In this document: positions 1-64,000 of the stretch, in pieces
Position numbering within the stretch: the stretch's first letter is position 1
Layout: every line of letters begins with the position of its first letter
Assembly: GCA_916610825.1 (NCBI GenBank)
Contig: OU744449.1
Span: 28,465,728-28,529,727 of the forward strand
Direction of reading: 5' to 3'
DNA length: 64,000 nt
From: Haliclystus octoradiatus
Lineage: Eukaryota; Cnidaria; Staurozoa; Stauromedusae; Haliclystidae
Translations under genes and position numbers: made by a program
Notes under the pieces: generated by a model
What the model was told of the DNA's origin: nothing
What the model saw: the letters and a program-made list of their open reading frames with translations, nothing else
Databases searched by the model: none

Positions 1-1341
1 TTGAAAACTAATTTAATAAGTAGTTATCCCACATCATAAACAAATCAAACTCAACCCTCCCACTTACGGGGGGAGTCTCCCTCATTTCAGGGTCTTCTCC
101 CACTTTTGAGAAATTTCCTCCCTCTTTTTCTAGCAATTCCAATTTTCTTTAAATCATGTATGGAAATTTATAATTATATTTATATCTTCGTTTTTGATAA
201 AGCTTTGGAACTGTAATCCATTGCAAAATGAAGGGCTGCGCACAAATTTCGAGAAACTTTAACCCCTTTTGCTCATCTGTGATTTGAAATTGAACGAGAG
301 GTTAGCTTTTGATTGGACAAATTGTACTTATTTTATGTCAAAAAAGAGGAAAAAAGACTGTAAAGAAAATACGGGGACATGCCCTCAGACCCCCCTAATG
401 GGCCACCCCTTCAGAGTAGATAAGACAAAACCTCCCCCTCAAAAATTATGTAAGGTTGAGAGCTCTGTGTTTATTATCTACATGCACAAAGGATGCACAT
501 CTTTTGCGAACAGCTTTCCGGCAACCTGAACAATATCCACCGTGTTATTGTAATTCTTAATTTAATTAATTATTATTTTACCTCGTTCCTATATATTGTA
601 ATCAATCATGTGAAAAAAGCTTGTAGCATATCAGGTACCTGAAGAATGATAATTGATAAGGTAGGCGGTGTAGGTCTAGTTGGTAGCGACTCAACGTATG
701 CCCTTCAACCGCTGCATGACATCCTTTACTGGCAACCAAAGGAGATGTTTAGACGGAGCTATGGGAAAGTAGTATCTTTTATATTTTCATAATGTCTTGT
801 ATTGTGAATTGTCTTAATTACAAGTTTCTTTGTGGCGTTCTTTGTGTAGCAAATATGTTAGGCGTATGGGGGAGGGCACATTCAACATTCCTATAATGCG
901 ACTGTCTATACTACTACTACTGGGTAGCGGATAGCGCCGAGTTCAAATTGCTAGTGAAAGAGGAAGATGCCAACCAAGGCCAAGCGGCTAAGAGCAAGAG
1001 CAAGAGGCTTAGCAACAAGCAAGCCAATGCAGCATGTATAGTTGAGTAAATTATAAATGAAGTGATTCCCTGTTACCTGTAGAGCATTGTCGAATAGCAT
1101 TTAGAGTAGATATTTGACTTGCTCGTGAAAATAACCCAAATCTTGCCAAAGAAATTGTAGAACGGGTGATACTTGAAGACGCCATTTTGTGTAAGACTGT
1201 CTGAAAGAGAGGCTTCATAATGGACATATTTGTTCAAAAAGTTCATTCAATAAATAAGAAGTGTTATCAACACGTTGTTTCACTTGTTTGGATCTTGAGT
1301 TTGATCGTTATTTGATAATTGGAAGATTAAGTAGTCACAAA
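1..1341. other. Upstream flank of NOSIP, no gene recognised
   Basis: No coding exon with homology or splice support was seen here. The stretch holds a GC-rich patch around 360-420 containing a catgccctcagacccccc-like motif that recurs in degenerate form near 16250. It also holds one copy of a dispersed repeat at about 790-920, listed separately. The NOSIP promoter must lie near its right end. Confidence 0.6.
790..920 (+). repeat. Dispersed repeat, copy 1
   Basis: This segment matches the reverse complement of about 17818-17945, sharing stretches such as tgttaggcgtatggggga and tggcgttctttgtgtagcaa. Part of it, the tagtagtatagac-attataggaatgt end, recurs at about 4815-4880. The family is unnamed by me, and copy ends are approximate. 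Confidence 0.65.
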
Positions 1342-4300
1342 ATGACGCGCCATGGCAAAAACTGTACAGCAGGGGCAGTGTACACCTACCACGAGAAAAA
1401 GAGAGACACTGAAACATCAGGCTATGGTTCTGACGCATCAAGACTTGGTAAAGATTCAATAAAAGACTTTGACTGTTGTAGTTTGACTTTACAGCCATGT
1501 AAAGAGCCGCTAATTACACCGGATGGACATTTGTACGATAAGGAAGCAATTTATGAGTGCATTTTAACTCAGAAAATAGAGAACAATAAGAAATTGAAGG
1601 CATTTGACAAGCAGGTAAGTTGGATGGAAGGTTAAGCCCAACAGTAGGCCTAGGTAGAGGGAGTACTGTATACTAGATGTTGTACTAGGTCGCCTAAAGA
1701 CGGCAGGTCTTAAACGCGGAACACGGAAGACGCGGAAGGATTTACGGAAGAGTTAAAATAGAGGTTTCTATTGTGTTTTCGAGTATTGGAATGAGACTGC
1801 CGGTTGGTCATCTGCCGCCTTTCCTGTGATTTATCTGCCGCTAGCAGCGGAGAAACACAAGTGTAGTGAATGAACTGGTAACATAAACATGAAAGCAAAT
1901 CCGATCAAGAGGCGACAATATTCATTGCTTCGAATTTCAGTCAGTTTGAGTTCATGTTAGTATTTCTATTTGATGATAAAATACGTTTATAAATGGAGTG
2001 TATAAAATAGGGGAGAGCGGGGTGAAATGGAACGGGGGTGAATCGGAATACGCAACTTCTAAAGACTCAAAAATTACAAAATTGCAGCAGAACATTGTTC
2101 TTATATAGTCTAAACATTGTGTAAAGTTTCATTTCGATACATAAAGTAAATAAAATATTATAAGCCTTTGAAAATTTGTACGCACGATGCAAGTCATTCG
2201 CTTTTCACATCGCGTTTGATTTTATTTTCATTTCTTCACGCATCAGGTGTTATTGCATACCATTGTGTAGAGAATTTCCGTGTTATGACGTAGGCAGTTG
2301 TTATTTTCGTCTTTTCCAGCAAACTTTCTAGTAAATAGTGTTTATGTTGCAAGATTCACGATGGGGTTGAATGGAACACGGCGGGAAACATTTCAATCAC
2401 AGTCTGGCTTCACACTGCTTTGCTTTGTTGTTGCTCCGCCTTTGATTTCACACCAAGAAGAAATCATTCAAATTAATCCATTAAATTTGTTCAATTGCCT
2501 CTTTTCATTAGTAAATAGCCTTGTATTATTTCTATGAACCACTGATCTTTTTGTTGTTTTATTTTCAACGTAAAATTAATGAGTTTGTATTGTCTTGTTT
2601 TGACTTATTATTTCCCTCGTGAATCAGTGTGAATTATAATGTAAACAAAACATTTGCATGAGCGGTTTCTTTGAATTTGACACCTTCGGAAGGAAAGCGA
2701 CTTTTTCGAAGGACTTAATGAAATTAAATGTTGTTTTATTCATATTATATTGGTTAAATCTAATTAAAACCCATTTGAATGATTAACTTTACTCATATTC
2801 TCTGAATTATAACTGAAATTTGAAAAATTATACTGGTACGGGAAAATGTTATCGTGTTTTACGGAGACACATTTTTTCGAATGGAAAATAATAATCTTAT
2901 AAATTTATATTTGGAAGTAAGTTTCTTTATCTATCTAATTTATTACTGTTGATATCAATTTTTAAAGGCTCAATAGCTATGATACTCAATTTATTTGAAC
3001 AAATTCGATGAAATAATGGTAAATTTGTGATCATTCCGTTTCACCCCACATTTTCGCAAAATCGCGGTTTTGAAAAAATGTCATTCTTCCTTTAAACATT
3101 GTTTCAACTTTGATTTGACAATATTCAGGTATTTTGCATTATAAACTTCAGACAATTTCCTACAAATCGATATCAAAATTGTGAGTTTTGCGTGAGCCGT
3201 TTTGGAGCAATAATTTTTTTAAGAAAATTTGTTCCAATTCACCCCGCTCTCCCCTACATTTATAATGGAGTGTATATGATCAGAATGTCTAAAAAGCAAT
3301 GCATCCATCTTACCAATCATCTTACTCTCTAATCAATCAAGATTCAAGTTATATATTTACTAAATAAAAAATCGAATCAAGAAAGAGACCTACGAATTCT
3401 CGCTACTCCAGTTTCAAAAATCAAACCATTGGCGATCATCAGGCAGGACTGACTCATTTTTATGTAATATGAAGCTCTCATTTTGAATATCGAGCACTAC
3501 CAACGCAACTATTTATACAAACGTGTACCAATGTTATACTGTATGGCTCTTCTAATAGTACGAAACATTTTGAGATAAATTACATGAAATACAGTATTCG
3601 ATTACTATCTAAATACTTATTTTTATTCCTTTGAGTAGTACCATTGAGGGCTCGGGTGTCAACCACTTCTGCTGTACATAATCGGCTTAATACATTTTGA
3701 TTTTTATGTTCTGTTCATTCACTACACTTGTGTTTTTCCACTGCTAGCGGCAGATAAATGACAGGAAAGGTGGCATATCACCAGCCGGTTGTCTCATTCT
3801 GATACTCGAAAAGACAATAGAAACCTCTATTTCAACTCTTCCGTAAATCTTTCCGCATCTTCCGTGTTCCGCGTTTAAGACCTGCCGGCCTAAAGACCAT
3901 AAGAGAAATTGCTGTGCTAATTTTTTTGTATATCCTAATGATAGGTCTATAAAAAATAGCTCCGCTACGCTCGGACTCATGGTGAATGATATAGTAATCA
4001 AAATACACCAATTGAATTCAAATTCAATAGATTATCAAATCAATCAAATCATCACACAAAGAAAAATCAAATCAAATCAAATTCAAAAAAGTAAATCAAT
4101 CCAATCGAATGATATAAAAATCAGATCAAATAAAAAAATCAACTTCAATCAAATAAAATAAAATAAATTAAAACAATATCCAAATAATATAATAATATAA
4201 AGAAAAATAGCTCCGCTACGCTCGGACTCATGGTGAATAATGTAATAATCAAAATAAACCAATTAAATCAAATTCAATAGAATATCAAATCAATCAAATC

Positions 4301-6297
4301 ATCATGCAAAGAAAAATCAAATCAAATCAAATTCAAAAAAAGTAAATCAATCCAATCGAATGATATAAAAATCAGATCAAATAAAAAAAATCGACTTCAA
4401 TCAAATAAAATAAATTATAACAATATCCAAATAATATAATAATATAAAGAAAAATTATTAAAGCAATTTGTTTGCTATTTATCCCAAAAAATTGTTTTTC
4501 CTCCTGCAAAGAAGGCAAACATGCATTAAAACCCTAATCATATTGAAAAACAGGATTTCTGCAAACCTTTTCTCGATGCATTCCACCCCCAATTCCAAAG
4601 TATCTGGAATATCTCTCTTCTCGCTTTGAAAGAGGATAATCATAGGCGTATCATATTTGGTGAAAATCATGCATTTCCTGTTGTCATCAGATAATTTAAG
4701 CAGAAAATGCATAAGCATATTGGAATTTCCCAAAATCAGACTGGGCCTACACTACCTCCCCCCATTAAGCATTAAACATGGCATTAAGCATTGTCTGTTG
4801 ACTTATTTCATTATGTAGTAGTATAGTAGTAGTAGTAGTAGTATAGACATTCACATTATAGGAATGTGCTGTCCCATTTCATTATGTGAAGAGACAAGAA
4901 TTCATTATCGCAATGCATGTTGGGCAGTTTCCCGTTGTCATATATATAGTAACGTAGACGGTGTCGCCCTACCGAAGGCACCCAAACAAACAACTCCTCT
5001 ATTTCTAGATGAATGGCTTTTTTCGCTGAGAGCAATGATTTTAAACGCCCTTTGTTGATCTCAGCCGTGACACTGCAGATCAATTTCAACAGATTTCATG
5101 GCAGATAGGTCTCGATTGTCAATGCACAACGATGCGCCGCAGCTATTCACAATGCAATTCCCTCTGGACCATTCCATCCGCCATCCTCAGATGGTACTCA
5201 TTTGATGTTTCTGATGAAGTCAAGGCTGAGTTGACCTTCGGGGGATTGTTGTTGGGCTGTTGTCATACTCTACTGACAATCAATATATCCTCTGAGCAGA
5301 AAATATTAATTATGTGAACAATTTTGAATACTGTTCAGCTGCATTAGGCCTACAATAACTGAAGCAGCTTAGCTAGCTAGTTGGCAGTTAGCTAGTTGGC
5401 AGTGTGATTATCCCTTCCAAGGATTGTCTAGGTAAGGATATCACAACATGGCAAGAAAAAGTTGCATAAATTATGTATAGGCCGAAGTATGTAGGCTGCA
5501 ATGATTAATAAATTACCTTAACATTTATAATAGAAAAGGAAGCAACAGGATGATGAGACAGAAAAATCTGACAGAACAGAAGCAGAAAAAGTTGAAAGGT
5601 TTTTGAAGATGGAAAAGAGCATAGCAACAAAAGCAAGCACGGCTTTCAAACAAAAGAACGACGATGATGCAATCGCTGGTCCATCCAATCAAAACAAAGT
5701 ATCAAATATGAGTAAGTTACATCTAATTAAGGCATCTAAGGCTACGTTTACATGCCTTAAGAAAATGTTTACTGATGTGCAGTAGTTATGAAGGATTTTG
5801 TAGTTTGTATAAACTTTTTAATGTTGTTTGTTACATTTTTTTATGCAGCTCATGAGACCAAAAAGAAGCTTCCAAGTTTTTGGATTCCATCGTTGACACC
5901 ACAAGCCAAAGCCACACTAATTGAAAAACCAACCATGAAAACGTACTGTCCAATGAGTGATAAACAGTTAAGAATGAAAGATCTGACACATGTTCATTTC
6001 ACACCTGTCCCTGATAAAACAGGAAAGCCTGATGTAGCAAAAGAGATCCGCTACATGTGCCCTGTTACTCATGATGTCCTTGGCAATCACGTCCCCTGCG
6101 CTGTCTTGAGACCATCTGGACATGTCGTAACAATGGACTGTGTCGAAAAGATAATCAAATTAGATTGGAAATGTCCGCTAACAGGGCTGCCGTTGAAAGA
6201 AAAAGATATTATTCAGATGCAAAGGGGAGGCACAGGATTTGCTGCGTCAGGACAACAACTGTTTGCCAAGAAATACAGACCTAGTATGATGACATGA
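1342..6297 (+). CDS. NOSIP: Nitric oxide synthase-interacting protein (NOSIP), U-box family E3 ligase
   Basis: Three coding exons (1342-1614, 5534-5711, 5849-6297) join in phase to give 299 residues; human NOSIP has 301. The N-terminus MTRHGKNCTAGAVYTYHEKK matches the vertebrate protein almost exactly and fixes the start. The first U-box half follows (DFDCCSLTLQPC, then TPDGHLYD). A Lys/Gln-rich linker leads to LPSFWIPSLTP and the C-terminal half (YMCPVTHDVLGNHVPCAVLRPSG) ending in QRGGTGFAASG. In vertebrates NOSIP binds eNOS and nNOS, affects their location, and acts as a ubiquitin ligase; that role is carried over from the family. Intron 1 is 3.9 kb and filled with transposon sequence, while intron 2 is only 137 bp. 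The gene converges on ACSF2, with 278 bp between stop codons, so the 3' UTRs may overlap. Confidence 0.96.
1701..3887. mobile_element. MULE-like non-autonomous DNA transposon with long terminal inverted repeats
   Basis: The ends are inverted repeats of about 185 bp (1701 to about 1885 and about 3703-3887), both starting CGGCAGGTCTTAAACGCGG and matching closely throughout. The element is flanked by a perfect 9-bp direct repeat GCCTAAAGA (1692-1700 and 3888-3896). Long inverted repeats plus a 9-bp target duplication are the hallmark of Mutator-like elements. No transposase frame is visible. A second element (2010-3254) is nested inside. It sits in NOSIP intron 1. Confidence 0.8.
2010..3254. mobile_element. 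Nested DNA transposon with about 24-bp terminal inverted repeats
   Basis: The left end GGGGAGAGCGGGGTGAAATG and the reverse complement of the right end, GGGGAGAGCGGGGTGAATTG, differ at one base; the match continues a few bases inward. TA sits at both borders. Outside that, an 18-19 bp near-perfect direct repeat (tttataaatggagtgtata, about 1985-2003, and its copy with one base missing at about 3259-3276) flanks it. No transposase frame was seen. It interrupts the MULE-like element. Confidence 0.7.
3952..4455 (+). repeat. Two-copy tandem duplication, period about 251 bp
   Basis: The unit begins aaaaatagctccgctacgct at about 3952 and again at about 4203 and is repeated with few differences. Each copy has an AT-rich body of degenerate aatcaaatcaaat motifs. 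It lies just beyond the right end of the MULE-like element in NOSIP intron 1. Confidence 0.8.
4949..5247 (-). mobile_element. tRNA-derived SINE, truncated copy in reverse orientation
   Basis: This is the reverse complement of the SINE seen at 7698, 10543 and 35473: tail gacggtgtcgccctaccgaa, body, then the last bases of the tRNA head (cgggggatt) before the match stops. Most of the tRNA head is missing, as expected for 5' truncation during reverse transcription. It lies in NOSIP intron 1. Confidence 0.85.
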
Positions 6298-6575
6298 GAT
6301 TTAATTGTTGTGTAAATTTATTATGTAAATATATATATATATATTATTATATTGCATTTCTTTATTAACAATTCGCAAATGCCAATTGTAATCTGATTGG
6401 GAGATTAATATTGTTTGTTTTGCAATGTAAAAATCAATTTTTAAAAAATTTGTAAATCATCTAATCTGTTTGTTATTTGTTTTACAAAATGCAAATGTAT
6501 TCACATTCAAACTACACAAATAATTTTACTTTGTTACATTTAAAATATTTGAAAATATCCTAATTATTATTTCTT

Positions 6576-9500
6576 TCATTTTTCTGCAGCATTTTTCTCT
6601 AGTTCATCGGTCATCATTTGACGGATTACAAATTTTTTCACCTATATAATTATGAAATACAAAATAACAGCTCTATATTAGTGTACGTATCATAATTGGG
6701 AAGCATATGTAAGATGTAATGCAGAGATTAGTAGGCTATTATCCTTTCCTTTATACGGCACTTGTACTCTTTTTCTAGAGAAGGGGGGCTAAGCACTCAG
6801 AACAATCACCGTAAACGCCCATTACTGATGCCAGCTGCGACACTTCAGATCAATTTCAACAAATGTGGTTATACCGCAGTTCTTTGTAAAGTAGTACCAT
6901 ATAATTGGCTATTACAAGAAGTTCCTTACAGTGAAACCTGTACTTAACAGGGCCCAGTTATGTAATGAAAATTGAACGCTATGCATGTGGCCTCAATCAA
7001 TAGAAAATGCTATTTTAAATATTGCCATAGTGACAATACCCCTATAGACAGGTGGGTGTTGAAGCTGAGAATAAATAAAGGAAATCAAATCCACAGAAAT
7101 ATCCACTGCATCATGTAGAATCACTGACTAAATACCTCACCTTTCCGCTAACAGTCAACGGGTAAGAATCTACAAACTTGAAGTAACGAGGAATTTTAAA
7201 ATGGGCAATCTGTAAGAATCAATTTCAAGAATATGTATTATGACGCTGGATTATGACATTATAACGAAAACAGAAGAACGCAATAAGAAATTGTATGCAT
7301 TTTTGTTACCTTTCCTTTGCAAAATTTTTTGATTTCTTCAACTGTACATTCCTGTTTACTCTTCAGCCTTCAAAATAAATAGAATCCACATTATTGTTAA
7401 GAACAGTGCAGCAGTGCAGTGCTTATCAACTCATAAATAAACAAACAACAGAATGAGTATGTAATAATCTTGATTAAACAATGGACCCACTTGTCACTTA
7501 TTCACATTAATTATGAAACATGTAATGTTGTAGGCTATATGCAGTAGAAACGGTCGATAACGACAGCTCTAGGGAACTTTCAAAATGTATAATTGTGCAT
7601 TATAGGCAATTGCTGCTATAGCTAATTATTCATGAGAGACAATAATCCGTTGTAAAAGGTGACGTTATAAACAGTTCCTACTGTTCCATAAGCGTGAAGG
7701 GGGTGATTAGCTCAGTTGGAAGAGCAACCGAACTTCAGATCGTATCATATCTGATCGACTGTGGTTCAAATCCCCCTCAGGTCAACTCAGCCTTGACTTT
7801 ATCTGAAACATCAAATGAGTACCATCTAAGGATGGCGAATGGAATGGTCCAGAGGGAATTGCATTGTGAGTAGCTGCGGCGCATCGTTGCGCATTGACAA
7901 TCAAGGCCTATCTGCCATGAAATCTGTTGAAATTGATCTGCAGTGTCGCGGCTGAGATCTAAGGAGCGTTTAACATCATTGCTCTTAGCGAAAAAAGCCA
8001 CCCCTCTAGAAATAGAGGGGTGGTACGGGTGCCTTTGGTAGGGCGACACCGTCCACATTACATTTTTTTTCCATAAGCATAAAGTTCTAAACAAGGAGAT
8101 TACCTGATCCACGCGCACAGCTCCTCCCCCATCCTTTCATCTGGAACACCGACAACCTACAAGTAGACAAGCATCATTAATCTTAATGTTCCATCCCTGT
8201 ATTTACGAGACTAAATATTTTTATGACAAACATACAATAGAATGACTCTGAATATAATATTTTGACTCTCATTCTATAAATTCTCTGAGTACTTTCATTG
8301 GGCACTATACCAAGAACTGGTGTGTGTAATAAATCCCATTATTATTATTATTATATTATTATAATGACAAATATACATACATACATACTGCAGCGAAAAA
8401 GAAAATGATTGATAATTAATTTACCTGCACATCCTCAATTTTAGGGTGTTGATAAAGGAATTCTTCAACTTCACGAGGGAAAATATTAACGCCTCCCCTA
8501 ATAACCAAATCCTGAAAAATAAGAAAATAGTGCAATAAATCATTTGTGGAAGATACAATAAATAAAGTCAACAAACTCAACAATGTTTTAAAGCGTCTAA
8601 ATTTTGGATTGCAAACTCCTATAGCGTACGTAATCATTAATCAATCACTCCACTGGTAAATAATATTGTAAATAATATTGTAAATAATATTGTAAATAAT
8701 ATTGTAAATAATATTGCAAATAATATTGTAAATAATAGCATATATCAGGAGTCAGCCATGTTTCTGATGTTCCAGTTGTGCAAGCAATGGCATGGAAAGT
8801 TACTGAGACATATATCAAGGATAAACTCAAAAACGTAACTACAACATGGTTGTCCATGGTTACCTTTAGGCGTCCAATGATTTTACAGCAATGATCTTCA
8901 TCTATGACAGCCAGATCACTAGATAAAAAATTATTCAAAAATTATTTTACATAAAGAAGAAAATTCACAATCTGAATCTTGCGTAAAATCTCACCCAGTG
9001 TGAAACCATCTGGCGTCATCGATGGCTTCTTTTGTCTTTATTTCGTCCTGCCAGTAGCCTTGCATAACGATATGACCACGGAAACAAATCTCGCCTGGTG
9101 TGTTGACCGGAACAATCTCACCATCTTGGTCTATCACTTTTGCCTGAAGACATTCAAATGGATCATCAAAATAAAACTGCATTGAGCTTAACGTTCATTT
9201 AACAGATAACATGGCCAGTCATGTGACGTTACAAGTGAGCCATCGACTGATTCATCAAGATAAAATGTAGGTCTAATATTTCAGTATGTAAAATTTGTCA
9301 TTCGTAAAATAGGCTAGCTGCTTCTAATAATATAAATGTCCATTAATAATATCCTATATATTTAGTATCCAATATTATTAGATAATAATATTATCTAATA
9401 ATATCCATTTCAATGTTCAATCTTTTGATAAATTAGCAAAGAGTGAGTTACTTATATTTACCTGGTACTGAATCAATATGATGGCAGTACACATTACGAA

Positions 9501-12500
9501 TTATCAAAATCTGAAAACCTACTGAAAAACTACTGAAAACATACAGAATTGGGCATTTTTCAGTAGCATTCGATCTAGATTTAAGTGTCTGGTTCAGTGT
9601 ATCCAAGATTCATGGTATAACCAGGGACGTTCCTAGTATGGGGGTATTAGGGGAATGATACCTCCCCCTCACGACTTGGTCAGTCGGCAAATCTTCCTTG
9701 GATTGTTTCTAGTCGGCAAAAGAGGGAAGAAATGGCAAAGGAATATTATGGTGTTTGTTTTCTAAGAGTAGAAGAAAGAGAATTCTTGTCCATTTATTCA
9801 TGTTCACACAAATCATGAATGCTATATAGGCTATATAGAGACAATTATCTTCAACTTAAAGAGAAGAGGTGTTTGAAACTTAAAGAGGTGTTTGAAGGGA
9901 ACCAGACTAGAGAAATTTTGGGCCCCATGGGGTCCTTTGAAAACAGAAAATTGTACTTGCTCCTGTCAGAATGTATTCCAATGATGACTTGAGGTCCGTA
10001 TAAAATTTAAACACGCGTTGCAAAACTTTGTGTGGCAGATTCAACTCGGGATACTGCACCTTAAAGTTGCTTCCAATTTACGGTGACATATCCATGTCAG
10101 ACTCCGGTGAGGTCAGCAAATTTATTGCTCGACACCCCCCTGAAAAATTGTACAGCTATCGGGACGGCCCTGGATATAACCATGTGTCACATAGTATAAA
10201 TAAACCAATCATAAAACGTGAAAAAACATTAAAGACTAATTAGGCTGAATACCTCTACATGTTCAATTGGTCTCCCAATTGACGATACTCTGATGTTGAT
10301 TGGATCGTTCCTCATTGTCTGGTTTGTGACCGGGCTAGTTTCAGTCAAACCGTAACAAATCTATAAAACATGAAAAGTCTCAATAGGCGGCTGACACAGA
10401 TTCATGGTGGAAATAGATCGATGAGGAGCACATCTTACTGTCATCTCTTTACAGTTCATTTTATCAATCACTTGCTTCATCACTTCTTCTGGGCAAGGAG
10501 AACCAGCCATTATTCCTACAACATATGCAGGTCTCATTTACATAGGATTAGCTCAGATGGCAGAGCAACCGAACTTCAGATCGGATCATATCTGATCGAC
10601 CGTGGTTCAAATCCCCCTAAGGTCAACTCAGCCTTGACTTTATCTGAAACATCAAATGAGTACCATCTGAAGATGGCGGATGGAATGGTCCAGAGGGAAT
10701 TGCATTGTGAGTAGCTGCGGCGCATCGTTGCGCATTGACAATCAAGACCTATCTGCCATGAAATCTGTTGAAATTGATCTGCAGTGTCGCGGCTGAGATC
10801 AACAAAGAGCGTTTAAAAATCATTGCTCTCAGTGAAAAAAGCCACTCATCTAGAAATAGAGGAGTGGTACGGGTGCCTTCCGTAGGGCGACACCGTCTAC
10901 ATTACTTTACTTATTCACTGATGACATTGATTTTTCACATGTTTAATTTTGTTCACAAAGGAAATGTTTTAATAAATTTGTTTGCCCTGGCCGAGCCCAA
11001 ATGATCTTTAATTTTCAAACAATCGGTGATATAAATGAAAATATGAGCCTTCTGCTAATTGGTCGATAATGACGTAGCTTGACTCAGGATTGGGCTTGAT
11101 TGACTAATTGTCACATCCTCAAAATATCATCAATGTTGGTACATATAAAATCAATTTGCTCAGGGCTTTAATGTATGTTTTACAATCTAGTAGTGAGATC
11201 AGTTGAGTTTAGAAATCTTACAATGATCATTCTTTTGATCATATTGTTGGTCAGAAACCAAACAACAACAACAACAACAACGTAGCCTACCTGTGCGAAG
11301 ACTGTTCAAATCAAATTGATTGAAGTTGTCATGGTGAAGCATATCAATAAACATGGTAGGAGTGCCGTAAACAGAAGTACATCTAAAACAAACAAATATT
11401 TCAATAACTGTATTTCTAAAATGGTAGATAAGAATTTGATTGGATGGGGGTGGCATTTACTTTTCTTGGTGAATTGATTCCAGTGAATTTCCTGCGTTGA
11501 ATCCTCTGGCAGGGAAGACACTTGTGACACCAAAATTAACAGTGCAAAGACTGAATGGAAGGAAAAACAAATCATTATTCCATTGATATCAAGAGGCATT
11601 GTGAATTCGCAACACACAACAACAACATACCTGCCGAGAACCATGCCAAAACAATGATACAGAGGAACTGGTATACAGATCCGCGATGCCTGGAATTAAT
11701 AAACAGCATACTCAAAGTTGGTTCTGGAAATTTGTTTAATTTGCACAAGAAATAACAACAACTGACCTCTTGATCATATCCTAAATTTCTTCCAACAATT
11801 GCTGCATTATTCAGAAGGTTATAATGAGAGAGAACAGTACCTTTTGGATGCCCTGTGGTTCCCTATTAAAAAAAACACTAACAATTACAAAGTAGCAATC
11901 CGTCAGTCAGATAGATGGTGTCACACGTCAACAACATGTTTTTGTATGCTCAATAAAATGATGATCATGATGAAGTAGAGAATGGGATTACAGATGTGTG
12001 GAAATGGATATGCCTATTTGGAACAATCACTCACACAAAGTAGTGTCACTGACATCAGTGAAATATTTTACATCGAAATTGAACGATTCTTTATTTTAAT
12101 TCATAAGAATTATTCAAATTTGATCTATACCTTAAATAATTCATTTAAGTGCAATCTGTAATTGCCTAGTCATTGCACGGTTTTTATTTTGTTAGTTTGT
12201 CTTGCTTAATAAAGACACTTATATACATTAGATGTATATGTGCATTACGTAGTAGATAGCTTTACCGATGTAAATTGAATATTTATGGGGTCATCAAATT
12301 GTAGCTTTCTTTGCAATGCCTCAACTGCTTGCATATCGGATGTGTTGCCATTGGATATGACATCATCAATACTGTATGTTCCTCTGGAAAGTATATAAAC
12401 ATCTCAAATAAAAAATACTGTCATAGTCGTGAATACTTCTTGCCATAGTTAAAATTAATACTCACTCTTTGTGTTCTCCCTCAGTCATTATGATGTGCGA

Positions 12501-15500
12501 TAAAGATGGGATACTATTGCCATGGGTACAAAAAGAAGAAACAAATCATTATTTATTTATTTATTTACAAAGTAATGACAACAAATAAAATTAACTGATT
12601 TTACCTCTTTGACTTTATTTCGCCTGCCTTTCCATTGTATAATTCTGGCATCAGACTTGTCAACGTTGAGTAATATTCTTGCGTTTTGAAAGTTGGACAG
12701 AGGATCAGACCTTTGCATGATACTTTATTTAAGGCATACATGAGCTCATCTTGGTAATACGCTGGATTAACATTAACCTATCAATTATAAAACAAATAAT
12801 CAGACATGTTTACTTTCATATCTACGAATTGCACATGATCCATTTATCTTAATTTACCAAAATGACACCAATTCTTGCAGTTGCAAACTGCGCTAGAACC
12901 CAGCCCATGTGATTGGGGCCCCAGATACCAATCCGGTCCCCTTTACGAAAACCAAGAGAATGTAAACCAGCAGCAAATTTTTCGACCTAAAAAGTAATGA
13001 ACATACAGCAGATGTTGAACTTATCTGGAAATAAAATGCAGGCTACAAAACGTTATGAAGAATATTATTAATGCAATTTAATTTCTCCTCAATTTTGTTG
13101 GGTAATTTTAGCCTGTTGATTAATTTAAAACAGAAAACTGATAGAACCTTTCTATTGGCACCATGTAGTACGCAAGATATCATGCAAATGCGCTACGCAG
13201 ATTTTTTCATCATTTGAATACCGTAACTGAAAATCAATATTAACTCATAAAGATTAAAGATTAAAGATTAAAGAACAAGCACAAAATTTTCTATTTGTTC
13301 TTATTTGTTAATCTGACCTTTTCATGCAGAGCTGAAAATGTCATGCGTTCGTCATCTTCAAAAAAGACAACGGCATCTCTGTCTGGGAACCTCTCAGTAG
13401 TCTTCTTCAGGCTTTGTGCAATGGTATCACCAAGGAGAGGGTTCGCTGAGCCCGTGTGAGAGTAGCTGAACTCCAATGGCGTCTTTTTACTGTTCCTCAG
13501 TTCAGATACACAGCAAAATCTGAAAATAAAGCGGAAGGGGAGCAGAGTGGTATGATCATTGCATTACCAGGGAGGTTTAAAAATTATTTGAGTTCAAATA
13601 TATTGCTACATTTTCAGAACATAATTATGTTTCCCCCTTTCCAATGACAGAAGGAAGCTACTGCTTTAATATGTTATTCTATATTGTTATCTTCAAATTT
13701 AAATGATATTTAAGGTTTAAGGTTCACGTAGCCTGCGTACCAGCCCCTAGGTTTTTTCTGAAACCATAGGCTCTGTGAACTAATGTGTGATTTTCAGCCC
13801 AACAAGTTCCCATGAGTTTGGGATATAATTTATGCATTATGTTGTCTTATCATTAAGATCATTGTCGCGGCTGATAACTATGACATGCTAGACAAAGAGT
13901 TGTAATTTTATGACAATTGATGTTTTGTGACAGTATGTGAATTGGAGTGTGAATAATTTACCAAATTTATATAGGTGCTATTTTCAATGAGCTGAGAATC
14001 ACACATTAGTTCACAGACCCAATGGTTTTAGAAATAAACCTCGGGGCTGGTACGCAGGCTAAGGTTCATATAAAAATGATATTGTTCTTTCACATTTAAA
14101 ACTAAACAAAATTGTAAATAAACATTCCAAATTTCAATAAGCAGGATTTAATTGTTTGTGGATAATAGCTGTTCCAATGAAATGCGCATTGTAGTTTTCT
14201 TTTGTGCGCTTTGATGTAATTATGGCCTGAATTCGAGGATGCCGAATCCAGCCTCCAAATATGAGCAGGAAGAATTTTCTTGTGCACAGTTTGCAGAGTA
14301 TGACAGGGTCGCCCTTGAGAAGATATTATAGAGCTGAAGCTCATATGCCTCTGTATGCTTATAACTAGTATGTTACATACATTGTAATAATGATACATGC
14401 AGATGTCACTGAATAGTGAGATGTATGTTAGAAGTGGTTGCATCCTATGATAGAATTTCAAACCCATTTGAACCTTGTCAGCACTTTAAACCCTTCGTGG
14501 AGACATTGTGGTATGGTGATGCACTATGGACATAGCATGGGATCGAGGCCTTAAGAATGAACATAACATGGAATTGAGGCCTCCAGAACAAACAGATCAT
14601 GACACAGCGACCACTAAGAATGAATGCTGATGTCTGCAGTTGTTTCTTCAGTTGTGGGAACCCACCAATGATTAGATCAACAAGCTTACAGTGAACTTGA
14701 TCATTGTGCTAGTGTAGCATAGACTGTTGATTAAAATCGAGTTTGAATATGATTGATTTGCGAGCTTGAATCAGCATCAACATCAATGTGAACATCTTCT
14801 GGATTTGGTTGATTAACAGAATGTCAAGGGATGCAGTCAACACTGGCATGACTTGCTTGTACCAGCACACCATGTATAGCATTGAATGAGAATTAATTTT
14901 CTTTGAGGTAAATGTTCTTGCACTCGGAATTTGATGTGGACCCATGTCATTGAGGATTGATGAGAGGCTTGTGGTCGACAATTAAATTGAATGAAGACCC
15001 ATGTAGAAACATTTTGCATTTTTTTGTCTGCATCAGTTTCAAGTGGGACACCAGTGACAATGGTAGTGGAAGTTAATGCTGTTGATACGTTCACCTAGCT
15101 AGGATTCAAGGTGTCCCATTCGAAGTGTTTACATACCCAGTACCCACGCCATTCAGCAGATAATTTAGCGGAATGAATTGTTTTCTGTTTAATGCGAGAC
15201 ATTCCTTTAAATAATTGTGATATTTCGTGTTCAATGTAGTTTCTATAACGAGAAAATCGCGATACACATTGCGCCATGAACAATTTCTAAATTTTCTGTA
15301 AACACGAAACTACCACTTTAATTGTAAATTTCTGGCTCGAAAATTGCTGCTGGAGTTCAAACCTATCTCAAAGAATTAGTTACACATTGATGCATTATAA
15401 TAAAACAAATCAAAGCAATCTTATTGAAGGAAAAGAAAAAAAAAAGAAGAAAACATGTTGACTGATCCGTCGACCATCTGTAAAACAGTGTAAAGGCGCG

Positions 15501-16537
15501 ATAACTAGCCTACTGGGCTATCGAATGCCTACACATAAATGGAATGCTATGAACAGCAAAAAGTCGAAATGGCCAATCGAAATCAAGAATGAAATACCAA
15601 GAAATTAGATAATATATATTGACAGTAAAATGCGCAAATTTGTCTGTTCCATGCCCCTTCCTGGGCGCACAAATTTTACGTGTTGGAGAGCATCTCAGGC
15701 CCTGTTTACAAGGAGGGCGAGCAACTTGGGTAGGCGAGTTACTCGGGTGGGCGAGCTACTCGGGTCTACTGTTTATGCGCATTCTGGTTACAAGCAAAAC
15801 GCAAAAGTTGTCTCGCTCCCGGGTTACCCGCCTACCCGAGAAAACTTTTTGCTTTGTAAACACAAATAGGTGAGTAACTCGGGTAGGCGAGTTAAAATTA
15901 AAAATGGTAGCTTGAATTTTCTCTTGTTTCGAACGTTTCCGTTGCAGACAACTTTTGTTCTCTAATCGTTTGATTTCAGCGTGCATGCTTAGATCAGCTT
16001 TAAATTATTCAACCCGGGTAGGCGGGTTACTTGGGTTGCCCTTGTAAGCACACAACACATTTTAACTCGGTAAATAAGGCGAGTGGCTCGCCTACCCGGG
16101 TAACTCGACCTCCTTGTAAACAGGGCCTCGGGCGCGCAAGAGACAATCTTTTCAGTCTGGGTCAACGTCACTCAACTGAGTAAATTTCATTTTGACTATG
16201 TCTGCAAGCATTAGCTATTATTTATGCATAACTGCTCAAATATTTCCCGGAGGGGCATGCCCCTGGACCCCTGGAGGATGGTACTTTTGGCACCCTAATC
16301 CCCCTATTTCGAGACTCCAAAGGTTGGAAGCTCTGCCACAGCCACATGGTTTTCATTACATTGCTTCTAGATTTTATGATTTTACACCACCAACACCATT
16401 AATGAAATATATTAGTTTATTTCTTTACGAAATCTCACAATAAAAAAATAGTTAAAAGCTCACCTTCGTCTAAATATAACGTTGGATTCACACCCAATTC
16501 CCTGAAGAACTGAAGCTGATCTTTTAATCGTCTGCAT
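6576..16537 (-). CDS. ACSF2: Acyl-CoA synthetase family member 2, mitochondrial (ACSF2)
   Basis: Nineteen exons, all phase-consistent, give about 600 residues (human 615): 16537-16464, 13519-13318, 12986-12858, 12777-12605, 12513-12466, 12383-12266, 11862-11767, 11689-11631, 11550-11461, 11382-11291, 10515-10439, 10360-10253, 9143-8995, 8918-8864, 8511-8425, 8156-8104, 7367-7310, 7209-7141, 6641-6576. Adenylate-forming motifs are clear: [12 protein letters not shown] spans exons 6/7, YGLTETSPV is in exon 12, FHTGDLAV spans exons 13/14, [11 protein letters not shown] is in exon 15, and PLTVSGK with the likely catalytic lysine is in exon 18. The family activates medium-chain fatty acids to acyl-CoA in mitochondria. 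Exon 1 ([16 protein letters not shown]...) is Arg/Ser-rich and acid-poor, as expected of a mitochondrial presequence. Two SINEs and several inverted-repeat elements sit in introns. Confidence 0.95.
6805..6866 (-). repeat. Degraded SINE fragment
   Basis: This short diverged piece matches the internal body of the tRNA-SINE in reverse orientation (gtaaacgccc...gcgacacttcagatcaattt). It is evidence of an older wave of the same family. Confidence 0.6.
6930..7055. repeat. MITE-like dispersed repeat (acagtgaaacctgta family), copy 1
   Basis: It contains acagtgaaacctgtactta and caatagaaaatgctatttta. Both occur in a cleaner copy at 46040-46150, where acctgtatataaca faces tatatacaggtt as an inverted pair. 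Weaker relatives lie at about 21190-21240 and 31635-31690. It is in the last intron of ACSF2. Confidence 0.55.
7698..8068 (+). mobile_element. tRNA-derived SINE, full-length copy
   Basis: The head is tRNA-like, with a polymerase III A box (TAGCTCAGTTGG) and B box (GGTTCAAATCC). A conserved body of about 270 bp follows and ends gggcgacaccgtccacatta with a T-rich run after it. In the shared body it differs from the 10543 copy at only a few percent of positions. It lies in an ACSF2 intron, opposite to the gene. Confidence 0.9.
10543..10910 (+). mobile_element. tRNA-derived SINE, full-length copy
   Basis: A box TAGCTCAGATGG and B box GGTTCAAATCC are present, followed by the same body and the tail gggcgacaccgtctacatta. 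It starts 28 bp upstream (in gene sense) of ACSF2 exon 11, very close to that splice acceptor. Confidence 0.9.
13729..14061. mobile_element. Palindromic MITE with about 70-bp inverted ends
   Basis: The left end tagcctgcgtaccagcccc reappears inverted at the right end, and the match runs about 70 bp on each side with a handful of mismatches, including gtgaactaatgtgtgatt. The flanks both contain aaggttca, a possible 8-bp target duplication though slightly offset. It sits in ACSF2 intron 1. A decayed relative lies at about 19451-19645. Confidence 0.75.
15696..16128. mobile_element. MITE with inverted ends and internal CpG-rich subrepeats
   Basis: The left end aggccctgtttacaaggagg is matched inverted at the right end, cctccttgtaaacagggcct. 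The interior repeats variants of gggtaggcgagttactcggg in both orientations. No target duplication could be recognised. It lies in ACSF2 intron 1; the short frames across it are not genes. Confidence 0.75.
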
Positions 16538-16807
16538 TCGATATGAGGATAGGCCTAATCGATTAGAGAATTTAGAGATGGCAGCCATTACGATTGAGGC
16601 ATAAAATCGTCTCAAATACAGCCACAGGTGTGTGCATCAATCAAGAAGGTAGGTCAGTAGTAGTAAGAGATGTTGGACCTTGAATTTCAAGCCGTGTATG
16701 ACTTGCAACTTGCAACCTTTTTAACCACAACTTTCATAACATAAATTGAAAATTGTCAGCTTTAGCCATTACGCTAAAGCCTCTCATTGAAGACTCACGT
16801 TCTCAAG
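16538..16807. promoter_or_regulatory. Presumed bidirectional promoter between ACSF2 and THOC6
   Basis: Only 270 bp separate the divergent start codons, so both transcription starts and 5' UTRs must fit here unless there are upstream non-coding exons. No TATA box or known factor site was identified. The call rests on spacing alone. Confidence 0.5.
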
Positions 16808-23254
<6,447 letters not shown>

Positions 23255-24075
23255 TATGATATTGCTTTTCGATAAATAAGATATTATATTGTATAGTTTA
23301 ATTTATTACTGTAGAGCTAAAATTAAAACGGCTCCATTTATACTAAGCAATACTGTTTTTGATTAGCGCAATCATATATGCTCAAACGCACTAGAATGAT
23401 CGATGAAAATATTCAGACATTATGTAATGGTAGATCATCATCTAACGGCTGTTATATTCTAGCCCTTGTTTTCTAGTTACAAATGTAGTATAAATGATGG
23501 TGGCGTGACCATGGCTTCTTAATTTAATACATCGATAGGGATCACTGCAGATACCTCGGCACCCACGCAATGCTGCTGGCTACCACACTGCCATTTAATC
23601 GCATTGTTGAATCTCTAAACAATCAAACACTTTCGGACATTGTTCATCAATGATAATAGGCAATTGCATGCCCACTGTCTGTCTGTTGTCCTTCACATTA
23701 TAATTTCCTGTTCCTTTTCAATCTAAGTTAGTTACCATATGATGGAAGATCGATGTCTGTGTTTTAGTTGGTTCATCGCCGGTGTTGTGGTTTATATATC
23801 TGCGACCGTTTGTGATCAACTGGATCGGTATACATCACTACTAATCCGTGAGAACAACTTGAAAATACGACATAATTACGCCAATCAATTATTTAATCAC
23901 TTACCTGTCATATATAATTATTCTTAAATATTATACCAAGTAGCATTACCAATTGCAAGCGAGATCCGATATACTCGATCCCATCATTGTGGATACGAAC
24001 GGTTATGTCAAAGTACGTTCGTCACTTGCTGTCGTTTGCTTAGCAATTTGCCTACTTGTGTGCGATGTATCTACC
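23255..24075. other. Intergenic stretch between THOC6 and the GPCR gene
   Basis: No homology was seen. A 62-codon frame at 23739-23927 starts MMEDRCLCFSWFIAGVVVY and has a hydrophobic, signal-like start, but there is no splice evidence joining it to the GPCR. The open frame of the GPCR extends upstream to a stop at 23941, and its codons there encode a hydrophobic stretch, so an unseen upstream exon is likely. Confidence 0.5.
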
Positions 24076-25134
24076 ATGGAGATGGGCCGTCCCCCACCAC
24101 CTCGTCGTCACCCTCCACCCCACGGAGGAGGTATGATGTCAAGCAGAGGCAGGAAGCACGAAGGTACTGACGATACCATCGAATGTAAACTATGGGTTGC
24201 AGAGTATGACAAGATGGCTGCAAATAATTTAATCACTTATATCGTTTTATTAAGTGTCACATGCCCACTGTCGTTGGCTATCAATGTACTAACGATGTTG
24301 GCTGTTAATAACCGTTCTTCTTTGCACACTCCATCTTTCATTCTATTGTTTGGTCTCGCGTTCAGTGACTTTATAACAGTGTTATTCGCCCAATCGACTA
24401 ATGTGGCAAGTGCTGTGTTGGCTCTCTCAAAGACATATCATTGTTGGTTACTTCGTTTTTCAAACTATTCATTGCTCGGCTGTTGGGTAGTCACGTGTGT
24501 TCTGTTAGCTGTTATTACGTTAGATCGATACTTGGCTATCTTCTATCCGTATTTATACGTCCGAACAAGACAAAAGAAGCGCAAAGCTAAATCAGCCGTA
24601 GCTTCTGCGTTTGGGATCGGGGCAGTACTATCTCTTTGCGGTTATTTAATAAAGGCAAAAGAGGCTGTTAGTATCGTTAGTATTTTGTTAATTGTTTTCC
24701 TATTAATTTGGAATTCATACTTTTACTGTCGCTTGAGAACGTTGAGACGCCGCGTCCACGATAGAGATAGGAACATACGAATTGCAAATGCCACTGGAGA
24801 GCCGATGGCAATACGGCGACGTTTCCGTGGCGCGAAGGTCTCTCTTCTGACAGTTTGCTTTACGTTCGTTTGCTTCGTACCTCCGTTGGTGTTTTTCTTA
24901 ATCAGAAGACAAAAGAGTCATGACAAAGAAAACGATGCAATTGAATCCGCTGATCCGACTCGTCTTTGGTTCGGATTACTAGCGATGGCAAGTACGGTTT
25001 TGTATCCCCTTGTCTATGGTTGGTACTTGGCGGAGTTCCGGTCTGAAATGCGGAAGATGCTTAGTCACAATACTATTCATACCGATGAGGGTACCAGAGC
25101 GGAAAGAAGTTCCGAAGCAAGGACAGAATTATAA
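24076..25134 (+). CDS. Orphan rhodopsin-like (class A) GPCR
   Basis: This single-exon frame encodes 352 residues from the first in-frame ATG. TM1 contains LAINVLTMLAV, TM2 contains LAFSDF, and the TM3 end reads LAVITLDRYLAIFYPYLYV with an intact DRY. TM6 contains CFTFVCFVPPLVFFL, and TM7 has LYPLVY in place of NPxxY. A Cys before TM3 (YHCW) is present. The TM4-TM5 link is only about six residues (IKAKEA) and has no cysteine. The extracellular N-terminus is rich in Pro, Arg, His and Gly. The frame continues upstream of the ATG with a hydrophobic run (SSLAVVCLAICLLVC) that looks like a signal peptide, so the true start may lie in an upstream exon. A polyadenylation signal aataaa follows at 25165. 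Ligand and subfamily are unknown. Confidence 0.85.
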   Translation: MEMGRPPPPRRHPPPHGGGMMSSRGRKHEGTDDTIECKLWVAEYDKMAANNLITYIVLLSVTCPLSLAINVLTMLAVNNRSSLHTPSFILLFGLAFSDFITVLFAQSTNVASAVLALSKTYHCWLLRFSNYSLLGCWVVTCVLLAVITLDRYLAIFYPYLYVRTRQKKRKAKSAVASAFGIGAVLSLCGYLIKAKEAVSIVSILLIVFLLIWNSYFYCRLRTLRRRVHDRDRNIRIANATGEPMAIRRRFRGAKVSLLTVCFTFVCFVPPLVFFLIRRQKSHDKENDAIESADPTRLWFGLLAMASTVLYPLVYGWYLAEFRSEMRKMLSHNTIHTDEGTRAERSSEARTEL

Positions 25135-25800
25135 CACATGCATATGTAAATGGTGATTTTATATAATAAAGATATCTATTGTCAGATGTGACAGTGCTCA
25201 ATACCAATTAGACACTGGCAGAGCTGTAATACATAAGGATGGATTTCTTTGACCATCCTTATGCAAAAGATTATTCTATAATTAATAGCGAGATTGTACA
25301 TAAAGATGACACAATTTTATCCCATAATTAACAATTCTATTAGTAGAGAGAATGCCGTTGTAGATCCATAATGCTGTCACATGGTGGTTTCGTACTGTTG
25401 GTTCATAATTTCCCTTTAAAATTGTCTTTTTCGTTTCGCAACGCCCCCATCACTTCGACTGGGTCGTTCATGCCAACATGCGCACACACCGTAGCGTTAC
25501 TAAAAACAGAGGCGGGAGAATCAAATCAAACGGAATGAGAATCACTGGTAACTAACGGTAACTACGTTCAACGTGTTACCATAATGAAAACAATCAACTG
25601 ACGAATTCATATAAATTTTTTGTTTGTTTGTTGGGGTCAACATATTAGTATACTGTATCGTACTAACCTCACTCTCATGAATGGATTATAAAGGAGTTCA
25701 TCACCAATGGTTGATGGGATAGTTGCTTCTCCTGCATCTCGTTTCGCCTATACATCAAATACGATAATTTTATTACCAGTTACCTTTCTGAAGTAGCCAT
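25135..25800. other. Intergenic stretch 3' of the GPCR
   Basis: It contains the GPCR 3' UTR with aataaa at 25165-25170. Beyond that nothing was recognised until the tandem array begins. Confidence 0.6.
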
Positions 25801-25809
25801 TAAATTGAG

Positions 25810-28213
25810 GTTTCTAGGAACAGTTTGTGAATGTTCATAAAGTCATAAGGTGTGAGGTATTTGTGAATGTCCATAAAAGTTCATGAACTGTTTACACGGT
25901 GTGAGGTGTTTGTTAATGTTCATAATCTCATGAACTGTTTCTAAGATGTGAGGTATTTGTGGATGTTCATAATCTCATGAACTGTTTCTAAGATGTGAGG
26001 TGTTTGTGAATGTTCATAATCTCATGAACTGTTTCTAAGATGTGAGGTGTTTGTGAATGTTCATAATCTCATGAACTGTTTCTAAGATGTGAGGTGTTTG
26101 TGAATGTTCATAATCTCACGAACTGTTTCTAAGATGTGAGGTGTTTGTGAATGTTCATAATCTCATGAACTGTTTCTAAGATGTGAGGTGTTTGTGAATG
26201 TTCATAATCTCATGAACTGTTTACAAGGTGTGAGGTGTTTGTGAATGTTCATAATCTCATGAACTGTTTCTAAGATGTGAGGTGTTTGTGAATGTTCATA
26301 ATCTCATGAACTGTTTACAAGATGTGAGGTGTTTGTTAATGTTCATAATCTCATGAACTGTTTCTAAGATGTGAGGTGTTTGTGAAGGTTCATAATCTCA
26401 TGAACTGTTTCTAAGATGTGAGGTGTTTGTGAATGTTCATAATCTCATGAACTGTTTCTAAGATGTGAGGTGTTTGTGAATGTTCATAATCTCATGAACT
26501 GTTTCTAAGATGTGAGGTGTTTGTGAATGTTCATAATCTCACGAACTGTTTCTAAGATGTGAGGTGTTTGTGAATGTTCATAAAGTTCATAAACTGTTTA
26601 CAAGGTGTGAGGTGTTTATGAATGTTCATAATCTCATGAACTGTTTACAAGGTGTGAGGTGTTTATGAAAGTTCATAATCTCATGAACTGTTTCTAGCAT
26701 GTGAGGTGTTTGTGAATGTTCATAATATCATGAACTGTTTATAAGGTGTGAGGTTGTGAATGTTCATAAAGTTCATGAACTGTTTATAAGGTGTGAGGTG
26801 TTTATGAATGTTCATAATCTCATGAACTGTTTCTAAGATATGAGGTGTTTGTGAATGTTCATAATCTCATGAACTGTTTACAAGGTGTGAGGTGTTTATG
26901 AATGCTCATAATCTCATGAACTGTTTCTAAGATGTGAGGTGTTTGTGAATGTTCATAAAGTTCATGAACTGTTTACAAGGTGTGAGGTGTTTGTGAATGT
27001 TCATAATCTCATGAATTGTTTCTAAGATGTGAGGTGTTTGTGAATGTTCATAAAGTTCATGAACTGTTTACAAGGTGTGAGGTGTTTGTGAATGTTCATA
27101 ATCTCATGAACTGTTTCTAAGATGTGAGGAGTTTGTGAATGTTCATAAAGTTCATGAACTGTTTACAAGGTGTGAGGTGTTTGTGAATGTTCATAATCTC
27201 ATGAATTGTTTCTAAGATGTGAGGTGTTTGTGAATGTTCATAATCTCATGAACTGTTTCTAAGATGTGAGGTGTTTGTGAATGTTCATAATCTCATGAAC
27301 TGATTCTAAGATGTGACGTGTTTGTGAATGTTCATAATCTCATGAACTGTTTCTAAGATGTGAGGTGTTTGTGAATGTTCATAATCTCATGAACTGTTTC
27401 TAAGATGTGAGGTGTTTGTGAATGTTCATAATCTCATGAACTGTTTACAAGGTGTGAGGTGTTTGTTAATGTTCATAAAGTTCATGAACTGTTTACAAGG
27501 TGTGAGGTGTTTGTTAATGTTCATAATCTCATGAACTGTTTACAAGGTGTGAGGTGTTTGTTAATGTTCATAATCTCATGAACTGTTTATAAGATGTGAG
27601 GTGTTTGTGAATGTTCATAATCTCATGAACTGTTTACAAGGTGTGAGGTGTTTATGAATGTTCATAATCTCATGAACTGTTTCTAAGATGTGAGGTGTTT
27701 GTGAATGTTCATAAAGTTCATGAACTGTTTACAAGGTGTGAGGTGTTTGTGAATGTTCATAATCTCATGAATTGTTTCTAAGATGTGAGGTGTTTGTGAA
27801 TGTTCATAATCTCATGAACTGTTTCTAAGATGTGAGGTGTTTGTGAATGTTCATAATCTCATGAACTGATTCTAAGATGTGACGTGTTTGTGAATGTTCA
27901 TAATCTCATGAACTGTTTCTAAGATGTGAGGTGTTTGTGAATGTTCATAATCTCATGAACTGTTTCTAAGATGTGAGGTGTTTGTGAATGTTCATAATCT
28001 CATGAACTGTTTACAAGGTGTGAGGTGTTTGTTAATGTTCATAAAGTTCATGAACTGTTTACAAGGTGTGAGGTGTTTGTTAATGTTCATAATCTCATGA
28101 ACTGTTTACAAGGTGTGAGGTGTTTGTTAATGTTCATAATCTCATGAACTGTTTATAAGATGTGAGGTGTTTGTGAATGTTCATAATCTCATGAACTGTT
28201 TCCAAGGTGTGAG
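25810..28213 (+). repeat. 47-bp minisatellite array, about 50 units
   Basis: The unit is about 47 bp, running through gatgtgaggtgtttgtgaat and gttcataatctcatgaac to tgtttctaa. Each unit holds the dyad GTTCAT-aatctc-ATGAAC. Units with cataaagttcatgaac are one base longer and alternate irregularly. Roughly 27184-27610 is repeated, essentially unchanged, 566 bp downstream (27750-28176), including the private variants ctgattctaag and gtgacgtg. The first two or three units are the most diverged. Confidence 0.95.
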
Positions 28214-28487
28214 ATAGCGTTTAATTTGATTGCTAACAAAGAAAGTCTAAAAATGGAGTACACGCAAAACATCCTTTCATCAAACTCAATTGCAACTTTC
28301 TAAACCATCAACAAACTCAATATCCTGTCATTAATTAAATAATGACATCATTGTCATCGCCGTGATATATTTATGCTTAATAATTAATTCTAAAGCATTA
28401 TCTAGAAGGGGCAAAGTTTACGTTATATCCAATTAATTAAGGTAGGAATGTGTAGGTCATACGTAGGGAACAAAATGATATAATTTT

Positions 28488-31141
28488 TCAGGCATGCTGC
28501 ATGACTCTCTGTTCCAAGCTAGATAAAGAGTAGACCTTTGGCATTTGACATTGGAAGGAAGAAGGGCATGGAAACTAAAACACCCCCTTCCTACATATAG
28601 ACTACTACAGATTAGACTTTCTTTATCATACCTTCGACCATTTCATTTTGGCTGCAACATCATCATTGTCTGGTTCCACATGAGTTGCAAATTTCAAATT
28701 ATTAATTGTGTATTCATGGCCGCAGTATACTTTCTGAAAAATAAAATACATTTCGTATAACTGATATTCATAGATATAAATTGTTGGATGGGGGATACTA
28801 TATTAAATGCTTACTGTATCTATGGGTAAACAACCAAGCACTTCATTTAGGGCATGGTGCATTTCAGATGGCTTTCCTTCAAAGAAACGCCCGCATCCAC
28901 CAACGAACAGGGTATCACCTATGAAGAAAAAAAGAAATCATCCGATGAATTCAATCAAATTTAAATTTGAAGGACATGGAAGATATGACAATGACGTATT
29001 ACCTGTAAAGACAACAGGAGATGATCCGTTGTTTGATTCAACATAGTAACAAATATGTCCGGATGTGTGACAAGGCGTGAACAGGCATGTGATAGATAGA
29101 TTACCAATCTACAAGTATCGTCAATGTCAGCATGTTAATTCTCTTTGTAAGGTAGCTCACATTATAAGAAAGTGATGATCTCAGCTAGTACCTTGAATTT
29201 ATCATTGTGAGACACTTTGTTTGTTAACTCATCGATTCTGTCATCTCCGCCATAAACAGTTGTGATGTTTGGGTAAGATGAACACATTTCTTTATTACCT
29301 CCGGCATGGTCCCTACACAGAAATGAATTATCCTGATCTAGTTTCAATTAATCTGATATCTGATATCTGATTCAGATCTTAACGGACCTACCAATGATGA
29401 TGCGTGGTCAAGATGGTTGTCAGATTTAGACCATCTTCTCTAGCACATTTTATGACCTAAACAATAGAATGGCAATAACAAATATTGATTCAAATTAAAA
29501 CAGTTAGCATACTGTGTTGAAATGGTTCTGCTATGCAATAAACATACATATTTAGAACAGTTAATTTTATTGTCTCAAGCTCTATACTTAGCCAATTAAT
29601 ACTCGGACATAATTCATGAGCTTCAAAAATACTGAATGGTCCTATTGAATTTTACAGATAATGCAACAAATTCAGTGTCTCTAACTTGAATTCTTGCTCG
29701 CGTGCTGCTGCCTTCTTCATCAGGAAAATTGTCATAACTTATCACTGCTTCGATTACGACTTCTGTTTCTAAAACTTATGTACATACACAACAAATAGTA
29801 TTCCCGGCTAGTTTCAAATTTTTATTTACACATCTATTTTAAAATCAGCACAACTGATATGTTTATTATAAATTTAATGCGTTCATGTTCATAGTTCAAA
29901 ATTTGTTGAGTTCATGAATTGTTCATCAACTACTTCATGAACTGTTTATGAACATTAATGTGCACATGACACCAAAAAATGTTTTTCCAGAATCGAGTAG
30001 CCCATGCAAAATAAATAGGAATGGCGACTATAACTTTTAGATTTGGACTCTTATATAAGTCGAGTTATTTAATGTTGAAAGTACCATATTTCAGAAATAG
30101 TGCTCCTTCGAAAGTCGGAACTCATGTTGAAATGACAAGAGAGCCCACCATGGAAACATAACAAAGTCTAGATTCGCGAAAAAGACATTGTCCACTTCCC
30201 AGAACAGATAAGCCCATATCTCACTCTTGCGTGTGTACTCTCAAAGTGAGTAAAGTTGCGTAAAAATCACACAAAAATTGCGTAAAAAAGATTGCGTAAA
30301 AACCGTGTACAAAGCACCGAATTTACGCGGTTTTCATCGAGTAGAAATCACGTAAAAATTGGGTAATACGTGGATGTATTTCGTGTAAAATTCAGGTAGA
30401 AAACGAACATCAATGATAATCGCGTAAATATCATATTAAAATTGGGTGTTAATGAGTTGGGAATCGTGTAAAATGTAGTTCTAATCTAAATAGAGTATCC
30501 TCCAATTATTTGTCCCCTCTCAATCTTGCTTGTTCAAATAAAGATTGAAATTTACAAGAAGAAAGAATGAAAGAAGAAATAAATAACGAAGACTTTAATC
30601 TATGAAACAAGTTCTGGCATTCAAGGATGTAACGTACAATACATTATGTATACAGTTACTATCATTTAGTTTACATATGATAGATTACCGATAGATACAA
30701 TTACAATTTAATTATTTTTGGGGAACTTTGTTGTCCATATATGACTGAAATTGGACGGGAATTGTAGAGTTTAGAAAGGTTTTATTAGACTTCGATGTAA
30801 TTTTTCTGTCAAAAGCGTGTTGAAACACTAGATCAACCCATGTCATCAAACAGAGGAAAACCAAAAAATCATTATTTTGTAACAGGTATCATCATAACAA
30901 CACTGATTGAAGCAAACACAATGCCCAAGCTGTCATCGCATTGTGATAAATCATGCCTAGCCTAATCTGCAGCAAAATGGTATTTTGATATTCCCCTCCT
31001 ATGGACAGTAGCTAATTTCATCTATCATAATTCTACCTTTTCAGGCTCAACCGGATCTACAATGGCGGCCATATTTGTCTTCTCATCCACAAGAAGGTAC
31101 ATGTAGTTATCATCAAGCGCTGGGAGCAGTTTCACTTTCAT
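28488..31141 (-). CDS. HAGH: Glyoxalase II / hydroxyacylglutathione hydrolase
   Basis: Seven exons (31141-31037, 29456-29392, 29312-29192, 29108-29003, 28918-28815, 28733-28632, 28574-28488) give 229 residues from [17 protein letters not shown]. The metallo-beta-lactamase motif THHHWDHAGG crosses exons 2/3, then [36 protein letters not shown] and [15 protein letters not shown] follow. It hydrolyses S-D-lactoylglutathione to D-lactate and glutathione. The first exon is open upstream of this ATG to its acceptor at 31177 (encoding about 11 more residues, [10 protein letters not shown]), so a longer isoform with an upstream exon, as in mammals where it is mitochondrial, is likely; that exon was not found. 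The C-terminus stops at VMQHA, about 20 residues earlier than human, and the last exon is poorly conserved. Confidence 0.92.
30245..30480. repeat. Degenerate gcgtaaaaat motif cluster
   Basis: Loose repeats of gcgtaaaaat/cgtgtaaaat in both orientations occur over about 235 bp within HAGH intron 1. No unit length could be fixed. Confidence 0.4.
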
Positions 31142-31176
31142 GTTAAGAGCCGGGATTGAATGATGAACACTGCGAG

Positions 31177-34017
<2,841 letters not shown>

Positions 34018-35472
34018 AAAGAGATGTAAATATATGTAAAAAAAAATGGAGAATTGGAATGTTTTTCCGTTGTAGCTTTATGGTCATATTATTAAAATCA
34101 GAAGCACAACTGCGACGGAGCAACTACCTTTCCCGATATTTAAAAAAAAACATAAATTTCATATTGGACTGATGGTTATTCCACGGCAATTTTGTGAGGT
34201 TCTGTTGACGAATTTTCACGTGCGCTGACTATCTATTGGCCTGCAACATAATCGAAGGTGTGTGGATAAATATTGCTATTTTGGCAACTGCAATTAAATG
34301 GTATGTTCACTTTTGTCTGTTGGAGTGTTCGTCGTATTCTGTTGGATGGAAACTATACGATATACATTTCCCTGCATTGATTATGATGCTAATTGCTGAA
34401 CATTTCTGAATGATCAAGATGACATTTCTACGATGGTTGATATCTACAAATCATACTGCTTAGAGTTAAAATATAAGTTTAGGACACAATTATATCGATT
34501 TTAATAACATTATGGATGCAAACTACTGCTTAAAATGAGGCAATATGATCGATGGTAATACTTTGTAAATAATAAATAAATAAAAATTATACTAATTAGT
34601 TTCCATTAGAACTTTTCTTACATTGATTACTAAATGACCATTTGTCACTACTATCTGCAGTGCTATTATTTCTACATTCATTTTCTTTATATCAACCAAA
34701 CCCTATTTGTTGTTCTGGTATGATTGTATTGTTCTACTCTACAAAATGCATTGCAAACTGCATGAAGGGATATGGGATCAAAGTCCGATGCTAATTGCTG
34801 CTATCTGCTACGGTTGCGTGGAGGCATGGTGGAGGCAATGACAGCAGTGCTGCTAGCTGATTGAGAAACCAGAAATTAACCTTTGATACGATACATACCG
34901 CTATAGAAAAACTACATATTATTATTTAGTTTGTTAACTCAAGGAGAATGTCAGAGATTAAATAATCGCAATTTTTAAAAACAAGGCTTTTCAAAATGAT
35001 GTGTGAACTCATCAAGATAATATGGCGTTAACTAATTACAAATGATTTTACAAATATTACTTTCTTTCTTTACATAACTTGTGTGCATACAAGTGTCTCA
35101 CTGAGTATTCGATATCAACATTATACTTCATCTTCCGTAGTGAGGTATCGGAAACAACGTGAGATGTAAAACGCATCCACGTTTTCAAGCGTAATAACAA
35201 ATTTCTTTCTCTTGTAGAATGCGACTACTTTTATCGACATTTCGTTCAGCTTTGATGTCACGTTGATAGTTTTCACAGTTGACCTGCTCTTTTTTGATAG
35301 AAAATGTTTTAATGAAGTTAAATTAATAAATTTCCACCATAAAGCACGACCGTAGGTTTTTCGTATCTAAAAATGGAAGACATCGATTAACCCATACGTC
35401 ACACGACTACGCAAAGTATTAGTTTGTTGCTGTGTCATTGCGCATATATAGCCCATAAGCATATAGCATATA
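34018..35472. other. UBALD 3' region, no further gene seen
   Basis: This AT-rich stretch probably holds a long UBALD 3' UTR, with aataaa signals near 34570. No supported exon, RNA gene or element boundary was found. Confidence 0.5.
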
Positions 35473-35842
35473 AGGGAGGATTAGCTCAGATGGCAGAGCA
35501 ACCGAACTTCAGATCGGATCATATCTGATCGACTATGGTTCAAATCCCCCGAAGGTCAACTCAGCCTTGACTTTATCTGAAACATCAAATGAGTACCATC
35601 TAAGGATGGCGGATGGAATGGTCCAGAGGGAATTGCATTGTGAGTAGCTGCGGCGCATCGTAGCACATTGACAATCGAGACCTATCTACCATGAAATCTG
35701 TTGAAATTGATCTGCAGTGCCGCGGCTGAGATCAGTAAAGAGCTTTTAAAATCATTGCTCTCAGCGAAAAAAGCCACTTATCTAGAAATAGAGTGGTACG
35801 GGTGCCTTCGGTACTGCGACACTGTCTAGATTACTTACTTTT
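35473..35842 (+). mobile_element. tRNA-derived SINE, full-length copy
   Basis: A box TTAGCTCAGATGG and the tRNA-like head are followed by the shared body and the tail cgacactgtctagattactt. It has slightly more substitutions than the 7698 and 10543 copies. It is intergenic, between UBALD and the Ig-Frizzled gene. Confidence 0.9.
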
Positions 35843-36116
35843 ATGTATAGCCCCCTTGTTTGGTCATGTCTCCAACACGAATTATGCTAATAGCAATATT
35901 CATATTGCAATAGTTGTATCTGATTCGAACAGCGGAGCATACGGGATACTTATCAGTTGTTACTGATCGTTATTCAGATGAGGTGGGCGGACGAGTATTA
36001 AATCAAATTCTAGGAAAGGGGACATTTTTGGAACTTAGATTTGGTCAATAGTTTGCTTGGAAGTGCATTCAGTAAATTCTGGTCAACATAGAAATCATTT
36101 ATTGAAGTCGATTTAA

Positions 36117-39100
36117 TTAAGGGTTGTATTTTATAAAGGCTGGTGCAATTTCACTCTTTTGGGGAACAAATTTGAGGCAAAAAGTAGGAAAGATCAATAC
36201 CGAAGAAGAGACGTTTCCATCTGGGAATAACCGATAGCGGATTCGCATTTGGCCCCAGGCTTCTAATTGACTAACCTCTTCGTGTGTTTCATTCAATTGA
36301 AAACGAGGCGTTATAAATTCCAACTCAAGAGACGCGTAATCTTCCGTTTGTGTTAACTTTGTCTCAACATTTGCATTCGCACCAACAAACGCATTAGAAA
36401 GGGAACACATGAGACTTGACACATTGCTGCTAGATCTGCCATTGCTACATGGGTCGAATGTAGAACTAGATAAACTCAGTTGCAGGATGCTTCGTGATTG
36501 GCTAACTTGTTCAGTTGTACCCATTCCGTTAATATGAGAATATGACATCACTACCTGGACAAAACAACAACAAATCAAATTACTTCACAGAATCAGTCAC
36601 ATCGAAGCTCGAGGAGAAAGATAGGACCAGACAAATTCTTTTATTTTAAATTGTTCCTAAATGGAGGTTCCTCCGTGTCAATCGAATTGAGATTGGAGTT
36701 GATTCACTAATCTCACAATAACACACAATTATAATGTGCAGTGTGAAATACCTCGTCAAAGGAAGCAGCGTTGAGAACATCATTATGCATCAACATCGGG
36801 TTGTTGATGTTATTGAAAATAGTTGAGATGAATCCAAAAACTTTTCTTTCTCCTTTTAACTGAACGGACATCCAGTAGCGACCCTCTTTACCAATTTGAA
36901 ATGAAAAGGCGGCTGGAGCGAGATCTTTGTGTAATGAATCGGTGTGAAAATTGAGCAATTGAATGACGTTATTCCTAGCAACAGCATGTAGTTTCGGTCT
37001 GGTCAGTTTTATCCGTTTCAAGTTGTCTGATGTTGCAATTAGAATGTCATGTTTATGGCGTTGTGGCGAATCAAGATCGAACACGGTGAAGAGTGATGCC
37101 AGATTTAAAGTAGAAGGGGATTCCCCAGAGATAAACACGTCCCCATTAGGATCACTCTGAAGCTCAACATTAAACACACAGCCACATAGGTCGAACTGGC
37201 CTGCAGCAATAATCATTGATTCTTGTTTGTCAAGTTTAAGATGGAACGTAACGTTTTTAACCAGAAGTCTTTCACCAATCCATAAACGACGCAAAGAGCC
37301 TATGTAAAGATACACTACATCAGCAGGGTCAACGGAGAAGACAGAAGGAGCATTCGCAAACAAAACAGTCGGTAGATTTACGCCAGGGAATATATACTCG
37401 TCTGGATTGTTTGGTAAAATCCCCAGGAGAGGGACAGGAACAGAGAAACACTTGGTACCATCCAACAGTAGCGCTGTTTGAGAGGTAACGGATGACAAAC
37501 TACGTAAATCTAACTCCAAATTAAGTCTCGAAATGAACATAGTCTCGGTTTGAGATACTGCCTCCCATTGAGTTTTGTTTTGACTGTGGCATCGATCAGA
37601 GTGAATATCACGTGATATATCAGTTGACGAATCATGATTACCTACGACAAAAAAAAACAATTAATTTTTGTGTCCAAATTTTAACCGAGGCATATCTTAA
37701 TCTTAATCTATATGGCACATACTTACTGTAACTGAAGTATTGCATCAGACAAGCATCATTTTGACTTTTATCCCGTCCTGTTATAGAATAAGAAGATACT
37801 TCGGTTAGCGGGGCGCTGATCACAAAGAGGGCGGTTTGTATGTCTGATGAAAGCAGAGTCTCACCCGGAATGTATAGTCTTGCGCATCGCCGATTATAAG
37901 GGTCATCAATCGTTGACATCGTAGAACATTCTAGATCCTCCATTTTCATAACACCATATCGTCGCAATGAGACGATTGAGTTGTAGCATATACTCGTTTT
38001 TATTTTTTCGCAATGTTCACGGCATAAACGTAAAGCAGAGAACCGAGATTGTAGCGGGGGAAACGCTTGCAGACAAATCAATCGCTGGATGACAGAACGA
38101 CATTCACGTAGCACCAATCTATCCACCACATCGAAATGAGACTTAACTACAGCCTCCATCTCACTCTGGTTCTTCCCAATCCGACGATAGATACTGAGTG
38201 CGTTGTTCATGTTATCTTGACAGATTTGGCCAGTGTAGATTTCTTTCCTGAAAACTATCGAATTCATGGATTGACTGCGACGGAAGTTGCCAGCTGAATC
38301 GTAAAAAAGATGAAACGATAAGTAATATTTTATAGGATAGGAGGATAAGTTCAAACATTGTTCTATGCTCTGTCTTCTACGCTGTCTGTAAATATATTAT
38401 GTGACGGTGTGTGTGTATGAAGAAGGCTGAAACGTGAACAATCACTACAATCCAGTCTGTCTCTAGACTCTATTGTATCCGCTATCCCCGTTACCCCCTC
38501 GTCATCGACAAACCCAAAAACATTAATGATGATATATTACGCGGTGGGGCGCATGTCATGTCCCCCACAGAGACACAATCACGTGTTGCAGAGACCCAGT
38601 GGATCACGCCACACACATTGATAGATTCACTACATTAATTAGTAATGGGTATTAAATAACCAAAGCTTACCTTTGATTTTCAATTCCACAAATGACGATC
38701 GATACGAAACACCGCGCGTAGTTGCAACGCATGCGTACATCCCTTCATCATTGCGTTGGACAGATTTAATGATAAGGCGTTGTGAATAATTACGTCGTTT
38801 GACCAGTAGATGACTATTTCGTAAAAATTGATTACTCTTCAGCCATACAAACGTAATATTTTGGTTGTCATCTTCTCTTGTACGGAAGCGACACCTCACG
38901 ACGAGTCTCTCTCCCGTGGTTACGTAGTCATCGTTAGGAGTGATATGGATGGAAACGAGACCTACATAGACAAGCAGAACACAAATAATAAATGTAAATC
39001 ACGTGGTCTTCAAAAGGAGCATTTAATCACAGGTAGGAAGCGAAACAACATTCGATATGCTCTCAATTATTTTCTTTATATATAGTTCAAAACGCATTGT

Positions 39101-39634
39101 TTAAATCAAATTCACAGCTTTGCTCAAGGTGGCTGCCTCTCCTTTCTACATCAATGAGAGTCAAGTTCAGTCAAAAAGATAAAAAACCTTCTCTTGACAA
39201 CTATCAAAACAATCTCAAAACCAATATGTTCTTCCTTTCTTTTACCTTATTGGATTGATAGAAAACGAGGAACTCTCTCGCGCAAATTGCTAAGGAGTGA
39301 TGTCATTAAATGCACGTGAATATTCTAATGTGCTGCTAAAGATGAACACCCATAAAAGGTACGCTGCATATTATATGAGAAAATAATAACTACAGAAACG
39401 GTGCAAATGATGAGATCGTTGGTTAATAACTTCAGATTGACTCACCATGTTGATTGGAGTGACCATTAGATGAAGATACAAGACACAAGATGACCTAAAA
39501 TACAGAAAGTGACAAAGAATTTATTAAATTTGAGAAGTACTACCATAACTGCAGTTTGATAAATGCACCTTACATACCAATGCTAAAACTGCTGCCAGGT
39601 TACATTTCATGGTACCGGCACGTAGATCAGGCAT
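36117..39634 (-). CDS. Secreted Ig and Frizzled-CRD domain protein, novel architecture
   Basis: Six phase-consistent exons (39634-39578, 39494-39446, 38961-38671, 38293-37727, 37641-36752, 36554-36117) give 763 residues. A signal peptide (AAVLALVILCLVSSSNG) leads to an Ig domain at about residues 38-130, with RCRF, FVWLKS and DEGMYACVA. A Frizzled-type cysteine-rich domain follows at about residues 145-290: QICQDNM, LRECRSVIQRLICLQAFPP, LRLCREHCEKI, DLEC and RRCARLYIPGE. Ig followed by this CRD, including the RL.IP end, resembles ROR/MuSK receptors. The kringle, transmembrane helix and kinase expected next are absent. Instead about 450 residues follow with several N-glycosylation sites (NVTF, NETH, NVSS) and no recognised domain or hydrophobic helix. 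Wnt binding is an inference from the CRD only. The C-terminal domain is unassigned. Confidence 0.85.
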
Positions 39635-40411
39635 CACCGTGAACTCCTCTTCAAATAGGCAGTTTTATGGATGTATAAATGTGTTATAAATTCGATGGCT
39701 TTGAAATCCACTTGAGAACGACGCCGTGAAACACAACCCGTTAACTTTTAGACTGTCTCTTACGACCACCAATATAATCAGCACCGAAAGGGTAGGTTTA
39801 AACCAGCAAACACTTCACATCAACAACAAGTAACATTACGATACATACAAGCCACATGGTTTCATCACATAACAGCTATGATGAGCATGCGCGTATATTA
39901 GAGGCGGATCTAGATAGATACATCGACCACCCAGACGAGATAAGTTGGCAATCGTTAAAGGGACGGTTTTATGATAAACATTACGGTCTTATTGACAGCT
40001 GTCCCGCCCCAAACACACGAACAATCGTTTTTACATATGCAAGTAGCTACTATCTATCTATAAGGTTAAACAAACCATTATAACAGGCGTAGATTGCTCA
40101 AGTAAACACGTTGGTTATAATATACAATAAATGTAGTCATTAATGGGCGATCACTTGTTCTCTGAAAGAGCCACGTGGTTATCACATCTTAGTACCTTCC
40201 ATTCAACACCAACGTATGCGGTTACAGCCTCACCACACATCTAACAATGTTACATTCACTTATCGTGATCTGGCGGTCCATTCGTTACAATCACTTGTTA
40301 TCAACACATGCCAATCACAGGAACCGTTCTTAATTCATGACGTCATCTTATATATCATCCATCGAATTCTAGTCATGCAGCATGATATTCAAATACAGTA
40401 GCCAATCTCCA
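39635..40411. other. Intergenic stretch between TSEN54 and the Ig-Frizzled gene
   Basis: Both neighbours are on the minus strand; this is TSEN54 3' flank and Ig-Frizzled promoter. A 75-codon plus-strand frame at 39856-40083 shows no homology or splice support. Confidence 0.5.
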
Positions 40412-43400
40412 TTACGCCATGATATCTAGGTCAGACAGTCGAGGATCCAATACGCTGAGGACGGTAATGGCATCGAGACCAACAACGGCATATTTCAAAG
40501 GGGTATTCTCGCATCTGCGCAACAATTGGAACATCACATTGTCAGAAGGAGGTTCGTCATTATACCTACACGATCACACAAGGAATGATATCAACCAATA
40601 AAGAAACGGTTATCACTGTTACGAGGACAGATTCAACGGCACTATTACTGTTTACCTGTAAACCAGAGTAGCGAATAGAGGTTGGCCAGGCGAGGTTTTT
40701 TTGAATGATTTACTGTTTGCGTTGTAAACATTAAAATGAGGATAGAGAGCGTTTTTGTTTTGATCTTCTATTGTTGACTTTTGAATGATTTGTAGCTTTG
40801 GCATGAGGTCAGCTGTCAATGTAAATCATTCCATTTTACTAGTAACCAATCGCAACAGTAACTTAACAAATTCCAAAAAAAAACATAAGAGGCTGCAAGC
40901 GAATGAATTACCTTGACTAGTTGCATCTTCAGGGTGGACAAGAGGCTGATGAGAACCCCATAATACTGCACCGGCACCAGTGCTTTGATAGTGAGGTTGT
41001 TCGTGAGGTACAATTCGGATTTGGTCACGGGATTGTTTCTCATCCGTTTCTATGGTAACGGATCTGATGGGAATAAGAGATCATTACGTCAACAACGGAT
41101 AAGTTACTCCTTTCCTCATTTTCTTTACCCTTTGCTGGTCATTACCTAGCTGATGTTGGCTTCCAACGTTGCACTCTGTAACCAGCACGGTTGAGATAAG
41201 CAAAGACCTAAAACAACATCCAGTACAAATGATCGTTAGCATGATTGCCATAGAGACACCACAGCGAGGTTATACTATTGTCAGCCTCTAATGGAAGAGG
41301 CAATTTTTCTAAGTTTACTTTTATGAGTCAGTTGTTTCATGAGAGAGAAGGGTATAATTGAACCATTGTTGATATGTTGGTTGAATGTGCAAGAATAAAA
41401 CTCAAAACAAATTTCTAAATAAACTTCTTAAAGCTAGGAGTAACAAATTGTAATAATGTAGCCTACACACTAAAGTATTTCTACTGCTGTACCAAGTCTA
41501 CATTCTGACAATGAGTCTGCGAGCAGGCTGTTTATTGAACAGTAACATGTTTGATAAATCTGATTATATTGTAGAAAATATCTGCCCAGTCGTTGTTATG
41601 ATAGTTTAGTAATAAAAAATAGTTTCTTAATAAAAAATAAAAAAAGGTTCTTAATAATAATAATAACATTTAGGCTAACATCCTAGCAACGTGCGAACAA
41701 AACCATTTTCTGGTATTGTCATTTGAATTTTCTATTGTGAACATTTATTGGCATATATTATTGTAATGCATAACCATAGATAAGTACCATAGATTAATAA
41801 ACTAACATTATTAAATTAACATTGCAACCTTTTTTATTTACATTACATAAATGAAGATCTAATCATTTGTAAAACGTTGCCCTTACTGATTGATTATAGG
41901 GCTCAATGCAAAATATAGCAAAGCTTTACATAATAAATTTGAATAGATTGCCTGATGATCGCCTCGGCGTGAAACTTCAAGTAGCAAACATTACTGTCTA
42001 ATTCTCTGGAGATGTAATTAAGTATTAAGATATTTCCAACTATATTTTACATAGTCGAACAAAATTGCTTTGAGGGACAAAATAATATTTTTGTAGTTTA
42101 ATTAACTACTGTACTCCAAGTGCTGCTACGAAAGAAGGCCACTGAATCCGCCATACTGTATATCTAATATTCACATAATGCGATATCCGCTATTACGCAT
42201 TTTATTTACATTCTAGTGACACCAAACATGGATTAAAGATACTCGCAGCAACAATAACAAAGCTCACACAAAGGTCCTTAAAGAACAAGGCCTTAAAGAA
42301 CAGGGCCCTAAAGAACAACGTCTTTAAGAATAGGGCCTTGAAGATTAGAGCCTTAAGTAACAGGGCATTTAAGAACAGGGCCTTTTAGATCTTCATTATT
42401 TTCACAGTCCAATCCTCAAATTTTTTGTGTGGTCTCTCTCTGATATCTTCAAGATTATAGTGAACATAAACAGATCATATTGAGATTAAGATTGAGATTA
42501 AGATTGAGATTAAGATTAAGATTGAGATTAAGATTGAGATTAAGATTGAGATTAAGAATGCCAGATTCTCATTTATGTTTCTCAAGAGGTGCACCGTGAT
42601 GAGATGATTGTTTAAATTATTGTTTTCGCTGATTGTCGTTTGAGAGGAGCAAGATTGTGTCAACATATCGGATTGGGTGAAATTGCTCTGCGCCATTTTA
42701 CTTCTAGACATGAAAATCTCTGAGTTAAAAAGATGAGCAGAGATAGTACATAGAGAACTTATAAATTATTTATAAAGCAGGGTCCAACAAAAGTAGGAAT
42801 CCTGGAATCCTAAATTCAAACTGTAGGAAAGCTGTACACGCAGTGCGTAACTTTAAACCGTTACCTTGGTTTTACTCAACATTGGGTTCACCCAGATAAT
42901 AATTGATAGCTAACTAATTCTCAAGTATTACGATAATTTTTATGTTTGTTATGGTCAAATATAAACTTGAAAAAAACTGGAGTCACGATTGGTGGATTTG
43001 TACCACGTGCTTAGCAGTTATGTCAAGACAACCCACGAGATTCCATGGCAACCACTAAAAGCGTGCGGGTATAGATCTATACCTGCGCGGTTTTAACCAA
43101 AAAGCTAAAACATGTGCTTTGAAAATGGTGACGAGCTACGACAGATTGAATATATTTCATAAAGTCAAATTAAATTTATACTCTGTAATTGAAAATTCAA
43201 CACTAACAACATCTTGCCTCGTTTACCTAAGAGCAGGTATGATCACTAAAATAACCAAACTTAATCTAGAAACACAGGCCCATTAGAAACACAAATGATA
43301 GACATTTAAGACAACCATTTGGGTAGGCATGCTTACAAACAAATGCCTTACCTTGTAATATTCAAGTGAAGGTAAGCATGGCAGCAGAAGTGAAAATGCC

Positions 43401-46400
43401 TGTCAAAGTAAACAATAGGATGGATTAATCATTGCAACTGTCAAGGTCCGTTAACCAAAATGGCAACAGCAACAACAAAAGATATGCACAGTATATCCTC
43501 CTAAGATGGCCAGGATCTGCGCACAGGATGTCAGTTAGACTCAGTTAATGTTAGCATCTTACTTCTTTGGTTTCCTTTCTTCGCAATCTATTATCCATCC
43601 TTTTATATTAAAAGTAATAAAAGTATTAAAAGTATTAAAGGTTTCTCTTGCCAATTTTAAATTCACATCAAAAAACTGTTCATAAAAATAACATAGAAAT
43701 GCACTAAATGCTAAGTTCAATTTCCTCGTTTGATTAAATTTTATTGTGGAGCTCAAAAAATGGAAAATGGAATTAATAAAATAATTCTACGGTCATGGTC
43801 TTCTTAATACACATGTTTTCATCATGATTCCATGGATTCGCAAAATCATAGGAAAGCAAAATAATCAAAGACAATGAAGCTCACATGCTCAGACTTTCCA
43901 TAAATGAAAATATGTTATCAATTGCTGTTCCAAAATTATGGAATGAAATACTTTTAAAATCAATTCTAATGTCAAAGAACACTGCTTGAAAAATGATTTT
44001 ACTTCTATTGATATAAAAACCACACATTAAATTGAATTAGTTAGTTAGTGTTAAAAGTTAATGTTAGCCTACCCTATCGATTTAATCTATTTATATACCT
44101 GCTCTGTTATTATTATTTATTTATTTATTTTGTATTGAAAGTTAATGTTGTTCTTTTTATGAAGGCCCTGTGGAAGAGAAGTCTTAGACTTGAAAGGTTT
44201 ACCCTCTAGAAATAAAGATGATGACGATGATGATGATGTTGCATTTTGTTAAAATGCTAAGAAGGCCTCGACCGTGAATCATCGAATGTAAATTGGGTTT
44301 TTGAAAGGTATACAATAAAACTAGAATACTAAAACTAGAAACAGAAAAATATTTAGTGCAATTTTATGAACTATTTTATGTGAATTTCAAGTTGTTCAGA
44401 GAAACCTGCCATTTTTACATCCGTATCGCTCAGTCTATAAGTGAAACAGTGAAACAGAAAATGTTGATTTAATCATAGATTGTAGAAAAAATTCGTAATT
44501 GTAAATAATGTGAACTAAATATTTAGAGGGTCAAAAAGTTTGCAAACAGAACCATAGAACAATCGATTGATTACCATGCAAATTAGATTTTTATTGGATA
44601 TATAGCATCGAGATATTATAATAGAACCAGATAGTCTAACTCAGATTTGTGTTTGAAAGAGTTTTAAACAGGCCATAATATTATCTTACCTTGGTGAAAA
44701 TCAACCAAATAAAATGTATTAACATCCTCGAGTGTTGAATAATTCAAATTTAAAACAACATCTTCGTCCGACATCAATAGCATCCTAAAAAATCTATCTT
44801 TGTTGACCCAAACTCGATCATTTTCAAACATTTTGATCGCTTCTGACATGGCAGAATCACTGAGAATTGGCCTTCAAAGCTATTTTAAGATCATCTCGTT
44901 TTGAAGCGAAAAAATTTCTGGGGGTCAGATTATCAAACAAAATTTGTTTCTTGTGAAAAGTGAAACATTTATTAAACATTGTTGATATTCAATATTATTT
45001 AAATGTCGCGTGTGGAAAAATCAAACAGACCTGGGTTTCATAACTTCATCTGAACCGCGCAAGTAACTATTTTACTTTTCAAAGAAACTAAGTTTGTTTG
45101 TTTGATAATCTGACCCCCGGAAATTTTTTTGCATCAAAACGAGATGATCTTAAAATAGCTTTGAAGGCTAATTCTCAGTGATTCTGCCGTGTCAGAAGGG
45201 ATCAAAATGTTTGAAAATGATCGATATAGGGTCAACAAAGATAGACTTTTGAGGATGTTATTGATGTCGGACGAAGATCTTGATTTTAAATTTGAATTAT
45301 TCAATACTTGAGGAAGTTACTTACATTTAAACACATATCTGAGTTGGATTATTTTGGTTCTATTATAATATCTTGATAACATGTAAAACTGTTTAATGAT
45401 TTCTTTCTCAATTGTTTGAAGTTGTCGCAAATACCTGTGTTTTGATGATGAATTATGATGATGATTATTATTATCAAAATTTACCTCCTGTAGACTGATG
45501 GGTGTTTCATCAGAACGAATCTCCAGCAATCCCTAGTGGGAAAAAACGAGTCATATATCTTGCTGCTAAATTGGGTATTTCTGAACAGATGAAAAAAAGA
45601 CAAATTCATGAGTTACTCCATTATTGCCATGGTTACCTGGTCAACAAGAAACAGTGCCTCTTCTGCATGTAAAACTTTCTTTCCATTTTCATTGGTGTGA
45701 CCAAATCTCTGCCATGTAGATCCCTATATACAATGTATAATATATTTAGTCAAATAAAAAAACAATAGGCTACCATAATAACGGTAAACGGGTGTTAGCT
45801 ATATATGTAGTAACAAGGCATACTTTGGAGTCCTTTGGAACAGTGAAGACCAATAGACCTATGTATGTAGAGGCAGCGTTTGATTAATAGGGTTGACCTT
45901 CCGAATCTTGAACATCAAAATATTTAATCTTATATTTTATTTTATTTTAACTTGTGGGACCAAGTCAAGTATCATATCAAACCGTTCCTTATGGTTTTTT
46001 ACCCCGGGAACATTCCTGCAACATTTAATAAAATTTACATACAGTGAAACCTGTATATAACAGCCAGCTAAAAGAGGTAGATAAATTGACCACTATAAAC
46101 AGGTGGCCTTTATATACAGGTTAAATTCAATAGAAAATGCTATTTTAGCGACACACTTGATGCATAAATGAAGAATAAGTTAATGTTAGGTTAGGTAATA
46201 GGTAATAATAGTAAATGTCAGTAGGTAATAATGCTCTGTACAGCGGCAGATCAAGAACAGCAAAATGCCATTTACAAAATGTTCACCTTAATTTTATCAA
46301 CTACAGTGCAGCTGTCTTCTTTTAGCCAATCAGCAGTCAAAAGGCAACTCCTGAAAACACACAAAAAATATTATAGTGTTTAATCTATTAATGTGTGATG

Positions 46401-47341
46401 TACTGTAATGATCTATGAAGTTTTAAAATTAATGAATAGCAAGCAAAAACAAACATCAACCCTATTCAAAATCTGACAAATAATTACGTGCTCAAAATGC
46501 AATATTTACGTTGATCCTGAAGTGATTTGCAGCTCAAAAAAGACGGTGTCACAACAACAGTAATTGACAAAAATTCAAGCCTTTTGACCGGATTCTCTTG
46601 AAATAAATTTAGATGGGATCGTATGTAATTGTTGATGATGTCTATTCTAATTCTGCAGAATGCTACAAATGAATTGAATTGATCTTATCGGGTTATGATG
46701 GCTCTGTTGATTATTTGATCATCTAGGGTTTGATGGAATTATTCATCACAAAATTATCCCGTTATGATTGAAGACAAAAGCAAAAATTAAATGAGGAAAC
46801 AACAAACCATTTAATGATAACAAATTTGATAAGTAGATATAAGAAAATATAATTTGTGTCTGATGATTTAGATAATTCAAAATAAGTATTAATACATTTG
46901 ATAATAATAATTTTCAGATTCCCTATGGAATGACCCAGTAAAAGGAAATGTCTATAATCTTTTTTATCATCTCTATATCCTTGTTAATTCTCACCTTCTG
47001 CAAACTCTCTCTTCGCCCAGAACAGTAGATAAATCTACATAAAAGAGATCTCTTTTTTCATAATCAACCTCTTCTCCAAGGTATGTTGAGCATTTAGGTC
47101 CATATTGAAGGGGGAGCGTATTTGAGGCTTTGGAAATGTTCAAAATCTGTTTTGTTCTGGAGAAACAAACAACAATTAATTCACCTTGAAACAGCTCAAA
47201 TCTCAGGCAATTTTGACAAACTAAGAGAAACATAATAAATGAACTCTGCAGTCATCACCATTCACCAATCGCACAACATATTATTTTTGCAGCTGTAGCT
47301 TTATTTCCACTCAACAGAGTTAAGTACCTTTTTGTTGACAT
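40412..47341 (-). CDS. TSEN54: tRNA-splicing endonuclease subunit SEN54
   Basis: Ten phase-consistent exons give 315 residues: 47341-47328, 47156-46995, 46350-46287, 45723-45637, 45532-45485, 43399-43352, 41207-41146, 41063-40912, 40812-40656, 40565-40412. Recognisable parts are NTLPLQYGPK near the N-terminus; VLHAEEALFLVDQ, GLLEIRSDETPISLQE, AFSLLLPCLPSLEYYK and VFAYLNRAGYRVQRWKP in the SEN54 N-terminal fold; and FNVYNANSKSFKKTSPGQP and TPLKYAVV in the C-terminal part. SEN54 is a non-catalytic structural subunit of the heterotetrameric enzyme that excises tRNA introns. The human protein has 526 residues; the disordered middle is much shorter here. The 14-nt first exon (MSTK) is inferred from phase and fits the next exon. 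Intron 5 holds a large inverted repeat. Confidence 0.92.
42245..42390 (+). repeat. Short minisatellite, about 17-bp units
   Basis: Imperfect units of the type cttaaagaacagggcc are repeated about eight times, within TSEN54 intron 6. Confidence 0.65.
42477..42556 (+). repeat. 12-bp/6-bp simple repeat gagattaagatt
   Basis: Gagattaagattgagattaa repeats over about 80 bp with small variations, in TSEN54 intron 6. The Ile/Leu/Ser-repetitive frame across it is not a gene. Confidence 0.8.
44606..45385. repeat. Large imperfect inverted repeat in TSEN54 intron 5
   Basis: The left arm, about 44606-44942, matches the reverse complement of about 45100-45385, including aaagctattttaagatcatc, gatattataatagaacca and tgatgtcggacgaagat. 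One arm has an insertion or deletion of about 60-80 bp near 44660-44720. The loop is about 150 bp. Each arm contains the same exon-like reading frame, in opposite directions (see findings). Confidence 0.8.
46040..46150. repeat. MITE-like dispersed repeat (acagtgaaacctgta family), cleanest copy
   Basis: Acagtgaaacctgtatataa faces tttatatacaggttaa about 60 bp away, with agaggtagataaattgacca between. The latter string recurs almost exactly at about 31660. It lies in TSEN54 intron 3. Confidence 0.6.
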
Positions 47342-48824
47342 CTTAATACGTTCATATACGTTTGTATACATCTTTTTGTTGGCTCTCAGCATTCAAGCGT
47401 CAATGGGAACAGGGATAAAAACTCTTGTGGAAGTACAGAAAGTTAATTAGCTTTCTAGTAAATTATATAGCATCTGAAATGACATCTAATTACGCCAGTC
47501 TGCAAAGAATCTCAACGATATTACAAAGAATCTCAGGGGTTGCAAAATTTCATCTCGGGCTTGCAGATGCCATGCTTTGCATATCAGCTAATTTCGAACA
47601 TGAACTTCTCTGAGGCCAATGAAATATATAGTTTCTCGTCAGCGTCCGCATCAAACTTTGCTGTATCATAAGCAACTGATTGTCATTCCCATTTGTGAAT
47701 AGGAAACTGGCAGTTTGCAGAGAAGGGTGCTTTTCAAAGAGATCTTGGGTGGCCACGGAAATATTTGACTACAGGCCGGGGCGCTTTAACAGATTTCCTT
47801 CCCTGCAGGCCAATAAGCAAAATTCTATAGATAAATGGTAGTAATGGATTTCCCAAAAAGAAAATTGAAGGCGGACGCTGGATATGCTTGAAGTGTTAAG
47901 TGTTACCTTGGGGGCAGCTCTGTCATACTCTGCAGACTCAAAGTGGCTGTTCTGGAGCCAGTCTGCATTCCACAGGCTTCCCGCCGGAGATCTCCGGCGG
48001 CCCAAGCCGCTCGTAAATCAGGGTTATAATATATTGGCAGAAAATATTCAGAGTAGAAAATGATTCACTGATTTTCCCGCCAAAGTTATATGATAACTAT
48101 GGAAAATGCATAGTTCTTTATCAAAATGTGATACAAAATTCCACCGCCAAAGCGCTGAGAGGGAAATTCCACGCCAATTTGGCATTGGCACTGATTTACG
48201 AGCGGCTTGGGCCGCCGGAGATCTCCGACGGGAAGCCTGTGGAATGCAGACTGGGCTGGCCGGGCCAGCTGGAATCCTTTACGCCGGATATTTACGCCAA
48301 AATTACGCCACGCCAAGTCAGCATTCAAGAATACGCCAAAAAGCCCAAATTTAGTTGAAAACTATAGAACATCATCGAATCTCCACGCCAAAGAAATTAA
48401 ATTGGTGTAGAATCAGCTCAGTTCTACGTCGGATATATCCGGTGTAACATACATGGATTCCACTGTGGCGGCGGGGGGGGCGGAGGCCGCCGAGCACCGG
48501 CACTCGGGCAGCAACAAAATTAAAACAAAATTAAAACATACTCGTTTGAAACCATCTCGGCCACTCTTCAATCACTTCTTAACCAAAATAGCTTCATCGG
48601 TAGCAATTGAGCTAAATCACTGTTCTACCTCTAGACGACAATGCAATTCTTGGTTACAATTTGGTTCACAATCTGTAACACTAACACTAACAGCAAAATT
48701 TAATGTAACTTTTGATATAAAATCTGCAATATTTAGATAGCCTCGCGATAAATAAGATTTTAGCCTCTTCTAAATAAATATGCATTGCTATGACAACCAT
48801 GAATTTGTTTCCATTTTCGGAAAG
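47342..48824. other. Region between divergent TSEN54 and DRC10 genes
   Basis: Both promoters should lie here. It contains the inverted repeat 47951-48257, an acgcca-rich patch at 48140-48385 and a GC-rich patch at 48461-48515. No supported gene was found. The short overlapping frames on both strands around 48100-48400 follow the inverted repeat and are not called. Confidence 0.5.
47951..48257. repeat. GC-rich inverted repeat with about 62-bp arms
   Basis: The left arm at about 47958-48020 contains gcattccacaggcttcccgc and aagccgctcgtaaatca. The right arm at about 48192-48254 is its reverse complement with one or two mismatches. The arms are far richer in G+C than the surroundings and hold the palindrome ccggagatctccgg. 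The loop is about 170 bp. Confidence 0.8.
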
Positions 48825-50729
48825 ATGGCGACCAGTTTGGAGCGATTTAATTCAGTTGAAAAGTTGAAGCCACACACTGATGGTATTTTTCTTGAGCGCA
48901 TTCCTAAACGATTCGAGCAGATCTCATTGAAAGATGTGAAAATTTACAAAACAGCTGATGTACGAAAAGGGAATAAATTAGAATCATTGGATGCACACAG
49001 GATAATGACGGTGTTTGAAGATTCAATTCGTAAAGTTGAATTATTGACTTTGCTACCTTACATTATTGAGAATATGAACGCATTTCAATGTGTCTTAGGA
49101 AAAGAGATAATTGATGAAATGAATATATATGATCATTTTGAACAAAGCTATACCAAAGTACTTTCAAGAGCAAGGCGAGAATCTCACGCAGTTGAATCGG
49201 GCCAGAGTCAAACGAGTGTGTCATCTAATGGATCAGAAGATAAGAGAAGCAACAAGTCTGTTGATGGAATGAGTTCAACTAGCGAACATGTTATATCAAT
49301 AGATGCATCACATGAATTAATAACTATACAATATCATTTAAAACAGTCACTTAAAAGCATTCTTCGTTTCTTTCGTAAGAACCCGTCCGCTCTTACAATT
49401 ATAAACGGTAAAAGAAATGAAAGGGCGTCTGAAACTAATATATTTATTGACAAATTACACGCTTATAAAGATGTAATGAGGCTAAAATTGTGTACAACTC
49501 AAGAAGAAGAGACAAAAAGACAACGGAAATCAAATTTCCTAATCAACAAACAGAAAAGATCACAAACAATTATAACAAATCTAGAAAATGAGTTAAAACA
49601 AATTGAAGATGGTGCTCATTTTGAGGTGATGAAATATGGATCTGTTATGCATCTATATATATATATATCATGTGCTACTATTTCAGTATAATTTTTAACA
49701 TAATTTTACTACCTTTGCAAAACCTGTTCTGCTGTTCATTACATTTCACTTGTTCCTTTGAACATGCCAGCAACATACGGTACATAATGGTATAAATGTA
49801 TAATGCCATCAAAAGGAGGTTACCGATTGATACATCATCACTTATGACTACAGCATAAATCAATAGATTGCATTAGACGGTTCCCGGGACAGTTTAGGGG
49901 ACAGTGTAGCAAAGGGGAATGCTAAGTAAGGTTCCTCTTTTGCTTCATAAATGACATGTCGAAATATTGTTTGCAGATTTCAAAAAGAAATTCTGAAATC
50001 AAATCTCTACAATCGGCAATTGGAGAAATTGAGCAGACCTCGTCAGCATTAAATGACAAGGTAATGGCGGAAGCAAACAAATCAGAAACTGGAGAATTAA
50101 AAAGTTTTGAAACAAAGAAATTAAAATATCAACAAGATCTATTTTCAATGAGACAGACAGTACAAACATCAATTGAAGCCCACAGAACAAGTGAATTGAT
50201 TTGGCGCAAGGTAGACTAACATCGTCCTTGAACTGCATGTCACTAAAAAGCACTTTAGAACTGTTATATACTCTTATTTGACCCTTGTTGATATTATAGA
50301 GAAAGTTTAAATTGGAGACTGAAGTTGAGAATTGGATAGCAAAATATGACACAGACATGACAGAAAGACAGGTTTGGAAACACAAATAAATTTACATTGA
50401 TCATTCATTCGTTTGTACTTTTTAATTCATTTAAATTATTTTGTGGACAGGATGAATTAGATGCATTGCTTCTTGCTCATAAAGATGAGAAAAATCAATT
50501 AGATGAACTTGCAAAACATTTTGAAATAATGAAGAAAGATTATTTGGAGATAATAGAAGAACGACGCATAGCAATGGAGAAACGGGAAGAAGCTGAGAGG
50601 TTATTACAGAGAATGGTGAAAGCTGCGATTGTCATTCAATCAATGTGGCGATCTTATAAATGCAGAAAAGCGTTGTTGAAGGGAAAGAAAAAAGGAAAGA
50701 AGGGCAAAGGAAAGAAGAAAAAAAGATAA
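48825..50729 (+). CDS. IQCD: Dynein regulatory complex subunit 10 (IQ domain-containing protein D)
   Basis: Four exons (48825-49625, 49977-50210, 50300-50371, 50451-50729) give 461 residues; human IQCD has about 450. The N-terminal signature AHRIMTVFEDSIRKVELL is followed by LPYIIEN and VLGKEIIDE. Long coiled coils come next, then the conserved KFKLETEVENWIAKYDTDM. A C-terminal IQ motif is AAIVIQSMWRSYKCRKAL, ending in a Lys/Gly-rich tail like the human one. DRC10 is part of the nexin-dynein regulatory complex that links outer doublets of motile cilia. The start is set at MATSLERF; an in-frame ATG 15 codons upstream (48780) is possible. An aataaa lies at 51065. Confidence 0.94.
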
Positions 50730-51545
50730 AACAATTCAAAGCCATAAATAACACTAAACTATATTTCAGTTCATTAATTCTTAACGAAATAGACAAAACT
50801 GAAGTATTGATAATGATGAATGATGGTATGTGCAAATGGTATCTATCATGCCGTACCCTGTACAAAGAGTGCACATATATATAGTGTGACCATGGTTTGT
50901 AGAAGGTGCATTGGAAATTGTATTTTTGGTAACTTTACTTTTACAGCCATTGTTTTAAGAAAAACTTTGTTGGAAAAATAATTTATTAACAATTGAAACA
51001 TAATATAAGTGAATGAAAAAGATATATTCTTATTTGATAAATACATTAATTATATAGTCTAAACAATAAAATAAGGTGTTAAATGGGTGCTATGTAACGG
51101 AACATTCAATTTGACACCCTTCTGTAAAGTTTTCAAATAAACCCGATATATACTGTATTCAAGTTCAAAATTGTTATCCTTTATAAATATGTTTCATTAA
51201 ATTAATAGGATGTATGTAAGCAAGGTCTACAAATATCACATCAAACTCCCCTCCTTGAGTTGAATGTCAACAGCGCCAAAAAGTTAGTAACATGAGTCAA
51301 AATCAACAACATTTGTACATCAATACAGAATTTGTATATGGTTGCCACGCAACTTAAAAGGCCTGAGACTAGTTCCCATGTTATCAAAGATGGCCTCCTT
51401 AGCAACTTAGCAAGTAATCATCATCAACACAGCCCTCAGCTGTCGTACATAATATAATTTTTATGTTCGTTTGTTGCTGTTGCATATACAAATACTGTAT
51501 TGAACTTGTAATAAAGTGAGGGATATCCAATCAGAGTAATGGATG
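50730..51545. other. Intergenic stretch between DRC10 and IFT27
   Basis: It holds the DRC10 3' UTR with aataaa at 51065-51070 and the IFT27 promoter region. No other feature was seen. Confidence 0.5.
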
Positions 51546-53547
51546 ATGGTTTTCCTAAGAGCAAAATGCATCGTAGCAGGTAATACTAGTAGAATAAACA
51601 GGGTAACTCTTAAGTAGATCTATATATTAAACAGTAGACAATGATAGATTCAATGTAAATCCAATGTGTTAAGACATAGCTACTTCCAATTATATTATGA
51701 GGTGGCACATAGGTGAATGCTTTGTACTTTCCTGTATCCTGTAGAAGTTTTCATTGTATTTGCCTGTTGCCCTGTTAATGTTTTACATTGACACACTGAC
51801 TAAATGAACAACAACAAAGCACTGTACCAGGACAGCGACTTTGTAATGTTAGATCAATTTCAGAGGATCACAGATCTAACTATTGAATGTCGATTGCAGG
51901 TGAATCAGCAGTTGGTAAATCAACCATTTGCCAATCATTCCATAGCGATGGCTCTCACACATCAAAAAACTACGTCATGGTACGAATATTATTAAGATCA
52001 ACATGATGATACAAACCTATACACATACATCTAGTTACACATTGATAACAGTGTGGTATAACTGGATTCGCATAGTCTGTCTGTGTGTGGGGGCCTAGTG
52101 TGATTCTTGTTTCATTACCTTTGTTTTAGACAACCGGATTAGAGCTACTATCCAAAATCGTGAACGTTCCAGACAGAACTGGAGACATTGTTGTGAGTAT
52201 AAACACAAATAGTTTTTATTCTAAAATCAAATTAGTTTCAATCCAAACACTTTTGAATATATTGATTTCTTTCTTGCTAAAAGGAATTCTATTTGTTTGA
52301 CTCAGCTGGCAAAGAAGTTTTCTTTGAATTTGTCTCTGGACAGGTGCAGTATTATTTACATCATTTCGACTATGAAGTTCATTTTCGTTCGTAACTTGAA
52401 TGGATGAATGATTTGTTGTTTTCAGTGGCACAACCCATCAATGTATGTTGTTGTCTACGATGTGACTGATACCGTCTCGTTTGATGGTTGTGTGAAATAT
52501 ATTAAGAAAATTAAATCACTGGCAGGCAATGCAGTATTACCAGGTGTGTTATGCAATATCAATTCAAGACACGATAATTACAACAAAATTAAACCTAATC
52601 TTCATTAATAGCAGGAAATTAAAAATCGAAATTGTTTGACAAAGCCTATGTTTCACTTGTAACATATCTGCGTTATGCAGAACAGAAACATTCAAAGGCT
52701 GATTATAACAACCTCAATTTAAAACAACACACCAGAAGTTGCAGTTCCATGCAAAGCAAAACGTAATAAACAATTAATATTTGAACAAATCAATAACAAA
52801 ACTATAAATATCAAATTACTGTCAAAGTAACGACTTGTAATGACCCAATGAATCAATGTTTCAGTTATTTGTTGGTTACATCCCTACCCTTTACTTTACA
52901 TTATCAGCATTAATAAATTTAATTTGACTGTCGTAATTATTTAATGTCAAGCTAAGCAATGCATTTTAATGCTACTGTTTGGAAATATTGGACAGCAGGA
53001 ACAATTATGAAAAGGCGATTCTCTTACTCAAGTCAGTAAATGTGTGAAATTTACAGATGCCTCTCAAAAAATATAATATAAATATTTAAATGGATACAAT
53101 TTTGTTTACAACTATTCAGTTTGTGGATGATGGCAAAGTGACAGTTTAAAACTGTTATTTTGCGAAGTGTTTAAGCAGTCATGCAATGTTCACTAGTAAG
53201 CACATTCTCTTTACTTTTGTCTGTTGTAGGTGTTCTTGTAGCAAACAAAAATGACCTCTCAGATAGAAGATCTGTCAGCGAAGCACAAGGGAGAGAATTA
53301 GCTGAAAAGCATTCCATCACTTATTTTGAATGCAGTGCGGTGAGTCGTTGATGTGATGATTTTCATGTGAAGAAATGTGAGTCACATGCAGTACTCATGC
53401 AGAACAAATTCATTAATACAGCCGCAATTATTTATTTATGTGTTTTAGTTGGACTGGAAACACATTGAAGCAGTCTTCATGCATTTGGCAAAAACATTTT
53501 GTGAACTAAAAGATGACAAAGAAAATCATATCAACACATTGCCATAA
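51546..53547 (+). CDS. IFT27: Intraflagellar transport protein 27 (Rab-like 4)
   Basis: Seven phase-consistent exons (51546-51579, 51900-51979, 52130-52192, 52284-52343, 52426-52543, 53230-53339, 53449-53547) give 187 residues (human 186). G-domain motifs are the P-loop GESAVGKST, switch II region FDSAGKEVF (DxxG altered as in the family), [16 protein letters not shown] for the NKxD motif, and FECSA for the SAK-like motif. The start [12 protein letters not shown] matches human MVKLAAKCILAG. No C-terminal prenylation cysteines are present, as expected for this Rab-like GTPase. With IFT25 it forms a peripheral part of the IFT-B train in cilia. A polyadenylation signal lies at about 53654. Confidence 0.95.
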
Positions 53548-54606
53548 AAACAAAACGAAGAAAAGAAACTGCAAAGAATTCCTCAAAAAATATTTAGATA
53601 ACAAGCAAACCATCAACTGCAGTCATGTTTATTCATTGTTCCAGATTTATAATAATAAATTGAAAACAGATTGGATGTAAACTCGGATACACACACACAC
53701 ACAAACTTATATATAAAAGGGCTCAATTTGGTTAAAATATAGCGTAGAAGGCCTTTCCTGTTACCTTGGAGTTTCACACGTTTAATTGCGATATCCAGAC
53801 AGATGATTATCTGAGCAACGGAAAAGATTGTTTGTGAATTTCACAGCTCAAATTTAATCTTCTTTTAAACTTCTTTCTATCAATCATTTGATGTTGTGTA
53901 TCATTGAAATAACTTCAATAGCATATAAAAATTTTACAAATGCGTCAATTATTCATGGTAGACCGAAGAGTGTGTAGTATTTAATTCCTTGTGGATTATT
54001 ATGGAATTAATGAAAACATTTTTGAAACTTTATTTATATTCTAAACTTTGTTTGTTTGAAGGTTGAAAAGATTAAAGTTTGAATTAACACTTTAAACACA
54101 AGACAAACCATGCCAGTGAAAAGGCTTTATTATTTACTCAAAATATTGTAAATAATTAAACAGAACAAGATATTCAGCTGTTATTAAAGCAGCCATTCTT
54201 TCTATTCAATTCCAAGTGCAAAGATAAAAATGAAAATGTAACACACATAATGGCCACAAATAAACTTTCCAGTGATTCAAAAAATATCATGCAAAATAAG
54301 ATGAACAAACAAACACTTTGAATGGTAAAATTAATCTAATATCTGTAAAATTAACACAAGCAACATAACTTCACCGGCAAACCCTCACAGACCTGCTGTT
54401 TAAGTTCACACTACAATATATATAGTACCTACGATAAAAGATACATTCTAGTTATCAATCATTAAATAATTGTTCAAGTGTCTAGAATACGTAATTATAA
54501 TGATTCAAATGATTTTGTTTTTATAAATAAATTTAGCTACATTATCATCAATTTTAAATAAATGATTGAATTATTTAGCCATCCTAGCGATAGAAGTAAT
54601 ACAATT
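53548..54606. other. Shared 3' region of convergent IFT27 and Josephin genes
   Basis: The two genes meet tail-to-tail. The region is AT-rich, with aataaa at about 53654 for IFT27 and several tttatt (minus-strand aataaa) sites nearer the Josephin gene. No additional gene was seen. Confidence 0.55.
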
Positions 54607-55752
54607 TTAATCTGTAATAATTGATTCACTTTTTTCATACTCACTGCATCTTCTCCAGCTTACATCCATAGCAACGTCAGCTTCTACAATCAACAATAAT
54701 TCTGTAGAGCCCCTCTGCAGTAATGATGCAATGAACTTTTTCATACAGTCCACTGACCCTAGAATAACAGCCTTATCTACTTTTGAGTCTAAATTGTAAT
54801 ATTGTCCTTCAATTGCACGAACCGTAAACCAATGCTTGAAATTGCCAATGTTAATCTTATGTCCAAAGATCTCCAACGACGACGGGACATTTAGCATCAG
54901 ACCAAATACTTGATGGAAATTAATAGTATCCAATCCCCTTGGAGAAAGCATGATATCAAACAGTTAAACTTAAACAGGTTAAACAGGTTCAATTTATCGT
55001 CACTTTAAATTCATCAATTGTTGCTTTTTATTTCAAACTCTTTCTTCAAAAATCATAATATTTTCATCGCAATTTTCCAATAAAAGATTTTACGACAATT
55101 TTTGTCAAAAATTTGGCACCATGCTGACAAACTCTGCAAATAAATTACCATAATTTATGGAACAATTTACCAAGATTTATCTAATTAGAAATTGTCTGGA
55201 TGAGATCTTCAGCCCTAAATAAATATTGCAAATTCGAAAGCCAGGATTGCGGAATTCCACAAGGCCCAAGCTGAATAAAATTTATCTGTTGGCATTTATT
55301 TGCAGTGGTTTTAACAGTGATCGCAGCGATTATAATTTTTACAATATGAATAATTTGTTGTAAATAGTTTGTTTATTTGGCATTTTGGCTGCTTTCAGCT
55401 TGCATAATTCTACTTTTACTTCAAAATAGTGATACTTTATTCGCAAGCCTGCAAAATACATTAGTAAAAATACGCCCAGATATCAAAATTACCTTCTTTT
55501 GTCAAACCAAATTGCCTCGAATCCTCTCGACTGCAAAACTGCCATCAAAACGTTAACATCATAATTGCCAAGGCCAAGCACATTCTTATGTGGATTAATG
55601 AAAGCATCAGGTGCTAGATCATAACATTTTTTATCAAGTATTTCTTTTGAAAATGCATTTTGATCTTGAAATAGGTTATTGAGAGCGTGAATTGCACATC
55701 TCCGTAGCGATTGTTTTTCGTGGTAAATTTCACCTCCTTTCTTGGAGGCCAT
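54607..55752 (-). CDS. Josephin domain-containing deubiquitinase (JOSD1/2 type)
   Basis: Two exons (55752-55493, 54937-54607) give 196 residues, between human JOSD2 (188) and JOSD1 (202). Catalytic Cys19 is in LRRCAIHALNN, His122 in NFKHWFTVR, and the third triad residue corresponds to Asp137 in YYNLDSK. GNYDVNVLMAVLQSRG and AIWFDKRR match the family. Members cleave ubiquitin chains or monoubiquitin. The frame is open upstream to another ATG (55782), but MASKKGGEIYHEKQ best matches the family start. JOSD1 and JOSD2 cannot be separated from sequence memory alone; it is probably the pre-duplication orthologue. Confidence 0.94.
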
Positions 55753-56174
55753 TTTGAACAATATCAAAGAGCGAGGCATCTGTGAAGCGAGGCTTTTATT
55801 TCCCGCGTTCTCTTGGTTAATTTTCACATCCTCTTCGATGCTTTTGCGAATATTTTGGAATGTTTAGAGACAGTAAAACGATGAATATAAATATTTTTTA
55901 ATATTTAACTTTCTTGATGATTTATTGCCAAACGCTTAATTTGTAACGGTATTTTAAAGCTCAAACATAGAAATAAAGAGTTCTATTTATTCAATTTCCA
56001 TTTTATTTCATTTCAAAGATGCAGTGAAAATATTTGATCACGTGATGCTAAATAGTCTTTAGTCACCATTCCCATCGCAATCTTGTGTGTGTGTGTGAGA
56101 TGTAATGGTGAATTTGAAAGAAGATACAATTGTTGGTTAATAAATCAACTAGAAGTCTTCCCATAATAATAATA
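55753..56174. promoter_or_regulatory. Presumed bidirectional promoter between Josephin gene and UBC9
   Basis: The divergent start codons are 422 bp apart. A gtgtgtgtgtgtg run lies at about 56085. No core promoter motif was identified; the call rests on gene geometry. Confidence 0.45.
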
Positions 56175-59100
56175 ATGTCAGGAATAGCATTAGGGAGGTT
56201 ATCGGAAGAGCGGAAAGCATGGAGAAAAGATCACCCATTTGTAAGTTTAATATTCTTATGATTTCTTGTTGGACAACTCTGAGGCGCAAAGATGGGGACT
56301 TTCCTACTAACTTGACCTCAATCACATCGATAGTACTAGGTTTTGCTTGCCAGGAAGACCGATTTGATTACCTTGATCAGAATTCAGTTTTTTAGTTTGA
56401 TGTTCAACAGCTCTTTCGTAGGTTGATCGATGACTATCCCATTTTGAGAATACATCATTTATTATGATTATTAATAATATCGTATCACAAGGGAAGGGTC
56501 ATTCAAGATCACTTACGTCACTCTCTTGGAAGAGACGAGATGGTTTAAAAAGATTATAGCAATAGACTATAGTAAAGCAAAAGAAATTATTAATTAATTC
56601 ATCAGCCTTATGCTGATAGATTTGTGAAATTAATATGATTAGCAAACTTACTGAGTACAGTTTGTCGAGTATGATTGTTATTCTATAAATTAAGACTTTG
56701 TCTCAGCAGGGGTGTTTAAATTTATAGCATGGTGGTGCAGTAGATGTCAGACTACAAATTATTGCAGACATGTAACATTCTCGATTGGAATAAACAAAAT
56801 TAGTTAAAAAATTTGATCTCAGTGACAGTTTCTAAGCAACCACAAAAAACAACATGGTGGCATTTTATTTTCAAAGTGAAAATTCGCGGCTGCCATAACT
56901 TCAACTTGCTAGGCTAAAACCGCATAGCCTACAACTAGTAGGTATTCTTAGAATCATGCTCCTTTGAAAACTAGCAAAATATCAAGAAGAGCCTTGGCAT
57001 AGCCATAACGATGAACTTAAAAGTAGGCCTATACGCTAGTATTGGATACGAGGGAAACAATGTTAGCAACAGGCAACAAACCTGCATAGGGATAAGCAAC
57101 ATATATAACGTCTCTCTTGATGATACTTGATGATGATGCCGGTGTGATGATAACTCAACAATGTCATCAGTAACTCCTTGTACAATCGTTTCCAGTTATT
57201 TTTAGACTCTATTTACGTGCGGTTTATATATTGTTAAAGTGTATATCCCGGATATTGGGAGATTGCTTCTTTAGATAGAGAAAAATTTTCTATTCTTACA
57301 TGATCTTCTTGTGTTTTTACTTTGAGCGATCATTTCTCCTTCAAAAATGCAGTCAAAATGACGATTTTGGGTAAATTTTGTGTCTCACTCTTTTTCCTCC
57401 AACAGGAACCCGTTTATTTTCAACATGAGAGTTTACACCGGAAAAAACACTAAACATTTTACTTATTTGTCTCTAAATAAAAAATAGCTGAACCAAATGA
57501 CAATCTGCTTTCGGAATGAAGTTTTTAACGTTTAGCTGAATATTTAGAGCTATATTTGATCAATATTCAAGATCCAGGTAAAGAGATATAAGCTTTTAAA
57601 GTCAAAATTTTTTAGTTTGTATTTTTCTCACTCAAGTTCTCACGCAATTAACACCTCTTTACGACTTCGTCTAAGCATAGTTGGCATAGTTGATGCGTAT
57701 TAAAAATAGTCACACACAATTCAATATCCAGCAGCGATAACCTGCTTAGACGAAATCGTAAAGAGGTGTCAATAGCGTGGGCACTTGAGTGAGAAAAATC
57801 CAAACTAAGAACTTTTGACTTTAGAGGCTTATTATATCTTTTGCTGGATCCTATAGATCGATCAAATATAGCTCAAAATCTTGAGCTTAACGTTGAAAAC
57901 ATCATTCCGAAAGCAGATTGGCAAATCCTGACCTTTTAATGCTTTGAAAATCGTTGTCGTTTAGCCACTCCTTCTATTTTGTCTGACGTTGTTGACCGTG
58001 TAATTCATTTGTGTTTAATTGCCATCAAACGTTTTTCAAGAATTTTTTAATGGTTCGTTTTTATCATCCCTTCCATTTTTAAAACCAATTGATGCTGTAG
58101 CTTATCCATGGCTTCCTTGATGCTCAGTCAATGCCCTTCGAGTTGTTCTAGAAAAGTCTTGAGAAAGTTTACTCCATTTGACATCGCTTGCCTTTAAGAA
58201 ATCATTCGTGTTCCCTAATACAATCAATATCGCATAATGCGTGATCGTTGGACCCGGAAGAAAATGAATTTTAAAGGAACAATAGAAGTAGAGACAATAG
58301 AGAGTAAACAAAGGAAAAGGTTACAAAAATTTCACAATGATTGGCCATATAATTGTTTTGCAGAGAAATATTAATTAAACATTGCTGTTCATTAGACTGA
58401 TCCTAAAACCATGAAAGTTTGAAATGTTATCATTTTTCTTGTTGAGAATGCTTGTGCTAAAAATTTATTGTAATTTGACATTAAAATGGCGTCCCATCAT
58501 CAAGCCTCCGAAGGTAGCTCAACAATAACATGGCGTAACACAGAATACAAAATTTTTGAATTTAAATTCAATTGCAAAGAAAATAGCGATGAGATGGTGT
58601 TTATAATCATGCCAGTAATAATTTACACATTTTATTTGCTCTTAAACTCCTAACAACGTGCCAAACAATTCCATTTTGTTGCCAGAGTCAAAAGATGTGA
58701 TTTGATCAGGACGATTTACATTGAAGTGTGAACTAAACTATCTGTGTGTACAAACAGCTGCAATCAAAACATTCCCAGCCTGTGTGCAGACCTTACGTGC
58801 AAGTAACAGAAAACATACTTTATTTGGTGAACTCTGCATGCAGGCTAGTAACTATCACGGTAGTAATCAACTCAATTGCAAAGGGTTCATTATTTTTATG
58901 ATTTTTTTAATGAAACAGTTTCGTTTTAAGGTTAATCAGGGCATGGTTTTACATTTTTATTATTATCTTGCCGTTCAATATTTTCAAATTATTCTAATTT
59001 CATGTGATTTCTAATAAGCTTTAATATGTTTGAAAAAGAGTTCATGTGATGATTGCGGTCACAGTTGATTAGATAATTAATTTAAAATCCCCTTGATAAC

Positions 59101-62100
59101 TGACTATTTCCTAGCTTTCTATCAGAGCTTTTCTTTTCTATCATTCAACCATGAGTCCATCAAAAGTATGACTCATAATCTGATGGTTACTCTATGCAGA
59201 GCCATCTATTTACAAGAGTTGGGACACTTCTGCCATTTTTGTATCTTTTTGCCTGGACCCGAGCACGTTTTTAACAGTGTGCATGTGCAGGAGAATGTTG
59301 TGTGTTTTTTCAGCCATATTGTATTGTATTTTTTCGCGCGTTTCACTTGAAATGATTGAGAACCTGTTTTCAAAAGAACAAAGATGGCATCCAAAAATCA
59401 CGTGACTGGCATTTGTCCAATTGGAGACTATAGCGGCACATGAAAGCGTGTCCCAACTCTTGTAAATAGATGGCTCTGACTCTATGAGCCTTAAAATAGA
59501 TGCATGTATCATGGCAACATAACACAAGTGTGCTATTTATCAATGCTTACACAGGTCCATTAATGTCACACATCGATTGCAATAGTTCTAATGATTTGAT
59601 TGGTTTGTTTAGGGGTTTGTTGCTCGACCAACAAAGAACAATGATGGCACTCTCAATTTGATGATGTGGGAAACTGGTAATAATACCATGTTATCTATTT
59701 GATGAATTTATTCTGATGCCCCTCCCCCCTCTGGGTCTCAACAGAGGTGGATGCACTGAAGAATAAACACCTGTGCATGGGTTGCTATAGTGACCACTAC
59801 CTTGACAATTGGTTTGGTTTTGCTGGTTGCGGTTGTCAGTGCTACTATGTTTGTATGTTGCACGGAAATGAGTTGCCTTCTAAAAATTCACAAAAGATAA
59901 CCATTGTCACTAGACCTTGGACATCCTTATTGCAACATTAAAGACTAGTCATTTCTTCCTGAATTGCTTGGCCAAATGCATCTACAGTGCCAATAGCAAA
60001 ATGCAATATAAAGCTAGAAGTCACTCTCAGTGCAAACACTTGTTAATTTTGTAATCTCTGTTTATTTCTGGTTGTAGTTGAAGCTTCCTTCAAGAGCAGA
60101 TTAAGCAAAACAAATACACATACGTAGCATATGTGATTTGAAAGTTATTGATCAACTCTTTACCTGAGTTTTAGTAATTTATATTGAGAGGAGTTCATGA
60201 ACCGGCACCAAAGGGGGCATGGGTCTACAACCCCTTGTCAGGGGTACCCAGCCCCCTCCTGGTGCCACCCCTGGAGGTATCCCCTATTCTCGATTTTGAT
60301 TGAAATTGGAACTCACTCACTCACACGATGCACTTGGCTTGGTAACCCCTTACCTTAAATCATTTGAACTCATGCTAGGCTATTGTGCCACTGTTAATTA
60401 ATGAAGCAATTATTTCTAAATTCCACTGACCATGTTTGTCGTTTGTATTGTTTCTGTGCCTGAAACCATGCTGAAACTTGAAATTGAAATGACTGACATT
60501 GATCGTTAAATTTACGCTAAGCTTAATTCAAAGTGAGCTTGTAGCTACCGCCGGTCAATGTTGCTCCTTTAATAGTATTACTATCATTTTCTAATGGAAT
60601 CCTTGGTTTTATTTTTCAGCTATTCCTGGCAAAAAAGGAGTAAGTTATCTGCTTTATTTATAATCAATTGTAATTAGTTGATTACATGGTTTTATACTGA
60701 ATGCGTTAATATTTGAATAAATTGATTGTTTTTGTAGACGAGTTGGGAAGGTGGTTTATTCAATCTGAAAATGATATTCAAAGATGACTACCCATCCACG
60801 CCACCAAAATGTAACAGCACTAAACATGATTTATTTATTATCATCAAACATGAATTGTATCATTAGCCTTTTGATAGTCTCACATGATGTTCTATTGTGC
60901 CATGTGCAAGGCATGCTTCATCTCAAACTTGACCAAACTGCATGTGTTTCATGTTGTTGGATGGAAAAAGTTTTGTTTACTAATGATTGAGCCCCAAGAC
61001 CCTATTTTCAATAGAGAAGACGTTTCATTTGTGCATTTGTTTCATGTAATCCCTCCTTGCTAAAAAGAATAACTTCATATTTACACTCTCGATTTTGAAA
61101 TAAATAACTATAAGTTTCCGCAGGGAATCCTGTCATTCTCCCAAAGCTTTCGCTTCTCAAATTTATATTCCTGGCAGTTATGAGGTGGCCAACGTTTCAT
61201 GAATGTTCCGATCTGGGTAATAATTATCATTGTAATGTATGGTTGAAATCGGTTGAAATGTAGAACCACATCCATTTGCTAATCTCGCTACGCACGCTTA
61301 CACGCATGCGGGTTATTCACTTTGAGAAATGTTACCACCACCTCAGACAATTACAGCCGTCACCATCCCTCCCCCCTTGATGATAATCTCCTTGTCCACC
61401 ATTGTATCTAAAACTACAACAGCTAATTTAGTAATTGGTTGCCTTTGAATGAACGAAATGGAACAAATATAACCTATATCGTGACCATGTAACCATGCCA
61501 CATACAAGCCGTTGATGATAGTAAGAAGTTATGATACCTATATGTATGTATGTACGCATTGTATATGTATATATATATTAGTTATTCATCTGTTTACTTA
61601 TACTGACTTAATTTTATGGTTAGCCGAATTTGCAACCGTCCAAACTGCGGTTTATCATGATCCAACTTTTATATTGGTCATGCTTCAACTTACAAACGAC
61701 GGCCAGCTGTTTTGATCTGTCTGCTAGCAGGTTGATACTGCTACCGGTACTGTAGTGCAACCCTCTTGATCTAATACGGGGTCTGTCTGTCTTCTGCCGA
61801 ATGCAAAGGAACAGGTGACGACAGAGTGCATTAGCCAAATAAATCAATATTTTGATGGCGCTTTATCGATTTATATTCTAATGATGATTATGTGAACTAT
61901 TGTAGGTAAATTTGAACCGGCCATTTTCCACCCTAATGTCTATCCTTCTGGCACTGTTTGCCTATCACTCCTAGACGAGGAGAAAGATTGGCGTCCGGCA
62001 GTCACTATCAAACAAATTTTACTTGGTATTCAAGACTTACTCAACGACCCTAATATCAAAGACCCTGCGCAAGCTGAAGCATACACGTTCTACTGGTACA

Positions 62101-62253
62101 GTCATCATATATATTACATTTCGATTACATTATTTTTGTTTTGGAGCGATGGTGCCAATGATTTTTTTGTTACTTTTATCCCGTAGTCAAGACAGGCAAG
62201 AATACGATCGCAAGGTCCGCGTCCAAGCTCACAAGTTCGCGCCGAAAACGTGA
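56175..62253 (+). CDS. UBE2I: SUMO-conjugating enzyme UBC9
   Basis: Six phase-consistent exons (56175-56240, 59613-59676, 60620-60639, 60738-60810, 61906-62095, 62187-62253) give 159 residues; human UBC9 has 158. The N-terminus [20 protein letters not shown] is nearly identical to vertebrate UBC9. The catalytic core is [15 protein letters not shown] with active Cys93, the same number as in human, and the HPN box is at residues 83-85. The C-terminus [11 protein letters not shown] matches too. It transfers SUMO from the E1 enzyme to target lysines. Exon 3 is only 20 nt. The first intron is 3.4 kb and carries a foldback element and a hAT MITE. A polyadenylation signal lies at 62446. Confidence 0.97.
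57500..57925. mobile_element. Foldback element with about 180-bp inverted arms
   Basis: The left arm starts caatctgctttcggaatgaa and the right arm ends with its inverted copy. The match continues through ttttctcactcaagt, acacctctttacga and ttcgtctaagca with moderate divergence. The loop is about 55 bp. It has no coding capacity. It lies in UBE2I intron 1. Confidence 0.8.
59197..59478. mobile_element. hAT-type MITE with 31-bp perfect TIRs and 8-bp target duplication
   Basis: Both ends read CAGAGCCATCTATTTACAAG inward and the match extends to 31 bp without mismatch (59197-59227 and 59448-59478). The flanks are a perfect 8-bp direct repeat ACTCTATG (59189-59196 and 59479-59486), the target size of hAT transposons. 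It is 282 bp long, non-coding, and sits 134 bp upstream of UBE2I exon 2. Confidence 0.92.
60190..60290. repeat. Short GC-rich inverted repeat
   Basis: Ggcaccaaagggggc is mirrored by gccccctcctggtgcc about 45 bp away, in UBE2I intron 2. It resembles the catgcccctggacccctgg patch near 16255 in base content but no longer match could be shown. Confidence 0.45.
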
Positions 62254-63178
62254 TGGCCGATCGAATAGAAATCCAATTGGCATGGCTATTGATCTCAATC
62301 GCAGCATAAATGATGATTATTATTCACTGTCATTTCAGAAAATATGATTCATTTATCAAACTGTAACAGTCATGACAAGATATAAATGAAAGGAGTGTAA
62401 TGAATTATCATCCGCTCCGTTTTGTAAATACTTACCAAGCATATTAATAAACATATCGGATTGATCTATTAATGCTACTATCGCTTATTATTTCTGTTGA
62501 AAATAAAACACATCTGTGGTTTTCATTGTTGTGTCTATATCAAAACTTATACCCTCATAATCCTTTGATGTGATATTTGGTAAAGGTTAGATTATGTAAT
62601 GTTACGCGTAAGTTCTACCTAATTATTGTGATTCTTGGCGTTCCTTGATATACAACCGTAATACGACATCGTGAGTCAGACCACCTTGGGCTATATATTA
62701 CTTCAGATTCCGTTAATAATCATATACAATGATGAGGCAAATTATAAAACGCTACAAAACGAACCTTTTTGTTTGATTTGGTTTCGATAACGGGATGACT
62801 TATCTTTTGCCATTGTGGGATATCCATCGTATCTGTTTCACTTCCTCTTGCCCCTGGCTACTTCCCTCTTGGTTTGTGATACCTGCTCTACCTTCGTCGC
62901 GCTACACAAAGTGCTGCAAGTACCTCTAATGACGTCAGTGTATTTAGGGGCGGCTTGAAGAGAGTGCATAGTAGTCACGTGACTGCTGTGTTATTGTGAA
63001 TTTGCTGATGAGCACATCAAAGGGTTTTCACCAGAAAGAGAGAGATCGGGCTGCGGTCGTCGTTTATTTACAACTGCAGTGTATTACAACTGGCTGGTGA
63101 CGATCATCTTTATATTATCCCACTGCGAAAGAACTGTAGCTTATCATTAGGTCTGGTCCTCTCAACAGAGAGTAGCCG
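62254..63178. other. Intergenic stretch between UBE2I and the PKC gene
   Basis: It contains UBE2I 3' UTR with aataaa at 62446-62451, then presumably the PKC promoter and 5' UTR. G+C rises a little towards the PKC start. Nothing else was recognised. Confidence 0.5.
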
Positions 63179-63535
63179 ATGGAAATGTCCGAAGAAGTAG
63201 TGACAACGACGAATAATTTCCACAGGCGCGGAGCGATTCGAGAGAAAAATGTCTTTGAAGTCAAGGACCATAAATTTGTCCCAAAGTTTTTTCGTCAACC
63301 TACATTTTGTTCACATTGCAAAGATTTTATGTGGTGAGTTTTTCCTTTTTAAACTGTCAGACTTGAATTCATTTTGAAGTACTCTATCTAACTGAATTAC
63401 GCGTTGATCGATGTGATTCGCGATTGGGATAGGACTGTGTTATCAGAACGTGATTTGCACTTGCTTTAAACTAGTTAATTTCCATTCGCTTTATGTTTAG
63501 GGGATTTGTCTCAACTCAAGGTTTTCAATGTACAG
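63179..63535 (+). CDS. Conventional protein kinase C (alpha/beta type), 5' part only
   Basis: Two exons (63179-63333, 63501-63535) encode the first about 63 residues; the gene runs on past the window end, and no further exon was found up to 64000. The sequence has the pseudosubstrate [11 protein letters not shown], with Ala at the phospho-acceptor position, then [11 protein letters not shown]. The start of the first C1 zinc finger follows: His, 12 residues, CSHC, then [11 protein letters not shown]. This spacing and wording match PKC alpha/beta/gamma. Family members are activated by Ca2+ and diacylglycerol at membranes. Two Met codons lie close together at the start (63179 and 63185); the first is used. 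Confidence 0.9.
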
Positions 63536-64000
63536 GTAATGTAAAGTTAACCTATATCTCAAGGTGAATTGCATATATGTTTAGCATTAAATTCAAGACT
63601 GCGCGCGTAAAGTTTGCCCTACGCCTTCAAACTTTAAAGGACAAACTATTGAACTGTGTGACTCTTGCGCCGTTCAACTCATGCCAATCATTTTAGTTTG
63701 TAAGAAGCAGTCAGCTGGAAGTAGCGTGTTAATGTTTTAAGATAGATTGGCCCTTGTATTTCCCATCATGTTTAAATCATTTTTGAAATATCTTCTCCAT
63801 TTCCATTATTTAAATTGTGCGATGTAGTAAATCCCACGTGCTCAAATGTTGTAGGCCTGACTCCGTCCGCCTTCCTCTTCGCTATCTCTACTTTATCGTT
63901 GTGTATTAGTGTACATGTTCCACTGTCTTTTCAATCCTCAGCAACGCCGTATACCTTAGCATGATAGCATTTGTGATCGAGCACAGATGTTACCAGCTTG
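63536..64000. other. PKC intron, truncated by window end
   Basis: No coding exon continuing the C1A domain is visible, so this is taken as intron 2 of the PKC gene. Confidence 0.6.

Follow-up and report, generated by a model that had tools for sequence, protein, structure and literature searches.

The sFRPs are soluble, CRD-bearing modulators of the Wnt pathway that belong to its Frizzled side. To our knowledge, no class of gene-encoded soluble counterparts has been described on the ROR side, and among the titles and abstract openings listed in our search of the open-access literature none names one. The ROR kinases (ROR1/ROR2, CAM-1, and Nrk) place an Ig domain before a CRD of the receptor-kinase kind. 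Mammalian MuSK likewise has its CRD after Ig domains, of which there are three, and has no kringle; it also has binding partners of its own. The CRD of ROR2 is the minimal part sufficient for WNT5A signalling, and the receptor can still signal when its intracellular region is missing (PMC11219042). The same paper describes no lipid groove in this CRD and a weaker binding of WNT5A than by the CRDs of Frizzleds. For CAM-1, the nematode ROR, PMC2920835 describes binding of Wnts by the ectodomain in vitro and a proposed role in Wnt sequestration, whereas the authors favour a positive, non-sequestering role in their neurons. Because of this weak, grooveless binding and the positive role of CAM-1, a ROR-type ectodomain need not act as a plain sink for Wnts.

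The window (the whole stretch of DNA analysed, 64,000 nucleotides) belongs to contig C5 in an assembly of 262 Mb and 33 contigs, which its genes mark as that of an animal. On its minus strand, from 39634 to 36117, six exons join in phase to give 2292 nt and 763 residues closed by a TAA stop. The encoded protein consists of a putative signal peptide, an Ig domain, a Frizzled-type CRD, and a 445-residue orphan tail, laid out as follows:

39578..39634, minus strand: exon 1, residues 1-19, with the start codon (M1) and most of the signal peptide
39446..39494, minus strand: exon 2, residues 20-35, end of the signal peptide
38671..38961, minus strand: exon 3, residues 36-132, Ig domain, phase 1-1, with C59, W75, and C113
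37727..38293, minus strand: exon 4, residues 133-321, ROR/MuSK-type Frizzled CRD, phase 1-1
36752..37641, minus strand: exon 5, residues 322-618, orphan C-terminal region
36117..36554, minus strand: exon 6, residues 619-763, orphan C-terminal region, TAA stop
36098..36103, minus strand: AATAAA, a poly(A)-signal-like hexamer 13 nt past the stop

Splice sites were chosen by eye, and all five introns have a GT donor and an AG acceptor; the rebuilt model reproduces the six in-phase exons and clean stop of the original prediction. Hydropathy peaks over residues 7-25 (mean 2.1), as in a signal peptide, and a second start in exon 1, M9 at 39610, would give a more typical one. No membrane helix is evident by hydropathy after the signal peptide, the highest later 19-residue mean being 1.48. 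The prediction had also described a signal peptide, an Ig domain, and a CRD without kringle, membrane helix, or kinase; Pfam, hydropathy, and the scan of downstream DNA described below all agree with it.

To gauge how far the open frames could arise by chance, we simulated 60 windows of 64 kb with the neighbour-base statistics of window positions 28300-64000 and read them in six frames. The longest stop-free run in the 60 simulations was 198 codons (simulated mean, 142). Exons 4 and 5 lie in runs of 252 and 315 codons, respectively, and are beyond chance, since both exceed the simulated maximum. The runs of exon 3 (119 codons, under the simulated mean) and exon 6 (155 codons, reached in 13 of the 60 simulations) stay below the simulated maximum and their lengths prove nothing alone; the reality of exon 6 therefore rests on its phase and splice sites. 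The training set for codon usage comprised seven segments, namely four large ORFs from Frizzled-type loci, the kinase exons of ROR and of locus L011, and a 305-codon ORF of the window that has no Pfam match. This measure separated no exon from non-coding DNA, and one training segment itself scored negative. It is uninformative here, because even the exons for Ig and CRD do not score above exons 5 and 6.

Receptor exons were sought around the gene. On the minus strand from 36116 down to 28214, a three-frame Pfam scan found no kringle and no kinase; the sole match, near 28.7 kb, was a C-terminal piece of hydroxyacylglutathione hydrolase (HAGH; 1.3e-5) and presumably marks the neighbouring gene. 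Upstream, Pfam had no match in two of the three frames of 39639-42500. When the whole window was searched by TBLASTN with kinase and kringle fragments, no match fell below E 0.5, and none below E 4 for the kinase.

The Ig domain matches Pfam Ig_3 at residues 39-116 (7.4e-10, above the cut-off). Against PDB it finds 55 sequences at E<=0.001, led by carcinoembryonic antigen and neurofascin and including Ig domains of MuSK. ROR is absent from these 55, which are generic I-set matches with no preference for ROR, so the Ig domain is uninformative on ROR ancestry. The CRD matches Pfam Fz at residues 152-259 (6e-8; 33.7 bits against a cut-off of 32.1), and NCBIfam returned no family at E<=10 for exons 4, 5, or 6. 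Its best relative in PDB is ROR2 (E 0.0059), with an alignment that extends beyond C10 into the linker, and Frizzled-3 is second (E 0.019).

To place this CRD between the two kinds, we built a ROR-like profile from seven ROR-type CRDs (six of its own genome and the ROR2 segment) and a Frizzled profile from the genome's seven Frizzled-type CRDs. The studied CRD scored 33.1 bits with the ROR-like profile and 22.1 with the Frizzled profile; Frizzled-type CRDs scored 9.1-23.8 against the ROR-type profile. None of the other eight ROR-type CRDs scored above 19.1 against the Frizzled profile. In pairwise comparison the studied CRD scored 21.3 bits with ROR2, 16.7 with one Frizzled-type CRD of its own genome, and 16.3 with its own ROR. 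As judged from the 16.7 against 16.3 and the 22.1 against at most 19.1, the CRD is somewhat intermediate, nearer the Frizzled side than the other eight ROR-type CRDs. Cysteine spacings decide more clearly than scores. There are 7 residues between C7 and C8 and 19 between C8 and C9, exactly as in the own-genome ROR, and 6 and 16 in the two of the genome's seven Frizzled-type CRDs that were measured. PMC6938638 gives seven residues between C7 and C8 in receptor kinases and six in Frizzleds. Together, the spacing of seven, ROR2 as best solved relative, and the two profile scores support the earlier comparison with ROR and MuSK kinases, and the domain leans to that kind over the Frizzled kind. A PDB search with an alignment of its ROR-type relatives gave only ROR2 and MuSK (five of five matches at E<=0.1); this result tells more about the family than about the studied protein, because the alignment misplaces the final cysteines in its first row.

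Eight of the ten CRD cysteines are kept (C157, C197, C206, C223, C227, C235, C255, and C269). Read off the alignments, the C1 position is K149 and the C5 position L213. The disulfides of the domain are given as C1-C5, C2-C4, C3-C8, C6-C10, and C7-C9 in PMC6938638. Exactly one predicted disulfide, C1-C5, is therefore cleanly gone, and loss of one whole partner pair is as expected of a domain that is kept foldable.

A genome-wide search returned 15 Fz matches at E<=0.001. Seven are Frizzled-type CRDs (L001-L007), one belongs to the studied gene, one to ROR, two to L011, one each to L014, L015, and L017, and one to L013, which we take to be a Smoothened-like gene from the hydrophobic exons that follow. 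The ROR parts lie on contig C2, where exons for Ig, CRD, kringle, a hydrophobic segment (by eye), and kinase follow in this order on one strand. The Ig is divided between two exons, both with I-set matches (7.1e-7 and 0.0047), starts and finishes in phase 1 by our reading, and is followed by a CRD that is likewise split in two. The kinase is 53.7% identical to a ROR kinase fragment used as a query. A ROR gene that looks complete in its parts thus exists elsewhere in the genome, which argues that the studied gene is neither the torn-off front of its own ROR nor a broken copy of it. Besides its own locus, exon 4 found one match in the genome, a decayed relic at C2 10236276-10236452 that has stops and frame breaks and is 75% identical at the DNA level across 108 aligned columns; one copy of the studied gene has apparently died in this genome.

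Other receptor-like loci came to light in this genome. The own-genome ROR kinase (L025, G000:C2:1360700-1370699, positions 4724-5995, minus strand) keeps HRD and has SWFSG where SDFG is expected, and may be a pseudokinase. L011 (G000:C2:14064000-14073999, about 4820-9131, minus strand) is a receptor locus, perhaps of more than one gene, in which two Fz domains and split Ig-like exons are accompanied by a hydrophobic segment and a tyrosine-kinase-like domain (Pfam 3e-47); with HGD for HRD and without DFG, this last domain is likely a pseudokinase. On one strand of L014 (G000:C7:25385200-25395199), Fz, kringle, and TSP1 domains are encoded twice each, together with a hydrophobic segment. Three further kringle matches lie near it, up to C7:25419054 and within about 32 kb, and the cluster could be a tandem family of ROR-like ectodomains. 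The genome has at least 10 kringle matches, and among the matches listed none is on C5. One kringle exon (L034, G000:C7, around 1801152) has the unusual neighbour of a metalloprotease exon, presumably astacin-like.

Set beside the described systems, the studied protein shares with the ROR kinases an Ig domain followed by a CRD that leans to the receptor-kinase kind, with eight of its ten cysteines, and the C7-C8 and C8-C9 spacings. Unlike them, it is without kringle, membrane helix, kinase, and the C1-C5 disulfide and has the orphan tail. Phase-1 introns flank the Ig module both here and in the own-genome ROR, whereas the latter splits Ig and CRD and the studied gene has one exon for each. As to the suggested derivation from a ROR-like gene, the CRD leans to ROR/MuSK, and the Ig domain shows no ROR preference and fills one exon against two; a joint origin of both from one ROR gene would be one possibility. 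With MuSK the protein shares a CRD of this leaning after Ig and the lack of a kringle, and differs in having one Ig domain rather than three, no TM, and no kinase. The likeness to sFRPs is a CRD without a membrane part and, by analogy, a likely action as a soluble modulator. In contrast to sFRPs, its CRD sides with the receptor kinases, seven residues rather than six separating C7 from C8, and an Ig domain stands in front. Pfam recognises no netrin-like domain in the tail at E<=10.

The 445-residue tail was described as unassigned, and at the sequence level this holds. It matched no Pfam family at E<=10 (the filters of HMMER discard most hits weaker than about 0.1) and, by sequence search, no PDB chain at E<=10. 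Exons 5 and 6 each find only themselves in their own genome and are single-copy, and exon 5, as expected, has no match in a collection of viral contigs. There are no internal repeats, 28 of 60 shuffles reaching the observed self-score. Two further descriptions of the tail survive in part: its richness in N-glycosylation sites is modest (five of the eight NxS/T sites of the whole protein), and its beta-like character finds weak support in the strands of an exon 6 model at pLDDT 53.5. Single-sequence structure predictions of the tail were weak (pLDDT 34 and 54). The tail may be a known module diverged past sequence recognition, such as a lipid-binding or other beta-rich fold; we regard this as a possibility well short of even, and one compatible with each of the readings below. 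It makes a good structure target, because neither sequence nor the weak models place it.

What is observed is an open, in-phase anatomy, an Ig domain and a CRD of recognisable identity, ROR exons elsewhere in the genome, and no kringle or kinase match in the nearby downstream DNA. We infer from this anatomy the splicing, secretion, ligand, and effect of the product and the role of its tail. Our preferred reading, held tentatively and at slightly less than even confidence, is that the gene is intact and its product a secreted glycoprotein, a soluble decoy or scaffold of the ROR type, in which an Ig domain, a CRD minus C1-C5, and the orphan region would together modulate ROR/Frizzled Wnt signalling. 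Free of membrane and kinase, the CRD would meet Wnts, Frizzleds, or the animal's own complete ROR outside the cell. Contact through the CRD could then act by soluble competition, or by scaffolding or bridging, in ROR/Frizzled Wnt signalling, and the orphan region might anchor the protein, oligomerise it, or supply a second binding surface. That one lineage has a secreted protein evolved specifically as a ROR-type decoy or scaffold, with one CRD disulfide dropped and a region of new fold added, beside a complete ROR as sFRPs stand beside Frizzleds, is a bolder proposal and a rather unlikely one. If expressed and Wnt-active, the protein would offer a natural test of ROR ectodomain action without the kinase.

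The gene could also be real and its product secreted with a CRD that works off Wnt, in adhesion or matrix or in a MuSK-like manner, through another partner of the Ig domain, the CRD, or the tail. We think this unlikely, yet deserving of weight, since the CRD has diverged far (17-21% identity to four of the genome's ROR-type CRDs) and is one disulfide short, the profile of its ROR-type relatives matches MuSK as well as ROR2, and the Ig resembles I-set domains generally, those of CEACAM, neurofascin, contactin, and Robo among them. Nothing specific speaks against it; for this kind of CRD, Wnt-pathway roles are established (PMC11219042).

The remaining doubts concern the gene itself. Exons 5 and 6 might be a separate gene, or other downstream exons might be used, leaving the 3' side of the model partly wrong. 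A run such as that of exon 6 turns up by chance, codon usage is no guide, and a donor-like GTTAGT lies within exon 6. However, no simulation matched the run of exon 5, exons 4, 5, and 6 are in phase at consensus-like splice sites with AATAAA after the stop, and the scanned downstream strand holds only the HAGH match; we consider an error of this sort improbable. A decaying receptor gene that has lost kringle, TM, and kinase would fit the CRD-exon relic on C2 and the two absent cysteines, but all exons of the studied gene are open and in phase, the absent cysteines are disulfide partners, 445 extra open residues occupy the position of the receptor parts, and ROR exons exist elsewhere. Decay is hardly credible on these grounds, in keeping with the earlier argument against a broken receptor gene, and we return to the soluble decoy or scaffold as the preferred reading.

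The rest of the window holds several repeats. A 47-bp satellite, repeated about 50 times, occupies 25846-28213, and 21858-22742 is filled by a simple repeat rich in TAT, with about 295 units. Another element is dispersed over both strands in four copies of about 250-370 bp (4997-5247, 7703-8073, 10544-10917, and 35477-35849), with a core identity of 92-96%, and the copy at 35477-35849 lies just downstream of the studied gene.
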